Positions 1 to 64,000 of a DNA stretch of 64,000 bases are shown here, piece after piece; position 1 is the first letter of the stretch, and each line of letters starts with the position of its first letter. Origin of the DNA: Pseudomonas maumuensis (GTDB lineage Bacteria > Pseudomonadota > Gammaproteobacteria > Pseudomonadales > Pseudomonadaceae); contig NZ_CP077077.1 of NCBI RefSeq assembly GCF_019139675.1, positions 3,844,001 through 3,908,000 of the forward strand, written 5' to 3'. The notes below the pieces were generated by a model. The model saw only the letters and a program-made list of their open reading frames with translations, was not told the origin of the DNA and did no database searches. Position numbers and translations under genes: made by a program.

Positions 1-644
1 GCAGCAGCCAGTCGGCGTTCATCACGGCGCTATACGTACCCTTCGTGCCTCTGCTGCAATGGCTGGTGCTCGGCCGCCGTCCCGGCCTGATGCCCAGCAT
101 CGGCATCTGCCTTGCGTTCATCGGCCTGATGCTGCTGGCCGGCCCCGAGGGGGGCGCGCTGCACTTCAGCGAAGGCGAGGTGGTGACGCTGATCAGCGCG
201 GTGGCAATCGCTGGCGAGATCATTCTCATCAGCCGTTACGCCGGCAAGGTGGATGTGCGACGGGTCACCGTGGTGCAGTTGGCCACCGCCTCGGCACTGT
301 CGTTCCTGATGATCGTGCCGACCCAAGAGCAGCTCCCCGATTTTTCCTGGCTGCTGCTGGCCAGCGCGGTGGGCCTGGGGGCCATGAGCGCGGTAATTCA
401 GGTGGCGATGAACTGGGCGCAGCAGTCGGTCTCGCCGACTCGCGCCACGCTGATCTACGCGGGCGAACCGGTGTGGGCCGGCATTGTTGGGCGAATTGCC
501 GGCGAGCGCTTGCCTGGTGTGGCGTTGATCGGCGGGGCGCTGATCGTGCTGGCGGTGGTGGTGAGTGAGCTGAAGATTCGTCGCCGGGATGAGGCCGACG
601 CCTTGCAGGAAGATGAGGCGCGTCAGCGCGAGGCTGGGTTGTAG
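1..644 (+). CDS. EamA/DMT-family permease, 5'-truncated by window edge
   Basis: The open frame runs in from the left edge (codons in phase from base 3), so the N-terminal half is missing. What remains is the end of a first EamA repeat and a complete second one. It has hydrophobic helices, a short charged linker (YAGKVDVRR), and the YAGEPVWAG segment typical of the last helices of drug/metabolite transporter family permeases. The tail after the last helix is charged and cytoplasmic. Substrate cannot be told from sequence. The family exports or imports small metabolites across the inner membrane. A GTG inside the frame at 45 is not the true start, because the upstream codons encode family-like residues (SAFITALYVPFVPLLQW). 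Confidence 0.85.
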   Translation, partial: SSQSAFITALYVPFVPLLQWLVLGRRPGLMPSIGICLAFIGLMLLAGPEGGALHFSEGEVVTLISAVAIAGEIILISRYAGKVDVRRVTVVQLATASALSFLMIVPTQEQLPDFSWLLLASAVGLGAMSAVIQVAMNWAQQSVSPTRATLIYAGEPVWAGIVGRIAGERLPGVALIGGALIVLAVVVSELKIRRRDEADALQEDEARQREAGL

Positions 645-662
645 CCCCCCTGCACCACATCA

Positions 663-679
663 GGGCCGCGTTGCGGCCC
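663..679 (+). terminator. Hairpin after the DMT gene
   Basis: A perfect 7-bp stem (GGGCCGC / GCGGCCC) with a 3-nt loop sits 19 bases after the DMT stop codon. It lacks a T-tract, so it is a possible terminator or mRNA-stabilising hairpin only. The rest of the 645-833 gap is AT-richer and presumably holds the promoter of the antiporter operon. Confidence 0.4.
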
Positions 680-833
680 CACAGGCACACAATCAGCCGC
701 TATGCTCTGAAAGAAACTGTTATAAAAAAACAGCTTGTCACAGCACATTTGTAGGATCCTGCAACCGCTTGCGTGTTGGTGATCAACCGTCCGGCACGTA
801 TGATCCTTGGCAAACTTCTCAGAACAGAACGCT

Positions 834-3740
834 ATGTCATTGATTGTGCTATTGCTTCTGCCCTTCCTGGGTAGTTGCCTGGCGGCTGTACTGCCGCACA
901 ACGCACGCAACGCCGAGTCCATTCTTGCCGGGCTCGTGGCCCTGGTCGGCACCGTCCAGGTGGCGTTGCTGTACCCCCAGATCGCCGATGGCGGGGTCAT
1001 CCGCGAAGAATTCCTGTGGCTGCCCAGCCTAGGCCTGAATCTGGTCCTGCGCATGGACGGCTTCGCCTGGCTGTTCAGCTTGCTGGTGCTGGGCATCGGC
1101 ACCCTGGTGTCGCTATACGCCCGCTACTACATGTCGCCGCAGGACCCGGTACCGCGCTTCTTCGCGTTCTTCCTGGCGTTCATGGGCGCCATGCTCGGCC
1201 TGGTGATCTCCGGCAACCTGCTCCAGCTGGTGTTCTTCTGGGAGTTGACCAGCCTGTTCTCATTCCTGCTGATCGGCTACTGGCACCACCGCGCCGACGC
1301 CCGCCGCGGCGCCTACATGGCGTTGATGGTCACGGGGGCCGGCGGTTTGTGCCTGCTGGTCGGGGCCTTGCTGCTCGGCCATGTGGTCGGCAGCTATGAC
1401 CTGGACAAGGTCCTGGCTGCCGGCGACATCATCCGCCAGCATGCGCTGTACCCGGTGCTGCTGCCCCTCATCCTGATCGGCGCCCTGACCAAGAGCGCGC
1501 AATTCCCCTTCCAGTTCTGGCTGCCCCATGCCATGGCGGCGCCCACCCCCGTATCGGCTTATCTGCACTCGGCGACCATGGTCAAGGCCGGGGTGTTCCT
1601 GCTCGCCCGGCTATGGCCGGTGCTGTCGGGCAGCGAGGAGTGGTTCTGGATCGTCGGCGGCGCCGGTGCCGCCACCCTGCTGCTCGGCGCCTTTGCCGCG
1701 ATGTTCCAGAACGACCTCAAGGGCCTGCTGGCCTACTCGACCATCAGCCACCTGGGCCTGATCACCCTGCTGCTGGGCCTGAACAGCCCCTTGGCAGCGG
1801 TCGCCGCGGTGTTCCACATTCTCAACCACGCCACCTTCAAGGCCTCGCTGTTCATGGCCGCGGGGATCATCGACCACGAGAGCGGTACCCGCGACATCCG
1901 TCGCCTCAGCGGCCTGTTCCGCCTGGTGCCGTTCACCGCCACCCTGGCCATGGTCGCCAGCGCCTCGATGGCCGGCGTGCCGCTGATGAACGGCTTCCTG
2001 TCCAAGGAGATGTTCTTCGCCGAGACCGTGTTCATCAGCTCGACCGCCTGGGTCGAGGCCGCACTGCCAGTGATCGCCACCCTGGCCGGGACCTTCAGCG
2101 TCGCCTACGCGCTGCGCTTCACCGTCGATGTATTCTTCGGGCCTACGGCCCAGGATCTGCCGCACACGCCGCACGAGCCCCCACGCTGGATGCGTGCGCC
2201 GGTCGAGCTGCTGGTGCTCACCTGCCTGGTGGTCGGCATCTTCCCAGCACAATCGGTCGGCCCGCTGCTGGCCGCTGCCGCGCTGCCAGTGGTGGGCGGC
2301 ACCCTGCCGGAGTACAGCCTGGCCATCTGGCACGGCTGGAACGCCCCGCTGATCATGAGCCTGATCGCCATGAGCGGCGGCATCGTCCTCTACCTGCTGC
2401 TACGCAAGCAGCTGCAGCGCGGTCGTTTCCCTCACCCGCCGTTGATCGAGCGCTTCAACGGCAAGCGCCTGTTCGAACATGGCCTGGTCCGGCTGATGCT
2501 GCTGGCTCGGCATCTCGAACGCCTGCTGACCACCCGCCGCCTGCAGACGCAGTTGTTCATGTTGGTGCTGGCCGCCTTCATCGCGGGCTTGACGCCATTG
2601 CTGTACAGCGGCCTGAGCTGGGGCGAGCGGCCGAAGATCCCCGGCTCCGGGGTGTTCGTCGCGCTGTGGCTGATCGCTATCGCCTGCGCCATCGGCGCCG
2701 CCTACCAGGCCAAGTACCACCGTCTCGCGGCGCTGATCATGGTCGGCGTCTGCGGCCTGATGACCTGCATCACCTTCGTCTGGTTCTCCGCGCCCGACCT
2801 GGCCCTGACCCAGCTGGCGGTCGAAGTGGTGACCACCGTGCTGATCCTTCTCGGCCTGCGCTGGCTGCCACGGCGTATCGAAGGCGTATCGCCGCTGCCC
2901 GGCAGCCAGGACCGCGCCCGCCTGCGTCGCTTGCGCGACCTGCTGCTGGCGGTGCTGGTCGGCGGCGGCATGGCCCTGCTGTCCTACGCCATGCTCACCC
3001 GCCCGACGCCCAACGATATTTCCTCGTTCTTCCTCAGCCGCGCCCTGCCGGAAGGCGGCGGCACCAATGTGGTCAACGTGATGCTGGTGGACTTCCGTGG
3101 CTTCGACACCCTCGGTGAAGTCACCGTGCTGGTGGCCGTGGCGCTGACCGTGTTCGCCCTGCTGCGCCGTTTCCGTCCGCCCAAGGAGAGCATGCAACTG
3201 CCGGCCCAGCAGCGCCAGCTGGCCCCGGACGTGGTCACCGACCTGGTCAACCCGCGCCATGCCACCGACACTGCGCTGGGCTTCATGATGGTGCCGGCCG
3301 CCCTGGTGCGCCTGCTGCTGCCGATCGCCCTGCTGGTGTCGATGTACCTGTTCATGCGTGGCCACAACCAGCCGGGTGGCGGCTTCGTCGCCGGCCTGGT
3401 GATGTCGGTGGCGTTCATCCTGCAGTACATGGTCGCCGGCACCCAGTGGGTCGAGGCGCAGATGAGCCTGCGCCCGCTGCGTTGGATGGGCACCGGCCTG
3501 CTCTGCGCCACCCTTACCGGTGCCGGGGCGATGCTGCTCGGCTACCCGTTCCTCACCACCCACACCGCCCACCTGCACCTGCCGCTGCTGGGTGACGTGC
3601 ATGTGGCCAGCGCGCTGTTCTTCGACATCGGCGTGTACACCGTGGTGGTCGGCTCGACCCTGCTGATCCTCACCGCGCTGGCCCACCAGTCGGTGCGTGC
3701 CTACCGCCCCGCCAAGTCCAGCCAAGCAGGAGCCGCCTGA
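834..3740 (+). CDS. mrpA: Mrp-type Na+(K+)/H+ antiporter subunit A (fused A+B)
   Basis: This is the 968-residue large subunit of the multi-subunit Mrp/Sha/Pha cation/proton antiporter. The N-terminal two thirds are a NuoL/NuoM-like proton channel with the conserved membrane Glu (FFWELTS, about residue 137) and Lys (LTKSAQFPFQFW, about residue 220). The C-terminal third carries the MrpB domain (GHNQPGGGFVAGL), so A and B are fused as in other pseudomonads. The ATG at 834 is preferred over an in-frame TTG at 807 because the protein then begins directly with the first hydrophobic helix (MSLIVLLLLPFLGS). It is the first gene of a six-gene operon, and its stop overlaps the next start. Also called phaA or shaA; expected role in pH and Na+ or K+ homeostasis. 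Confidence 0.95.
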   Translation: MSLIVLLLLPFLGSCLAAVLPHNARNAESILAGLVALVGTVQVALLYPQIADGGVIREEFLWLPSLGLNLVLRMDGFAWLFSLLVLGIGTLVSLYARYYMSPQDPVPRFFAFFLAFMGAMLGLVISGNLLQLVFFWELTSLFSFLLIGYWHHRADARRGAYMALMVTGAGGLCLLVGALLLGHVVGSYDLDKVLAAGDIIRQHALYPVLLPLILIGALTKSAQFPFQFWLPHAMAAPTPVSAYLHSATMVKAGVFLLARLWPVLSGSEEWFWIVGGAGAATLLLGAFAAMFQNDLKGLLAYSTISHLGLITLLLGLNSPLAAVAAVFHILNHATFKASLFMAAGIIDHESGTRDIRRLSGLFRLVPFTATLAMVASASMAGVPLMNGFLSKEMFFAETVFISSTAWVEAALPVIATLAGTFSVAYALRFTVDVFFGPTAQDLPHTPHEPPRWMRAPVELLVLTCLVVGIFPAQSVGPLLAAAALPVVGGTLPEYSLAIWHGWNAPLIMSLIAMSGGIVLYLLLRKQLQRGRFPHPPLIERFNGKRLFEHGLVRLMLLARHLERLLTTRRLQTQLFMLVLAAFIAGLTPLLYSGLSWGERPKIPGSGVFVALWLIAIACAIGAAYQAKYHRLAALIMVGVCGLMTCITFVWFSAPDLALTQLAVEVVTTVLILLGLRWLPRRIEGVSPLPGSQDRARLRRLRDLLLAVLVGGGMALLSYAMLTRPTPNDISSFFLSRALPEGGGTNVVNVMLVDFRGFDTLGEVTVLVAVALTVFALLRRFRPPKESMQLPAQQRQLAPDVVTDLVNPRHATDTALGFMMVPAALVRLLLPIALLVSMYLFMRGHNQPGGGFVAGLVMSVAFILQYMVAGTQWVEAQMSLRPLRWMGTGLLCATLTGAGAMLLGYPFLTTHTAHLHLPLLGDVHVASALFFDIGVYTVVVGSTLLILTALAHQSVRAYRPAKSSQAGAA

Positions 3741-4084
3741 TGGAAGAAGTCATTGCAGTCGCCATCGGTGTCCTCGCCGCCTCGGGGGTCTGGCTGATCC
3801 TGCGCCCGCGTACCTACCAGGTGATCATGGGCCTGTGCCTGCTGTCCTACGGCGTCAACCTGTTCATCTTCAGCATGGGCAGCCTGTTCATCGGCAAGGA
3901 GCCGATCATCAAGGACGGCGTGCCCCACGATTTGCTGCACTACACCGACCCGCTGCCCCAGGCACTGGTGCTGACCGCCATCGTCATCAGCTTCGCCATG
4001 ACCGCGTTGTTCCTGGTGGTGCTACTGGCTTCGCGCGGCCTGACCGGCACCGACCACGTCGATGGCCGGGAGCGTGACGAATGA
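3740..4084 (+). CDS. mrpC: Mrp antiporter subunit C
   Basis: A 114-residue NuoK-like membrane protein. It has three hydrophobic helices, including GVWLILRPRTYQVIMGLCLL and a final one with the TAIVISFAMTA signature of MrpC/MnhC. The start ATG shares a base with the mrpA stop (TGATG) and the stop overlaps mrpD by four bases, so translation is probably coupled. Length and order match the family. Confidence 0.95.
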   Translation: MEEVIAVAIGVLAASGVWLILRPRTYQVIMGLCLLSYGVNLFIFSMGSLFIGKEPIIKDGVPHDLLHYTDPLPQALVLTAIVISFAMTALFLVVLLASRGLTGTDHVDGRERDE

Positions 4085-5760
4085 GCGGGATGAACCAACT
4101 GATCATCGCGCCGATCCTGTTGCCGCTGCTCACCGCGGCGCTGATGCTGCTGATCGGCGAAAAGCACCGCTGGCTGAAAGCGCGCCTGAACCTGCTGTCC
4201 ACCGCCCTCGGCCTGGGCATCGCCGTGACCCTGCTGATGTGGGTGCGTACCCAGGGCCAGGCCGAGTCCATCGGCGTCTACCTGCCGGGCAACTGGCCGG
4301 CGCCGTTCGGCATCGCCCTGGTGGTCGACCATCTGTCGGCGCTGCTGCTCACACTGACCGGCATCGTCGGCTTGAGCGCCCTGCTGTTCGCCCGGGCCCG
4401 CTGGGACGGCGCCGGTGCCAGCTTCCACGCGCTGTTCCAGATCCAGCTGATGGGGCTGTACGGAGCCTTCCTCACCGCCGACCTGTTCAACCTGTTCGTG
4501 TTCTTCGAGGTGCTGCTGGCGGCCTCTTACGGCCTGCTGCTGCATGGCTCGGGGCGGGCACGGGTCAAGGCGGGGCTGCACTACATCGCCATCAACCTGT
4601 TCGCCTCGTCACTGTTCCTGGTAGGCGCGGCCATGCTCTACGGCGTGACCGGCACCCTGAACATGGCCGACCTGGCGTTGAAAGTACCACTGGTGCCGGA
4701 AGCCGATCGCGGCCTGCTGCATGCCGGCGCGGCGATCCTGGCCGTCGCTTTCCTGGCCAAGGCCGGAGTCTGGCCGTTGAACTTCTGGCTGGTGCCGGCC
4801 TATTCGTCGGCCAGCGCGCCGGTGGCCGCGCTGTTCGCGATCATGACCAAGGTCGGGCTGTACGCCATCCTGCGCCTGTGGACGCTGCTGTTCTCCGGGC
4901 AAGCTGGCGCCTCGGCGTTCTTCGGCGGGGACTGGCTGGTGTATGGCGGTCTGGCGACCCTGGCTGTGGCGGCGATGTCGATCCTCGCGGCGCAACGCCT
5001 GGAGCGCCTGGCAGCCCTGAGCATCCTGGTGTCCGCCGGCACGCTGCTGGCCGCCGTCGGCTTCGGCCAGCCGATCCTCACCGGCGCCGCGCTGTTCTAT
5101 CTGGCCAGCTCGACCCTGGCGTTGTGTACGCTGTTCCTGCTGGCCGAACTGGTGGAGCGCTCGCGCTCGGCCAACGAGGCGCCGCTGGACGACGAAGAGG
5201 ACGCGATGCCCTCGCCGCTGGAGTCGCTGCACCCGCCCAAAGGCATCAACCTGGACGACGAGCAGCAGGTGGTGATCGGCCAGATCATCCCCTGGACCAT
5301 GGCCTTCCTGGGCCTGAGCTTTATCGCTTGCGCCCTGCTGATCATCGGCATGCCGCCACTGTCGGGCTTCATCGGCAAACTCAACCTGATCAGCGCACTG
5401 TTCAACCCGCAGGGCATGGGGGTCACCCCGGAGCAGCCACTGGGTGCCACGGGCTGGACCCTGGTCACTCTGTTGGTGCTGTCCGGCATGGCCTCGCTGA
5501 TCGCCTTCGGCCGAGTGGGCATCCAGCGTTTCTGGAAGCCCGAGGAACGCCCCTCGCCAGTACTGCGTCGCTATGAATGCGTGCCCATCGTCATTCTCCT
5601 GGGCCTGTGCATCTTCCTCAGCCTCAAGGCCGAGCCGCTGCTGCGCTACACCCAGGACACCGCCGCGAGCCTGAGTACGCCTGAGACCTACGTCAAGGCG
5701 GTCATGGCCACCCGACCGCTGCCAGGCCCCACCACCCTGAGCGTGGAGGCGCAGCCATGA
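4081..5760 (+). CDS. mrpD: Mrp antiporter subunit D
   Basis: A 559-residue NuoN/NuoM-like subunit, the second proton-channel-type protein of the complex. It shows the conserved FFEVLLAASYGLLLHG helix and the lysine of LAKAGVWPLNFWLVPAYSSASAP. A hydrophilic acidic loop (residues about 360-395, LDDEEDA...LDDEQQ) separates the two halves. The start overlaps mrpC and the stop overlaps mrpE, both by ATGA. Confidence 0.95.
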   Translation: MSGMNQLIIAPILLPLLTAALMLLIGEKHRWLKARLNLLSTALGLGIAVTLLMWVRTQGQAESIGVYLPGNWPAPFGIALVVDHLSALLLTLTGIVGLSALLFARARWDGAGASFHALFQIQLMGLYGAFLTADLFNLFVFFEVLLAASYGLLLHGSGRARVKAGLHYIAINLFASSLFLVGAAMLYGVTGTLNMADLALKVPLVPEADRGLLHAGAAILAVAFLAKAGVWPLNFWLVPAYSSASAPVAALFAIMTKVGLYAILRLWTLLFSGQAGASAFFGGDWLVYGGLATLAVAAMSILAAQRLERLAALSILVSAGTLLAAVGFGQPILTGAALFYLASSTLALCTLFLLAELVERSRSANEAPLDDEEDAMPSPLESLHPPKGINLDDEQQVVIGQIIPWTMAFLGLSFIACALLIIGMPPLSGFIGKLNLISALFNPQGMGVTPEQPLGATGWTLVTLLVLSGMASLIAFGRVGIQRFWKPEERPSPVLRRYECVPIVILLGLCIFLSLKAEPLLRYTQDTAASLSTPETYVKAVMATRPLPGPTTLSVEAQP

Positions 5761-6245
5761 GCCGACTTTTCCCTGCGCCGCTACTCTCCATCGCACTGTT
5801 CGTACTGTGGCTGCTGCTCAATCTTTCGCTCAGCCCGGGCAACCTGCTGCTGGGTGCCGCGCTGGGCATCCTTGCGCCGATCCTGATGGCGCCGCTGCGC
5901 CCGCAGCATGCCCACGTGCGTCGGCCCTGGGTCATCGCCAAGCTGATCGGTCGCGTGGGCCTCGACGTGATCCACTCCAACCTACAGGTCGCACGTGGCG
6001 TGCTGCGCGCTGGCAGCACACCACCCCGCTCGGCATTCGTGCATATCCCGCTGGACCTGCGCGACGCCCACGGTCTGGCAGCACTGTCGATGATTACCAC
6101 CGTGGTGCCGGGCACCATCTGGTCGGAGCTGGCCCTGGATCGCAGCGTACTGTTGCTGCATGTGTTCGACCTGGAAGACGAAGCGGCCTTTATCGAACAC
6201 TTCAAGCACACCTATGAACGCCCGCTGATGGAGATTTTCGAATGA
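5757..6245 (+). CDS. mrpE: Mrp antiporter subunit E
   Basis: A 162-residue MrpE/MnhE-family small subunit. Two N-terminal hydrophobic segments are followed by a soluble part with the family-typical SMITTVVPGTIWSEL stretch. It starts inside the ATGA shared with mrpD and ends inside the ATGA shared with mrpF. Required with A, C, D, F and G for the assembled antiporter in studied members. Confidence 0.93.
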   Translation: MSRLFPAPLLSIALFVLWLLLNLSLSPGNLLLGAALGILAPILMAPLRPQHAHVRRPWVIAKLIGRVGLDVIHSNLQVARGVLRAGSTPPRSAFVHIPLDLRDAHGLAALSMITTVVPGTIWSELALDRSVLLLHVFDLEDEAAFIEHFKHTYERPLMEIFE

Positions 6246-6520
6246 GCGGCCTGCTTGCCTATGCCGTCCTCGCCAGCCTGTTCATCTTCGCCATCGCCAT
6301 GGCCCTGGCTTTGATTCGGGTAATGCGCGGCCCTTCCGCCCAGGACCGCGTACTGGCACTGGACTACCTGTATATCCTGGGCATGCTGACGATGCTGGTG
6401 CTGGGTATTCGCTACGCCAGCGATACCTACTTCGAGGGCGCACTGCTGATCGCCCTGTTCGGCTTCGTCGGCTCGTTCGCGCTGGCCAAGTTCCTGCTGC
6501 GTGGCGAGGTGATCGAATGA
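6242..6520 (+). CDS. mrpF: Mrp antiporter subunit F
   Basis: A 92-residue protein with three hydrophobic helices and the MrpF/MnhF hallmark RVMRGPSAQDRVLALDYL. ATGA overlaps on both sides continue the operon. Length matches the family. Confidence 0.94.
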   Translation: MSGLLAYAVLASLFIFAIAMALALIRVMRGPSAQDRVLALDYLYILGMLTMLVLGIRYASDTYFEGALLIALFGFVGSFALAKFLLRGEVIE

Positions 6521-6882
6521 ACGAGGCCATCGAATTGCCGTTCTGGCTGGAACTGCTGGTGTCCGCCCTGCTGCTGCTGGGCAGCCTGTTCGCCCTGATC
6601 GGCGCCATCGGCCTGGTCCGCCTGAAGGACTTCTTCCAGCGCATGCACCCGCCCGCACTGGCTTCGACCATCGGCGCGTGGTGCGTGGCGGCGGCCTCGA
6701 TTCTGTACTTCTCGGTGCTCAAGCAGAGCCCGGTGCTGCACGCATGGCTGATCCCGATCCTGCTGTCGATCACCGTGCCGGTGACGACGTTGCTGCTGGC
6801 CAGGGCCGCGCTGTTTCGCAAGCGCACCTCAGGCGAAAACGTACCGGAAGAAGTCAGCAGCGGTCGCGACCGTGGCAATTGA
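6517..6882 (+). CDS. mrpG: Mrp antiporter subunit G
   Basis: A 121-residue last subunit of the operon with three helices. It carries the MrpG/MnhG motif GLVRLKDFFQRMHPPALAST and a short charged C-terminal tail. The stop is only 4 bp from the stop of the convergent small gene at 6886, and no hairpin terminator is visible between them. Confidence 0.94.
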   Translation: MNEAIELPFWLELLVSALLLLGSLFALIGAIGLVRLKDFFQRMHPPALASTIGAWCVAAASILYFSVLKQSPVLHAWLIPILLSITVPVTTLLLARAALFRKRTSGENVPEEVSSGRDRGN

Positions 6883-6885
6883 GGC

Positions 6886-7095
6886 TCAGGCGTGGTTCAA
6901 ACGCTGCAGTTCACGGCGCACCATGGCGACGAAGGGCGGCGGGCTCATCCGGTAGAGCTCGCCAGCCACCCAGGCCAGCCAAGCAGCATGCAGTTCATCT
7001 CGACGCGCCAGTAATCGTTCGGCCTCTGCCAGCGCACGGGCCTGGTGCTGGCGGTGGAAGTCGGCCCGCGAGCCCAAGGAGGCCTCTTCGCTCAT
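6886..7095 (-). CDS. Small protein of unknown function, 69 aa
   Basis: I do not recognise this protein. It is arginine- and alanine-rich with an amphipathic helical centre (RALAEAERLLARRDELHAAW) and no signal peptide or membrane helix. The ATG at 7095 is chosen because it overlaps the stop of the upstream gene (7092-7562) as ATGA, suggesting coupling. An in-frame codon upstream would extend it by 13 residues into that gene. Confidence 0.6.
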   Translation of the reverse strand: MSEEASLGSRADFHRQHQARALAEAERLLARRDELHAAWLAWVAGELYRMSPPPFVAMVRRELQRLNHA

Positions 7096-7562
7096 TCGCT
7101 GGCCTTGAACGTGGTCAGCTCGCCCTTGCGCCATTTGGCGACCTTGCCGGTCACCGCCTTGAGCAACTTGCCCAGGCCTTCCTGCACCTGTTGCTGCGCC
7201 GCGAACACCAGCATCACGCCATGCCCGTCGCGGAACACGATACCGTCGCCTTCCGGTACCGAGACGAAGGCGTAGTCGCCCTGGCCATAGACGTTCAGCT
7301 TGATCTCGCGAAAGCGCAGCTCCAGCTTGCCGCCTTCGCGGCTGGGCAACACCGCGGCACGGAAGTGGTCACCCACTTTCAACTCGAGGCGCTGCTTGTC
7401 ATCGACCACCATGGCGTTTTCGGTGTCGATTTCGGCCATGTACAGGCCTTCGGGATTCTGCTCGGTGACATAGATGAAACGCCCATGGAACAGCTTGACC
7501 AGTTGGGCGCGCAAGTCGCCCAGGGCGAACAAGGCATGGGTATCCAGAGTACTGACTGCCAA
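7092..7562 (-). CDS. Conserved protein of unknown function, 156 aa
   Basis: A soluble protein without recognised catalytic motifs. The N-terminal half is beta-rich (RFIYVTEQNPEGLYMAEIDTE, about residues 24-44) and the C-terminus is basic and helical (LLKAVTGKVAKWRKGEL). A TTG start at 7562 is chosen: GGAG lies about nine bases upstream and the reading begins TLDTHALFALGD. The longer open frame upstream (to 7814) has no good ribosome site. It is followed directly by the 69-residue gene (ATGA overlap), so the two form a small operon of unknown role. Confidence 0.65.
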   Translation of the reverse strand: MAVSTLDTHALFALGDLRAQLVKLFHGRFIYVTEQNPEGLYMAEIDTENAMVVDDKQRLELKVGDHFRAAVLPSREGGKLELRFREIKLNVYGQGDYAFVSVPEGDGIVFRDGHGVMLVFAAQQQVQEGLGKLLKAVTGKVAKWRKGELTTFKASE

Positions 7563-7875
7563 TGAAAGGCTCCTCACATCGATTGCAACGGCCACGCCAC
7601 GGACACCGGTGGCGTCAGGTGGCGGGCACTGTCTAGTCATGGTCCGCAGGACCGTGGAAACAAGCATCACAGCGTCCTCGCGCAACGGCGCAGGGGCAAC
7701 CAGGAAGTGATTCACCCAGCCACCGCCCGGCGACGCGAAGTAAGCTCCGGCTCGATTGCGCAAAGGAAACGTAATGTCCGGCAGCAAAAATGCCGGAAAG
7801 GATGCGACAAACAACGCCAGTTCTTTCGCCAGAAAGGAATGCTGGTCTTCGGTCGCGCATTACAGGAGAGCGAAT
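7563..7875. other. Intergenic region with one hairpin
   Basis: This stretch lies between two divergent genes and should contain both promoters. One hairpin is visible at 7778-7796 (CCGGCA, 7-nt A-rich loop, TGCCGG). An in-frame ATG at 7774 with AAGGA upstream could be an alternative start for the following small gene. Nothing else was recognised. Confidence 0.4.
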
Positions 7876-8061
7876 ATGCACGAAAACACTGAAACCCGTC
7901 GAGAGGCACGTAATATTTCTGGCCGGGAACTGCCTCGCTATATCGTCATTCCCGCAGGCATCGCCTTCTACCACATTGCCGAACGCGAGACCGGGCTCGT
8001 CAGGGGTTTTCGCCAGTGCCACGAACAGGCCTGCGCACTGGCCCGGCACTTCGAGCGTTGA
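7876..8061 (+). CDS. Small protein of unknown function, 61 aa
   Basis: Not recognised. AGGAG lies six bases before the ATG at 7876. The product has a polar N-terminus (HENTETRREARN), a short apolar core (YIVIPAGIAFYHI) and a Cys/His-containing end (CHEQACALARHF). The same frame is open from an ATG at 7774 that also has a ribosome-site-like AAGGA, giving a 95-residue alternative. Its stop is five bases from the stop of the convergent 64-residue gene. Confidence 0.5.
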   Translation: MHENTETRREARNISGRELPRYIVIPAGIAFYHIAERETGLVRGFRQCHEQACALARHFER

Positions 8062-8066
8062 ACCTT

Positions 8067-8261
8067 TCAGGCCGCGCTGCACCTGCCCAGCTGGGCCAGC
8101 CAGGCGGCCTGGCACTCCAGCGCTTCGGCACGGCTGGCGAACGCCGTGCCACGCCGCTCGCCATCGACCAGCACCACCCAGCACACCCGATTGCCCGAGG
8201 CCTGCATTGATTGCGGCACGCCGGTCCCGATCATGACGGCCACATCGACTCGGCTATTCAT
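8067..8261 (-). CDS. Small protein of unknown function, 64 aa
   Basis: Not recognised. A strong GGAGG precedes two adjacent ATG codons; the second (8261) has the better five-base spacing. The sequence has a beta-strand-like middle (NRVCWVVLVDGERRGTAF) followed by a helix (SRAEALECQAAWLAQL). This resembles small DUF-type folds with an exposed tryptophan, but no family can be named. It converges on the 61-residue gene. Confidence 0.55.
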   Translation of the reverse strand: MNSRVDVAVMIGTGVPQSMQASGNRVCWVVLVDGERRGTAFASRAEALECQAAWLAQLGRCSAA

Positions 8262-8376
8262 CATTCCCTCCGGAATTTAATTAGCAACCTAACGATGTGC
8301 GCATGATACGCCGTGCCCGCGCCGCGAAAAAGCGCCGCCAGGTACAGCTGTATTGCAATTACGGCAACAAATCCGC

Positions 8377-9972
8377 TCAATCCAACCCAGGTTCGGGTCG
8401 GTAGCCCAAGCGCAGCCCGCCCCAGTGCCGGCCCTGGACGAAGATCGGCACCGACAGGTCGTGCATCAGTTCGCCAGTATCACGGGTGTAGGTCTGCAAC
8501 AGCACCCGCTGCTGGTGATTGCCGCAGCGGCTGCCGGTACGGTCGTCGAACATGCGTTTGCTGCGATTGTGCGCGGTGTCATGCGCCGGATCGCCGGTCA
8601 GTGGCTGATTGAAGGCGCTGTTGTGGGTAGGCACATACCCTTGCTGGGTGCAGGCGATTGCGTACACCAAGCCATCATGGCGCAACAGCGGTTCCTGGAT
8701 CTGCGGCAACACGCTGTCGGTGTAAGGATCGAAACGAGTGTTGAAGCGCGGTGGCTGCATGCCGGCAATCGGCCGGTACTGGCGGTCGAACAAATCGTCC
8801 AGGGTGATCCGCCCCTGCTCGACATCCGCCTCGAAACGCTCACCGATCTGCCGCGCACCGGCCTGGGCCAGTTCGAAGACCCGTTGGTGATAGGCATCCA
8901 GCCCCACCTCGGCCAGGCGCTCGCTGAGGTTCTCGACCTGCCCTTCCATCCGCACCGCCGCCTCGGCCAGACGTCGGGTCTGCTGGTCACTGACCTGCAA
9001 GTCGCCACGTACCTGGGCCACCGCCTGGAACAGGGTATCAAGCTGGGCCTGATTGGTTTGCGTGCCCTCGGCAATCTCGCTGACCTGACATTCGACGCTG
9101 GTCGCCAGACCGGTGATCTGCGCCAGTTGCCCACCGGTTTGTTCGACCTGTTCGACCCCACTACCCAGCTCATCGGCCAACGCACGGATCTGCGCCACCA
9201 CCTGGGCAGTGCGCACCTGGATATCCGCCACCATCTGCCCGACTTCCTCGGTAGCGCTGGCGGTACGCCCGGCCAGGCCGCGCACCTCATCGGCCACCAC
9301 CGCGAAGCCACGGCCGTGCTCGCCGGCCCGCGCCGCCTCGATGGCCGCGTTGAGCGCCAGCAGATTGGTCTGGCTGGCAATCGCCTGGATCACCAAGGTG
9401 ACCCGGGCGATATCCTCGCTACGCTGGTGCAGCGCCTCGATCAGCTCACGGCTGGCGCTAGCCCGTCCGCTCAGGTCACGCATACGCTGTATCGACTCGG
9501 CTAGCACGGCATTGCCCGCCACGCTGCTGTCACGGGCCGAGCGTGCCGCTACCAGGGCCTGCTGGCTGAGCTGGGCGGCGGCTTGCTCGGTGGTGATCAT
9601 GATCTCGGCGCTGCCGACGATTTCCTGGGCCGCGCCCAGCTGCGACTGCACGCGCGCCGCCAGTTGCTGCACCGAATGGGCCACCGCGGCGGCCGACAGG
9701 GCGTTGTGGCTGGTGCCTCGCGCCAGCTCCTGCAGCAGTCCGTCGTCGTGCGCGGCGGCCACCACCACGGGCTCTGGCGCACGCCGCTGGTGTGGTAGCC
9801 ACAGCACCAGCAGCACCAGGGGCACGGCCAGGTACAACGCCAGGTCGGCATACGCCATGCCCACCAGCACCGCGCACATGGCCACCCCCTGCAACAGGCC
9901 GACGGTGATAGCCGATCGGGCAGGCACAGGCCGAGGCGTTTCACCGGTCGACAGAGATCCTTCTCGCATCAT
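8377..9972 (-). CDS. Methyl-accepting chemotaxis protein with C-terminal sensor-like region
   Basis: A 531-residue chemoreceptor. The N-terminus holds a short hydrophobic hairpin (residues about 20-55) with almost no periplasmic loop and no HAMP-length linker. The central signalling domain contains the invariant hairpin tip ([20 protein letters not shown]). The last 170 residues form a soluble extension rich in conserved-looking motifs: [42 protein letters not shown] and [17 protein letters not shown] know this type of tail from other proteobacterial MCPs as a probable cytoplasmic sensor of unknown ligand. Two adjacent ATGs (9972, 9969) follow a weak ribosome site, so the start is uncertain. 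Confidence 0.85.
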
Positions 9973-10089
9973 CTTCGTGATCCATCCACATGTCGTTATT
10001 GTGAGGTCATTAAACGCCACTATAACGCCATTATCCAAGCTTCCTTGGAAGACAAGGCGGTCACGCTTGACGCATGGCAAGAAAACACG

Positions 10090-10119
10090 AAGGCCCCAGG
10101 GATCGCTCCGTGGGGCCTT
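10090..10119 (-). terminator. Rho-independent terminator after the dksA-like gene
   Basis: A perfect 9-bp stem (AAGGCCCCA / TGGGGCCTT) with a 12-base loop, followed on the minus strand by CGTGTTTTCTTG. It lies 16 bases after the stop of the DksA-like gene. Confidence 0.75.
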
Positions 10120-10134
10120 GCGCAAGGCGTTGGC

Positions 10135-10539
10135 TCAGATCTGCCGCTGGTGGCGGTCGAGCTGCTCGTGACGCTCCTGGGCTTCGATGCAGTACTTGGT
10201 GGTCGGGCTGATCAGCAGGCGCTTCAGGCCGATCGGCTCGCCGCTGTCGTCACACCAGCCGAAGCTTTCCTCGGTGATGCGGTCCAGGGCCATCTCCAAC
10301 TGCGGCAGCAGACGCTGGTCGCGGTCGATGGCGTTGACCAACCAGGTACGTTCTTCCTCGACCGACGCCACGTCAGCGGGATCCGACGGGGTATCCAGGC
10401 TTTCGATGGCGGTGCGGCTGAGTTCGATGCGCTCGTGGGTTTCGACTTTCATCGCCTGCAGCAGCGCGGTGAAGTACGCGAGCTGCTCGGCGTTCATGTA
10501 GTCATCGGCCGACATGGCCAGCAACTGTTCCTTGGTCAT
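10135..10539 (-). CDS. DksA2-like RNA polymerase cofactor with degenerate zinc finger
   Basis: A 134-residue TraR/DksA-family protein. The N-terminal coiled coil (residues about 15-95) has the acidic tip region DTPSDPADVASVEEE. The C-terminal finger retains only two of the four cysteines of canonical DksA: CDDS replaces CxxC and CIEA replaces the second CxxC. This is the pattern of the zinc-independent DksA2 of Pseudomonas aeruginosa, which can replace DksA under zinc starvation. By family knowledge it would bind the RNA polymerase secondary channel with ppGpp. It stands alone with its own terminator. No zinc-uptake (Zur-type) operator was recognised upstream. Confidence 0.85.
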   Translation of the reverse strand: MTKEQLLAMSADDYMNAEQLAYFTALLQAMKVETHERIELSRTAIESLDTPSDPADVASVEEERTWLVNAIDRDQRLLPQLEMALDRITEESFGWCDDSGEPIGLKRLLISPTTKYCIEAQERHEQLDRHQRQI

Positions 10540-10842
10540 CGATTTCTCTATGAAAAATGTGCATATGGGCGATTCGGGTGCCGCCGACGCTGCTGCGTCG
10601 GCGGCGGAATTCTTCAAGCGCCAACCGGCACTCTTTTACAGGGGGCGGAAGTCTAAGGTGCCAAGCGACACTGGGCAACAGAAATGACGGAGGAATTGAC
10701 CGAAATGGGCAGGAATCCGCCCATTGGTGTCGTATCGGACGCTACAGACACGTGGATCTGGCGCTGCCAGGCAATATGCCGCAACAAATGCCTTGCCGCG
10801 AGCGTAACGGCGACGCTTCACCCGATCGGCAGAACACCGTCC
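10540..10842. other. Intergenic region with a strong GC hairpin
   Basis: Upstream of the DksA-like gene. It contains a perfect 10-bp hairpin at 10581-10604 (CCGCCGACGC, loop TGCT, GCGTCGGCGG) about 40 bases before the start codon, which would be in the 5' leader if transcription starts further up. No convincing open frame was found in this stretch. Confidence 0.4.
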
Positions 10843-10863
10843 GGGCGCAGCCTAGCTGCGCCC
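10843..10863 (-). terminator. Hairpin at the end of the acyl-CoA operon
   Basis: A perfect 9-bp stem (GGGCGCAGC, 3-nt loop, GCTGCGCCC) begins seven bases after the stop of the enoyl-CoA hydratase gene. No T-run follows, so this may be a weak terminator or a 3'-end stabiliser. Confidence 0.5.
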
Positions 10864-10870
10864 TTATCCA

Positions 10871-11644
10871 TCAACGGTCCTTGAATTGCGCTTCGCGCTT
10901 GGCGATGAAGGCTGCCATGCCTTCTTTCTGATCTTCGGTGGCGAACGCTGCGTGGAACACCCGACGCTCGAAGCGCACGCCTTCGCTCAAGGTCACTTCG
11001 AAGGCACGGTTGACGCTCTCCTTGACCATCATGCTCACCGGGATCGACTTGCTGGCGATCGTCGCGGCCACCTTCAGTGCCTCCTCCACCAGCTCGGCCT
11101 GCGGCACGATGCGCGCTACCAGGCCGGCGCGCTCGGCTTCCTCGGCGCCCATCAGGCGGCCGGTCAGGCACAGCTCCATGGCCTTGGCCTTGCCCACCGC
11201 GCGGGTCAGGCGCTGGGTGCCGCCCATGCCCGGCAGCACGCCGAGATTGATTTCCGGCTGGCCGAACTTGGCGTTGTCGGCGGCGAGGATGAAATCGCAC
11301 ATCATCGCCAGTTCACAGCCGCCACCCAAGGCGAAACCGGACACCGCGGCGATGATCGGTTTACGCCGATTGGCGATGCGGTCGGCGTCGCTGAACAGAT
11401 CCTCGACGTAGATCTGCGGGTAGCGCAGCTCGGCCATTTCCTTGATGTCGGCGCCAGCGGCAAAGGCCTTGGCCGAGCCAGTGAGTACCACGCAGCCGAT
11501 GTTCGGGTCACGCTCCAGCTGGTCCAGGGCCTGGTTGATCTCGCCGACGATCTGCGCGTTCAGCGCATTGAGCGCCTGGGGGCGGTTGAGGGTGATCAGG
11601 CCGACCTTGCCGTGGATGTCCAACAGGATGGTTTCGAATGCCAT
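10871..11644 (-). CDS. Enoyl-CoA hydratase
   Basis: A 257-residue crotonase-family protein that hydrates trans-2-enoyl-CoA. It shows the oxyanion-hole segments ([11 protein letters not shown] and [16 protein letters not shown]) and the catalytic-glutamate region ([19 protein letters not shown]). The ATG at 11644 follows GGAG by about seven bases. It is the last gene of a five-gene minus-strand operon. Together with the dehydrogenase, SDR and thiolase it completes one beta-oxidation turn. From memory, the syntenic P. putida KT2440 cluster (PP_2213-PP_2217) is linked to short or branched acyl-CoA such as 2-methylbutyryl-CoA from isoleucine. Confidence 0.92.
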
Positions 11645-11657
11645 GCAGTCTGCTCCT

Positions 11658-12785
11658 TCAAAGATTGCGCGCAATAACCATGCGCTGAATGTCGCTGGTG
11701 CCTTCGTAGATCTGGCAGACCCGCACGTCGCGGTAGATCCGCTCCAGCGGGAAGTCGCTCAGATAGCCATAACCGCCGAGGGTCTGCAAGGCGTCCGAAC
11801 AGACCTTTTCGGCCATTTCCGAGGCGAAAAGCTTGGCCATCGAGGCTTCCACCAGCGCCGGGCGCCCGGCATCGCGCAGCGCGGCGGCGTGCAACACCAT
11901 CTGCCGGGCTACGGCCACCTTGGTCGCCATGTCGGCCAGGCGGAAGGCCACGGCCTGGTGCTGGATCAGCGGCTTGCCAAAGCTCTGGCGCTCGTTGGCG
12001 TAGTCGCGGGCCACCTCGAAGGCGGCGCGGGCCATACCCACCGATTGCGAGGCGATGCCAATGCGCCCGCCTTCGAGGTTGGCCAGGGCGATCTTGTAGC
12101 CCTCACCTTCCTCGCCCAGGCGGTTTTCCACCGGCACGCGCACATTGTCGAAGACGATCTGGCAGGTATCGGAGGCGTGCTGGCCGAGCTTGTCCTCGAC
12201 CCGCGCCACCTGGTAGCCCGGCAGGTCGGTGGGCACGATGAAAGCCGTGATGCCGCGCTTGCCGGCGTCCGGATCGGTGACGGCGAAGACGATCACCACC
12301 CCGGCGTTCTGCCCGGAGGTAATGAACTGCTTGCTGCCGTTGAGCACGTAGTGGTCGCCATCCAGGCGGGCGCGGGTCTTCAGACTGCTGGCGTCGGAGC
12401 CGGCCTGGGGCTCGGTCAGGGCGAACGCGCCGAGCATCGAACCGCTGGCCAGCGGCGCGAGGAACTGCTGCTTCTGCGCCTCGCTGCCGAACTTGAGGAT
12501 CGGCACGCAACCCACCGAGTTATGCACGCTCATGATGGTCGAGCAGGCGCCGTCGCCGGCGGCGATCTCTTCCAGGGCCATGGCGTAGGCCACATATCCT
12601 GTGTCGCTGCCACCGTACTGCTCCGGCACCAGCATGCCGAACAAGCCAAGCTCGGCCATTTCCTCAATGGCCTCCTTCGGAAAGCGGTGCTCCTTGTCCC
12701 ACTGTTCGGCGAATGGCTTCAGCCGCTCCTGGGCGAATGCCCGCACCGCGTCGGCGATCTGTTGTTGCTCATCAGTTACCAGCAT
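11658..12785 (-). CDS. Acyl-CoA dehydrogenase (short/branched chain)
   Basis: A 375-residue FAD-dependent acyl-CoA dehydrogenase. N-terminal helical domain, flavin-contact segment ([17 protein letters not shown]), and the catalytic glutamate in [18 protein letters not shown] at the C-terminus, the position used by short- and branched-chain enzymes. It oxidises acyl-CoA to 2-enoyl-CoA and passes electrons to ETF. It sits 13 bases upstream of the hydratase and eight bases downstream of the thiolase. Confidence 0.93.
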
Positions 12786-12793
12786 GGTTCACC

Positions 12794-13987
12794 TCAATAC
12801 AGGCATTCGACGGCCATGGCCGTGGCCTCGCCACCACCGATGCAGATGGCCGCCACGCCCCGGCGCAGGTTGTTCTGGCGCAAGGCAGACAGCAAGGTCA
12901 CCAGGATACGGGCGCCCGAGGCACCAATCGGGTGGCCCAGGGCGCAGGCACCGCCATGGATGTTGACCTTGTCGTGGGGCAGGTCGAGATGCTTCATGGC
13001 CGCCAGGGTGACCACGGCGAAGGCCTCGTTGATCTCGAACAGGTCGACCTCGGAAAGGTTCCAGCCGGTGCGTTTCAGCAGCTTGTCGATGGCACCGATG
13101 GGGGCTGTCGGGAACAGCGCCGGGGTGTCGGCGAAAGCCGCATGACCATGGATCACCGCCAGAGGTTTCAGGCCACGCTTCTCGGCTTCGGAGCGACGCA
13201 TCAGCACCAGCGCCGCAGCACCGTCGGAGATCGAACTGGAGTTGGCCGCAGTCACGGTACCGCCTTCACGGAACGCCGGCTTGAGCTGCGGGATCTTGTC
13301 CAGGCGCGCTTTCGGCGGCTGTTCGTCATCCTTGATAACACGCTTTTCCCTACCCTCGGTGACTTCCACCGGGACGATCTCGGCAGCGAAGCGGCCATTC
13401 TTGATGGCGTCCTGCGCCCGGGTCAGCGAGGCGATGGCGAAGTTGTCCTGGGCTTCGCGGCTGAATGCGCCGCTCTGCGCGCAGTCCTCGGCGAAGGTGC
13501 CCATCAGCCGGCCTTTGTCGTAGGCGTCTTCCAGGCCGTCCATGAACATATGGTCGATGATCTTGCCGTGGCCCATGCGGTAGCCGCCACGGGCCTTGTC
13601 CAGCAGGTAGGGGGCGTTGGTCATGCTCTCCATGCCGCCAGCGACGATCACCTCGGCACTGCCGGCCAGCAACTGGTCGTGGGCCAGAATAGCGGCCTGC
13701 ATGCCCGAGCCGCACATCTTGTTCAGCGTGGTGCAGGTGGTGTGCTTGTCCAGCCCGGCGCCGAGTGCCGCCTGGCGTGCCGGAGCCTGGCCCTGGCCAG
13801 CTGGCAGCACGCAGCCGAACAATACTTCCTGGACGCTGGCGGCATCGATACCGGCGCGCTCGACGGCGGCACGGATCGCCGCGCTGCCCAGCTGCGCGGC
13901 GGTCAGGCTCTTGAGGTCGCCCTGCAGGCCGCCCATGGGCGTGCGCACGGCGCTGACGATAACGATCGGATCATTGGCGAGGGTCAT
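12794..13987 (-). CDS. Acetyl-CoA acetyltransferase (thiolase)
   Basis: A 397-residue thiolase with the nucleophilic cysteine in NKMCGSGMQAAI, the HGGACALGHPIGASG histidine segment, and the second catalytic cysteine near the C-terminus (AAICIGGGEATAM). It cleaves 3-ketoacyl-CoA to acetyl-CoA plus a shortened acyl-CoA. In this operon the substrate is probably acetoacetyl-CoA or 2-methylacetoacetyl-CoA (inference from neighbours). KT2440 annotation calls the equivalent fadAx. Confidence 0.93.
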   Translation of the reverse strand: MTLANDPIVIVSAVRTPMGGLQGDLKSLTAAQLGSAAIRAAVERAGIDAASVQEVLFGCVLPAGQGQAPARQAALGAGLDKHTTCTTLNKMCGSGMQAAILAHDQLLAGSAEVIVAGGMESMTNAPYLLDKARGGYRMGHGKIIDHMFMDGLEDAYDKGRLMGTFAEDCAQSGAFSREAQDNFAIASLTRAQDAIKNGRFAAEIVPVEVTEGREKRVIKDDEQPPKARLDKIPQLKPAFREGGTVTAANSSSISDGAAALVLMRRSEAEKRGLKPLAVIHGHAAFADTPALFPTAPIGAIDKLLKRTGWNLSEVDLFEINEAFAVVTLAAMKHLDLPHDKVNIHGGACALGHPIGASGARILVTLLSALRQNNLRRGVAAICIGGGEATAMAVECLY

Positions 13988-13999
13988 GTTCGTTGCTCC

Positions 14000-14767
14000 T
14001 TACTTGGCAGCCATGCGCAGCGCGCCGTCGAGGCGAATCACCTCGCCGTTGAGCATGCTGTTCTCGATAATGTGACGGGCCAGCGCCGCGTATTCCTGCG
14101 GGCGACCCAGGCGCGGCGGAAACGGCACCCCGGCAGCCAGCGAGGCACGTACTTCCTCGGTCATGCCGGCCATCATGGGGGTTTCGAAAATGCCCGGGGC
14201 GATGGTCATCACGCGAATGCCGAAGCGCGCCAGCTCACGGGCAGCCGGCAGCGTCAGGCTGGCGATGGCACCCTTGGAGGCGGCATAGGCGGCCTGGCCG
14301 ATCTGACCGTCATAGGCGGCAATGGACGCAGTGTTGATGATCACCCCGCGCTCACCCTGCTCGTCCGCCGGCCCTTCGGCCATGGCTGCGGCAGCCAGGC
14401 GCAGCAGGTTGAAGCTGCCGATCAGGTTGACGTTGATCACCTTGGCGAAACTGCCCAGGGCATGCGGACCGTTCTTGCCCAGGACCTTCTCGGCGCCGAC
14501 GATACCGGCGCAGTTGACCAGCCCGTGCAGGCTACCGAAGGCACTGACGGCGGCGTCGACGGCGGCCTGCGCGGCATGCTCGTCGCTGATGTCAGCCACC
14601 GCGAAGCGGGCTTGGTCACCCAACTCACGCGCCTTGGCTTCGACCGCGGCGGCATTGAGGTCGACCAGCATGACCTTGGCGCCAGCCTCGATCAGCATCT
14701 GCGCGGTAGCGGCGCCCAGGCCTGAGGCCGCACCGCTGACGATGAAGTGTTTGTTCTTGATATGCAT
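14000..14767 (-). CDS. SDR 3-hydroxyacyl-CoA dehydrogenase (type II, HSD17B10-like)
   Basis: A 255-residue classical short-chain dehydrogenase. It has the NAD-binding TGxxxGxG-like [11 protein letters not shown] near residue 12, [10 protein letters not shown], the catalytic Ser in [15 protein letters not shown] and the YxxxK pair in YAASKGA. The overall pattern, including GIFETPMM, matches 3-hydroxy-2-methylbutyryl-CoA dehydrogenase / HSD17B10-like enzymes. It supplies the missing 3-hydroxyacyl-CoA oxidation step between hydratase and thiolase. Confidence 0.9.
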
Positions 14768-14779
14768 AACGTTCTTCCT

Positions 14780-16426
14780 TCAGGCGCCCGCAGCGATCGG
14801 CTGCGCGGCTTGTTGTCGGGCGATTTCCTGGTTGCGCAGGATGAAGCGTTGCAGCTTGCCGCTCGGGGTCTTGGGCAGCTCGCCGACGAATTCGATTTCA
14901 CGCGGGTAGGCGTGGGCATACAAGCGCTGGCGCACATGCTGGCGCAGCGCCTCTTCCAGCTCGGGGCTGTCCTCGTAGCCCTGGGCGAGCACCACGAAGG
15001 CCTTGATCAGTTCGGTGCGCTCCGGGTCGGGTTTGCCGATCACCGCCGCCTCGACCACCGCCGGGTGCTCGATCAACGCGCTCTCCACGTCGAAGGGGCC
15101 GACCCGATAGCCAGAGGTGGTGATCACATCGTCGCTGCGACCGACGAAACTGATGCTGCCGTCCGAGTTCAGCTCGACGGTGTCGCCGCTGAGGTAATAC
15201 CTGCCGACGAACGCCTTGGTCGGCAGCCCGTGATAGCCACCGAACCAGCATAGCGGCGACTGCTCGCGGTCCACCGCGAGAATCCCCGGCTGGCCGGCGG
15301 GCAGCTCATTGCCCTGCTCATCCACCACCACGATACGGTGGCCGGGAATGGCGAAGCCCGCTGACCCCATATGGACGGGATGTTCCAACTCATGGTGGTT
15401 GCACAGCACCATGCCCAGTTCGGTCTGGCCGTAATGGTCATGGATGGTCACTCCCAGTTCGTCGGCGAACCAGCGGATCACTTCTGGGTTCAGTGGCTCG
15501 CCGGCGCTGCTGACCACCCGCAGTCGGCCCTGGATCGGCGCCGAGAAGGCGCTGCCTGCGGCAATCAGCAGGCGGTAGGCCGTGGGCGAACCCGCCAGGT
15601 TGGTGATGCCGAGCTTGTCGATGACCCGCGCGCAGCTCTCCACGCTGAACGGCCCGTCATAGAAAGTGGTGGCGTGGCCAAGGGACAGCGGCCCGGTGAC
15701 GGCGTAGTACAAACCGTAGGCCCAGCCTGGGTCGGCCAGGTTCCAAAAGCGGTCTTCAGGGCGCAGGCCAATGGCATCGCGCATGTAGCCCTGGAAAGCC
15801 ACGATGGCACGCAGCGGCACCTCCAGCGGCTTGGCGGGGCCGGTGGTACCGGAGGTGAACATCAGCAGAAAAGGATCGTCGCCCCGCCGCATCACGGGTT
15901 CGCAAACGCTGTCCGCAGCCTCCAACGCCTGATGGAAATCCAGTTCGCCGCTGCTGGCACCGACCGTGACGATGAACGGGCAGCCCGCCACGTCATCGAG
16001 CTTGGGCCGGTTATTGCGATCGGTGACCACCACCTTGGCATGGGATTGTTCGAGCCGGTGCTCGATCGCCCTGGGCCCGAAGGCGGTGAACAATGGCTGG
16101 TACACAGCGCCCAGGCGCCAGGTGGCAAGAATGGTCACCAACAGCTCGAGGGTGCGCGGCATCAGCCCCGCGACCCGATCACCGGCCTCGACCCCGTGGT
16201 CCTTGAGCACATTGGCGAAGCGCGTCGCCATGCCCTGCAACTGGTCGAAGGTGTAGAGGCCGCCGTTGCCGTCACGGTCCTCCCAGATCAGCGCGGGCTT
16301 GTCGCTGCCGGTGTGCCGGTCGCAGCACTCGACACAGGCGTTGAGGGCCTCGAGGTTACCTTGCAGCGCCGCACTGGCGGCTTGGGCGAGGTCGAATGCA
16401 CGAGCGGCCTCGGCGTAATCACGCAT
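14780..16426 (-). CDS. Acyl-CoA synthetase (AMP-forming)
   Basis: A 548-residue ANL-superfamily ligase. The P-loop is LLMFTSGTTGPAK, the adenine motif is DHYGQTELGM, and the catalytic lysine is in LPKTPSGKLQRF near the C-terminus. It activates a carboxylic acid to its CoA thioester at the head of the operon, suggesting a short or branched fatty acid as the entry substrate. AGGAG precedes the ATG at 16426. The first gene of the operon lies only 124 bp from the frameshifted toxin gene, so the operon promoter must be inside that gap or within the toxin gene. Confidence 0.9.
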   Translation of the reverse strand: MRDYAEAARAFDLAQAASAALQGNLEALNACVECCDRHTGSDKPALIWEDRDGNGGLYTFDQLQGMATRFANVLKDHGVEAGDRVAGLMPRTLELLVTILATWRLGAVYQPLFTAFGPRAIEHRLEQSHAKVVVTDRNNRPKLDDVAGCPFIVTVGASSGELDFHQALEAADSVCEPVMRRGDDPFLLMFTSGTTGPAKPLEVPLRAIVAFQGYMRDAIGLRPEDRFWNLADPGWAYGLYYAVTGPLSLGHATTFYDGPFSVESCARVIDKLGITNLAGSPTAYRLLIAAGSAFSAPIQGRLRVVSSAGEPLNPEVIRWFADELGVTIHDHYGQTELGMVLCNHHELEHPVHMGSAGFAIPGHRIVVVDEQGNELPAGQPGILAVDREQSPLCWFGGYHGLPTKAFVGRYYLSGDTVELNSDGSISFVGRSDDVITTSGYRVGPFDVESALIEHPAVVEAAVIGKPDPERTELIKAFVVLAQGYEDSPELEEALRQHVRQRLYAHAYPREIEFVGELPKTPSGKLQRFILRNQEIARQQAAQPIAAGA

Positions 16427-16550
16427 CGTCGAACTCCTGATTTGTTGTTTTTGGAGTGGAACCATCGGTTCGACGATGTTCGCGCCGCTCAACCACGGCG
16501 ACAATGGTCAAAGCTGTCAATCTGGATGACCGGTTTGGCCGCAGCAAGCC

Positions 16551-19500
16551 TCAACCGGGCTGCACGGCATCAGCTTCCAGGGCGTCCAGGGTGAGCTGCA
16601 GCATCAGCGCCTGGAGCGCGGATTCCCGCTCATTGCGCAAATCCTCCCAGCGCTGGGTGTAGACCTGGCTGGTGAGCGTATTCATCCCCTCGTCCAGGGC
16701 ATCCCCCCGCGCCGCGAACTCGTTGCCAATGGCCGTGAAGGCCTGCGCATGCGAGAGGTTGAGCCAGTCGCGCCAGAAATCCCTTTGGCTCAAGTCATCG
16801 GCAAGCGCCGCTGGTGTCTCGGCTGCACGCACGGCGGCTCTTGCAGCCTCCAACTCGGCGGGCCCGACACGGGCAACATCGCCATAGCGCATGCTCCGCG
16901 GCTGGAATGGCAAGTCGAACTCCTGCGCCAGGTGGATGCGGTAGAAAAGACTGACCTCGATCTCGTCGACCCCGCGCCCCTGTGCGGAGCGACCAAGCAT
17001 GTCCTGGCGAGCGAAACGTTCCAGACGATCCAGACGGAACAGACGACGCCCCAGCCTCAGAAGATCGGCCCTGCGCGTTTCGCCGTCGGCCTGACGGCTG
17101 ACGGTGCTTACCAACAGCTGCACCTGAATATCGCTGAAACGCTCGGCGACACTGTCTTCGCAGGTTCGTGGCTGGTTGGCCCGGGCGAAGATGCGCTCGC
17201 GCAAACCGGCATTGCCGTCGGGCTCGCCATCCACTTGCAAACTCGCGAGCAAATTCCAGACCTGTTCGGACAGATAAGCGCGCGCCCTGGAAATCGGCGG
17301 TGCGCCGCAACTCCTCCAGCAGCTGGAACAGCCCATGACTTTCCGCCATTGCACTTACCACGTTCCATTGCTGGCCGCGTGCGGCCCTGTCGGCGGCAGC
17401 CAGCGTATTGAGCCAGGCATCACGGCTCAACACCTGCTCGGTCGACGATGTCACCGTGGCGTTGTGCGCGACATGTTGCTCGACACTGTACAGAGTGGAA
17501 AGATCCGCCACCGGCAAGGGGTTGCGGTCGACGACGAAACTCATGCGAAATCTCAAGGGCATGCGCTGAATATCCAGTGGCAAGCTGGCGATGTTGTTGT
17601 CGCGCAGATCCACGTACTCGAGCAACCCGCACAAATCCAGCCCGCCCGGCCAGTCATGCAGTCGGCAATGCCGTAGGCGCAGCGTGGCAAGCCGGGACAA
17701 TTGGTTGAAACGCAGGGTCAGGGTGCTCAGCGGGTTGTAGCTCAGGTCCAGATGCCTCAGTTCGGGGAGCGAGGCCAGCGCGGTGATACCGGCCTGATCC
17801 AGGCGCAAACGGTTATGGGCCAGGCGCAACTCCCGCAGTTCGAGCAGATAGGGCAAGGCCTCAGGCATTCGGTGCAGCCGGTTGCTTCCGAGGTTCAGGC
17901 GGGTCAGCGAGCCGAAGCGGCGCAAGAAGCCGACGGGCACCTGCGTAAGGTCCATGTTCGCCATCGACAGGACGGTGACATGGCTGAAGTCCACTTCCTC
18001 CGGCAATTCGGGCAAGTCCTGCACCCTGATACCACTGAGGTCCAGGCGCATGCCCTCCGGCTGCCCGGCGGTATCATTGACGACCTCGCCCTGCAATCGC
18101 CAGGCTCCGCGCAAGCTCGCCGCCAAGCGCTGCCTGAGCGCTCGCCTGGACGCCTGCGCCTGTGAACTCTCCCAGCGCGCCAACGTTTGTTCCAACTGCG
18201 CATAGTTGCGTTCTTGAGCCAGCATCACCTCGAAAGGCGAAGCCGATGAGCACAGAAGGATATGCAGATAATCCTCCACCTGCGTCTCGGTGAACCCCCA
18301 GTACAGGGCACGAATACGATCGCGCAGGACATCCCAACTGTTCCGTTGCCCTTGGCCACGACCGCTGAGCGGATACCCTACCCTGCCATCGGCGAGGCGG
18401 CGCCCTGGGTTGAACCAGGGCGCCGCCTGTCGCCAGCCAAGCAACCGCAGCAGCGACACCCGCGATTGCGGAAGCTGGGCCAGCAGCAACTGACGCAGTT
18501 GCTCGCCCTGGTTCTCACCGACGATGCCCAGGCCGTTCAACCGCTCAGGGTTGAGCAACGCGACCAGCGTCTGGAAAAGCCCGGCAGGCTCGTCGACATC
18601 GACCTGGAGCACGCGCCCCCGATTGTCGTACAGGTGGAAGCGTCCCTCCCTGCGGACCAGCACCGCCGCAGCGCCAGATTGTGCCGGGGTGCCACTCCTG
18701 GCCAGCAGCAGCCCTGTAGCTGAATTGGCGCGCAACTCAAGGCAAAGCGAAACCGGCCAACCCGGTATCTGCGAAAGCAAGGAGAACACCAGCTTTCCCG
18801 TTTCCTGGCTGTAGCTGTTGCGCAGGAACACCCCCTCCAACGCCCGATTGAGGCGAGCGACTTGCAACAAGGCACGTACCCGGCCAGCCACGGTCGCGGG
18901 AACACGTGCCTCACGCGCGACCAGCAGGCGCTCGCCTTCGTTCACGGTTTGCGCCAGCTCGAGGACATACGCATCGGGAAGCGTCGGAAAATCACGTTTG
19001 ATCAGCGCCAGCAAGGTGTCCTCGCCAAGGGTGACCCTCGTCAAGTACTCCATGAGTCGTTCGCGCAACAGCGGCGCCTGGGCCAGCAAGCGCTCGCGCA
19101 GGGCGGCGGCGTCGAGGCCGCTCATCCCGGATTGCTCCAGGCACCACTCCTGGATCTGCCGGTCTTGCATCTCCCCTTCCGGGTGCTCCAGGTTGCCGAA
19201 AAATGCATCGATACGGGCATCGGCCGCAAAACGCCGCAGCGTATCCCGCAAGTTGGCCGGCAGGGGACGGTTCTCGCCGATAACCGCCCGCAGTTCGTCC
19301 TTGTCCATGCCCGCCACCCGTAGGATCGAATCGGCGCGCTGCGAGTCCAGCGCTGGATGCTGCGGCCATACACTGTCGAGCATCCGCCCGCTGTCATTCC
19401 ACGTCCGCGCCTGGTCGCTGCGCAGATGCCAACCGCGCTCACCATTGCCATCGACAATCGGCCCGAAGCCCTCTTCACGCCGAGGATGCAACAAACGCCA

Positions 19501-21051
19501 CGGTCCGTCGGCCTCGGGGCGATGAATCCGGTAGTAACGCGCCTCGAGGCGCAACCAGCGCCGCTCGCCCTGGTGATACAACCCGTCCTCGCCCAGCGCC
19601 GCATCCTCCGGGGAGACTTCATACGCTTGCAAGTCATTGGCCCACAGGCGTTCGCCCCGTTCGCCGACACTAACCGGCTCCAACCCCTCGACAAAACCAC
19701 TGCGCAGGAAGCCGCGCGCAACCATGCTCGCGCCACCGGCGACGGCAGCGCTAACCGCGAGGGTCTCAGCCACTCCCAGCATATGCTCCAGCGCCTCGTG
19801 CTGATGCCCCTGTGCCCAGTCGACGACGCCTTCGTAGACCTCATGAAGGGTCTGCAGCAGCAGTTGGCCCAACAGCACCATACCCACCACGGGAATGAAG
19901 AACCCTGCCAGATTGACCAGCGCCCATCCCGCCGATGTCCATGCCTCCAGCCGTGCTCGGCTGGCACGCAGATCAGCTTCGGCGCTGGGCACCAGCAGCA
20001 GACGGGCGTCTTGCTGCAGCCGCCGCAGCTGTTGCTCGACGAGGGCATCGAACAGCGGCCCGTCCGGCTCATCGGGGGCCACTTGGAGATCGGGCCGGTC
20101 GTCCTTGAGCCGCAATGCCAGGGTCTGGACAAACTGGGTACGCTGGCCCAGTTCTATCAGCTGCACGAAGAACCGCTCAAAGGCACTACTGCCCAGGCGC
20201 TCGGCCAGCGTGTCATTCATCGCGCTCAGCGACTCGAACCGAGACAGAGCCTGGGCCGGATCGCCGGGCAAATACAGAATCCAGCCGTTGTCAGCCTGCT
20301 GCTCATCGCGTAACTGGATGGCCAGCGCACCGGCCACCGACTGGCCAAGCAACGTCAGCAATTGTGGATGGGCCGTCATCCTGGAAGTCGCGGACTCGTC
20401 CGCGAGCAGACCGTTCAGCGCTTGTTGCTGGTGCGCGGTGATTTCGCTGCGCAATGCGGCCACTTCGATCGCCAGTCCGAACCCCGCGCGTTTGTCGGTG
20501 GCCAACAGCGCTTTGTTGTCAGCCGTGAAGGTGTCCCGCAGCAATTGCTGGTAGCGCCCTCCAGCATCCAAGACGCGGCAGGCTTGCGCCAACGTCGCCA
20601 CGTCACCCGATAACACCGTCTCGCCATCCGCGGCCACCAGGCCACTGCCATCGAGTGGCGTAGCGCCCTCGCCGAAATTCTGCATCAAGCGCCACAAGGC
20701 CGGTTCATGGCGGTACTGGGTATCGATGTACGACCAGTTGGAGCCCATCGACCGGCCCACATCCAATTGCGCGGTTTGCCAGCGTAGTCCTGCCAGCTCG
20801 ACGCCTTGCGGCAGACGCCCCGCCAGCAATGTCGCGAACTGCGCCTGGGCAAACTGCAACAGGTCTAACGGTTCCAGCATGGCTTTGACCGGCTCCTGAC
20901 TCGATCGATAAGCCGTGAAGCGGTCACGCAGTCGGTTGATCTGCCCGGCGGAGGCCCGAGCCAGCCAGCCAGGCAGACGCCTGCCTATGAAATCATCGGT
21001 AATCGTGGCGCTGCTTGCCGGAACAGGAACGGGAGAGGTGTTGGACGACAT
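16551..21051 (-). pseudogene. LRR / NEL-type E3 ubiquitin-ligase-like toxin, frameshifted
   Basis: A close relative of the following 1498-residue gene, reading from an ATG at 21051 (TGGAG upstream). Order: dermonecrotic-toxin-like N-terminal region (to about residue 900), leucine-rich repeats (about 1010-1175, e.g. LTRLNLGSNRLHRMPEALPY), then a NEL domain. At 17278-17286, a GC dinucleotide tract, the frame breaks. Upstream frame ends ...ADFQGAR, and the homologous continuation ARAYLSEQVWNLL lies one frame over. Restoring two bases gives exactly 1500 residues and puts the NEL catalytic cysteine (TCEDSVAERF) at residue 1298, identical in position to the paralogue. Read as is, translation runs into about 160 foreign residues and stops at 16795, losing the active site. 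It may be a true pseudogene, phase-variable, or a sequencing error. Confidence 0.85.
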
Positions 21052-21183
21052 GTCGACTCCAGGGGTTGGGTGGAGTCGCCATGTTCCGCGCAGCGTTGCT
21101 AGGCTGGCAGCGGGAAGCGCTTCAATTCTGCAGCCCAGATTGCTTGAAATCCCGGCCAGGCCCTGCGGCTGACCGGGACGGTT

Positions 21184-24100
21184 TCAATCGCCCGGGCTGG
21201 ATACCTCGATCAACGCCTCCTGGGTCAGGCACAACACCAGTGCCTCGACCGCGTCCTGACGCTCGACCGCCAATTGATTGGACAGGATGAGATATTGACT
21301 GCTGTCCAAGCGCAAATTGTCGAGCGCCTCCAGGCGAGCCCAGAAAGGCGCCTCGACCTCGCTGAAACGCTCGCCATGCCAGCTACGCAAACCCTCTATC
21401 CAGAAATCACGCTGGCTGATGTAACGCGGCAGTGCTTCGCCCGCCTCGGCCTGGCGCACTGCCGCGAGCGCCGCATCCAGGTCGCTTTGGGCGACTCCGG
21501 CGATGGTTTCGAAGTGCATGGTGCGCGGTTGGCCCGGCAAATCAAGTCGGCTGGCCAGGCCAGTACGGTACGCCAGGCTTACCTCGATTTCATCCACGTG
21601 CTGGCCCAGGGAGATGCGAGTACGAATATCCTCGCGGGCGATTGCTTCGACCTGATCAAGACGAAACAGTCGCCTGGCCAAGCGCAAGCGCGCGGCACGG
21701 GCTGTGAGCGGATTGGCTTCGCGCAGGGTCTGTGCCATGTACAAACGGACCTCCAGGCTGCTGAAGCAAGACGCGACGCTGTCCGCGCACGTGCGCGCAT
21801 TGCCGGCGAGGGTGAACAGCTCGTCACGCAAGGCGGTATCTTCGGCTGCAGCCTCCAGCATGGCCCATACCCTGCGGCGCAAGTCGACGGGCACTTGCTG
21901 GAAATCACGGGTAGCGCTCAGTTCCGCCAACAGCTGGAAAAAGTTGCCACTGCCCGCCTCGGCATGCAGCGTATCCCAGATATCGCCACGGGACTGAAGC
22001 TGCGGCGCGGCCTCGCCTTCCAGCCACGCAGCCCGAACCGCGGCCAACGCCGATGGTCCATCGGCGCCCTGTACCGCGATGGCCGAGGCTATCCCCAGAC
22101 GCTGCCTGATCGCCTCGGGCAGCGGATTACCCGTCAGCAGCAATGCCCGACGCCATGCCTGCGGGGCATCGAGCACCGCCTGCGGCATGCTTGCCAGATG
22201 GTTGTCGCGCAAGTCGGCGATCTCCAGCTGGCCACACCACTGCAGGTCGGCGGGCACGGTCAGCAGGTTGGTGCTGCGCAGGTTGAGTTCACGTAGCCTG
22301 GTCAATGGGCGAAGGTGCAGGCTGATCGCGCCCAGTGGATTGAAGCTCAAGTCCAGCGACTGCAGGCGCGTCAAGCGGCCCAGTGCCTGCGCCCCGTTCA
22401 TGCCCATGATGATCCGGTTCTCGGCCATGCGCAGGTTACGCAGCTGGCTCAGGTGGCCAATGTCGACCGGCACACTGGCCAAGGCGTTGTTGCCCAGGTT
22501 CAACCAGCGCAACTGTGCGAAGCAGCGCAAAAAACCATCAGGGATCTGTTCGAGGCTCAAACCGGTCAGGGTCAGCTCGGCCACATGGCCGAAATCGATA
22601 CTGGCAGGAAGGTGTGGCAGGCTGCGCAGGACAGTGTTGTTCAAGCTCAGGCTCATGCCCAGGGGTACATCCCACTGGTCGACGATGCGCTCACCTATCA
22701 GTTGCCAGCAACGCCGCAGTTGCCGCCCCGCACGCCGGCGCAAGGCCATGGCATCCGAGCCCCTCGCCCGGCCGACCCACAAGGCCAGCACCCGTTTGAG
22801 GAGTTGATACTGTTGCTCCTGCTGCAACAGGTTGCGAAACGCCGAGCCTGGGCGCGCCAGCAGGATGTCCAGAAAAACCCTGGTTTCAAGCTGATTGAAA
22901 CCGGGGTACAGGCTGCGGATACGCGCCATCAGCAAGGTGTGACTGGCGTGGTCACCCGACATGCGCCCGCTCAGCAGATAGCCCACGCGACCATCGGCCA
23001 GACGCTGCGGCGGATTGTGGGACGAGCCTATGTCACGCATCCCGAGCAGTTGCAACAGTGCCTCCCGGTCGCTCGGCAACCAGTTCTGCAGGTCTCTGCG
23101 CAACTGCCGCGCCGCATCGGCCTCTCCCCAGCCGAACCACATACGATCCTTTTGATCCAGACAGGCCAGCAGCGCTTCGGGCAAGCCGGCGGGCTCGGCC
23201 ACGAGAACTTGGCTACCGTCGCCCTCATAAACGCTGAAGACACCGTTCGAGTTGACCAGCACCTTGGCCTGTCCCGGGGCAGACGGTGCGCCCAGGCTGG
23301 CCAGCACGCGTCCTGTGGGTGAGCCATCGCGCAACTCCAATGCCACCGAGGCCGGCCAGCGTACCTCCTGGCCAAGCAGGGCGAAGGCCAGCTTGACCAG
23401 GTCGGGCCGATAGCTGGCCCGCAGGTAGAACCCCTCGCACAGACGTGTCAACTTGGCCACCTGCAACAGTTCGCGCGCCTGTTGAGCCAGCGCCAGCGGA
23501 ATGCGTGAACCCGTGCGCATCGCAGTGCGCTGCTCGACGCTGATACGCGTGAGCAAATGTACGGCATAGGCCTTGGGCAAGCTGGGGAAATCCCTGTTCA
23601 GCAGCGCCAGTTGCGGATCATCGAGCAGATAGGCCTCGGAAAAATACTCGAACAGCCGGCCACGCAGGGATTCGGCCTGCAAGCTGAGGGTATCTCTTTG
23701 CGCTGGCAACTCGAGGTCCTGGACGCCCAGTTCTTTCAAGCACCACTGCCAAAGTTCAGTATCGGAATCTGGGTTGGCGAGAAATGCGTCTACCCGGGTA
23801 TCCACGGCAAAGCGCTCCAGCGTATCGCGCAACACTAACGGCAACCGCCGGCCCTCCACCAGCAGGCCACGCAAATATGCCTCGTCGACACCCGCTACCT
23901 TGAGCACCTGCGTGACCCGCTGGATGCTGAAATCCTCCGCCGGCGGCCACAGGCGCCCAAGCAACTGCCCTGACCCTTGCCATTCCAGCGGCCGCTCGTG
24001 CGTCATGCGCCAGGCGCGCTCGCCATTGAACTCCAGGGCCGGGCCATAGCCCTGTGGCCGCCTGCCATCGAGCAACCGCCAGGGACCGTTGGCGCTGGTG

Positions 24101-25680
24101 GCGCGTACCCGGTAATGCACACCCTGGTGGCGCCACCACAGACCTTTGCCATCGCTGAGCAGGCCATTGTCGAGCTCGCTCAGTTGCGCGGGCGGGCTTG
24201 CATCCTGGTAAGGCGTCAGGTCATTGCGCCAGAGGCGATGCTCACCGGCGTCATTGACCACAGGCTCCAGGCCATCCACCCAAACGCTGCGGGTGAAGAC
24301 CGTGGTCACCACCTTGGCCCCAGCCATCACCGTTGCATTCACCGCCACAGATTCGGCGACCCCAAGAAGATGTTCGAACGCCTCGTGCTGATGCCCCTGG
24401 GCCCAATCGGCGACGCCCTCACACACCTGCGACACGGTTTCCCGCACCATGTTCGCCAGCAACAGACTGCCCAGCCCAGGCACGAACAACCCAGCCAGGT
24501 TGAGCATTGCCAGGCCCACCGAGGCCATCAACGCCAAACGCTCGGACGATTGGCGTTGATCCACTTGCGTATTGGGAACCAACAGAAAGCGCGCGTCGTC
24601 ACGGATACGTCGGATCCGGCGCTCGGCCAGCTTAGTGAACAGATCCCCCACCAGGGCGTCGACCTCGGGGGCCAGATCGGGCTCATCATCCTGCAGGCGC
24701 TGGCCCAGTGTCTGGAGAAATTCCGCCCGGTCCTGCAGGGCGACTCGTTGCAGCAGCAGAGCACGCTTTTGCGGAACGTTCAGCCATTCCAGCAGTGTCG
24801 TGTTGACCGCTTCCCAGGTGGCCAAAAAGCGCACTGGGTTGCTCGGATCATCTGGCATGTACAGCAACACGCCGCTGATCCGTCGGCGCTTGACGGTACC
24901 GCTCAGGCCGGGCAGCCACGTGCCGGCCAACTCAACCACCAACATGCCGGACAAAACGCAGCCGAGCACTTGCAGCTCACCCCGCTGGATGTTCGGACAT
25001 TGGGGATACACAACGGATCGCCCTGCCGCCAGATCGCGCAGCACCTGCAGCTCCCTGGGTGGCATCAGGCGCCGCGTGGCGGCGATTTCGGCCATGAACG
25101 CCGATGCCAGGCGCATATCCTCGCCAAGGTCATCTACGAAGTCCTTGGAGAACAACTGGTCCAGGCGCTCCTGATATTGCTTGCCGGCGTCGACGTCACG
25201 GGTCAGCTGGACCAGTTGCTGCGAAGCCGTGGTCAGCAAGCGCTCCTCGGCCCCAGTAGCCGCATTGGCCGGGTACACCAAGGCTGTTCCGCTGTAGAAC
25301 GATTCGCCTTGCTTGAAGTTCTGCATCAGCTTTTGCAAGGCGGGAGCCGAAACGAAATACGAGTCGCTTTTGGGTAGCTGGCCTGGCTTGACGGTGAATG
25401 TACGCCGCTCCTCCCGCCAGCACGCCCGGGCAAGATCGACCGTCAACCCCGTTCTCCTGGTCAACTCGGTCTGAAGCAGGCCTTGGGCGAAGGCATCCAC
25501 CGGTAAAAGACGCCCGAATACAGCCGCAACCTTGTGCTGGCTGGCCTTGTACGCGCTGTATGCTTCGCGCAGCTGCGCGATCTCAGCCGCCGGGGCTGTC
25601 TTGAGCCAAGTTGGCAACAACTCGCCAATGAATTGATCGGTCGCGTGCTCGACCTTCGGTGTCAGTGTGAACGCAGACAT
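21184..25680 (-). CDS. LRR / NEL-type E3 ubiquitin-ligase-like toxin (intact)
   Basis: A 1498-residue protein starting at the ATG at 25680 (GAGGGG eight bases upstream). The N-terminal about 900 residues match the dermonecrotic-toxin-like architecture of large Pseudomonas proteins (WAQGHQHEAFEHLLGVAE is shared with the neighbouring paralogue). LRRs follow at about 1015-1190 (LRWLNLGNNALASVPVDIGHL and similar). A C-terminal NEL domain carries Cys1298 in ARTCADSVASCF, the CxD nucleophile of IpaH/SspH-type ligases. No signal peptide and no type III apparatus are seen, so delivery is unknown. Presumed target: eukaryotic ubiquitin machinery of hosts or predators (family inference). Confidence 0.88.
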   Translation of the reverse strand: MSAFTLTPKVEHATDQFIGELLPTWLKTAPAAEIAQLREAYSAYKASQHKVAAVFGRLLPVDAFAQGLLQTELTRRTGLTVDLARACWREERRTFTVKPGQLPKSDSYFVSAPALQKLMQNFKQGESFYSGTALVYPANAATGAEERLLTTASQQLVQLTRDVDAGKQYQERLDQLFSKDFVDDLGEDMRLASAFMAEIAATRRLMPPRELQVLRDLAAGRSVVYPQCPNIQRGELQVLGCVLSGMLVVELAGTWLPGLSGTVKRRRISGVLLYMPDDPSNPVRFLATWEAVNTTLLEWLNVPQKRALLLQRVALQDRAEFLQTLGQRLQDDEPDLAPEVDALVGDLFTKLAERRIRRIRDDARFLLVPNTQVDQRQSSERLALMASVGLAMLNLAGLFVPGLGSLLLANMVRETVSQVCEGVADWAQGHQHEAFEHLLGVAESVAVNATVMAGAKVVTTVFTRSVWVDGLEPVVNDAGEHRLWRNDLTPYQDASPPAQLSELDNGLLSDGKGLWWRHQGVHYRVRATSANGPWRLLDGRRPQGYGPALEFNGERAWRMTHERPLEWQGSGQLLGRLWPPAEDFSIQRVTQVLKVAGVDEAYLRGLLVEGRRLPLVLRDTLERFAVDTRVDAFLANPDSDTELWQWCLKELGVQDLELPAQRDTLSLQAESLRGRLFEYFSEAYLLDDPQLALLNRDFPSLPKAYAVHLLTRISVEQRTAMRTGSRIPLALAQQARELLQVAKLTRLCEGFYLRASYRPDLVKLAFALLGQEVRWPASVALELRDGSPTGRVLASLGAPSAPGQAKVLVNSNGVFSVYEGDGSQVLVAEPAGLPEALLACLDQKDRMWFGWGEADAARQLRRDLQNWLPSDREALLQLLGMRDIGSSHNPPQRLADGRVGYLLSGRMSGDHASHTLLMARIRSLYPGFNQLETRVFLDILLARPGSAFRNLLQQEQQYQLLKRVLALWVGRARGSDAMALRRRAGRQLRRCWQLIGERIVDQWDVPLGMSLSLNNTVLRSLPHLPASIDFGHVAELTLTGLSLEQIPDGFLRCFAQLRWLNLGNNALASVPVDIGHLSQLRNLRMAENRIIMGMNGAQALGRLTRLQSLDLSFNPLGAISLHLRPLTRLRELNLRSTNLLTVPADLQWCGQLEIADLRDNHLASMPQAVLDAPQAWRRALLLTGNPLPEAIRQRLGIASAIAVQGADGPSALAAVRAAWLEGEAAPQLQSRGDIWDTLHAEAGSGNFFQLLAELSATRDFQQVPVDLRRRVWAMLEAAAEDTALRDELFTLAGNARTCADSVASCFSSLEVRLYMAQTLREANPLTARAARLRLARRLFRLDQVEAIAREDIRTRISLGQHVDEIEVSLAYRTGLASRLDLPGQPRTMHFETIAGVAQSDLDAALAAVRQAEAGEALPRYISQRDFWIEGLRSWHGERFSEVEAPFWARLEALDNLRLDSSQYLILSNQLAVERQDAVEALVLCLTQEALIEVSSPGD

Positions 25681-25745
25681 TACCAGTACCCCTCGGATGG
25701 AAACCATCGACACTGGGCTATCTCGATGTCGCACGGCAGGGGGAA

Positions 25746-26768
25746 TCAGTGACCGGGTTGCCTGGCCTGGCTCAATGCACGGTAATGCCCTGGATTACAG
25801 CCGAACCATTTGCGAAACGCCTTGTAGAAGGAGCTGCTGTCAGCAAAGCCCAGGCGCTCGACGATCTCTCCCATGGTCAGTTCAGGCGTGGCCAACCAGG
25901 CGATGGCCAGCTCACGTCTTACGCTGTCCTTGAGCCCTTGATAGGTTTGCCCTTCTTCGGCCAGGCGCCTGCGCAGGGTGGACACCGACAGGCATAGACA
26001 CTGCGCCAAGCGCTCGGCATCCGGCCAGAGGCTGGGCGGCTGGCGCAGCAGGTCGTTGCGAATGCGCCGCCCAAGGCTCGCGGGGTCGCGGTACTTGACC
26101 AGGATGTTGGCCGGTGCCTCGGCCAGGAAGCGTTGCAGCTCCTCCTCGCTGCGCCGCAGCGGCAAGTCCAGGCAGTCGGCAGCGATGATCATGCGGCTAC
26201 GCGGGCGCTCGAACTGCAGGTTCTCGGAGAACATCACCCGGTAGTCGTCGCAAAAGGGCGGTTCGCCACAGCGCAGCTCGATGGCCAGGATCGGGATGCG
26301 TCGGCCCGCCAACCAGCACGCCACGCCATGCACGATCATCCAGAAGGTGAAGTAGGTAAAGGCTCGCCGTGGCTCGTCACGTGGTTCGTTGATTACGATC
26401 TCGGCCAGGCTTTGCTGGCGCACCAGGCCCGGTTGCATATCATCGAGCATCAGCGAAAGGAACGCCAAGGCAGTTTCCAGGCCCGCGCCGAGGGTCGGCT
26501 GCGCCATGCTCGCCCGGCACAGGAACGCCAGGCTGCCACTGCGCAGCCCACGCGGATCCATGGCGAAGAACTCGTCATTGCAGCGCCGCGCCAACAGGCG
26601 CCAAAGCCGGGCATAGGACTCGGCGCTGACCCGCGCCTCGGGCTCGCGCAACTGCTCGACGGCGATACCGGCGCGAGCCAGCAAACCGGCATCGGGCTCA
26701 CCGTGTGGGCAAGTCTGCAACAGCGCCTCGCGCACCAGTTGCATGGAGATGGTGTCTTTTTCGCTCAT
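25746..26768 (-). CDS. AraC-family transcriptional regulator
   Basis: A 340-residue regulator with an N-terminal arabinose-binding-like domain of the OruR/ArgR-like type (SAESYARLWRLLARRCND...) and a C-terminal AraC helix-turn-helix pair (LCLSVSTLRRRLAEEGQTYQGL and MGEIVERLGFADSSSFYKAF). The ATG at 26768 is preferred to one 45 bases upstream because the shorter form begins like family members. It lies upstream of, and in the same direction as, the tandem NEL toxin genes with only 65 bp between, so it could be cotranscribed with or control them. No operator was identified. Confidence 0.88.
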   Translation of the reverse strand: MSEKDTISMQLVREALLQTCPHGEPDAGLLARAGIAVEQLREPEARVSAESYARLWRLLARRCNDEFFAMDPRGLRSGSLAFLCRASMAQPTLGAGLETALAFLSLMLDDMQPGLVRQQSLAEIVINEPRDEPRRAFTYFTFWMIVHGVACWLAGRRIPILAIELRCGEPPFCDDYRVMFSENLQFERPRSRMIIAADCLDLPLRRSEEELQRFLAEAPANILVKYRDPASLGRRIRNDLLRQPPSLWPDAERLAQCLCLSVSTLRRRLAEEGQTYQGLKDSVRRELAIAWLATPELTMGEIVERLGFADSSSFYKAFRKWFGCNPGHYRALSQARQPGH

Positions 26769-26825
26769 CGACGGTCCTGTCGGCTCAATGCCGGCCATCT
26801 TAGGCCGCGCCACTGAAAACAGCCA

Positions 26826-27689
26826 TCACAGGCCAGCCGCCAGCCCCAGGAATGCCTGGATCAGGCGCAGCTCCCGACGTCGCTCCAGGCAGCCGACCAG
26901 ATGCTGGTTGACCAGCCCGGCACCGTTCAATGGCCGCGCCACGACCCTTGGGTCGTGGGCCACCTCGGTGGACGACACCACACCGATACCCAACTGCGCC
27001 GCCACCGCCTCGGTCACCGCCTCGCGGCTATCCAGCTCCAGCAGCACTCGCGGCTGCACCGAGGCATCGGCGCAAGCCTTATCGAAGGTACGGCGGGTGG
27101 TCGAGCTGGGCTCGCGCAGCACCATGATCTGCTTGTCCAGCTCGGCCAATGGCAAGTCGTCGGTGGCCGAGGCCCAGGCGTGCCCCACCGGCAGCAAGGC
27201 ACACAGTCGCGACTCGCACAGGCTTTGCAGGTGCAGCCCTTTGCGCGGCTCGATCTCGGTCAGCACCGCCACATCGGCATGTTCGGACAACAGGGCCGCC
27301 AAGGTTTCCTGGGCATTGCCCAGGCGCAGGTTGACGGTGATCCCGGGGTAACGCTCGCGCAGTTGCGCCAGCATCGGCATGACTCGGTGCGGTCCGTCGG
27401 CGGCGACCTCCAGGCGGCCGGTAAGCAGTTGCCGATTGGCCTCGAGCATGGCCTGGGCCTCCTCGGCCAGGCCGAACATCGCCCGGGTGATGGCCGCCAG
27501 CCGTGTGCCCTCCTCGGTCAGCTCGACTCGTCGTGCGGTACGCCGCAACAAGGTGATCTGGTAGTGCTCCTCCAGCGCCTTCACGTGCCCGGTCACCGCC
27601 GGCTGGCTGATGAACAGGCGCTCGGCGGCACGAGTGAAGCTGCCCTCGCGGGCGACGGCATCGAAGGCACGGAGCTGGAACAGGTTCAT
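26826..27689 (-). CDS. LysR-family regulator of 2-aminoethylphosphonate catabolism (likely)
   Basis: A 287-residue LysR protein. HTH at residues about 15-40 (GSFTRAAERLFISQPAVTGH) and a substrate-binding domain with LPVGHAWA. It is divergent from phnW with a 113-bp shared intergenic region, the usual arrangement of a LysR activator and its target. By context it should respond to 2-aminoethylphosphonate or a breakdown product. Confidence 0.88.
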   Translation of the reverse strand: MNLFQLRAFDAVAREGSFTRAAERLFISQPAVTGHVKALEEHYQITLLRRTARRVELTEEGTRLAAITRAMFGLAEEAQAMLEANRQLLTGRLEVAADGPHRVMPMLAQLRERYPGITVNLRLGNAQETLAALLSEHADVAVLTEIEPRKGLHLQSLCESRLCALLPVGHAWASATDDLPLAELDKQIMVLREPSSTTRRTFDKACADASVQPRVLLELDSREAVTEAVAAQLGIGVVSSTEVAHDPRVVARPLNGAGLVNQHLVGCLERRRELRLIQAFLGLAAGL

Positions 27690-27802
27690 ATCTATCGGCC
27701 TGACTTATGGCTGGCATATCTACAAACAATTTGATTGATGACTCGGCGAATTGCAACCTAGCCCCACTAGTTTCCAGCCCACCGCAAGTGAGGAACCACG
27801 GA

Positions 27803-28909
27803 ATGAGCAACGCCCCGATCCTGCTGACCCCCGGTCCTTTGACCACATCGCTGCGCACCCGCCAGGCCATGCTTGTGGACTGGGGCTCCTGGGACCGCGA
27901 CTTCAACCAGCTGACCGCCAGCGTGTGCGAGCAGTTGCTGGCGATCCTCGACGGCGCCGCCAGCCACCACTGCGTGCCACTGCAAGGCAGCGGCACCTTC
28001 GCCGTGGAGGCGGCCATCGGCACCCTGGTGCCGCGCGACGGCAAGGTGCTGGTGCTGATCAACGGCGCCTACGGCCAGCGCCTGGCGAAGATCTGCAAGG
28101 TACTGGGCCGCGCCTACAGCAGCTTCGAGACCGCCGAGGACCAACCGACCACCGCCGCCGACGTCGACCGCCTGCTCGCCGCCGACCCCGCCATTACCCA
28201 CGTGGCGCTGATCCACTGCGAGACCAGCACCGGCATCCTCAATCCGCTGGCCGAGATCGCCCAGGTGGTCCAGCGCCACGGCAAACGCCTGATCATCGAC
28301 GCCATGAGCTCGTTCGGCGCGCTGCCGATCGATGCCCGCCAGGTGCCTTTCGAAGCGCTGATCGCTGCCTCGGGCAAATGCCTGGAAGGCGTGCCGGGCA
28401 TGGGCTTCGTCTTCGCCGAAAAAGCCGCCCTGGCCGCCGCCGAAGGCAATGCCCATTCCCTGGCCATGGACCTGCACGACCAGCACGCCTACATGGCCAA
28501 GACCGGCCAGTGGCGCTTCACCCCGCCGACCCACGTGGTCGCTGCCCTGCACGAAGCGTTGCAACAGTACAACGAGGAAGGCGGCCTCACTGCCCGCCAC
28601 CAGCGTTACGCCGACAACTGCAAGACCCTGCTCGACGGCATGGCACGGATTGGCCTGCGCAGCTTCCTCCCGGCCGAAATCCAGGCGCCGATCATCGTCA
28701 CCTTCCACGCCCCGAACGATGCTCGCTACCAGTTCAAGGACTTCTACGAGCGGGTCAAGGCCAAGGGCTTCATCCTCTACCCCGGCAAACTGACCCAGGT
28801 CGAGACCTTCCGCGTCGGTTGCATCGGCGTGGTCGGCGCCGGGGGCATGCAGGCCGCCGTGAACGCCGTGGCCGAGGTGCTGCGGGAAATGGAAGTACTG
28901 GACATCTGA
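27803..28909 (+). CDS. phnW: 2-aminoethylphosphonate:pyruvate transaminase
   Basis: A 368-residue class V aminotransferase. It begins [11 protein letters not shown], typical of PhnW. The PLP lysine lies in [15 protein letters not shown], with [12 protein letters not shown] upstream. It converts 2-aminoethylphosphonate and pyruvate into phosphonoacetaldehyde and alanine. The ATG at 27803 is chosen because the longer frame upstream overlaps the promoter region and lacks a ribosome site, while AGGA lies about ten bases before this ATG. It is followed 34 bases later by phnX, the next enzyme. Confidence 0.95.
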
Positions 28910-28943
28910 CCTTCTGCCTACCCAATTCAAGGAAACAGCGCAC

Positions 28944-29771
28944 ATGAACTACAGCAACCCTACCCAGCTGCAAGCCGCCATCCTCGACTGGGCCGGCACC
29001 GTGGTCGACTTCGGCTCCTTCGCCCCCACGCAGATCTTCGTCGAGGCTTTCGCCGAGTTCGACGTTCAGGTGTCCATCGAAGAGGCCCGTGGGCCGATGG
29101 GCATGGGCAAATGGGACCATATCCGCACCCTGTGCGACGTGCCGGAGATCGCCGAGCGCTACCACAAGGTGTTTGGCCGCACGCCGAGCGACGATGACGT
29201 CACCGCCATCTACGAACGCTTCATGCCGCTGCAGATCGAGAAAATCGCCTTGCACTCGGCGCTGATCCCCGGCGCGCTGGACACCCTTACCGGCCTGCGC
29301 AAGGACGGCTTGAAGATCGGCTCCTGCTCGGGCTACCCGAAAGTGGTGATGGACAAGGTGGTGGAGCTGGCGGCGCAGAACGGCTACGTCGCCGACCACG
29401 TGGTGGCCACCGACGAAACCCCGAACGGCCGCCCATGGCCGGCCCAGGCCCTGGCCAACGTGATCGCCCTGGGGATCGACGATGTGGCGGCCTGCGTGAA
29501 GGTCGACGACACCGTGCCGGGCATTCTCGAAGGCCGCCGCGCCGGGATGTGGACCGTGGCGCTGGTGTGCTCGGGCAATGCCCTGGGCCTGACCTGGGAA
29601 GGTTACCAGGCCTTGAGCGCGGAAAAGCTGGAGAGCGAGCGCAAGCGTATTCACGCGATGTTTGCCGGGTCGCGCCCGCACTACCTGATCGACACCATCA
29701 ACGAGCTGCCCGAGGTGATCGCCGATATCAACCGCCGGCTGGCCAAGGGGGAGATGCCGCAGGCTTGCTGA
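28944..29771 (+). CDS. phnX: Phosphonoacetaldehyde hydrolase
   Basis: A 275-residue HAD-superfamily enzyme. HAD motif I is [13 protein letters not shown], the Schiff-base lysine of the cap is in [11 protein letters not shown], and a late acidic motif is [17 protein letters not shown]. It hydrolyses phosphonoacetaldehyde to acetaldehyde and phosphate, completing the pathway begun by PhnW. AAGGA lies upstream of the ATG. Confidence 0.95.
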
Positions 29772-29787
29772 TCGTCCGCGTGATGGC

Positions 29788-29833
29788 CATCGCCGGCAAG
29801 CCTGCTCCCACAGGAGCCGGCTTGCCGGCGATG
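29788..29833. repeat. REP palindrome between convergent genes
   Basis: Inverted arms beginning CATCGCCGGCAAGCC and ending GGCTTGCCGGCGATG flank a core with TCCCACAGG, the Pseudomonas REP type. It sits between phnX and the convergent reductase and probably acts as a bidirectional terminator. Confidence 0.85.
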
Positions 29834-29841
29834 AGGCATCT

Positions 29842-30402
29842 TCAGACCGCCCGGTTCAGCTTCACCCACGAGGCAAACTTGTCGATGAACCCCTGCAGGA
29901 ACGGCCGGGTCTTGTCATTCAGCTTGCCACTGTCATCGAACAGCGTCGCAGCCCCGCCGATATAGGCCTCGGGCATCTGCATGCACGGCATGTCGAGAAA
30001 CACCAGCGACTGACGCACGGCATGATTGGCACCAAAGCCGCCGATCGCCCCCGGCGAGACGCTGGCCACCGCCGCCGGCTTGCCGCCCCATACGCTCTGC
30101 CCGTAAGGCCGCGACCCCACATCGATGGCATTCTTCAACCCGCCCGGCACCGAACGGTTGTACTCCGGAGTGACGAACAACACCGCGTCGCTGCGGCGGA
30201 TCTCATCGCGAAAATGTTTCCACGCCTCGGGAGCGCCCTCGGCCTCGACATCCTCGTTGTACAACGGCAGGTCGCCGATCTCGACGATCCGCAGGGCAAG
30301 GCTGGACGGCGCCAGCTCAGACAGCGCGCGGGCCACCTTGCGGTTGTAGGACTCCTTGCGCAAGCTGCCGACGACAACCGCTACCGAATAGACCTGGCTC
30401 AT
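29842..30402 (-). CDS. NADPH-dependent FMN reductase (ChrR/azoreductase-like)
   Basis: A 186-residue flavodoxin-like fold. FMN phosphate loop GSLRKESYNRK near residue 13 and the isoalloxazine contact TPEYNRSVPGGLKNAID. Family members reduce quinones, chromate or azo dyes using NAD(P)H. The ATG at 30402 is used; a TTG four codons upstream would place the ribosome site too close. It converges on phnX, separated by a REP palindrome. Confidence 0.88.
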   Translation of the reverse strand: MSQVYSVAVVVGSLRKESYNRKVARALSELAPSSLALRIVEIGDLPLYNEDVEAEGAPEAWKHFRDEIRRSDAVLFVTPEYNRSVPGGLKNAIDVGSRPYGQSVWGGKPAAVASVSPGAIGGFGANHAVRQSLVFLDMPCMQMPEAYIGGAATLFDDSGKLNDKTRPFLQGFIDKFASWVKLNRAV

Positions 30403-30560
30403 GGCGTTTTGCAACCTCTGCTCTGGGAATGGGACCAGTTAGTTATAGATGACCGTTCCTCGGCTTCCCGGTTTTTTTCCATTCGGCTGAAAACTTCCCA
30501 GGCGGTTCGCTGGTCTATGCCTACAGACATTTCCTACACGATTCAGAGGTTTCCACCTAA

Positions 30561-30779
30561 ATGGCAGCAGTAATGGTCGGCCAGTTCCACGCCCGCGACG
30601 CAGAAGGCCGTATCTACCCGGTCCACGAGTTCCAGGAGTCCACCCTCCAGGCCGACGGCAGCACCCTCGGCGCGCCGGTTACCAGCTATCGCCTGGCTAT
30701 CGGCGACCGCGTCAACCACCTGGGCGACGATCGTTTCGAGCTGGCCCAGACCGGCGTCGAGATCATTCGCATTCCTTGA
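30561..30779 (+). CDS. Small conserved protein of unknown function, 72 aa
   Basis: Not recognised. A compact acidic protein without membrane helices; beta-rich (YPVHEFQEST, SYRLAIGDRVNHLGDDRFE). The stop overlaps the 3' end of the convergent decarboxylase gene by 17 bases. From memory, pseudomonads keep a small hypothetical gene beside ldcA, which supports it being real. No strong ribosome site is seen (CACCTAA before the ATG). Confidence 0.6.
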   Translation: MAAVMVGQFHARDAEGRIYPVHEFQESTLQADGSTLGAPVTSYRLAIGDRVNHLGDDRFELAQTGVEIIRIP

Positions 30780-33006
30780 CGCAGTCCACCGTATACAACT
30801 GACCTTCCCGCTGCAGGCCATGCACGTCGGCGACGAAGCCCGGGAAACCCTGGTCGAAGGCCCGGGCGCAGTCCAGGTAGACCAGGATCGAGCGGGTCGC
30901 CTCGGTGAAGCGCTCGCCCGGCATGATCAACGGGATCCCTGGTGGATAGGGCACCAGCATCACCGCCGCGACCCGGCCCAGCAGATGCTCGATAGGCACC
31001 GCCTCCACCTCCCCGCGCACCATCCGGTCATAGGCCTCGGCCGGAGTCATCGCCACCTCCGGCAAACGGGTGAACAGCAGCTTGAGCTGCCTGGACGTGG
31101 CATTGCCACGGTAGAAACCGTGCAGTTGCTGGCACAGGTCGCGCAGCCCCAGCCCTTGGTAGCGTGACGGCTGCTCCACCATCACGCTGGGCAGGCAGTC
31201 GGCCAGGGCGGTATTGGCGTCGTAGTGGCGCTTGAATTCCAGCAGTTCGGTGAGCAGCGTGCTCCACTTGCCCTTGGTGATCCCCATCGAAAACAGCACC
31301 AGGAAGCTGTACAGCCCGGTCTTTTCCACCACCAGCCCACGCTCCCAGAGAAACTTGCCCACCACTGCGGCGGGAATTCCATGGCCCTCCGCTGCGCCAG
31401 CGGCGCCCGGCATCACCAAGGTGACCTTGAGCGGGTCGAGCAAGACATAGTCGTCGCCCAGCCCGCCGAAGCCATGCCACTCGGCCCCCGGCTGCAGCAG
31501 CCAGTCCGCCGCCGCCTGCAGCTCGCCGGCCTGCGCCGTCGGCGGCTGCCAGATGCTGAACCACCAGTCATCGGCGGCGAGGTGCTCGCGCAGGTTGGCC
31601 AGCGCCCGGCGAAAGCTCAGGGCCTCATCGAACATCTCCTGCAACAGCGAACGCCCCGCCGGGCCTTCCATCATCGCCGAGGCCACGTCCAGCGAGGCGA
31701 GGATGCTGTACTGCGGCGAGGTGGAGATATGCATCATGAACGCTTCGTTGAAACGGTCACGGTCCAACTGGCGGCTGGCACCGTCCTGCACATGGATCAT
31801 CGAGGCCTGGCTGAAGGCCGCCAGCAGCTTGTGGGTGGAATGGGTGCTGAACAGCAGCGGCCCGTCGTCGCCACGCGGCGTACCCATGGCATAGCGGCCG
31901 ACGAAGAATTCATGGAAGGCGGCATAGGCGAACCAGGCCTCGTCGAAGTGCAGCACCTCGGCGCTGGCACCCAGGGCCTGCTTGATCATCCCGGCGTGGT
32001 AGCACAGGCCGTCGTAGGTGGAGTTGGTGACCACGGCCAGCTTGATCTTCGCCGGCTTTCCCTGGGCCAGAGGATGGGCCTGGATCTTCGCCTGGATAGA
32101 CGCCGGGCTGAACTCGCTGAGCGGGATCGGCCCGATGATGCCCAGCTCGTTGCGCTCCGGGCACAGGTAGATGGGGATGGCGCCGGTCATGATGATCGCA
32201 TGCACCACCGACTTGTGGCAGTTGCGGTCCACCAGCACCAGGTCCCCGCGCCCGACCATGGCGTGCCAGACGATCTTGTTGGCGGTGGAGGTGCCATTGA
32301 TGACGAAGAAGGTATGGTCGGCGCCGAAGTTGCGTGCCGCTCGTGCCTCGGCGGCCGCCAGCGGGCCAGTATGGTCGAGCAGCGAGCCCAGCTCCGGCAC
32401 CGAGACCGACAGGTCCGAGCGCAGAGTGTTTTCACCGAAGAACTGATGGAAGGCCTGCCCCACCGGGCTCTTGCGGTAGGCCACGCCACCGCCGTGGCCC
32501 GGTGTGTGCCAGGAGTAGTTCGATTGCGCGGTGTGCTGCACCAGGGCCTTGAAGAACGGCGGCAGCAGGCCGTCGAGGTAGTTGTGCGCGGCCCGCGCCA
32601 CTTGGCGGGCGAGAAACGGCACGGTGTCTTCGAACAGGTAGAGGATGCCGCGCAGCTGGTTCAGCTCGCCCATGGCCTCGGCCGGGGCATTCTCCAGGGT
32701 CACCTGCTCGCCCAGGGCGAAGATCGGCAGGTTGGGCGCCCGCAGCCGGGCCAGGCGGATCAGCTCGGCCATGTTCTGCAGCAGGCGGCTGTTGTCGCCG
32801 ACGCCCTCGGCGGCGATCAGCATGCAGGCTAGGCCGTGATGGGTGGCAGCCACCAGCCGCGCTTCGGCCTGGTCGGCGGCGGCGAGGATGGCGAAGCCGT
32901 CCCGTGCCAGTTCATCGGCGATGCCGCGCACCCGCTCGCCGGCGACGCTGTCGGCCTTGATGGCCCGGTGGACGATGAGGATCGGGAACTGCAGGTCCTT
33001 GTACAT
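30763..33006 (-). CDS. ldcC: Lysine/ornithine/arginine decarboxylase (LdcA/LdcC-type)
   Basis: A 747-residue fold-type I PLP decarboxylase with the N-terminal wing (response-regulator-like) domain. Substrate/PLP region NYSWHTPGHGGGVAY, PLP aspartate in VLHFDEAWFAYAAFH, and Schiff-base lysine in STHSTHKLLAAFSQASM. The neighbours dnaQ and rnhA match the location of P. aeruginosa LdcA (lysine to cadaverine) and the KT2440 gene annotated ldcC. Lysine specificity therefore rests on synteny, not on a residue I can point to. The ATG at 33006 follows GAGG. The convergent 72-residue gene overlaps the 3' end. Confidence 0.9.
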   Translation of the reverse strand: MYKDLQFPILIVHRAIKADSVAGERVRGIADELARDGFAILAAADQAEARLVAATHHGLACMLIAAEGVGDNSRLLQNMAELIRLARLRAPNLPIFALGEQVTLENAPAEAMGELNQLRGILYLFEDTVPFLARQVARAAHNYLDGLLPPFFKALVQHTAQSNYSWHTPGHGGGVAYRKSPVGQAFHQFFGENTLRSDLSVSVPELGSLLDHTGPLAAAEARAARNFGADHTFFVINGTSTANKIVWHAMVGRGDLVLVDRNCHKSVVHAIIMTGAIPIYLCPERNELGIIGPIPLSEFSPASIQAKIQAHPLAQGKPAKIKLAVVTNSTYDGLCYHAGMIKQALGASAEVLHFDEAWFAYAAFHEFFVGRYAMGTPRGDDGPLLFSTHSTHKLLAAFSQASMIHVQDGASRQLDRDRFNEAFMMHISTSPQYSILASLDVASAMMEGPAGRSLLQEMFDEALSFRRALANLREHLAADDWWFSIWQPPTAQAGELQAAADWLLQPGAEWHGFGGLGDDYVLLDPLKVTLVMPGAAGAAEGHGIPAAVVGKFLWERGLVVEKTGLYSFLVLFSMGITKGKWSTLLTELLEFKRHYDANTALADCLPSVMVEQPSRYQGLGLRDLCQQLHGFYRGNATSRQLKLLFTRLPEVAMTPAEAYDRMVRGEVEAVPIEHLLGRVAAVMLVPYPPGIPLIMPGERFTEATRSILVYLDCARAFDQGFPGFVADVHGLQREGQLYTVDCVKECE

Positions 33007-33104
33007 CGGGCGGCTACCTCTGCGGGTAATTTCCCTCAGGGTAGTCGAGTGTGATGCTGTCATCGCCAGGCCGGCTCACAAGGTGCAGCGCTGGATCCGG
33101 TCCC

Positions 33105-33137
33105 TGTGGGAGCTGGCTTGCCAGCGATGGGCCGGGC
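33105..33137. repeat. Single REP-like element
   Basis: TGTGGGAGCTGGCTTGCC followed by AGCGATGG, a lone REP half with TGTGGGAG core, just after the end of dnaQ on the minus strand and before the decarboxylase start. Confidence 0.6.
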
Positions 33138-33148
33138 CTGCCTTCAAG

Positions 33149-33904
33149 TCAGCTGGCGGCTGGCTCGGTCAATGCCTGCCACATCGACGGCCCACCCGCC
33201 GACTTGGCGATAGCCGCCAAACGCTCGGCATGGGCGTCGAGCTCTTCCGCGCTGGCCAGGATCACCCGCCCCGGCGCACGCCCGACGATTCGGCGGATCT
33301 CGCTGCCGGTACCGCCCTGCCCCTCCTCGTCGCCCGCCCCTTCGCCCGCCAGCGACAAGCTGGTCTGGCCACCGGTCATCGCCAGGTAGACGTCGGCCAG
33401 CAGTTCCGAGTCGAGCAGTGCGCCGTGCAGCTCACGGCCGGAGTTGTCGATGCCGTAGCGTTTGCACAGGGCATCGAGGCTGTTGCGCTGCCCCGGGTGG
33501 CGCGAGCGCGCCATCATCAGGGTGTCGAGGATCGGGCAATGCTGCGAGATGTCGGCGCGATCCTGCTGGCCGATCCGCGCAAACTCGTTGTTGATAAAGC
33601 CAACGTCGAACGCGGCGTTGTGGATGACCAGGGTGGCGCCCTGGATGAACTCGAAGAACTCCTCGGCCACATCGCCGAAACGCGGCTTGCCGACCAGGAA
33701 GGCATCGGTGATGCCGTGGACGTTGATCGCGCCCTCGTCACTCTCGCGGTCGGGCTGCAGGTAGACATGGAAGTGCCGCCCGGTCAGGCGCCGGCCCACG
33801 ACCTCGACGCAACCGATCTCGATGATGCGGTGGCCTTCGGCCACCGGCATGCCGGTGGTCTCGGTGTCGAGGATGACGAACCGTTTGTCTTGCTGCTGCT
33901 CCAC
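33149..33904 (-). CDS. dnaQ: DNA polymerase III epsilon subunit (3'-5' proofreading exonuclease)
   Basis: A 251-residue DEDDh exonuclease. ExoI is VILDTETTGMP near residue 11, ExoII is IHNAAFDVGFINNEFAR, and ExoIII is LHGALLDSELLADVYLAMTGGQ. A C-terminal segment after the catalytic domain would bind the polymerase alpha subunit. It lies beside rnhA as in most gammaproteobacteria, but here in the same direction rather than divergent. Confidence 0.96.
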   Translation of the reverse strand: MEQQQDKRFVILDTETTGMPVAEGHRIIEIGCVEVVGRRLTGRHFHVYLQPDRESDEGAINVHGITDAFLVGKPRFGDVAEEFFEFIQGATLVIHNAAFDVGFINNEFARIGQQDRADISQHCPILDTLMMARSRHPGQRNSLDALCKRYGIDNSGRELHGALLDSELLADVYLAMTGGQTSLSLAGEGAGDEEGQGGTGSEIRRIVGRAPGRVILASAEELDAHAERLAAIAKSAGGPSMWQALTEPAAS

Positions 33905-33972
33905 GCGGGGACTCCAACTGGCGGTGCTTGAATTCGGGGTGGGAGTATAACGAAATCGGGGCCGCTTTGCGG

Positions 33973-34043
33973 CCCATCGCGGCTGAAGCCGCTCCTACAG
34001 GAAGCACGCGGATCGGGGTAGGAGCGGCTTCAGCCGCGATGGG
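33973..34043. repeat. REP doublet: perfect 25-bp inverted repeat (REPIN)
   Basis: Two arms, 33973-33997 and 34019-34043, are perfect 25-base reverse complements separated by 21 bases. Each arm contains its own palindrome (GCGGCTGAAGCCGC) and the core GCTCCTA. It lies between rnhA and dnaQ. Confidence 0.9.
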
Positions 34044-34065
34044 CTGCACAGCAGCCCCAATCGGA

Positions 34066-34512
34066 TCAACGCTGAGCGCGAACCTCATCAACCCCACGAT
34101 TGGCAAGCTGGTCGGCCCGCTCGTTGCCCGGATGGCCGATATGCCCACGGACCCACTTCCAGGTCACCTTGTGCCGGTTGACCTGTTCATCGAGCTGCAT
34201 CCACAGGTCGGCGTTCTTCACCGGCTCTTTCGCGGCGGTCTTCCAGCCACGCTTCTTCCAGTTGACCATCCACTCGTTGATGCCCTTCATGACGTACTGC
34301 GAATCGGTGGTCAGCACCACCTCGCACTCACGCTTGAGCGCCTTCAAGCCCTCGATCGCCGCCATCAGCTCCATGCGGTTGTTGGTGGTCTCGCGCTCGC
34401 CACCCCACAGTTCCTTCTCGACGCCCTTGAAAACCATCAGCACGCCCCAGCCGCCCGGGCCAGGGTTGCCCTTGCAGGCACCATCGGTGTAGATCTCGAC
34501 GCTATCGCTCAT
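34066..34512 (-). CDS. rnhA: Ribonuclease HI
   Basis: A 148-residue enzyme cleaving RNA in RNA/DNA hybrids. Active-site residues: Asp in [17 protein letters not shown], Glu in [13 protein letters not shown], Asp in [12 protein letters not shown] and the final Asp in [12 protein letters not shown]. The basic handle region [15 protein letters not shown] is intact. Starts at the ATG at 34512, 13 bases after the methyltransferase stop, so it probably shares that transcript. Confidence 0.97.
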
Positions 34513-34525
34513 GTACCACTCGTGT

Positions 34526-35299
34526 TCAGTGCTTTTCGGATTCGGGATGGGTGGCACTGCGGTTGACCTTGGCCAGCGGCAGCGGCAGCAGTTTGCCCAT
34601 CGGCTCGCGGCGCTCCAGGCGCAGCGGCCGCAAGCCCACCACCATCTTGCGCGCCACCAGCAGGTAGACACCGCCGCCGGCGGTTTGCCAGCCTCCGGCT
34701 ACGCGCTCCCAGCCAGCCATACGCTGTTGCCAGGCCGGCGAGGCAAGCGGCGGACGATAACACCCGAAGCGGCGTTTCTCCAGCGCGAAGCCCAGCAGGT
34801 TGAGCCAGTCGCCAACCCGCGACGGCGAGATGCATCGGGCCTTGCGCAAGGCCCCGTTGCTAAAGAAATGGCGTATGCCCCAACTGCTCCACGGGTTGAT
34901 CCCGATGATCAGCAGGTGGCCACCAGGGCGCACGGAACTGGCGGCCTCGCGTAACAGGCCATGGGGGGACAGGCTGAAGTCCAGGCCATGCTGCAGCACC
35001 ACCACGTCGGCGGCATGCTCCGACAACGGCCAGGCCTGCTCCTCGCAGACGATCTCCACCCCCGGCAGCGGCGCGCCCAGGCGCACGTTGCGCTGCACCT
35101 GCGGGGCGTTGGGCGGGGATTCGGCGCAGGGGCCGTAATGCACAAGGTAGCCACCGAAGAAGCGCCGCAGCTCTTCTTCGAGCAACTTTTCCTCCTCCTT
35201 GAGCATCAACTGCCCAAGAGGCCCATCGAACCAGTCGCGGGCCAGGCGGATCAGTTCGACCCAGTCGGGGTCGGCCTGGGCGAAGGCTTGGTCGGTCAT
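34526..35299 (-). CDS. Class I SAM-dependent methyltransferase
   Basis: A 257-residue protein with methyltransferase type 11 features ([34 protein letters not shown]). The glycine-rich SAM loop is degenerate, since the usual GxGxG is not obvious. It is conserved between gloB and rnhA in pseudomonads; substrate unknown. Divergent from gloB by 84 bp. Confidence 0.85.
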
Positions 35300-35383
35300 T
35301 GCGTTCTCCCTCGAAGGTTCTCCGCTCGCGCCATCGCGGCTAAGATGCCCTCAATGTCCAGGCTTGGCGATACGGATCCGCAC

Positions 35384-36163
35384 ATGATACAGATCGATGC
35401 CCTACCCGCTTTCAACGACAACTACATCTGGTTGTTACAGGATACTGCCAATCGCCGCTGCGCAGTGGTCGACCCCGGTGACGCCGGGCCGGTGCGCGCA
35501 TGGCTGGAGCAGCACCCGGACTGGGCATTGGAGGCAATCCTCGTCACCCACCACCACCATGACCATGTCGGCGGCGTCGAAGCCTTGAAACAGGCCACCG
35601 GCGCCCAGGTGTACGGCCCGGCCAGCGAACGTATTCCGGGCCGCGATATCGCCCTGGAAGACGGTGCATGCATCGAGGTACTGGGCCTGGCCTTCGAGGT
35701 CCTGGCCATGCCCGGCCACACCCTGGGGCACATCGCCTATTACACTGCGCAATCGCCCACACCGCTACTGTTCAGTGGCGACACCCTGTTCGCCGCCGGC
35801 TGCGGCCGCTTGTTCGAAGGCACGCCTGAGCAGATGCACCACTCGCTGCAACGCCTGGCGGCGCTGCCTGCCGCGACCGAAGTGTACTGCGCCCACGAAT
35901 ACACCCTGAGCAACCTGCGCTTCGCCCGTGCCGTGGAACCCGACAACGAACACGTTCGCCAACGGTTCGAGGACGTTACCCGGTTGCGCGCCGACAATCG
36001 CATCACCTTGCCTTCCAACATCGGTTTGGAGCGCCTGACCAATCCGTTTTTGCGCACCGCTGAAACATTCGTTAAACAAAAAGCAGACGAATGGAAGGGA
36101 CATTCCAACCCCACCCAAGCCACTGTTTTTGCTGCCTTGAGGTCTTGGAAGGACGTGTTCTGA
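35384..36163 (+). CDS. gloB: Hydroxyacylglutathione hydrolase (glyoxalase II)
   Basis: A 259-residue metallo-beta-lactamase-fold enzyme. Zinc motif [10 protein letters not shown], downstream His in MPGHTLGHI and Asp in [12 protein letters not shown]. The C-terminal glutathione-binding domain ends [18 protein letters not shown]. It hydrolyses S-lactoylglutathione to lactate and glutathione in methylglyoxal detoxification. The start at 35384 gives [16 protein letters not shown], the family's usual N-terminus; the frame is open far upstream only by chance. Confidence 0.96.
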
Positions 36164-36263
36164 TAACCCCAAGATATATCGCATCATAGGCCCGATGGTT
36201 GACCCGGCCGGGAGCGGTTTCTAGAATCGCCCAACTTTTTTGCCCGGATAACCGTCCCCGCCG

Positions 36264-37694
36264 ATGTCTTCCCGTAGCCGCAGAACCTCTCATTCGGTCG
36301 CCCTGACGCGACTGGCCCAGATCAGTGCATTGGCGCTGGCCGCCACCCTGGTCGGCTGCCAGAGCACCCGTCAGCTCGACGAAGCCGACAGCGTTCGCGC
36401 GCACAACTACCAGGCGCGGATCAAGCACAAACCGGCGCCGCTGGTGGTCAAGCCCAAGGAGCAGGCACCGCCGCAGGACGTCTGGGAGCGCATGCGCCAG
36501 GGCTTCGCCCTGCAGGACGGCATGGACGTCAACCCGCGCATCGAACAGCAGCGCCTGTGGTTCGCCAGCAACCCGTCGTTCCTCGAGAACGCCGGCGAGC
36601 GCGGCAGCCTCTACCTGCACTACATCGTCGAGCGCCTCGAAGAACGCGACATGCCGCTGGAGCTGGCCCTGCTGCCGGCCATCGAGAGCGCCTACAACCC
36701 GATGGCCTACTCCCGCGCGCACGCCGCCGGCATGTGGCAGTTCATCCCGTCCACCGGGCGCCACTTCAACCTGCGTCAGACCAACTTCTACGATGGCCGT
36801 CGCGACGTCACCGCCTCGACCAACGCCGCGCTGGACTACCTGAACCGCCTGCACGACATGTTCAACGGCGACTGGCTGCTGGCCCTGGCGGCCTACAACG
36901 CCGGTGAAGGCACCGTCAGCCGCGCCATCGAGCGCAACGAGCGCCTGGGCCTGCCGACCGACTACTGGAACCTGCCGCTGCCGCAGGAAACCCGCGACTA
37001 CGTGCCCAAGCTGCTGGCCCTGTCGCAGGTGGTCAACACCCCGGCCGCCTACGGGGTCAACCTGAACCCGATCGCCAACGAGCCGTACTTCGAAGCCGTC
37101 GCCATCAACGACCGCCTCGACCTGTCCCGCGTGGCCGCCTTCGCCGACATCGACGAAGACGAACTGATCCAGCTCAACCCCGCTTTCAAGAAGCGCATGA
37201 CCGTGGACGGTCCGCAGCAACTGCTGGTGCCAACCGCCAAGGCGCAACTGCTGAGCGACCGCATGTCCAACCTCAAGCCCGAGGAACTGGTCAGCCTGCA
37301 ACCGAACAAGGCCGTGTTCCAGGCCGCCCTGGCCGAGGCCAAGGCGCCTGCGGCGCGCAGCTACCGGGTCAAGCGTGGCGACAACCTGGGCAGCATCGCC
37401 AAGGCTAACCGGGTGTCGGTCAAGCAGCTGCAAAGCTGGAACCGCATCCGTGGCAACAACCTCAAGGTCGGCCAGGTCCTGGCCCTGCGTGGCGGCAGCG
37501 CGCCGAGCGCGGCGGCCAACCGCGTGGCCGACTCGAAACAGCGCTCCACCCAGTACAAGGTGCGCAAGGGTGACTCGTACTACCTGGTGGCCAAGCGTTT
37601 CAACGTCGAGATGAAGCACCTCAAGCGCTGGAATCCACGCACCGGGCATGCGCTAAAGCCAGGCCAGACTCTGACCGTCTACCTGGCGCGCTGA
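36264..37694 (+). CDS. mltD: Membrane-bound lytic murein transglycosylase D
   Basis: A 476-residue lipoprotein. Signal peptide with lipobox LVGCQ at about residues 29-33, then an SLT domain with the catalytic Glu in LLPAIESAYNP and the GMWQFIPSTGRHF signature. Two C-terminal LysM repeats bind peptidoglycan: YRVKRGDNLGSIA and YKVRKGDSYYLVAKRF. It cleaves glycan strands to 1,6-anhydro products at the periplasmic side. Same order after gloB as in other pseudomonads. Confidence 0.95.
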   Translation: MSSRSRRTSHSVALTRLAQISALALAATLVGCQSTRQLDEADSVRAHNYQARIKHKPAPLVVKPKEQAPPQDVWERMRQGFALQDGMDVNPRIEQQRLWFASNPSFLENAGERGSLYLHYIVERLEERDMPLELALLPAIESAYNPMAYSRAHAAGMWQFIPSTGRHFNLRQTNFYDGRRDVTASTNAALDYLNRLHDMFNGDWLLALAAYNAGEGTVSRAIERNERLGLPTDYWNLPLPQETRDYVPKLLALSQVVNTPAAYGVNLNPIANEPYFEAVAINDRLDLSRVAAFADIDEDELIQLNPAFKKRMTVDGPQQLLVPTAKAQLLSDRMSNLKPEELVSLQPNKAVFQAALAEAKAPAARSYRVKRGDNLGSIAKANRVSVKQLQSWNRIRGNNLKVGQVLALRGGSAPSAAANRVADSKQRSTQYKVRKGDSYYLVAKRFNVEMKHLKRWNPRTGHALKPGQTLTVYLAR

Positions 37695-37703
37695 TACCTC
37701 GCT

Positions 37704-37766
37704 CGCGGGGCCAGCTCTCCTCCCACGCCAGTCACGATCGGCGTGGGAGCGGGCTGGCCCCGCGAT
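37704..37766. repeat. Imperfect REP doublet
   Basis: Arms 37704-37730 (TCGCGGGGCCAGC...TCCCACGCC) and 37741-37766 (GGCGTGGGAGC...GGCCCCGCGA) are near-perfect inverted repeats. It lies between mltD and the yej-type operon and may terminate mltD. Confidence 0.75.
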
Positions 37767-37872
37767 GCTTTGAAGGCTGAAGCAAAGCCCCGCGCCCTAC
37801 CCTTTTTCCATTCCAGACAAGCTGTTACTGTACCCCGAACCAAGCCCAACGCCCTCTGGATCGGATGCCGAC

Positions 37873-39705
37873 TTGATACGTCCCCTCCTGCTGTCACTCA
37901 GCCTGGCCTTGAGCTTCCCCGCCGTCGCGATGGTGAGCGAAAGCCACGGATACGCACAGTTCGGCACGCTCAAGTACCCGGCCAGCTTCACCCACTTCGA
38001 CTGGGTCAACCCGCAAGCCCCTAAAGGCGGCACGTTGCGGGCCATGGCCTTCGGCACCTTCGACACGCTCAACCCCTACACCTTCAAGGGCTCGAGCCCG
38101 GTCACCACGCCCAACTTCCTGCAGTACGGCATCAACGAGCTCAACGAGCCGCTGATGGTCGGCACCGGCATGTACGACCCCTCGGGCGACGAGCCCACCT
38201 CCAGCTATGGCCTGATCGCCCGCTCAGTCGAGTACAGCGAGGACCGCAGCTGGGTGGTGTTCAACCTGCGCCCCGAGGCGCGCTTCCACGATGGCGTGCC
38301 GATCACCGCGCAGGACGTGGCGTTTTCCTACCGCACCCTGCTCAAGGACGGCCACCCGATCTACCGCACCAACCTGCAGGAAGTGGCCCGGGTCGATATC
38401 CTCGGGCCGCTGCGCATCCGCTTCGTGTTCAAACGCGCCGGCAACCCGCTGCTGATCCTGCGCCTGGGCGAGATGCCGGTGCTGCCCAAGCACTACTGGG
38501 CCAAGCGCGACTTCAAGGCCACCACCTTCGAACCGCCGCTGGGCAGCGGCCCCTACCGCATCAGCGAAGTGCAACCCGGTCGCCGGCTGGTGTTCGAACG
38601 GGTGAAGGACTACTGGGGCAAGGACCTGGCGGTTAACCGCGGCAAGTACAACTTCAAGCGCGTCGAATACGAGTTCTACCGCGACGCCACCGTGGCCTTC
38701 GAGGCGTTCAAGGCCGGTGAATTCGACATCTACATCGAGCACCAGGCGAAGAACTGGGCCAACGGCTACAACTTCCCCGCCGTGCGCCGTGGCGAAGTGA
38801 TCAAGGCGCAGATCCCGCACAAGATCCCCACCCAGACCCAAGGCCTGTTCATGAACAGCCGCCGCGCCGCGTTCAGCGACCCACGGGTGCGCCAGGCGCT
38901 GGGCCTGATGCTCGACTTCGAGTGGACCAACCGCGCCCTGTTCAGCAGCGCCTACCGCCGCTCGACCAGCTACTACCCCAACAGCGACTTCACCGCCAGC
39001 GGCCTGCCCACCGGCAAGGAATGGCTGTTGCTCAAGCCATTCCGCGACCAGCTGCCGGACAAGCTGTTCACCGAGCCCTACCAGGTCAGCCACACCGACG
39101 GCAGCGGCATCAGCCGCCCGGCCCTGCGCCAGGCCCTGGCATTGCTCGCCCAGGCCGGCTGGAAGCTCAACGGCCAGCGCCTGGTGGACAGCACAGGCCA
39201 ACCGTTCAGGCTGGAGTTGCTGCTGGTGAACCCCAACCTCGAACGCATCCTGCAACCTTATGTCGAAAATCTGGCCAGCATCGGCATCGATGCGCGCTTG
39301 CGCACCGTGGACCGGGCCCAGTACAAACAACGGCTCGACCAGTTCGATTTCGACATGATCCTGATGACCCTGAACCAGACCCTGAGCCCGGGCCTCGAGC
39401 AGTGGCTGTATTTCCACTCAAGCCAGGCCGCCACCAAGGGCAGCAAGAACTATGCTGGCGTGAAGGACCCGGTGGTCGACCACCTGCTCGACACCTTGCT
39501 CGCCGCCCGCAGCCGCGATGACCAGATCGCCGCCGCGCGCGCCCTGGACCGCGTGCTCTCATGGCAGTACTACATGATCCCCAACTGGTACCTCGACAAT
39601 CACCGCCTGGCCTACCGCAACCGGTTCGCCTTCGTCACCACTCCGCCCTACACCCTCGGGCTGAACAGCTGGTGGATCAAGAAGACTTCGGAGAAAGCCA
39701 AATGA
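37873..39705 (+). CDS. Periplasmic peptide-binding protein (YejA-like), first copy
   Basis: A 610-residue SBP family 5 protein with a signal peptide (PLLLSLSLALSFPAVA). The start is a TTG at 37873, which gives a normal signal peptide; an ATG at 37865 is out of frame and stops at once. It shows the YejA-type N-terminus (GTLKYPASFTHFDWVNPQAPKGG) and the lobe signature LNPYTFKG. It overlaps the second binding protein by four bases (ATGA). With YejBEF it would import oligopeptides, in E. coli microcin C. Confidence 0.92.
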   Translation: MIRPLLLSLSLALSFPAVAMVSESHGYAQFGTLKYPASFTHFDWVNPQAPKGGTLRAMAFGTFDTLNPYTFKGSSPVTTPNFLQYGINELNEPLMVGTGMYDPSGDEPTSSYGLIARSVEYSEDRSWVVFNLRPEARFHDGVPITAQDVAFSYRTLLKDGHPIYRTNLQEVARVDILGPLRIRFVFKRAGNPLLILRLGEMPVLPKHYWAKRDFKATTFEPPLGSGPYRISEVQPGRRLVFERVKDYWGKDLAVNRGKYNFKRVEYEFYRDATVAFEAFKAGEFDIYIEHQAKNWANGYNFPAVRRGEVIKAQIPHKIPTQTQGLFMNSRRAAFSDPRVRQALGLMLDFEWTNRALFSSAYRRSTSYYPNSDFTASGLPTGKEWLLLKPFRDQLPDKLFTEPYQVSHTDGSGISRPALRQALALLAQAGWKLNGQRLVDSTGQPFRLELLLVNPNLERILQPYVENLASIGIDARLRTVDRAQYKQRLDQFDFDMILMTLNQTLSPGLEQWLYFHSSQAATKGSKNYAGVKDPVVDHLLDTLLAARSRDDQIAAARALDRVLSWQYYMIPNWYLDNHRLAYRNRFAFVTTPPYTLGLNSWWIKKTSEKAK

Positions 39706-41534
39706 CGCCGACCCTGCGCCGCCTGGCCGCCAGCCTGCTGCTGACCTGCCTCACGCTCCCGGCCGTGGCCGCCCCGCAACACGCCCTGACCCTGTACGAC
39801 GAGGCACCGAAATACCCGGCCAACTTCAAGCACTTCGAGTACGTCAACCCCGACGCACCGAAGGGCGGCACCTTCCGCCAGTCCAGCTTCGGCGGCTTCG
39901 ACAGCCTCAACCCGTTCATCAACAAGGGCGTACCCGCCGACAACGTCGGCGCAATCTACGACACCCTGATGCGCCAGAGCCTGGACGAACCCTTCACCGA
40001 GTACGGCCTGGTGGCCGGCAAGATCGAAAAGGCCCCCGACAACAGCTGGGTGCGCTTCTACCTGCGCCCCGAGGCACGCTTCCACGACGGCCACCCGATG
40101 CGCGCCGAGGACGTGGTGTTCACCTTCAATGCCCTGATCAAGGATGGTGCGCCGCTGTACCGCCAGTACTACGGCGATGTCGCCGAAGTAGTCGCCGAAG
40201 CGCCGCTCAAGGTGCTGTTCAAGTTCAAGCACAACAACAACCGCGAGCTGCCGCTGATCCTCGGCCAGTTGCCTGTGCTGCCCAAGCACTGGTACCAAGG
40301 CCGCGACTTCGACCGCGGCAACCTGGAGATCCCGCTCGGCAGCGGCCCGTACAAGGTCGCCGAGGTGAAGGCCGGCCGCTCGATCCGCTACGAGCGGGTC
40401 AAGGACTACTGGGCCAAGGACCTGCCGATCAACCGCGGCTTCTACAATTTCGACGTGATGACCTTCGACTCCTACCGCGACAACACCGTCGCCCTAGAGG
40501 CGCTCAAGGCCGGCCAGTTCGACTACGGCCTGGAGGTGAGCGCGAAGAACTGGGCCACCGCCTACGACGTGCCCGCCGTGCGCGACGGCCGGCTGATCAA
40601 GGAAGAACTGCCCAACGGTACCCCGGTGGGCATGCAGGGCTTCATCTTCAACCTGCGCAAGCCGATGTTCCAGGACATCCGCGTGCGCCACGCCATCAGC
40701 CTGCTGCTGGACTTCGAGTGGACCAACAAGCAGCTGTTCAATGGCGCCTACACCCGCACCGGCAGCTACTTCGAGAACTCCGAAATGGCCGCCAGCGGCC
40801 TGCCCAGCCCCGCCGAGCTGAAGATCCTCGAGCCGCTGCGCGGCAAGGTGCCGGACGAAGTGTTCAACGGCGCCTTCCACAACCCGGTCACCGACGGCAG
40901 CGGCATGATCCGCGACCAGCAGCGCCAGGCCTACAAGCTGCTGCAGGAGGCCGGCTGGAAGGTCGTCGACGACAAGATGGTCGATAAAGACGGCAAGCCG
41001 ATGACCATCGAGTTCCTGCTGGCCCAGACCCAGTTCGAGCGCGTGCTGCTGCCGTTCAAGCGCAACCTCGCGGACCTCGGCATCAACCTCGAGATCCGCC
41101 GCGTGGACGTTTCGCAGTACATCACCCGCCTGCGCTCGCGTGACTACGACATGATCGTCGGCGGCTTCGCGCAATCCAACTCGCCCGGCAACGAGCAACG
41201 CGAGTACTGGAACAGCGCCGCCGCCGACAACCCCGGCAGCCGCAACTTCATCGGCCTGCGCGACCCTGGCATCGACCAGCTGGTGGAGCAGTTGATCAAC
41301 GCCGACTCACGGCAGAGCCTGATCGAGCACTGCCGCGCCCTGGACCGCGTGCTGCAATGGGGTTACTACGTGATCCCCAACTGGCACATCAAGACCTGGC
41401 GCGTGGCCTACTGGAACCATATCGGCCACCCCGCCGTATCGCCCAAGTACGACATCGGCATCGACACCTGGTGGATCAAGCCCGACGTCACGCCCGCGGT
41501 AAGCGAAGCCGCCGCACCGGATGAGGCCAACTGA
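39702..41534 (+). CDS. yejA: Periplasmic peptide-binding protein (YejA-like), second copy
   Basis: Also 610 residues and clearly paralogous to its neighbour ([44 protein letters not shown]). Signal peptide [13 protein letters not shown]. It starts in the ATGA shared with the first copy and is followed by the permease yejB one base later. The pair presumably widens the peptide range or one copy has specialised. Confidence 0.92.
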
Positions 41535-41535
41535 C

Positions 41536-42609
41536 ATGCTGGCCTATATCCTGCGGCGCCTGCTGCTGATCATCCCCACCCTGTTCGGCATCCTCATCAT
41601 CAACTTCATCATCGTCCAGGCCGCCCCCGGCGGCCCGGTGGAGCAGATGATCGCCAAGCTCGAAGGCTTCGAAGGCGCCACCAGCCGCATCGCCGGCGGC
41701 GGCGCCGAAGTCTCGGTGGCCGGCTCCAACTACCGTGGCGCGCAAGGCCTGGACCCGGCGCTGATCGCCGAGATCGAGCGCATGTACGGCTTCGACAAGT
41801 CCGCGCCCGAGCGGCTGTGGATCATGGTCAAGAACTATGCCCAGCTGGACTTCGGAAACAGTTTCTTCCGCGACGCCAAGGTCATCGACCTGATCGCCGA
41901 GAAGATGCCCGTGTCCATCTCGCTGGGGCTGTGGAGCACGCTGATCATGTACCTGGTGTCGATCCCGCTGGGGATCGCCAAGGCGGTGCGCCACGGCAGC
42001 CACTTCGACGTGTGGACCAGCTCGGCGATCATCGTCGGCTACGCCATCCCGGCGTTCCTGTTCGCCATCCTGCTGATCGTGCTGTTCGCCGGCGGCAGCT
42101 ACTTCGACTGGTTCCCGCTGCGCGGGCTCACCTCCAACAACTTCGACGAACTCAGCACCACCGGCAAGGTCCTCGACTACTTCTGGCACCTGGTGCTGCC
42201 CATCACCGCCCTGGTGATCGGCAACTTCGCCACCATGACCCTGCTGACCAAGAACAGCTTCCTCGACGAGATCAACAAGCAGTACGTGGTCACCGCCAAG
42301 GCCAAGGGCCTGAGCCGCACCCGCGTGCTCTACGGCCATGTGTTCCGCAACGCCATGCTGCTGGTGATCGCCGGCTTCCCCTCGGCGTTCATCGGCATCT
42401 TCTTCACCGGCTCCCTGCTGATCGAGGTGATCTTCAGCCTCGACGGCCTGGGCCTGATGAGTTTCGAAGCGGCGATCAACCGCGACTACCCGGTGGTGTT
42501 CGGCACCTTGTTCATCTTCACCCTGCTGGGTCTTGTGGTGAAGCTGATCGGCGACCTCACCTACACCCTGGTCGATCCGCGCATCGACTTCGCCAGCCGG
42601 GAGCACTGA
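41536..42609 (+). CDS. yejB: Peptide ABC transporter permease YejB
   Basis: A 357-residue BPD-type permease. N-terminal helix [18 protein letters not shown], the extended periplasmic loop typical of YejB ([16 protein letters not shown]), and the EAA-like cytoplasmic loop [20 protein letters not shown]. Start ATG at 41536 follows the upstream stop by one base. Confidence 0.94.
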
Positions 42610-42610
42610 C

Positions 42611-43630
42611 ATGGCCCTCTCCCCCCTCAATCGCCGGCGCTTCGAGCGCTTCAAGGCCAACCGCCGCGGCTGGTGGTCGCTGTGGATCTTCCTGGTGCTG
42701 TTCGTGCTCAGCCTGGGCGCCGAGTTCATCGCCAACGACAAGCCCATCGCCGTGCGCTACGACGGCGAGTGGTACTTCCCCGCCTTCAAGCGCTACCCGG
42801 AGACCACCTTCGGCGGCGAGTTCCCGCTGGAGGCCAACTACAAAAGCCCGTACATCCGTGAGTTGCTGGCCAAGAAAGACGCCTTCGTGTTGTGGGCGCC
42901 GATCCCCTACAGCTACCAGAGCATCAACTACGACCTGAAAGTGCCCGCCCCCGCGCCGCCCTCCACCGACAACCTGCTGGGCACCGACGACCAGGGCCGC
43001 GACGTGCTGGCCCGGGTGATCTACGGCTTCCGCATCTCGGTGCTGTTCGCCCTGACGCTGACCATCGCCAGCTCGATCATCGGCGTGATCGCCGGCGCCC
43101 TGCAGGGCTTCTACGGCGGCTGGGTCGACCTGGCCGGCCAGCGCTTCTTGGAGATCTGGTCCGGCCTGCCGGTGCTGTACCTGCTGATCATCCTCGCCAG
43201 TTTCGTGCAGCCCAACTTCTGGTGGTTGCTGGGCATCATGCTGTTGTTCTCGTGGATGAGCCTGGTGGACGTGGTGCGCGCCGAGTTCCTGCGCGGGCGC
43301 AACCTGGAATACGTGCGCGCCGCCCGCGCCCTGGGCATGCGCAACGGCCCGATCATGTACCGGCATATCCTGCCCAACGCGATGATCTCGACCATGACCT
43401 TCATGCCGTTCATCCTCACTGGCGCCATAGGCACCCTCACCGCCCTGGACTTCCTCGGCTTCGGCCTGCCCGCCGGCTCCCCCTCGCTGGGCGAGCTGGT
43501 GGCCCAGGGCAAGTCCAACCTGCAAGCCCCGTGGCTGGGCATCAGCGCCTTCGCCGTGCTGGCGGTGATGCTGAGCCTGCTGGTATTCATCGGCGAATCC
43601 GCCCGCGACGCCTTCGACCCGAGGAAATGA
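42611..43630 (+). CDS. yejE: Peptide ABC transporter permease YejE
   Basis: A 339-residue partner permease. Long N-terminal periplasmic segment (YDGEWYFPAFKRYPETTFGG), LLGTDDQGRDVLARVIYGFRIS, and the EAA loop EYVRAARALGMRNGPIMYRHI. One base separates it from yejB and one from yejF. Confidence 0.95.
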   Translation: MALSPLNRRRFERFKANRRGWWSLWIFLVLFVLSLGAEFIANDKPIAVRYDGEWYFPAFKRYPETTFGGEFPLEANYKSPYIRELLAKKDAFVLWAPIPYSYQSINYDLKVPAPAPPSTDNLLGTDDQGRDVLARVIYGFRISVLFALTLTIASSIIGVIAGALQGFYGGWVDLAGQRFLEIWSGLPVLYLLIILASFVQPNFWWLLGIMLLFSWMSLVDVVRAEFLRGRNLEYVRAARALGMRNGPIMYRHILPNAMISTMTFMPFILTGAIGTLTALDFLGFGLPAGSPSLGELVAQGKSNLQAPWLGISAFAVLAVMLSLLVFIGESARDAFDPRK

Positions 43631-43631
43631 C

Positions 43632-45230
43632 ATGAGCCAAGACACCCTGATCGAAGTCCGCGACCTGGCGGTGGAGTTCGTCACTGGCGAGCAGGTCAAC
43701 CGCGTGGTCGACGGCATCAGCTTCGACATCCGCAAGGGCGAGACCCTGGCCCTGGTCGGCGAAAGCGGCTCGGGCAAGTCGGTGACCGCCCACTCGATCC
43801 TGCGCCTGCTGCCCTACCCGCTGGCGCGGCATCCTTCTGGCACCATCCATTACCAAGGCAAGGACTTGCTGCACCTGGGCGAAAAGCCCATGCAGCGCAT
43901 TCGCGGCAACCGCATCGCGATGATCTTCCAGGAGCCGATGACCTCCCTGAACCCGCTGCACAGCATCGAGAAGCAGATCAACGAGATCCTCTTGCTGCAC
44001 AAGGGCCTCACCGGCAAGGCCGCCACGGCGCGCACCCTGGAGCTGCTGGAGCTGGTCGGCATTCCCGAGCCGCAGAAGCGCCTGAAAGCCCTGCCCCACG
44101 AGCTGTCCGGTGGCCAGCGCCAGCGGGTGATGATCGCCATGGCCCTGGCCAACGAGCCCGAACTGCTGATCGCCGACGAGCCCACCACGGCGCTCGACGT
44201 GACCGTGCAGTTGAAGATCCTCGACCTGCTCAAGTCGTTGCAGGCGCGCCTAGGCATGGCCCTGCTGCTGATCAGCCACGACCTCAACCTGGTACGCCGC
44301 ATCGCCCACCGCGTGTGCGTGATGCAGTGCGGCAAGATCGTCGAGCAGGCCGATTGCGCCACGCTGTTCAGCAAGCCGCAGCATCCGTATACGCAGATGC
44401 TGATCAACGCCGAGCCCAGCGGCGCACCGGCTGCGAATGCCGAAGGCGCGCCGTTGCTGGAGGTGAAGGACTTGAAGGTGTGGTTCCCGATCAAGAAGGG
44501 GCTGCTGCGCCGTACCGTGGACCATGTGAAGGCCGTGGACGGGGTGAACTTCAGCCTGCCCCAGGGGCAGACCCTGGGCATCGTTGGCGAGAGTGGCTCG
44601 GGCAAGTCCACCTTGGGGCTGGCCATCTTGCGGTTGATTTCCAGCCAGGGCGGGATTCGCTTCCACGGGCAGAATCTTGAGGGGCTGAACCAGAAGGAAG
44701 TGCGGCCGCTGCGGCGGGAGATGCAGGTGGTGTTTCAGGATCCCTTCGGCAGCCTGAGCCCGCGCATGTGCGTGGCGGATATCGTTGGCGAAGGGTTACG
44801 GATTCACAAGATCGGCACACCGGCTGAGCAGGAAGCGGCGATTATTGCGGCGTTGGAGGAAGTGGGGTTGGATCCGCGGACGCGGCATCGGTATCCCCAT
44901 GAGTTTTCCGGCGGGCAGCGGCAGCGGATTGCGATTGCGCGGGCCTTGGTGTTGAAGCCCGCGTTGATTCTGCTGGATGAGCCGACCTCGGCGCTGGATC
45001 GGACGGTGCAGAGGCAGGTGGTTGAGCTTTTGCGGAATTTGCAGGTTAAGTACAACCTGACTTATCTGTTCATCAGCCACGACCTGGCGGTGGTCAAGGC
45101 GTTGAGTCACCAGTTGATGGTGATCAAGCATGGGCAGGTGGTGGAACAGGGGGATGCGGGGGCTATATTTCATGAGCCGCGGCATGGGTATACTAGACAG
45201 CTATTGGAAGCTGCATTTTTGCAATCGTAG
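43632..45230 (+). CDS. yejF: Peptide ABC transporter ATP-binding protein YejF (duplicated ATPase)
   Basis: A 532-residue double ATPase. First half: Walker A GESGSGKSVTA, signature LSGGQRQRV, Walker B LLIADEPTTALD. Second half: GESGSGKSTLG, FSGGQRQRIAIARAL, LILLDEPTSALDRT. It energises the YejABEF importer at the inner membrane. From roughly 44450 on, codons shift from C-ending to G/T-ending use (TTG, GGG, GAT), although the protein stays canonical. The foreign AT-rich gene begins just downstream. Confidence 0.95.
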   Translation: MSQDTLIEVRDLAVEFVTGEQVNRVVDGISFDIRKGETLALVGESGSGKSVTAHSILRLLPYPLARHPSGTIHYQGKDLLHLGEKPMQRIRGNRIAMIFQEPMTSLNPLHSIEKQINEILLLHKGLTGKAATARTLELLELVGIPEPQKRLKALPHELSGGQRQRVMIAMALANEPELLIADEPTTALDVTVQLKILDLLKSLQARLGMALLLISHDLNLVRRIAHRVCVMQCGKIVEQADCATLFSKPQHPYTQMLINAEPSGAPAANAEGAPLLEVKDLKVWFPIKKGLLRRTVDHVKAVDGVNFSLPQGQTLGIVGESGSGKSTLGLAILRLISSQGGIRFHGQNLEGLNQKEVRPLRREMQVVFQDPFGSLSPRMCVADIVGEGLRIHKIGTPAEQEAAIIAALEEVGLDPRTRHRYPHEFSGGQRQRIAIARALVLKPALILLDEPTSALDRTVQRQVVELLRNLQVKYNLTYLFISHDLAVVKALSHQLMVIKHGQVVEQGDAGAIFHEPRHGYTRQLLEAAFLQS

Positions 45231-45378
45231 CCAACTACAATAAAGTTCCCCCTATTGGAAGCACGAGCGCCAATGCATTCCACGCTCCTCATCAAGTACA
45301 CAACACTCGAAATCAACAACAAAACCTAAAATTGCAACAAAAAGACTAACGAAAAAAAATAGCATAAAGATCAAAACA
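45231..45378. other. AT-rich leader of the acquired gene
   Basis: This stretch is AT-rich unlike its left neighbour. An 11-base copy of the yejF 3' end (CTATTGGAAGC at 45201-45211) recurs at 45252-45262. There is no hairpin terminator and no clear Shine-Dalgarno before the ATG at 45379 (AAGATC only). Confidence 0.5.
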
Positions 45379-47469
45379 ATGGACAGCAAAAAACCCGAAT
45401 TACCGACCGCTCTGCAACTAGCGAACGAACTAAATACAACCCCTCAGGTGATACTGGATCATTTGAGAGCATCCGGAATCACCAAGACAACTGAAACCGA
45501 AATAATTACACACGAAGAACAAAGCATTATTAAAGATCGGTTACTCTCATCTAGCCAACCAACTCAATCCAAAAAAATAAAACTGGAAAGAAAAACAACC
45601 TCCACCCTAAGAATTGCCGGTTCAAAATCCATATCAGTAGAAATCAGAAAGAAAAAAGTATATATCCAACGAGCCCCTCACGATACGAAAGAAGAACCGT
45701 TGACCGAGGCCGAAAAAATAATTTCCTTTAGCAACGACCGAGGAGATGATAGTGCAAAAGCTGACCGCTGGATAAAGCCAACCTCAATAGAGGTTGAAAA
45801 CTTCAAAGCCATTAAAAAGCTAAACCTACCTCTTGCTGATGTCACAATCCTAGTTGGCCCCAATGGCTCCGGAAAATCATCAATTCTTCAAGCAGTTCAC
45901 TGGGCTGCTCGAGCGGCCAGCTATATAGAGCCAAAAAAACAGTCAGAAGTGGTATCTTTTGATCGATTAGACTACGCTCCGTCCAGCGAACCGCTGAAAA
46001 CAGCACATAAAGCTGAGCTTTCGTCCGCTCGAGATACACCTTCTACAATTGTTAGTTTCATCATCTCCAATGAAACTGACGAAAACCCAACTATTGCAAG
46101 TATTAAAATTTGGGCCGCGCGAAACAAGAGTGGCATTTCGGTACACATAGAGGGCGGTTCCGCAGTCACCCCATTCAAACAGCGAACTGAACTTATAACT
46201 GCCTACATCCCTGGACTGGCTGGACTTTCTGAAAAAGAAACAATCTTGGTACAACCCCTACTACGAAGGCAAGCTGCGAGCGGCGATGCCGGGGGAGTTT
46301 TACGAAACATCCTATTTAACCTATGGAACAGACAACCTGGCGAGATAGACGATACCAGTGCAACAATGCGGAAGGAGAGCCTTGATCGCTTTATACAAAT
46401 GATACACCCAGGTGTTTCAGTCAAAGTAACATTTGACGAACGTGAAGACTTCCATATAAACGTCACATTTGACGACGAACGCCTAAAAGGTGAAAGTCGA
46501 CCATTAGAAAGTGCAGCAACTGGAATATTGCAGGTTATTCAAATCTTTGCATACCTTGTGCTATTTCGCCCAAAGCTTCTACTCATTGACGAACCGGATG
46601 CTCACCTCCATCCAGATAAACAAGAGAAGCTGATAGAGGCACTAGAGCTGGCTGCAAGAGAGTTTAACACTCAAGCCATTATTACAACTCACAGTCCTCA
46701 CATAGTCCGTGGAGCCTCCCATACCTCAAAAATCTTATGGGTCAGAGATGGCCAAATAGTGAGTGAAGATGACAATCTAATAAAAAATCTACTTGGCTGG
46801 GGCGGTCTGAACAAAAAAATACTATTTTTCGTGGAAGATGAAAACGCAGAGCCTATCAAAGCAATACTAAAACAATGGCCAGAACTAGCCAAGAACATTG
46901 CCATATGTCGTTGCTTTGGCGTGGACAACCTTCCTCGCAACCCTTTACTAAAGGGATTAATTGGCGACAACAATCTAAACATAAAAGTTCTAATACACAG
47001 AGATCGCGACTTTATGACAGAACAAGATACTTTACTCTGGGGCGAAAGGTACAGCACCCCAGGCGTATACACCTGGATTACTGACCATGTTGATGCAGAG
47101 GCCTACTTTTGCCAACCTGAGTATTTATCCAACCTATACAATATCAGCCTAGAGCTTTCAAGCAAGATAGTAAGCCTCGCGATTTCCGACTGCAAAAACA
47201 CACAAAAAATATTTTTTGAAAAGCGTAAAACAATCAACAGATCGCTCTATGAAGATGGAGGCTCCGAAAGCTCAGAAAAACTATGGAACTTGCTGAATAA
47301 AGAATCCATCGAAACAACGGTAGGCAAAACACTACATCGAACATTAAAACAGCATCTAAAAAACCACAACCTAGATGAAAAAGAAATCAATCGTTTTGCG
47401 ACACCACAAAACCACGCAATAGCCATCTCCCTAAAAAATAAAATCGAAAAAATCCTTGAATCTTTCTAG
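45379..47469 (+). CDS. IF2-N-like domain fused to OLD-type ABC ATPase/TOPRIM nuclease
   Basis: A 696-residue, AT-rich standalone gene. Residues about 8-57 resemble the IF2_N helical domain. Residues about 65-98 (KIKLERKTTSTL, then GSKSISVEIRKKKVYIQR) resemble the next segment of bacterial IF2, recalled as KITLxRKTTSTL...GSKSISVEVRKKK. The ATPase follows: Walker A GPNGSGKSS at 160-168, weak signature ESAATGILQ about 378-385, Walker B LLLIDEPDAHLHP about 400-412, H-switch THSPH at 437-441. The C-terminal part looks like an OLD-family TOPRIM: Glu486 in FFVEDENAE, Asp542/Asp544 in HRDRDF, then DAEAYF. Such proteins include defence nucleases (OLD, GajA). No GajB-like helicase, integrase or second gene is adjacent. 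The IF2-like part is as AT-rich as the rest, so it is not a recent copy of the host infB. Confidence 0.85.
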   Translation: MDSKKPELPTALQLANELNTTPQVILDHLRASGITKTTETEIITHEEQSIIKDRLLSSSQPTQSKKIKLERKTTSTLRIAGSKSISVEIRKKKVYIQRAPHDTKEEPLTEAEKIISFSNDRGDDSAKADRWIKPTSIEVENFKAIKKLNLPLADVTILVGPNGSGKSSILQAVHWAARAASYIEPKKQSEVVSFDRLDYAPSSEPLKTAHKAELSSARDTPSTIVSFIISNETDENPTIASIKIWAARNKSGISVHIEGGSAVTPFKQRTELITAYIPGLAGLSEKETILVQPLLRRQAASGDAGGVLRNILFNLWNRQPGEIDDTSATMRKESLDRFIQMIHPGVSVKVTFDEREDFHINVTFDDERLKGESRPLESAATGILQVIQIFAYLVLFRPKLLLIDEPDAHLHPDKQEKLIEALELAAREFNTQAIITTHSPHIVRGASHTSKILWVRDGQIVSEDDNLIKNLLGWGGLNKKILFFVEDENAEPIKAILKQWPELAKNIAICRCFGVDNLPRNPLLKGLIGDNNLNIKVLIHRDRDFMTEQDTLLWGERYSTPGVYTWITDHVDAEAYFCQPEYLSNLYNISLELSSKIVSLAISDCKNTQKIFFEKRKTINRSLYEDGGSESSEKLWNLLNKESIETTVGKTLHRTLKQHLKNHNLDEKEINRFATPQNHAIAISLKNKIEKILESF

Positions 47470-47855
47470 CAGCCTACAACTTGCAAAAAACCATCACGCA
47501 CAGCTCAGTACATATAAACATACTGAGCCAGCGAGAAACCACACAACACACTTTAAATTAAACTACTAAATCACTCTAAGTTCAGAAAAACAAAATCCGC
47601 AGAGCAATAGCCTATCATCACTAAAATTTTCTAGCCATCGCACAAGACGTTGTCGCAGGCACCTCTACCGAAGCCCTAGATTATGAAAAATAATCAGAAT
47701 TATCTCCTTTCGTGTAGTCCGTTTCCCAAATATTCTTCTACCGCCTTTTTTCCGTTGCAGCCTCACTGGGAGCACCCTAGTCTCAGCCAGTCGCTATCTT
47801 CAGCGATCGACTTTGACAGGTCGCAACGGTATTAAGCATACGGCTAGCCCTCAAT
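47470..47855. other. Non-coding region after the nuclease gene
   Basis: The first 240 bases are AT-rich and hold no convincing reading frame on either strand. Composition returns to host-like from about 47720. TTGACA at 47813 could be a -35 element for the downstream leader, but no clear -10 was found at the right distance. No flanking direct repeat or attachment site was recognised. Confidence 0.4.
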
Positions 47856-47965
47856 GGTAGCTGTACGTGCGGGCACGCTTGCGTGCGCCGGAACTTTGCT
47901 TATTCCGCCGGTCTGTCAACCCACGTACAGCTGCCACCCTTCTGTTTGACAGCAGAAAGGTGGCA
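47856..47965 (+). promoter_or_regulatory. Structured RNA leader with two competing stems
   Basis: Stem 1 pairs 47856-47869 (GGTAGCTGTACGTG) with 47922-47935 (CACGTACAGCTGCC): 14 pairs including one G-U. It encloses a small hairpin GCACG-CTTG-CGTGC (47873-47886). Stem 2 pairs 47932-47944 (TGCCACCCTTCTG) with 47953-47965 (CAGAAAGGTGGCA): 12 pairs with one mismatch. The stems share bases 47932-47935, so they cannot both be complete. The ribosome site AGAAGGA and the ATG (47987) of the DUF6124 gene follow directly. This arrangement suggests a cis-regulatory RNA; its signal is unknown. Confidence 0.65.
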
Positions 47966-47986
47966 GTCCCCAGAAGGAATAAGAAG

Positions 47987-48223
47987 ATGCTAAAGATCGT
48001 CCCCGACCCACCCCACAACCACCACTCCCTCGAAGACACCATCATCCAGGCCACGGAGTACGCCCTGTGCGCACAGACCGTGGTGCATCAGGCTGTTCTG
48101 CTGCATCCCAGGTCGCCCGTGTCGATTCTGGTCATGGCCGCGATGCATGAAATGGAGGCGCTGCTCGAGTCAGCGTTGATTCAGGTGCAGATGCCGCAGG
48201 TGGAGCCTCGCACACTGCACTAG
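47987..48223 (+). CDS. DUF6124-family small protein, 78 aa
   Basis: A 78-residue protein starting MLKIVPDPPH, the typical opening of the Pseudomonas DUF6124 family, followed by a helical body (TIIQATEYALCAQTVVHQAVLLH, which I split as two turns) and an acidic helix AAMHEMEALLESALIQVQ. Function unknown. AGAAGGA precedes the ATG. It is preceded by a structured leader and followed by a REP element and a DUF3077 gene, a pairing I recall as recurrent in pseudomonads. Confidence 0.8.
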   Translation: MLKIVPDPPHNHHSLEDTIIQATEYALCAQTVVHQAVLLHPRSPVSILVMAAMHEMEALLESALIQVQMPQVEPRTLH

Positions 48224-48254
48224 GCCGTTAGCCATGGGTTGCCTGGGCTGGCCT

Positions 48255-48280
48255 CATCGCCGGCAAGCCGGCTCCCACAG
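48255..48280. repeat. Single REP element
   Basis: CATCGCCGGCAAGCCGGC followed by TCCCACAG; one half of the REP type also seen at 29788-29833. Confidence 0.75.
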
Positions 48281-48377
48281 GGGATCGGCGTGGCCGCGCG
48301 GCAGATGCTGTGTAGCTGATAGCGGATCTAAATGCGAGAGCTCGCCCAGGCACCGATCATTTCAGGGAGATTGAGCA

Positions 48378-48647
48378 ATAAGCACAGACGACACCACGCC
48401 CCACACCACGGTGGGCAAGACCAAGTTCTACCAGGGTGAAGGGCATACCGACCCGCTGTTCTGCATCGAACCCGGCATCCCTTGCCAGCACGCACGGGAA
48501 CAGGCTTCGGAGTTGATGGGCTGCGTGTGCGACCTGACCATCACCGGGATCATGGAGGAAAAACCTCAGCTGATCTGGGCATCGTATTACCTGAGCGCGC
48601 TGGCCAAGGCGCTGATGGATGATGCGGAGCTGGGGATGAAGCACTGA
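48378..48647 (+). CDS. DUF3077-family protein with ATA where ATG is expected
   Basis: The body (VGKTKFYQGEGHTDPLFCIE and LIWASYYLSALAKALMDDAE) matches the DUF3077 family, often encoded near DUF6124 genes. The family normally begins MSTDDTTPHTTVGKT-like. Here that peptide is present in frame (STDDTTPHTTVGKT) but its first codon at 48378 is ATA instead of ATG. The AGGGAGA ribosome site at 48364-48370 is correctly spaced for it. The first ordinary start is GTG at 48411, which would remove 11 residues and has no ribosome site. It is therefore a start-codon variant, either expressed weakly or silenced. Function of the family is unknown. Confidence 0.7.
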   Translation: MSTDDTTPHTTVGKTKFYQGEGHTDPLFCIEPGIPCQHAREQASELMGCVCDLTITGIMEEKPQLIWASYYLSALAKALMDDAELGMKH

Positions 48648-48742
48648 GGTCACAGATGCACAGGGCCGCTTTGCGGCCCTTTCGTAATACAAGGACGCTC
48701 GACACGGGTTAGGCTTTGGAGACATCAGTTCGGGATACGTCC

Positions 48743-49357
48743 ATGGAATGTCATATCCGTCGCGCTAAGCGCGAAGACGCACAAGCCATTAGTCGCCTCG
48801 TGATCGCGGCACTGCACGAATCCAACTCGCAGGATTACCCGGCAGAGGTGATCGCCCAGGTAGAACAAAGTTTTTCACCTACGGCGGTCAGTGCCTTGCT
48901 CGATAGCCGGTTGATATTCGTGGCGGTCAAGCAGCACGATCTGCTGGGGACGGCAAGTCTCGATGGTGATGTCGTCAGGACAGTGTTTGTCGCGCCGATC
49001 CATCATGGGGCAGGTATTGGCAGGCAACTGATGAGGGCTATCCACACAGCGGCGATCAAGGCCGGCGTCACAGCATTGCGCGTTCCTTCATCCATCACAG
49101 CCCAAGGCTTCTACGCGCGGCTGGGATATCGGAAACTTCGTGATGAATTCCATGGTGCAGAACGCACCATCGTCATGGAAAAGTCTACTCTGACCATTTC
49201 GGAAGCGGCACGCGCGCTCAACGCTTCTTGCGAGTGTCTGGCAAAGCAGTTGGACGAGGGGGCAATCCCTCATACCTGCGTCGACGGTGAGCGGGGTATC
49301 ACGTTCCTCGACCTGATTGCCTACAAGGACAGGCATGACGCGATCAACCAGACCTGA
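48743..49357 (+). CDS. GNAT acetyltransferase fused to excisionase-like HTH tail
   Basis: A 204-residue protein. The GNAT domain spans residues 1-147: start MECHIRRAKREDAQAI and acetyl-CoA loop VAPIHHGAGIGRQLM. The last about 57 residues (LTISEAARALNASCECLAKQ, then GAIPHTCVDGERGITFLDL) look like the MerR/excisionase-type helix-turn-helix used in antitoxins and phage excisionases, though less conserved. The start is ATG 48743; a TTG at 48716 is possible. Acetylation target unknown. Confidence 0.75.
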   Translation: MECHIRRAKREDAQAISRLVIAALHESNSQDYPAEVIAQVEQSFSPTAVSALLDSRLIFVAVKQHDLLGTASLDGDVVRTVFVAPIHHGAGIGRQLMRAIHTAAIKAGVTALRVPSSITAQGFYARLGYRKLRDEFHGAERTIVMEKSTLTISEAARALNASCECLAKQLDEGAIPHTCVDGERGITFLDLIAYKDRHDAINQT

Positions 49358-49420
49358 CATTGGCATCGTCAGGCGTTTCCTGTATTACGACCGCTTCGCA
49401 CCTCGCTTCAAGGACGCCCC

Positions 49421-49888
49421 ATGCACCATCGCCTCACCGCCCTCTGCCACCAAGCCAGCTGTTCGCGCAGTGCCTGTGCCTGGCTGGCCATCGATGATGT
49501 ACCCATCGAGGTATGGCTGGCCAAGCACCTGGACCAACCCGATCTGGAACGCAGCGGCCTGTCCTTAATGTGGTTGCTGGACGAGGAAGAAGACGCCCTA
49601 GCCAACCGGCGCATCATCCCCGCCGAGGATGGCACCTCCACCCTGGTACCGCTGCTGGTATGCAGCGACGACATGAACTTCGACTGCTTCGCCTTGATGA
49701 CCGAGCAGGTGATCGACGGTGATACCGTGCAGTGGCGGCGGTTCGGGCACAGCGCCACTGGCGGCCTGGAAGTGGGTGCTTCCACGCACTGGTATCCCGA
49801 CAGCAAGCCGATGAGTTTCAACCTCGGCGACTTCAACCAGGCGTTGAGCGAGCATCGTCGGCTGATCAAGGCATGTGTCGGCCTATAG
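49421..49888 (+). CDS. Hypothetical protein, 155 aa
   Basis: Not recognised. Acidic, soluble, with several tryptophans and cysteines (SLMWLLDEEEDALANRRIIP, FGHSATGGLEVGASTHWYPD). Its size, acidity and position near a vgrG remnant would suit an orphan immunity protein, but this is inference from context only. Confidence 0.6.
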   Translation: MHHRLTALCHQASCSRSACAWLAIDDVPIEVWLAKHLDQPDLERSGLSLMWLLDEEEDALANRRIIPAEDGTSTLVPLLVCSDDMNFDCFALMTEQVIDGDTVQWRRFGHSATGGLEVGASTHWYPDSKPMSFNLGDFNQALSEHRRLIKACVGL

Positions 49889-49957
49889 TCGCAGGTACCT
49901 TGGCGCAACGACCACAGCACGATGCACAATGCTCGCGCCCATAGCCAAGGAAGCCGA

Positions 49958-50179
49958 ATGGACACCTCCCTGCTGAACAATTGGCACGCCCTGGTCGACG
50001 GTCGGGCCGATTTCGACAAGTGCCAGTTCATCACGCTGTTCAAGGAACATGGCCAACCCCACAAGGTGGCCGTCACCTGGCGATGGCGCCTGGGTGGCGC
50101 CTACCTGCACCTTGGAGAAAAACGCCGGGTCGCCCAGCGGTTCGAAGCACTGACCGAGGGTAACGTAATTGAGCCTTGA
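49958..50179 (+). CDS. Hypothetical protein, 73 aa
   Basis: Not recognised. A small basic protein (CQFITLFKEHGQPHKVAVTW, RLGGAYLHLGEKRRVAQRF). AAGGAAG lies before the ATG at 49958. The last 11 bases overlap the start of the next gene, suggesting translational coupling. Confidence 0.55.
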   Translation: MDTSLLNNWHALVDGRADFDKCQFITLFKEHGQPHKVAVTWRWRLGGAYLHLGEKRRVAQRFEALTEGNVIEP

Positions 50180-50555
50180 TCTGTTCCTGGAAGCTGACGC
50201 TGCGCTTGACCCAGCGGCACTGGCAAACGCCCTGCAAGAAGCCGGCGCGATCGAAGTCACGCGTACAAACGACAGTCTGCAAGCCTACTTCGCGTCATGG
50301 CTGACGCTGACCGCCGACCTCGTCATCACCGACCACACCCTCTATGCAGAGGAAACCAAAGCGCTCGATTTCAGGGTCGCCACACGTTGCAGCATCAGGA
50401 TCAAAGGGCCCGGACCGCAGGAGCATTCACCCATGGCGGACCTGGACAGGATTGCCAATGCCATTGCGCGGACAGGTTCACGCTTCGTGATCAGCTTCCA
50501 ATTCGAGCGAACCCTGTATTGGCAAGACGCCGAAGGATTGCATCGGCACGTTTAA
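50169..50555 (+). CDS. Hypothetical protein, 128 aa
   Basis: Not recognised. Acidic and soluble; starts at TTG 50169 with GAGGG about seven bases upstream. Two alpha/beta-like halves (MSLDLFLEADAALDPAALAN and DLDRIANAIARTGSRFVISF) end in a tryptophan-containing tail (RTLYWQDAEGL). Overlaps the 73-residue gene and probably forms an operon with it. Confidence 0.55.
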   Translation: MSLDLFLEADAALDPAALANALQEAGAIEVTRTNDSLQAYFASWLTLTADLVITDHTLYAEETKALDFRVATRCSIRIKGPGPQEHSPMADLDRIANAIARTGSRFVISFQFERTLYWQDAEGLHRHV

Positions 50556-50568
50556 CCGGCCCCATGCA

Positions 50569-51111
50569 TCAACTGCACTTCAATGCCTCCCCCGACACCA
50601 CATCAAAACGGTAGACGGTGTCGTAGAAATCCACGACTTCCACATAGTCAGGCGCCAGCTGAAAGCGTCCGGTAAAGATGTCGGCGCCCATGGCCTTCCA
50701 AATGATGTCGCCCTCAAGAGAAACACCTGTGATTTCCAGCTCGCCGTGCGAAATCAGGACACGCTGCTGCGCTGCCCAATAAAGACCGAAACACGTCGCC
50801 AGGTCCACCTTGCGCGACCAAAGCAGATCATTGGGAACGATCAGCGACACGCAGGCGATCTGGTTGCCCACGGCCAGTAGCAGCTTGTCGTCGATAACCA
50901 GCGCCGAATGTGCGTGTACGCCTGTCCCACCCCCACCGGCACGGACCACCAACATGCTGGCTTCGTCCAGCATCACACCATGAACCGATGACGGATCGTC
51001 GTCATCCAGGGTGATTTCCCGCGCATAACGCCGAGTATTGTCTATGGAGTCGAACGTGTAAGTGGGTTCGTCAACGACGGTAATCACGCCATACCGAGAG
51101 TCGATGTTCAT
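50569..51111 (-). CDS. Hypothetical beta-rich protein, 180 aa
   Basis: Not recognised. Strand-rich throughout (YGVITVVDEPTYTFDSIDN, LEITGVSLEGDIIWKAMG, VVDFYDTVYRFDVVSGEAL), like immunity proteins of polymorphic toxins. The ATG at 51111 overlaps the stop of a 12-codon upstream frame (51108-51146) as ATGA, which may be a leader peptide. It lies directly downstream of the truncated vgrG in the same orientation, the usual place for a VgrG-linked effector or immunity gene. Confidence 0.6.
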   Translation of the reverse strand: MNIDSRYGVITVVDEPTYTFDSIDNTRRYAREITLDDDDPSSVHGVMLDEASMLVVRAGGGGTGVHAHSALVIDDKLLLAVGNQIACVSLIVPNDLLWSRKVDLATCFGLYWAAQQRVLISHGELEITGVSLEGDIIWKAMGADIFTGRFQLAPDYVEVVDFYDTVYRFDVVSGEALKCS

Positions 51112-51149
51112 CGGCGTGTCCAAACGGGCAGGGAATCGTCAGCCATGGG

Positions 51150-51200
51150 TTTAATCGTAATTATGGGATGCCAACAATTATCGGCCTGGAATACTTTCGG
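51150..51200 (-). repeat. Diverged copy of the 5' region of the AAA ATPase gene
   Basis: The block reading CATGGGTTTAATCG then AATTATGGGATG, and ending AATTATCGGCC, aligns with 55463-55517 at about 70% identity, including the in-frame ATG of a MAD... peptide. In protein terms VFQADNCWHPIITIKPMAD parallels LFKANNYCHCIIQDKPMAD. Homology ends after three codons. Confidence 0.55.
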
Positions 51201-51226
51201 ATAAAGCTGCCGTGGCCGGAATGAGC

Positions 51227-52099
51227 CTAACGGCAACACAGGCACCCACCGACCCGCGGCTGATCGGGGTCGTTCCCGAGAAACGAGACCATCACCTCCG
51301 TGCCCATTTGCAAAGGCGTAACAGCACAAGGCCAATCGGAGGCCACCGTCAGCCAGCAACAGCTCTTGTCATCAAACCTGTCCTCGGGGTCCCACGGGAA
51401 TTTGACCTGAATCCTGGCAAGCCGGCGCTCACACGGGCTCTCGCCTGCCTCCACGGCGATGACGACGGCAGTCTGGCTCCCCGGCACCTGGGGTTTGGCA
51501 TGCACCAGGGGCGGACGATAGAGCACGCCCCACGGCAACACCGTCTGACCATCGGTGAACACCAGCACATGGCCTTGGATACCGTGCTGAAAGTGAAAGC
51601 GAATACCCTCCTCTTCACACAAGCGCTGGACGAAGTGCAGATCCGTTTCGCCGTACTGGGTGCAGTAATCGCGCTCGGGATAGCTCGAACTCAGCTCGAA
51701 ACGATAAGCGTCCCCCACGATCCCATGCTCTTCCAGGATCAAGGCCACGATCCTGGGCACCGAGAACTGTTGAAAGATTCTCTGGTTGATGCGATGGCGC
51801 AAGTAGGACAAATGCGGCACGAGGGTCAGCCTGTAGCGGATCGAACACGAGCCCTGCCCCAACTGCGCGATATGGTAGATCCGCCCATGGATACCATTGC
51901 CGTGCATGTCAAAGGCGAAGAACGCCTCAAGGTCGAGAAAGCGCTCGAGATCCAGAACAGGCCATTCGCTGGCAAGTTCCACGTTGCAGAAGTAAGGCCG
52001 GTTGGCCACCACTTCCCCGGTATAGCCGAGCACTTGAAAATCGTGCTCTACACCTTCGATTGTCAAACTCAGGTGCGTCTTATGGGCTGGGCTGAACAT
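51227..52099 (-). CDS. Truncated type VI secretion VgrG (N-terminal gp27-like and partial OB)
   Basis: A 290-residue fragment of a protein that is normally 600 or more residues. It has the VgrG N-terminus (HLSLTIEGVEHDFQVLGYTG), the gp27-like core (QYGETDLHFVQRLCEEEGI) and the OB-fold segment (VKFPWDPEDRFDDKS, GNDPDQPRVGGCL), then stops after CLCCR. The gp5 beta-helix needle is absent, and the following 115 bases do not restore it in another frame. A strong GGAGGAG precedes the ATG at 52099, so the fragment may still be translated. No other T6SS gene is nearby. Confidence 0.85.
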   Translation of the reverse strand: MFSPAHKTHLSLTIEGVEHDFQVLGYTGEVVANRPYFCNVELASEWPVLDLERFLDLEAFFAFDMHGNGIHGRIYHIAQLGQGSCSIRYRLTLVPHLSYLRHRINQRIFQQFSVPRIVALILEEHGIVGDAYRFELSSSYPERDYCTQYGETDLHFVQRLCEEEGIRFHFQHGIQGHVLVFTDGQTVLPWGVLYRPPLVHAKPQVPGSQTAVVIAVEAGESPCERRLARIQVKFPWDPEDRFDDKSCCWLTVASDWPCAVTPLQMGTEVMVSFLGNDPDQPRVGGCLCCR

Positions 52100-52265
52100 C
52101 CGCTGTTCTCCTCCGGCATAAGATGGGGATGAAGCACGCGAAAGCATCGCCCCGCCCAACTGGGCGCCATCAGACGATGTTTCACAAGTCACTTGAATCA
52201 GTAGGCCGCAAACGTGCTGCCCGATACCCACCGGCACAGGGCAGCTGGCGACACATCAACTCAGC

Positions 52266-53369
52266 TCAGACGCCACTCTTCACCTTGGTCCAGACCCGCG
52301 TACGGATCCGCTCCAGCTTCAACGGCAATGGCTCGAGCGGAATCAGCGTGGCGACCGTTTTCTTGTCGGGGTAGATCCACGGGTTGTCCCGCAACGCCTG
52401 CTCGACGAACTGGGTGGCATCCTTGTTAGCGTTGGGGTATAGGGTGTGGTTCGAAGTCTTGGCGATCACTTCCGGGCGCATCATGTAGTTGATGAACGCC
52501 ATGCCCTCCTTGGGATGGGGCGCATCCTTGAGCAGCACCAGGTTTTCCGACCACACCAACGCACCTTCACGCGGCAGGCTGTAGCTGATCCTGCGCCCGG
52601 TGTTGTTTTTCTCGTTGAGCGCCTGCGCGGCCAGGGCGCCGTTGGCCCAGCCGACCACCGCACAGATATTGCCGTCGGCCATGTCGGTGTCGATGCGCGA
52701 CGAGTCGAAGTACAGCACGTAGGGGCGGATTTTCATCAGCAGGTCTTGCGCCTTCTGGTAATCCGCCGGGTTAGTGCTGTTACTGGGCAGGCCCAGGTAG
52801 TTCAGGGCAATCGAGATGATCTCGCTGGGCGAGTCGAGCATCGCCACGCCGCAGCCCTTGAGCTTGCTGATGTTCTCTTCCTTGAAGATCAAATCCCAGC
52901 TGTCCACCGGTGCCTCGTCGCCCAGCGCGGCCTTGACCTTGTCGACGTCGTAGCCGATGCCGGTGGTGCCCCACAGGTAGGGCACGGCGTAGCGGTTGCC
53001 AGGGTCATTGACCGCCAGTTGGGCGAGGATATCGGGGTCGATGTGCGACAGGTTGCCCAGTTGCGCTCGGTCCAGCGGCTGCAGCACGCCCGCCGCGATC
53101 AGGCTGGGCAGCACGTTGGAGGTCGCCACTACCACGTCGTAGCCGGTGCGCCCGGCCATGACCTTGCTCTGCATGATGTCGGCGCTGTCGAAGGCATCCA
53201 TATGCACGCGGGTGCCGGTTTCCCGCTCGAAGGCCTTGGGGGTTTCCGGCGCAAGCAGCCCGAACCAGTTGTACAAGTGCATTCCGGGCTCGGCGGCGAG
53301 CACCGAGGTGCTGATCCCGGCGCAGAGCAGCGACGCCGCAAAAAGGGTTCGCAAACGTGATCTTCTCAT
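52266..53369 (-). CDS. Polyamine-type ABC transporter substrate-binding protein (PotF/SpuD-like)
   Basis: A 367-residue periplasmic protein with signal peptide (RTLFAASLLCAGISTSVLA). It opens LYNWFGLLAPETPKAFERET, as in PotF-type putrescine/agmatine binders, with VPYLWGTTGIGYD and the acidic contact region FDSSRIDTDMADGN. No permease or ATPase genes are adjacent, so it either serves a transporter elsewhere or acts in sensing. Divergent from a LuxR-type regulator, which may control it. Confidence 0.88.
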   Translation of the reverse strand: MRRSRLRTLFAASLLCAGISTSVLAAEPGMHLYNWFGLLAPETPKAFERETGTRVHMDAFDSADIMQSKVMAGRTGYDVVVATSNVLPSLIAAGVLQPLDRAQLGNLSHIDPDILAQLAVNDPGNRYAVPYLWGTTGIGYDVDKVKAALGDEAPVDSWDLIFKEENISKLKGCGVAMLDSPSEIISIALNYLGLPSNSTNPADYQKAQDLLMKIRPYVLYFDSSRIDTDMADGNICAVVGWANGALAAQALNEKNNTGRRISYSLPREGALVWSENLVLLKDAPHPKEGMAFINYMMRPEVIAKTSNHTLYPNANKDATQFVEQALRDNPWIYPDKKTVATLIPLEPLPLKLERIRTRVWTKVKSGV

Positions 53370-53447
53370 GCAACATCCTTATCGAATCGATGTATCTTCA
53401 CGGCCATCCCAGGCCCAGTGAGCGACTATACCGGGCAAGGCCGGAGA

Positions 53448-53469
53448 GTAAATACCTCCGAGTACTTAC
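53448..53469. promoter_or_regulatory. Candidate operator between binding-protein and LuxR genes
   Basis: Inverted repeat GTAAATAC - 6 bases - GTACTTAC (7 of 8 positions symmetric), 39 bases before the LuxR start and 79 before the divergent binding-protein start. Suggests autoregulation, not proven. Confidence 0.35.
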
Positions 53470-53507
53470 CTGCGACCCACACCTGCCTAACCCAAAAGGG
53501 GTAGAAA

Positions 53508-54299
53508 ATGCCGCTCGACCTCCAAAACCTGGCCTGGCATCGATCGATCGGCAAATTGATCATGCAGCTGGATCGCCCGGACTTCTGGAGTTCGCTGGTG
53601 CGGGTCTTGAATGAGTACGTGCAGGTCGACAACTGGGTGGTGTTGATCTTCGCCAGCCAGCAAGTGGAAGTGGTGAGCCTGCCCGAAGTGGCGGATGCCG
53701 AAGAAGTCGATGCGTTCATTCATCGTTATGTAAAGGGGCTCTACTTGCTGGACCCGTTCTACATCGCCAACCGGGAACACCCGCAGAGCGGTTTCTTTCA
53801 TCTGCTGGATATCGCCCCGGAATACTTTCTGCACACCGAGTACTACGACCAGTATTTCGCCCAGTACATTTGCACAGACGAGGCGCAATACAACGTCCAG
53901 CTCGACCCGGACCGCACGCTGTGCATCTCCATTGGCAGCAAGATGCGTTTCAGCCAGGAGCAGATCACCATGCTCGATCTGATCAAACCCTGGGTCACCG
54001 CGCTCATGCTCCAGCGCATGAACTTTGAAATCGACCTCGAGAAGAACCTTAGCGAACCACCGCCCTGGCAGGAGACGATCGCCCAGCTCGGCACACAGAT
54101 CACCACCCGCGAAAGCGATGTACTGCGGTTGTTGCTCAGCGGGTTTTCCAACAAGGAAATAGCCGGCAAGCTGGCACTGTCGACGGAAACGATCAAAGTT
54201 CACCGTCGCAACCTCTACGCCAAACTGAACATCAAGTCGCAATCGGAGTTGTTTGCCCGTTTCTTCATGCCGAAACAGGAAGCCCACCCGGCCAGTTGA
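53508..54299 (+). CDS. LuxR-type HTH transcriptional regulator
   Basis: A 263-residue protein. The N-terminal 180 residues form an uncharacterised sensor region rich in aromatics (YICTDEAQYNVQLDPDRTL), not a recognisable acyl-homoserine-lactone domain. The C-terminal LuxR HTH is TTRESDVLRLLLSGFSNKEI then TETIKVHRRNLYAKLNIKS. AAAGGGG precedes the ATG. Divergent from the polyamine-type binding protein; a role in amine sensing is inferred from this. Confidence 0.87.
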   Translation: MPLDLQNLAWHRSIGKLIMQLDRPDFWSSLVRVLNEYVQVDNWVVLIFASQQVEVVSLPEVADAEEVDAFIHRYVKGLYLLDPFYIANREHPQSGFFHLLDIAPEYFLHTEYYDQYFAQYICTDEAQYNVQLDPDRTLCISIGSKMRFSQEQITMLDLIKPWVTALMLQRMNFEIDLEKNLSEPPPWQETIAQLGTQITTRESDVLRLLLSGFSNKEIAGKLALSTETIKVHRRNLYAKLNIKSQSELFARFFMPKQEAHPAS

Positions 54300-54301
54300 C
54301 G

Positions 54302-55465
54302 TCAGCGCTTGCCCAGCAAGGCCTGGCGCTCGCGCCAGATCTCCTGCACGAACGGATCGGTCACGCCATACAGGCCATGCCCACGGCGAATGATGAGGTT
54401 GGCGGCCAGCAGGTCATTGGCCACCGGCTGGACCTCCTCCACGCGCACCTCGCGCCCGACGAACTTCGAATACTCCCCCGCCGCCTCGCTGGAGAACACT
54501 CCGCGGGTCTCGCCGTCCACCGAGGCGATGCGGGCGAAAATGGCCTGGGCCAGCACGCCCAGTTCCTCGACTTTCATCAGTTCCAGGTCTGCCGCCGCCG
54601 AACGCAGGGTGGCCGCGATCACCGGCAGTACCACGTCCGCGCCGGTACTGAGGCTTGGCGAATGGACCAGCTGCCGCAGGGCACGGATGAACTCCTCAGG
54701 CCGGCTGCCCAGGGTAGCGAACGCCTCGCTCGCCACCGCCAGCGACGGCAGGTTATCCAGGCCCTCGGCCGCAAGCCGGTCGAGCCAGAACGCGACATAG
54801 TCCTCGCCCAGCACCGGGTAGGCCACGTTGGTCGCGCCGGCGAACGCCTGGTTACGGCGGGCAGTCAGCTCGTTGACCATCGCTCGGTGCGAGCCGGTGC
54901 CGATGAACAGGAAATGCCCGGCAGGGGAGGGCCGCGGGTTGATGGCGTCGCGCGCGGCCTTCAACGCCAGCATCATCTGCTGGCCGTCCTCGGTGGTGAT
55001 GGCGTGCTGCACTTCGTCGACGATCAACACCACATTGGCCTTGGCCTGATCCACCACTTCGCTCAGGGCCTGGGCCAGCGTCACGCCGCCCGCCTCGCCC
55101 AGGGTGTCGAGGTTGAAGCCAAACTTGAAGCCGGCCAGCTCCACCTCGGCGCCGCGCAGGGCCCGCAGCCGTTGCATGAACGACGAGGCTGGGGTCTGCA
55201 GCTCGTGCAAGGCCTTGCGCACGGCGGCGAGTACCAGCTTCACCGGGCTGGTCTGGGTGTCGCTCCACAGGTCGACGTAGATGACCAGCGCGCCCTTGGC
55301 TTCCAGCGCGGGGATCAGGTCGTTCTTGAGGAAGGTGGTCTTGCCCGTGCGCCGCAGGCCAGACAGGAACAACCCGGAGCGCAGGCCGATATCCAGCGCG
55401 GACGGCTCGAGCAACTGCTTGGCCATGTCGGCGGCCAGTTCAGGGCGCAGGAAGATGTCGGCCAT
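54302..55465 (-). CDS. AAA/STAND-like ATP-binding protein of unknown function
   Basis: A 387-residue P-loop protein. Walker A is GLRRTGKTTFL (about residue 38), Walker B is NVVLIVDEVQHAITT, and a sensor-like FLFIGTGSHRAM follows. The C-terminal part is winged-helix-like (VANDLLAANLIIRRGHGLYG). It resembles archaeal/bacterial STAND-type ATPases with unknown partners. The ATG at 55465 has AGGA seven bases upstream; the frame is open beyond but that part overlaps the symmetric element. It begins two bases after the LuxR stop (tail to tail). Confidence 0.75.
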   Translation of the reverse strand: MADIFLRPELAADMAKQLLEPSALDIGLRSGLFLSGLRRTGKTTFLKNDLIPALEAKGALVIYVDLWSDTQTSPVKLVLAAVRKALHELQTPASSFMQRLRALRGAEVELAGFKFGFNLDTLGEAGGVTLAQALSEVVDQAKANVVLIVDEVQHAITTEDGQQMMLALKAARDAINPRPSPAGHFLFIGTGSHRAMVNELTARRNQAFAGATNVAYPVLGEDYVAFWLDRLAAEGLDNLPSLAVASEAFATLGSRPEEFIRALRQLVHSPSLSTGADVVLPVIAATLRSAAADLELMKVEELGVLAQAIFARIASVDGETRGVFSSEAAGEYSKFVGREVRVEEVQPVANDLLAANLIIRRGHGLYGVTDPFVQEIWRERQALLGKR

Positions 55466-55475
55466 GGGTTTATCC

Positions 55476-55517
55476 TGAATTATGCAATGGCAATAATTAT
55501 TGGCTTTGAATAATTCA
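55476..55517. promoter_or_regulatory. Symmetric 42-bp AT-rich element 8-7-12-7-8
   Basis: TGAATTAT, 7 bases, the perfect 12-bp palindrome CAATAATTATTG, 7 bases, then ATAATTCA (exact reverse complement of the first block). It lies 11 bases upstream of the ATPase start. Dyad symmetry on this scale suggests an operator bound by a dimer of dimers. A partly conserved relative is at 51150-51200. Confidence 0.55.
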
Positions 55518-55971
55518 ATGTAAAGGCGCCAACGCGCCCGTCGCTGCTGATATCGGCCACGGCCTCGATGACCAAGGCCGCCAACCCGATCAAACAGACT
55601 ACCCCCAAGGCGTAACTCACCGTCCTCCACGGTTGAATGCTCGCCAGGTAGGTCGCCGTGTGCAGTATCCGTGCGACGGTGAATAGCCCCATCAGCCAGG
55701 CGCTCGGGGTCAACGGTGTTTCAAGCGCTACTGCCAGCCCAGACAACGCGAGGAACAGCGGAATGTTCTCCAGATCATTCCGCCAGGCCTGCGTGGCCCG
55801 CGTAACCTGCGGCAGTTCCGCGGGCCACGCCGAGCGTCTGAACACCGCCGCATCCTCACTATTGGTGAAGGCCAGGAAGCGCAGGCGGAAGTAACCCTGG
55901 TAGCAGGAAATCGCCAGCATCTTGAAGAACAGCACCACCACGCAGCAGGCATAGATCGTCAGGCCACTCAT
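55480..55971 (-). CDS. MAPEG-family membrane protein
   Basis: A 163-residue protein with four hydrophobic helices and the MAPEG (microsomal glutathione S-transferase-like) motif RATQAWRNDLENIPLFLALS, followed by FTVARILHTATYL. The C-terminus (NYSKPIIIAIA) is encoded inside the symmetric element. The family conjugates or reduces lipophilic substrates with glutathione. Overlaps the following small gene's stop by ATGA. Confidence 0.88.
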   Translation of the reverse strand: MSGLTIYACCVVVLFFKMLAISCYQGYFRLRFLAFTNSEDAAVFRRSAWPAELPQVTRATQAWRNDLENIPLFLALSGLAVALETPLTPSAWLMGLFTVARILHTATYLASIQPWRTVSYALGVVCLIGLAALVIEAVADISSDGRVGAFTLNYSKPIIIAIA

Positions 55972-56282
55972 GCCTCACGCCTCTGCGCAAAGCCCCTGAC
56001 CACGATGTACAGCAGCGGCCCCATGGAAACAAACACCGCCGTCAGCAACAGATAGGGCAACACGCCGAGCAACGACCCACCTCTCTGGTACTGGTCGCGT
56101 GCCATCCACACACAGCCCAGACCGGCCATCACATACAGGTCGATGACAACCTGGGCCGTATCTGGCCGAGACATCAGTTCAAGGCCAAAGGCGATGAGCG
56201 ACTGATCCGCGACTATCAAGGTCCAGCCGGTGTACAGGGTGAACAACAGCAATACGGGCAGCGCGATCCATTCAGCTTTCAT
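55968..56282 (-). CDS. Small membrane protein, 104 aa
   Basis: Three predicted hydrophobic helices (ALPVLLLFTLYTGWTLI, VVIDLYVMAGLGCVWMA, LLLTAVFVSMGPLLYIVV). Function unknown; reminiscent of small DUF2834-like proteins, but I am unsure. Overlaps the MAPEG start by ATGA, so the two are translated from one mRNA. Divergent from the HTH regulator at 56406. Confidence 0.7.
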   Translation of the reverse strand: MKAEWIALPVLLLFTLYTGWTLIVADQSLIAFGLELMSRPDTAQVVIDLYVMAGLGCVWMARDQYQRGGSLLGVLPYLLLTAVFVSMGPLLYIVVRGFAQRREA

Positions 56283-56354
56283 TGTTCGATTCCTTGGCAG
56301 GGACCTATAGGAGGATGTTGCCGTCACGGTAGTGATAGAGTCGTTTCCGCCTCA

Positions 56355-56371
56355 ATGACCTCACAGGTCAT
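56355..56371. promoter_or_regulatory. Perfect operator-like palindrome ATGACCT-N3-AGGTCAT
   Basis: A perfect 7-bp inverted repeat with 3-bp spacer between the divergent MAPEG pair and the HTH regulator. It contains an in-frame ATG (56355), but an operator role makes 56406 the more likely start. Confidence 0.5.
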
Positions 56372-56405
56372 GGACGCATCCGCCAAGGACAGCCAGAGTC
56401 GAAGC

Positions 56406-57227
56406 ATGAGCCCCTCTCCCTTTCACCCCACGCGAACGCCTGCCGTCACTGAAGCGGGAGAGCACCTGCGGCGCCTGCGACGCCAGGCCGGGCTCAGCCA
56501 GCTGGACCTGGCGTTGCTCGCTGGCGTTTCGCAACGCCACCTGAGCTGCGTGGAAACCGGCCGCGCCAAGGCCAGCCCCGCCACCCTGCACGCTTTGCTC
56601 GGCGCGTTGAGCGTCCCGCTCGAGCACTGCAACGAAGTCTTCCTCGCCGCCGGCTACGCACCGCGCTACGCCGCTTCGGCGCCAGACGCCCCGGCCTTGA
56701 AGATGGTGCATGACGCGCTCGAACACATCCTGCTGGCCAACAACCCCGCGCCGGCCATCGTCATCGCCAGCAACTGGGACATCATCGCGGCCAATGCCAG
56801 CGTCGGCTTGCTGTTCGCCATGGCCGGCGTACCGACAAGCAGCGCTACGCGCCTCAACCTGCTGGACACACTGCTGCGTCCAGGCGGGCTGGGGGATCAT
56901 CTGGTCAATGCCGACGAGATACGCGCAATCGCCTGGCAGCGGGCGGCGCGGGAAGCGCTGGGCAACCCTGACCTGGCGCAGCGGCTGCAAGGCTTGCCTG
57001 CCCCACCTGCGCTGGCGCCCGACACCCCGCTCGCACCGGTGGTGCTGACCCGGGTGCGCACTGCCGAGGGTGAGCTGAGGTTCCTGTCCACCTTCACCAC
57101 CTTCGGCATGCCGCAGGACATCACGGTGGCATCGCTGCGCATAGAACACCTGGTACCGGCCGACGATGAATCATGGCAAGCCATGGCGACAGCCTATCAA
57201 CGGGTAATCCGCAACGCCGAGATTTGA
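56406..57227 (+). CDS. MmyB-type HTH transcriptional regulator
   Basis: A 273-residue regulator. XRE-type HTH at residues about 17-55 (LRRLRRQAGLSQLDLALLAG and QRHLSCVETGRAKAS), followed by the MmyB-like ligand domain (ILLANNPAPAIVIASNWDII, LNLLDTLLRPGG, STFTTFGMPQDITVASLRIE). Such regulators often control a divergent neighbour, here the MAPEG operon. ATG 56406 is chosen because the in-frame ATG at 56355 lies within a perfect palindrome. Confidence 0.87.
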   Translation: MSPSPFHPTRTPAVTEAGEHLRRLRRQAGLSQLDLALLAGVSQRHLSCVETGRAKASPATLHALLGALSVPLEHCNEVFLAAGYAPRYAASAPDAPALKMVHDALEHILLANNPAPAIVIASNWDIIAANASVGLLFAMAGVPTSSATRLNLLDTLLRPGGLGDHLVNADEIRAIAWQRAAREALGNPDLAQRLQGLPAPPALAPDTPLAPVVLTRVRTAEGELRFLSTFTTFGMPQDITVASLRIEHLVPADDESWQAMATAYQRVIRNAEI

Positions 57228-57391
57228 GTAACAGCCTCGGCGTTAACCTCAGTGACAACCTTCACGACGACGACAAGCAAGTACTGATAAACCAAGCTAT
57301 CCGCTTAATCACCCGCACTGCCCATCAGTATCCAGCGCTGCCCCTGGGTTCGAATGTCGCAGGCAAAATCCCACCACAGATACGCGTGGAC

Positions 57392-58744
57392 TCAAGCCTG
57401 TACTGCCTGCCCCGTCACCGCTGCGCCTTCCAGCACCATCCCCTCGCGCATCCGCTGCGCATCCCGGCTGAAACACCTCGAAGCCGCCAGTAGGAACACC
57501 ATGGTCAGCATCAGCGCCACGGGTATCAGGTACATCGCGTCATGCAGCCCCTGGGCCTTGAACGCCTCGCTCATCACGCCCTCGCCCGCCGCCGTCATCG
57601 CCGCCACGGCGAAGTGGTCCGACAGCCCGCCGACCACTACCGGCCCCAGACCGCCGCCAAGCAGGTACAGCCCGGCGAAGAACAGCGCCATGGCGGTGGC
57701 CCGCAAACGCGGTTGCACCACGTCCTGGATGGCGGTGTACACGCAGGTGTAGAAGTTGTACGAGAACAGCCAGCCGATCCCGAAGACCGCCACGAACACG
57801 CCCAGCTCGATGCGCCCGGCATGCAGTGCCCAAGCGGTACACAAGGTTGCGACCAGCATGCTCAGCGCGGCGAACACCAGGCGGCCATTGGTGAAGCGCT
57901 GATGCACCTTGTCGGCCACCCAGCCGCCGAGGGTCAGGCCCACCAGGCCGCTGAGCCCGACGATCAGCCCGGTAGCCACGGCGGCGTCGTGCAGCGGTAG
58001 TGCGAAGTAGCGCTGCAGCATCGGCACCATGAACGAGTTGCAGGCGTAGGTGGCGAAGTTGAAGGTCAGCCCCGCCAGCACCAGCCAGGCGAAGGTGGGC
58101 ACGCTCAGTACCCGGCGCAGCGGGCGGTCCAGCGGGGTCTGGGCGATGGCCACAGACTCCGCCGCACCGCGCGCGGGTTCGCGGATCATGAAGATGAACA
58201 GCGCCAGCAACACGCCGGGCACGGCGGCAATGAAGAACGGTGCGCGCCAGCTGCCGAAGGCCTCGACCATCGCGCCGATGCTGAAGAACGCCAGCAACAG
58301 GCCAAGCGGCAGGCCGAGCATGAAGATGCCCATCGCCCTTGCCCGCCGCCCGGCGGGGAACAGGTCGCCGATCAGCGAGTTGGCCGCCGGCGCATAGCTG
58401 GCCTCGCCGATGCCCACGCCCATGCGCACCAGCAGGAAGCTCCAGAAGCTGCCGACCATGCCGTTGACCGCCGTCAGCCCGCTCCAGGCCAACAGGCCCC
58501 AACCCATGAGCTTGCTGCGTGAACCGGTGTCGGCGATACGTGCCAGCGGCAGGCCGGCGATGGCGTACACCAGGGTGAAGGCGGTGCCGATGATGCCGAT
58601 CTGGAAGTCGCTCAGGTGCCACTCCAGGCGGATCGGCTCGATGACGATGGCGGGTATGGTGCGATCGAAGAAGTTGAACAGGTTGGCCAAGAACAGCAGG
58701 AACAGGATGCGCCAGGCGTTGGACGCTTGGGGGGCGGTGGGCAT
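57392..58744 (-). CDS. MFS transporter (Spinster-like)
   Basis: A 450-residue transporter with twelve likely helices. N-terminal NLFNFFDRTIPAIVIEPIR and the loop DTGSRSKLMGWGLLAWSGLT, then GIGEASYAPAANSLIGDLFP, fit the Spinster-like MFS subfamily. Substrate unknown. The ATG at 58744 gives a short polar start MPTAPQASNAWR. No partner enzyme is adjacent; the 57228-57391 gap contains nothing recognisable. Confidence 0.9.
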   Translation of the reverse strand: MPTAPQASNAWRILFLLFLANLFNFFDRTIPAIVIEPIRLEWHLSDFQIGIIGTAFTLVYAIAGLPLARIADTGSRSKLMGWGLLAWSGLTAVNGMVGSFWSFLLVRMGVGIGEASYAPAANSLIGDLFPAGRRARAMGIFMLGLPLGLLLAFFSIGAMVEAFGSWRAPFFIAAVPGVLLALFIFMIREPARGAAESVAIAQTPLDRPLRRVLSVPTFAWLVLAGLTFNFATYACNSFMVPMLQRYFALPLHDAAVATGLIVGLSGLVGLTLGGWVADKVHQRFTNGRLVFAALSMLVATLCTAWALHAGRIELGVFVAVFGIGWLFSYNFYTCVYTAIQDVVQPRLRATAMALFFAGLYLLGGGLGPVVVGGLSDHFAVAAMTAAGEGVMSEAFKAQGLHDAMYLIPVALMLTMVFLLAASRCFSRDAQRMREGMVLEGAAVTGQAVQA

Positions 58745-59231
58745 AGTCGGGTCCCTCGTTATTGTTGTTCGGGGCTTCCAGCACGCCACACGAAATCTAG
58801 AGAGAGACCGTGGAAACGTCTGCCAACATTGACCGCATTGATGACGGTAAATGCTTGGCGGCGATCATTACCAAGCCGCTGCGACTGCGGATTGCAGCAA
58901 CATAAGACTGAAAAGTCAGACTCACTTGCCCCTACCGCTCTCCCTTCGGCAGGGAAAATGCTTGCAGTTATCACCGACCACTTCTGAGCAACAACAAAAA
59001 ATCACACTACTCCCTTCCAGACATTTAATCCTAGCTGTTGATCAAGCGCATGCTATGACATTTCGAAATTCTCCCTTCGCAAAACCGAACAAACTACAAA
59101 TATTCACGCTCGTCGTACGAAAACCCACGCCAGCCATACAGCACCTATAGTTTAAATACGCGTGACAACTGACTAACACCCCCTACGCCTGCCAGCATAA
59201 AGCAGCTCAATTGAACCAAGGGGACACACGA
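58745..59231. other. Intergenic region, low GC
   Basis: About 490 bases without a supported gene. A short hairpin (GACT-GAAA-AGTC) lies near 58905-58916. Composition falls toward the lipoprotein gene at 59232, indicating the start of a compositionally distinct segment. No repeat, tRNA or attachment site was seen. Confidence 0.4.
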
Positions 59232-60536
59232 ATGAACAGACACTGTGCCTATCGCACCTCTAAAAGCATGTTAAAGCTAGTAATTTTTTGCACTTTCACA
59301 TTGGGCGCAGTGGGTTGCTTGAGTCGCCATCTCCCCCCAGACAACGACCAGATAAAGTGCGAGCACGGTGGCGGATTCGACCCATTCACCAATTCGTCGT
59401 TTGATCCAGGTAGCAAAGCGCGACTCGACGCAAACCCTCTACTGAGGGTTGTCGAATTCACGGACGATGGCGAATTTGTAAACCGCTGCCAGTTGAGCGA
59501 TGTTATCTATGCCGTCAGAGGCACCCCTCGCGCCACTGGCACGCAGATACCACCCGTAAAGGTGCGGACCCCTAAGCTTGTCGTGATTTACATACACGGT
59601 TGGAAACACGACGCGGACACCCAGGACAATGACGTCCTTCAATTCCAGACGTTATTGAAGCAGCTCAAGACCCTGGAGTCGCACCGCGATAAGCCACGTG
59701 ATGTTGTGGGTATCTTCATCGGCTGGCCTGGCAGAGCATTAGATGTTCCAATTCTGGATAACTTGAGTTTCTGGGGGCGTAAGGGCGGGGCAGATCGTGT
59801 GGCAGCAGCAGGCAATGTAGCGAAACTTTTGAGTTCGATCAGGAGTGTTAGCTGCCTGGAAGAGGCCTCTGAAGACTTCATTGTAGGTATCGGCCACAGC
59901 TTTGGTGGACGAGTACTCTACACTGCAACAGCGCCCATGTTTATCAATGCGCTGGCGATGAGTCACCCTGGCAATAAAAACATGCACTATGAGCAAATTT
60001 CCGGAGTTATCGACCTGACCATATTACTGAACCCTGCATTCGAAGCATCGCGATATACAGCTCTGGCAGCCAGCAGGAGATACCAAGAGACCTTAGGCAA
60101 TTCACAGCAGCCGGTACTACTCACCGTGTCAACCGATAATGACCTGGCGACTCGCTATGCGTTTCCAACCGGACAAATACTGGGAACTCGCTGGAGAGAA
60201 CGTGAGCGCACCACGCTAGGAAACCACCAACCTTACCAAACACACACACTAAGTTCGAGTGAAGGCCTGCCAGCATCAGGCGAAAACTTTTGGTACGACA
60301 GTTTTTGCCAAAGCAACATTTGCCTAAAGAATAAAGACACCATTTCAGGCTATCCATTTATAGTAGCCAGCACCGACGCTACTGTACTGAATGGTCACAA
60401 CGGCATATGGTCGGAAGATTTCAAATCCTGGCTCTCCAACTTCATTGAAGTCAGTAGCGCCAAACAGGGCGATGCCGCGGGTTCAGGACTTAAATGCCCG
60501 ACACGATCCAAAGCCACTGTCCAGGCCAAGCGTTAG
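59232..60536 (+). CDS. Lipoprotein alpha/beta-hydrolase-like protein, moderate GC
   Basis: A 434-residue protein with a lipoprotein signal (LKLVIFCTFTLGAVGCL). It then has an alpha/beta-hydrolase core: VVIYIHGWKHDAD as the oxyanion strand and IVGIGHSFGGRVLYT as the nucleophile elbow with Ser in GHSFGG. A late His is present in LNGHNGIWS. AAGGGG precedes ATG 59232; another ATG 21 bases upstream lacks a ribosome site. GC content is lower than its neighbours. Similar serine hydrolases include cell-surface esterases and T6SS lipases; which one this is cannot be told. Confidence 0.75.
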   Translation: MNRHCAYRTSKSMLKLVIFCTFTLGAVGCLSRHLPPDNDQIKCEHGGGFDPFTNSSFDPGSKARLDANPLLRVVEFTDDGEFVNRCQLSDVIYAVRGTPRATGTQIPPVKVRTPKLVVIYIHGWKHDADTQDNDVLQFQTLLKQLKTLESHRDKPRDVVGIFIGWPGRALDVPILDNLSFWGRKGGADRVAAAGNVAKLLSSIRSVSCLEEASEDFIVGIGHSFGGRVLYTATAPMFINALAMSHPGNKNMHYEQISGVIDLTILLNPAFEASRYTALAASRRYQETLGNSQQPVLLTVSTDNDLATRYAFPTGQILGTRWRERERTTLGNHQPYQTHTLSSSEGLPASGENFWYDSFCQSNICLKNKDTISGYPFIVASTDATVLNGHNGIWSEDFKSWLSNFIEVSSAKQGDAAGSGLKCPTRSKATVQAKR

Positions 60537-60691
60537 GACTATTACAATCCAGCGCGCGAGTTTCATCTACAGGGAACCCGCTTGCTCCCAAAGGGATATC
60601 ATTTTCTGTATGACAGCACTTCCTGCGAAACGATAGGAATTAGTTTTCCGTGCTAACGGCCCCGGCCGCCCGAAGGCGGCCGGGCTCCAGC

Positions 60692-61162
60692 TTAGAAAGG
60701 CTTGGTCGGCAAGTACTTGCCATCCAGGGTGATCACCGCGCGGGAACCGCCTTCCGGGTCGTCGACCTTCTTCACGTCGAGCTTGAAGTTGATGGCGCTG
60801 ATGATGCCGTCGCCGAACTTCTCGTGGACCAGTGCCTTCAAAGTCGTGCCGTACACCTGCAGCATCTCGTAGAAGCGGTAGATGGTCGGGTCGGTCGGCA
60901 CGCCGCCTTGGATGCTGCCGCGCAGCGGCACGGTCTGCAGCAGGGCGATACCGTCGGCGTCCAGGCCGAGCTTGTCGCCCACCACCTGGGCAGCGCTGGC
61001 CGGCAGCGGGTGCTGGCCCAGCAGCGCGGCAGTGACGAAGGCTTCGGACAGGCCGGTGCCGTCGGTGATCTGGGCGAACGACAGGTCCTTGCGGGCCTTG
61101 GCCAGGAGGATGACTTCGCTCAGGGCAAGGCGGGCGTTCTGGCTGATTTGCGACTGGATCAT
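60692..61162 (-). CDS. cynS: Cyanate hydratase (cyanase)
   Basis: A 156-residue enzyme that converts cyanate and bicarbonate into ammonia and CO2. N-terminal HTH-like domain ([19 protein letters not shown]) and the catalytic region [18 protein letters not shown] with the Arg/Glu pair and the conserved serine in GIISAINF. Downstream of cynT in the same direction (28 bp), as expected for a cyanate operon in which carbonic anhydrase resupplies bicarbonate. Confidence 0.96.
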
Positions 61163-61190
61163 GGTGTGTCTCCTTGGGTTTGAAAGGGGT

Positions 61191-61850
61191 TCAGGCAACG
61201 TGCCTGGAGGGGTGGGAAACGGCGTTGACGTCGGGGTTCTGCGCCAGGGCGACGAACTGGCCGGTACGTCCGTCGAAGGCATCGATGCGGCCGCTTTCGA
61301 TGTCGTAGATCCAGCCATGCAGGCGCACGCGGCCCTCTTCCAGGGCCAGGCGTACCGAGGGGTGGGTCTGGATATTGGCCAGTTGGGCGATCACGTTCTC
61401 GCGCACCATAGCCTCGACCTTGGCCTGCGGGCTGTGATGCTGGCGCGCCTCGTTGACCACCCGGGCGGAGTCGGCGTAGCGCAGCCAGCCGGCCACGGCG
61501 GGCATGTGGTCCAGGCACTTGCAAGTGGCGATGGCGGTCATGGCGCCGCAGTCGGAATGGCCGCAGATGACGATGTCGGCCACCTGCAGGGCGGCGACGG
61601 CATATTCGACCGAGGCCGATACGCCGCCAGGCTCAGGGCCGTAGGACGGCACGATGTTGCCGGCATTGCGGATGACGAACAGGTCGCCCGGCTCGCGCTG
61701 GGTGACCAACTCGGGCACCAGGCGGCTGTCGGAGCAGGAGATGAACAGCGCCCGCGGGCTTTGCTGGGTGGCCAGGTCCTTGAACAGCTTGACCCGCTCG
61801 GGGAAGGCGTCGCGCTGGAACTTCAGAAAACCGTCGATGATGTCTTTCAT
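61191..61850 (-). CDS. cynT: Beta-carbonic anhydrase
   Basis: A 219-residue beta-class enzyme. Zinc ligands Cys/Asp in [12 protein letters not shown] and His/Cys in [11 protein letters not shown]. It hydrates CO2 to bicarbonate, keeping cyanase supplied. First gene of the operon, divergent from cynR. ATG 61850 has weak ribosome-site-like sequence; a longer frame starts 12 codons upstream. Confidence 0.95.
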
Positions 61851-61904
61851 GGCTGCTTGCCTCAATGTCGCGGTGTGTTGAGGCAAAGGTTACGCAGCGC
61901 ATTA

Positions 61905-61957
61905 CATAAGGTAAAAGTCTCATTTATGATGAAGCACATCAGATTATCTTATGGGAA
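61905..61957. promoter_or_regulatory. Probable CynR operator between cynT and cynR
   Basis: CATAAGGTAA at 61905-61914 and TTATCTTATG at 61944-61953 form a 9-of-10 inverted repeat around a 29-bp AT-rich centre that should contain both divergent promoters. This placement fits a LysR activator site. Confidence 0.5.
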
Positions 61958-61962
61958 CAGCC

Positions 61963-62880
61963 ATGCTTGCCCGGCACCTCCAGTACTTTCTCGCAGTGGC
62001 GCAACACCACAGCTTCACCCGCGCCGCAGCGGCGCTGCATGTCTCCCAGCCGGCGCTGTCACAGCAGGTCAGGCAACTGGAAGAAAGCCTCGGCGCGCAG
62101 TTGTTCGACCGTTCCGGGCGCGCCACACGCCTGACCGATGCCGGGGAGGTCTACCTGCGCTATGCCAAGCGGGCGGAACAGGAACTGCTGGAGGCCAGGC
62201 GCGCCATCCATGACGTGGGCGACCTCAGCCGGGGATCGCTGCGGGTGGCGGTGACACCGACCTTCACCACCTACCTGATCGGCCCGCTGGTCGAGGCCTT
62301 CCATGCGCGTTATCCGCACATCACCCTGAACCTGCGCGAGATCGCCCAGGAGCGCATGGAGGAGCTGTTGCAGGCCGATGAACTGGATGTCGGCATCGCC
62401 TTCGATGAGGTCCACAGCCAGGACATCGACAGCCGCCCGCTGTTGGTGGAAACCCTGGCGCTGGTGGTCGGCCGCGCGCATCCGCTGGCCACTGCCCGCA
62501 GCATTGGCCCGCAGGCGCTCAACGACGAGTCGCTGATCTTGCTTAGCGCCGAGTTCGCCACGCGCGAGCAGATCGAGCGCTATTGCCGCCAGCACGGCAT
62601 CCAGCCCAAGGTGCGCATGGAGGCCAACGCGATTGGCGCGGTGACCGAAGTGGTGCGCCGCACAACCCTGTCGACCCTGCTGCCTGCCACCCTGGCCCAG
62701 GCCCATGACGACCTGACCGCCATTGCCCTGGACCCACTGCGCCTGCAGCGCACCGCAGTTTTGATGCAGCGCAGGGGCGCCTACCAGAGCGCGGCGGCGC
62801 AGGCGTTCATCGAAGTGGCCACGGCAGTGGCGGCACGCCTGGAAACGGGCGACAGCGCAGCCGAAATTCAGCTCAGCTGA
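61963..62880 (+). CDS. cynR: LysR-family transcriptional regulator CynR
   Basis: A 305-residue regulator closely resembling E. coli CynR as I remember it: [20 protein letters not shown] at the start, [22 protein letters not shown], and DELDVGIAF and [18 protein letters not shown] in the effector domain. ATG 61963 matches the CynR N-terminus; an ATG at 61951 would overlap the inverted repeat. Expected to activate cynTS with cyanate. Its 3' end overlaps the convergent small gene by 13 bases. Confidence 0.93.
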
Positions 62881-63206
62881 GCGATCAACACCGCATTGGT
62901 GTAGATCAGGCTGCCATCGCTGGCCCGGTGCCCGACCAGGTGGAACTGGCCACGCTCGTCGTCGCTCAGGTAGACGCGCAGGCGGCAGTCCGACAACGGG
63001 CCGTAGCCCTCGGGCAGCACCAAGTTCAGGCTATCCATGTCGACATCCACCATCGCCTCGGGCTCGTGGCTCTGTTGCAGGCGTTCTTCGGCCTGCTCCA
63101 ACTTGCGGTGGTTCACGCCCTGGATGTCGAAGTGAATATCACCCACCGGGGTGGATCTGCGATCACCCTCAGCTTTGAACCAGCCTTCGATCGTCAGCGT
63201 ACTCAT
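62868..63206 (-). CDS. Hypothetical protein, 112 aa
   Basis: Not recognised. Soluble, acidic, with strand-rich ends ([39 protein letters not shown]). GGAGTTGCC precedes the ATG. Convergent with cynR and overlapping its last codons. No family named. Confidence 0.6.
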
Positions 63207-63298
63207 GGCAACTCCTCATGCTGTGGAGCATTTTCGATCACTGCTGATGGGGTTGACCCTGGCGTGGTTCGGAACGTTCCACTCGGTCGCCCGGCCGC

Positions 63299-64000
63299 TC
63301 AGGCGCCTTGCGCCAAGGCCGCCTCCATTGCCCTGGCCTGCTCCCGCAGTGCCTGGCAGAACGGCTCCAGCACCGCCGATGCGGGCCGCAGCTCGGGCCG
63401 GATCAGCATCACCTGGTACGGCACCGACAGGCTCAGGCGGCGAATCGCCAGCCCAGCCTGCCCCGCTTCCAGCCCGCTCAACGGGTTGATGATCGCCACC
63501 CCCAGGCCCTGCCGGACCATGGCGCACACCGAGGCGGCGCTGGTGGTCTCGATGATCGTGCGGCGGTTCACGCCGGCCTCGCGGAAATGCCGGTCGAGTT
63601 GCTGGCGGTAACTGTCCAGGCTGGCCAGGTTGATAAAGTCGACCTCGTGGAAGTCCTGCAACTGGAGTACCGGCTTGGCCAGCAAGGGGTGCTGCGCGGG
63701 CAACACGCAGACCATGTCGGCACTGAACAACAGTTCGCCGACCGCGCCCCGCGGCACCTGCGCGGTCTCGGTCAGGCCGAGGTCGTGCTGCTGGGCGACC
63801 AGCGACTCCTCCAGCAACGGCGACTCCTGCGCGGTAATGCTCAGGCTGACACCGGAGTGCTGCTGGTGAAACGCCTTGCAGGCCTTGGGCAACAAGGTTT
63901 GCGAGAACAATGGCAGGCAGGTGATGGCCAGCCGGCCTTGCTCAAAGTTGCGGATGGCCTGGGCGAAGCGGTCGATGCGCTCGAGGCCGACGAAGGCACG
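63299..64000 (-). CDS. LysR-family regulator, N-terminus beyond window edge
   Basis: The frame is open to the right edge, so the DNA-binding domain is missing. Visible is the effector domain of a LysR protein: FEQGRLAITCLPLFSQTLLP, the loop AQHDLGLTET, VCVLPAQHPLLAK and VCAMVRQGLGVAIINPLSG. It ends at 63299. Target unknown because the upstream region lies outside the window. Confidence 0.85.
   Translation of the reverse strand, partial: RAFVGLERIDRFAQAIRNFEQGRLAITCLPLFSQTLLPKACKAFHQQHSGVSLSITAQESPLLEESLVAQQHDLGLTETAQVPRGAVGELLFSADMVCVLPAQHPLLAKPVLQLQDFHEVDFINLASLDSYRQQLDRHFREAGVNRRTIIETTSAASVCAMVRQGLGVAIINPLSGLEAGQAGLAIRRLSLSVPYQVMLIRPELRPASAVLEPFCQALREQARAMEAALAQGA

Follow-up and report, generated by a model that had tools for sequence, protein, structure and literature searches.

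Gene organization and genomic setting

The window, meaning the whole stretch of 64,000 nucleotides of Pseudomonas maumuensis DNA that was analysed, carries at 45379..47469 on the plus strand an open reading frame of 696 amino acids (P0001), as a preliminary description of this DNA had given it. The encoded protein consists, in order, of an IF2-like N-terminus, an ABC-type ATPase and a TOPRIM-like domain, all features listed here being on the plus strand. An IF2_N-like domain (residues 13-53; 45415..45537) is followed by a basic IF2_assoc-like segment (residues 65-98; 45571..45672) and by a low-confidence linker (residues 99-130; 45673..45768), with pLDDT below 50 over residues 59-128. In the structural model, the IF2_N-like domain forms helices at residues 11-17, 22-31 and 45-58 (block pLDDT 82-85 over residues 11-50), and the IF2_assoc-like segment is modelled as disordered (block pLDDT 30-35).

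The ATPase (residues 131-477; 45769..46809) is SMC/PtuA/AriA-like and matched Pfam AAA_15 with 98 bits and AAA_21 with 95.5 bits. Its Walker A motif GPNGSGKS (residues 160-167; 45856..45879) was invariant in 25/25 chosen family members, as were D404 and E405 of the Walker B motif LLLIDE (residues 400-405; 46576..46593). The Walker A variants NSSGKS and NGGGKS were found in some relatives beyond this set. The TOPRIM-like C-terminal part (residues 473-696; 46795..47466) contains E486 (46834..46836), the first acidic residue of the fold, and the DxD motif D542-R-D544 (47002..47010). E486, D542 and D544 were invariant in 25/25 members and in 34/34 rows of a more diverse set, and in a confident model they lie at the ends of strands 1 and 3. 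No Pfam TOPRIM family was among the matches listed for the window protein and the 25 members; the TOPRIM-like part proposed earlier is borne out by these residues, which are kept rather than lost across the family. Both features of the OLD family, an ABC ATPase with Walker A and B motifs and a C-terminal TOPRIM with E and DxD, are present.

The gene stands alone. Upstream, an ABC transporter gene ends at 45230 (read by eye); in 8/14 related loci, also by eye, that transporter gene is followed by a fabI-like frame instead. Four of the nine downstream ORFs had Pfam matches, namely DUF3077, a GNAT acetyltransferase, a VgrG-like piece and a solute-binding protein. The VgrG-like piece (51227-52237, minus strand; Phage_GPD, 139.6 bits) sits between the nuclease and the solute-binding protein gene, next to small ORFs that match no Pfam family. 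No common neighbour was seen by eye in seven fusion loci (the window and six others), and the fusion is a single gene outside multi-gene systems, judged by Pfam for the nine downstream ORFs and by eye for the six other loci. The GC content of the gene is 0.42 versus 0.63 for the window; in six further fusion genes GC is likewise below that of the surrounding locus. One fusion lies on a 73.9 kb phage-like contig of IMG/VR with helicase, HNH and ParB-like genes (8 ORFs, PHROGs). A transposase-like ORF (L034:10565-12256, minus strand) adjoins the fusion gene of an Ideonella genome, as seen by eye.

The N-terminal part is related to translation initiation factor IF2

Over residues 10-106, the window protein aligned to the N-terminal end of the resident IF2 (P0126) with 43/99 identical positions and, for this single comparison, an E-value of 2e-22. 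With the window protein alone, Pfam IF2_assoc scored above its cut-off (32.4 bits, cut-off 24) and IF2_N below it (18.8 bits, cut-off 25.3, E 0.0014). A profile of the 25 family members was also searched against the PDB and matched 7uiu_x (E 2.7e-17, positions 1-116), 3jcj_f (7.5e-11) and 1nd9 (1.7e-4), all titled 'Translation initiation factor IF-2' and presumably proteins of P. aeruginosa and E. coli. The IF2_N match, the lack of which had been named as a point against the IF2-like reading, is weak for the window protein by itself. Among the 25 members, 23/25 matched IF2_N and 20/25 matched IF2_assoc (E up to 1); by reading, P0045 keeps only IF2_assoc and P0087 only IF2_N. The fusion shares with IF2 the homologous N-terminal domain and associated region, whereas the translational GTPase domain of IF2 itself is absent from the matches listed for the window protein and the 25 members. 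These results support the IF2-like N-terminus first noted by eye, and on sequence grounds the N-terminus is of IF2 origin. Several members bear the automatic names 'IF-2 N-terminal domain-containing' or 'IF-2 associated domain-containing'.

The IF2-like part of the window protein and its own infB are 44% identical in amino acids and 46% in nucleotides, and the same codon is used at 9/43 shared residues. GC3 is 0.37 in the IF2-like part versus 0.75 in the resident infB. For the window, these values agree with the earlier statement that the part is no recent copy of the host gene.

Distribution of the family and of the fusion

At E-values up to 1e-30, 748 homologues were found and the best 120 were listed. 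Scored against a profile of the IF2 N-terminus, the window protein and these 120 fell into 78 proteins with at least 18 bits and 43 with at most 1.1 bits. The same fusion, whose homologues the preliminary description had wished to see collected, was thus obtained in 78/121 proteins of a list that favours fusions because it is ranked by likeness to P0001. Homologues without the N-terminal part, which had been named as evidence against the fusion, do occur (43/121), side by side with the larger number that carry it. At least one of these 43, P0073, was scored without the part since its gene start is placed too late; it corresponds to the Paracidovorax ORF L015, which carries it. The IF2-like part is present in eleven named genera.

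The ATPase-TOPRIM body is rare, being found in 9/398 whole genomes of the genus, the window's own included. By eye, the IF2 part was seen in 2/7 of these nine genus loci; in the two outside the seven, the match starts no earlier than residue 95. The body was found in 1/369 genomes of the class and in 1/399, 2/144 and 1/65 genomes of three Burkholderiales sets; the starting genome is counted in each, so one search alone found a further copy. Broad genome scans added few new fusions.

These features bear on the question of whether the protein acts in defence at all. A housekeeping or cell-cycle role has a precedent in the archaeal OLD protein Cran1, according to passages of the paper describing it (PMC12796447). 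Against such a role, the gene is rare, patchy and AT-rich, lacks a common neighbour in the seven loci read by eye, and in one case sits on a phage-like contig; we consider it very unlikely.

Phage collections were also searched. Five records matched the resident IF2, three annotated as IF-2 or infB and two unannotated, one of which, Y6, is infB. The phage Y6 record, which matched the IF2-like part (L012, OQ572408.1, UNVERIFIED), holds Pseudomonas nusA-infB, an apparent contamination, and was dropped. In IMG/VR, none turned up when aligned N-termini of IF2s and fusions served as the query, a weak negative because the known fusion L092 was also missed.

The IF2-like part was acquired or replaced more than once

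In a tree of 77 N-termini, the 35 fusions did not form one clade (AU p 0.0004). The test was repeated with 73 rows, after removal of three fusions (that of Ideonella and two on long branches) and of one IF2 on a long branch, and a single fusion clade was still rejected (p 9e-5). In the 73-row tree the Pseudomonas-assigned fusions and the Pseudomonas IF2s form one clade (100/96). A tree of the body (104 rows, a quick method, LG+G4) placed 60/61 fusions in one clade of 64 (SH-aLRT 99). Before this tree, 25 rows were removed by hand (close relatives or short versions) and 8 by the P-loop pattern, so that the fusions P0035, P0038, P0042 and P0049 are absent from it. Taken together, the two trees suggest that within the main clade the N-terminus was replaced from the host infB, or converged on it.

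The fusion of the Ideonella genome MAG2 was placed among IF2-less proteins in the body tree, as sister of an Aquabacterium one (97), and its IF2 part is a further, separate gain. This part is 89% identical to its own infB in amino acids and 85% in nucleotides over 55 codons, with a GC3 of 0.70 versus 0.52 for the body, and the gain looks younger. The mimic, as the IF2-like part is called here, is of the host-lineage type and was acquired or replaced on more than one occasion.

Capture of an infB 5′ end purely as a start or expression leader, with no binding role, would fit the Ideonella part, which is near infB at the DNA level, and the absence of the part from the 43 family proteins mentioned above. 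Under this explanation, however, one would not expect the part to be kept in 78 of the 121 proteins (a set skewed towards sequences resembling P0001) and in eleven genera, IF2_assoc to be kept where IF2_N is gone, or the likeness in the window to survive at the protein level only. We regard a mere leader as quite improbable.

In the same Ideonella genome, the resident infB (L120, G771:C1:1495274 onward) lacks about 170 residues that two relatives have, the gap being clean and in frame, and IF2_assoc is gone with them; the nuclease carries the segment that its resident infB lacks. The whole IF2_assoc segment was matched in the other 15/16 genomes of the genus Ideonella that were searched. The gap could be an assembly collapse in the MAG.

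The mimic matches the IF2 of its host lineage

For eight genomes, the fusion was paired with its own IF2 and compared with 43 IF2s, ties being broken by sorting. The own IF2 ranked first for Pseudomonas PDM16, Burkholderia SRS and Paracidovorax, second for P. phymatum, third for Pseudacidovorax, and fourth for B. aenigmatica and for the window, where three other Pseudomonas stood above it; for Paracidovorax and Pseudacidovorax the comparison covers IF2_assoc only. In Ideonella MAG2, whose own IF2 is without IF2_assoc, it ranked 20, the best two being from Ideonella and Aquabacterium. In these eight genomes, the IF2s nearest the mimic belong to the host itself or to close kin of it. Mean identity was highest for the true pairing among all 40320 pairings, and also among the 720 within the six Burkholderiales.

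The states at 29 sites separating two IF2 panels were then counted in the fusions with named hosts. Six Pseudomonas/Stutzerimonas fusions showed the Pseudomonas states 76 times versus 33 (174 cells), and nine fusions of other named hosts showed the states of the other panel 140 times versus 18 (261 cells). At the family or genus level, these sequence comparisons make the host match clear. A partial Mantel test given body distance was not significant (r 0.34, 3291/40320 permutations as high, p 0.08), so that the match need be no finer than what shared ancestry with the body predicts. Moreover, the first 98 or so residues were less alike than the body in 16/16 hand-picked pairs; in these the mimic diverges faster than the body, with the linker being equally variable in some of them.

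A host-matched mimic might also serve to bind whatever host protein or RNA the IF2 N-terminus binds, the nuclease firing when a phage displaces it. IF2 isoforms have a role in replication restart, a possible context for such a guarded partner. Guarding would explain the host-lineage matching, and Gabija, also an OLD system, is proposed (PMC12407980) to respond to RecBCD-antagonising phages; we nevertheless judge this explanation improbable.

Comparison with known OLD-type systems

The nearest solved folds to the TOPRIM part are AriB, the tRNA nuclease of PARIS, and the C-terminal regions of OLD proteins. With the whole model, Foldseek gave poor TM-scores (0.24-0.34 by query length), and the statements below are therefore kept at the domain level. 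The OLD-like architecture put forward earlier held up in the combination of ATPase and TOPRIM and in OLD matches with low TM-scores: the T. scotoductus OLD 6p74 (6.3e-14), GajA 8sm3 (4.0e-13), a comparison that had been suggested at the outset, and the retron Eco8 effector 9lpa (2.8e-14).

Class 1 OLD proteins (P2 Old, T. scotoductus OLD, E. coli YbjD/OldB) are likewise encoded by a single gene, with the ATPase followed by the TOPRIM, and the fusion also matched Pfam DUF2813 (32.2 bits, cut-off 21), which we take to be the YbjD family. It differs from them in having about 130 residues before the ATPase, the IF2-like part included. GajA and the Eco8 effector share the OLD architecture, but Gabija has an adjacent GajB helicase and the retron an adjacent reverse transcriptase and ncRNA; neither enzyme was found in the nine ORFs downstream of the fusion by Pfam or upstream of it by eye. 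As to PARIS (Class 4; AriA and AriB, split or fused), PADLOC AriAB scored 74 bits and the fold lies nearest to the AriB chain; PARIS AriA/AriB are two genes where the window protein is one chain, and the latter has the IF2-like N-terminus in front. The fusion is most like a Class 1 OLD protein. Class 1 OLD genes are rare, at 0.45% of bacterial genomes (PMC13261556).

An IF2-like part is not mentioned in the outline, Class 1 section and IF2-term passages of an OLD review (PMC10568477) or in the YbjD paper (PMC13261556), nor is IF2 in the term passages of the Cran1 paper (PMC12796447). Within this limited search, the OLD-IF2 fusion is provisionally undescribed.

Proposed function of the fusion

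By analogy with these systems, the fusion probably has a role in defence. The reading we favour, tentatively and at somewhat less than an even chance, is that of a stand-alone Class 1-type OLD-like ATPase-nuclease that protects against phage by abortive infection, with the captured IF2 part as its sensor, an integrated decoy. It is favoured because the piece is fast-changing, host-lineage-matched and repeatedly gained, and stands before an OLD-type effector. In plants, NLR receptors with integrated decoys carry a piece of a host protein fused to an immune-type ATPase, and such pieces were acquired recurrently. The proteins are unrelated to the fusion and the likeness is a good analogy; at the sequence level, the combination of host-protein mimic and immune-type effector is found here as well, 'immune-type' being judged by family likeness.

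At rest, the ATPase would keep the TOPRIM nuclease inactive, as AriA does AriB by analogy. When a phage takes over translation by means of a factor binding or modifying the N-terminal region of IF2, that factor would also strike the mimic. The kinase of phage T7 is reported to act on IF2. The hit, together with the ATP state, might then release the nuclease. Judging from its fold, the TOPRIM would cut nucleic acid, most likely tRNA as AriB and P2 Old do, and translation would stop. According to passages on PARIS (PMC12409363), AriB cuts tRNA once phage triggers free it from AriA; the target stated for P2 Old is likewise a host tRNA (PMC13261556). In YbjD, on the other hand, the TOPRIM is dispensable for the phenotype (PMC13261556), so the effector of the fusion may comprise more than the nuclease.

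A close rival of the integrated decoy, possible although we hold it to be rather unlikely, is a docking tag, which explains most of the same facts. The IF2-like part would bring the nuclease to where IF2 sits on 30S subunits or initiating ribosomes, and there it would sense the state of translation or cut tRNA or mRNA. The N-domain of IF2 contacts the 30S subunit, the folded IF2_N and the basic IF2_assoc are both kept, each alone in some members (P0045, P0087), and the TOPRIM resembles a tRNA nuclease. A ribosomal partner should, however, be more conserved between these hosts than the mimic is, and docking needs neither the lineage match nor the fast divergence; a piece captured from the host lineage that then drifted would leave the same pattern.

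In relatives from other bacteria, the IF2 piece tends to be of the kind found in the respective host group, which is what a bait or a docking tag would show. If the integrated-decoy reading is right and the piece is bait, this would suggest that phages attack the N-terminal region of IF2 and that bacteria turn parts of essential host proteins into immune sensors; a phage factor contacting IF2 as well as the nuclease could then be sought directly. With a docking tag, an OLD-type nuclease would be tied to the start of translation. For OLD proteins, both would be new within the limited literature covered.

On a wider scale, these proteins could conceivably form a bacterial family of single-gene immune receptors that sense with captured pieces of essential host proteins, those of IF2 in many cases and of NAD-dependent DNA ligase in at least one, with infB of the host lineage drawn on repeatedly, a counterpart of integrated-decoy receptors; this generalization is also doubtful. 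P0098, an OLD-like homologue of 965 amino acids from a 6 kb metagenome contig, has a DNA ligase part replacing the IF2 part (NAD-dependent DNA ligase adenylation domain PF01653, 182 bits), a hint that host proteins besides IF2 can serve in this position.
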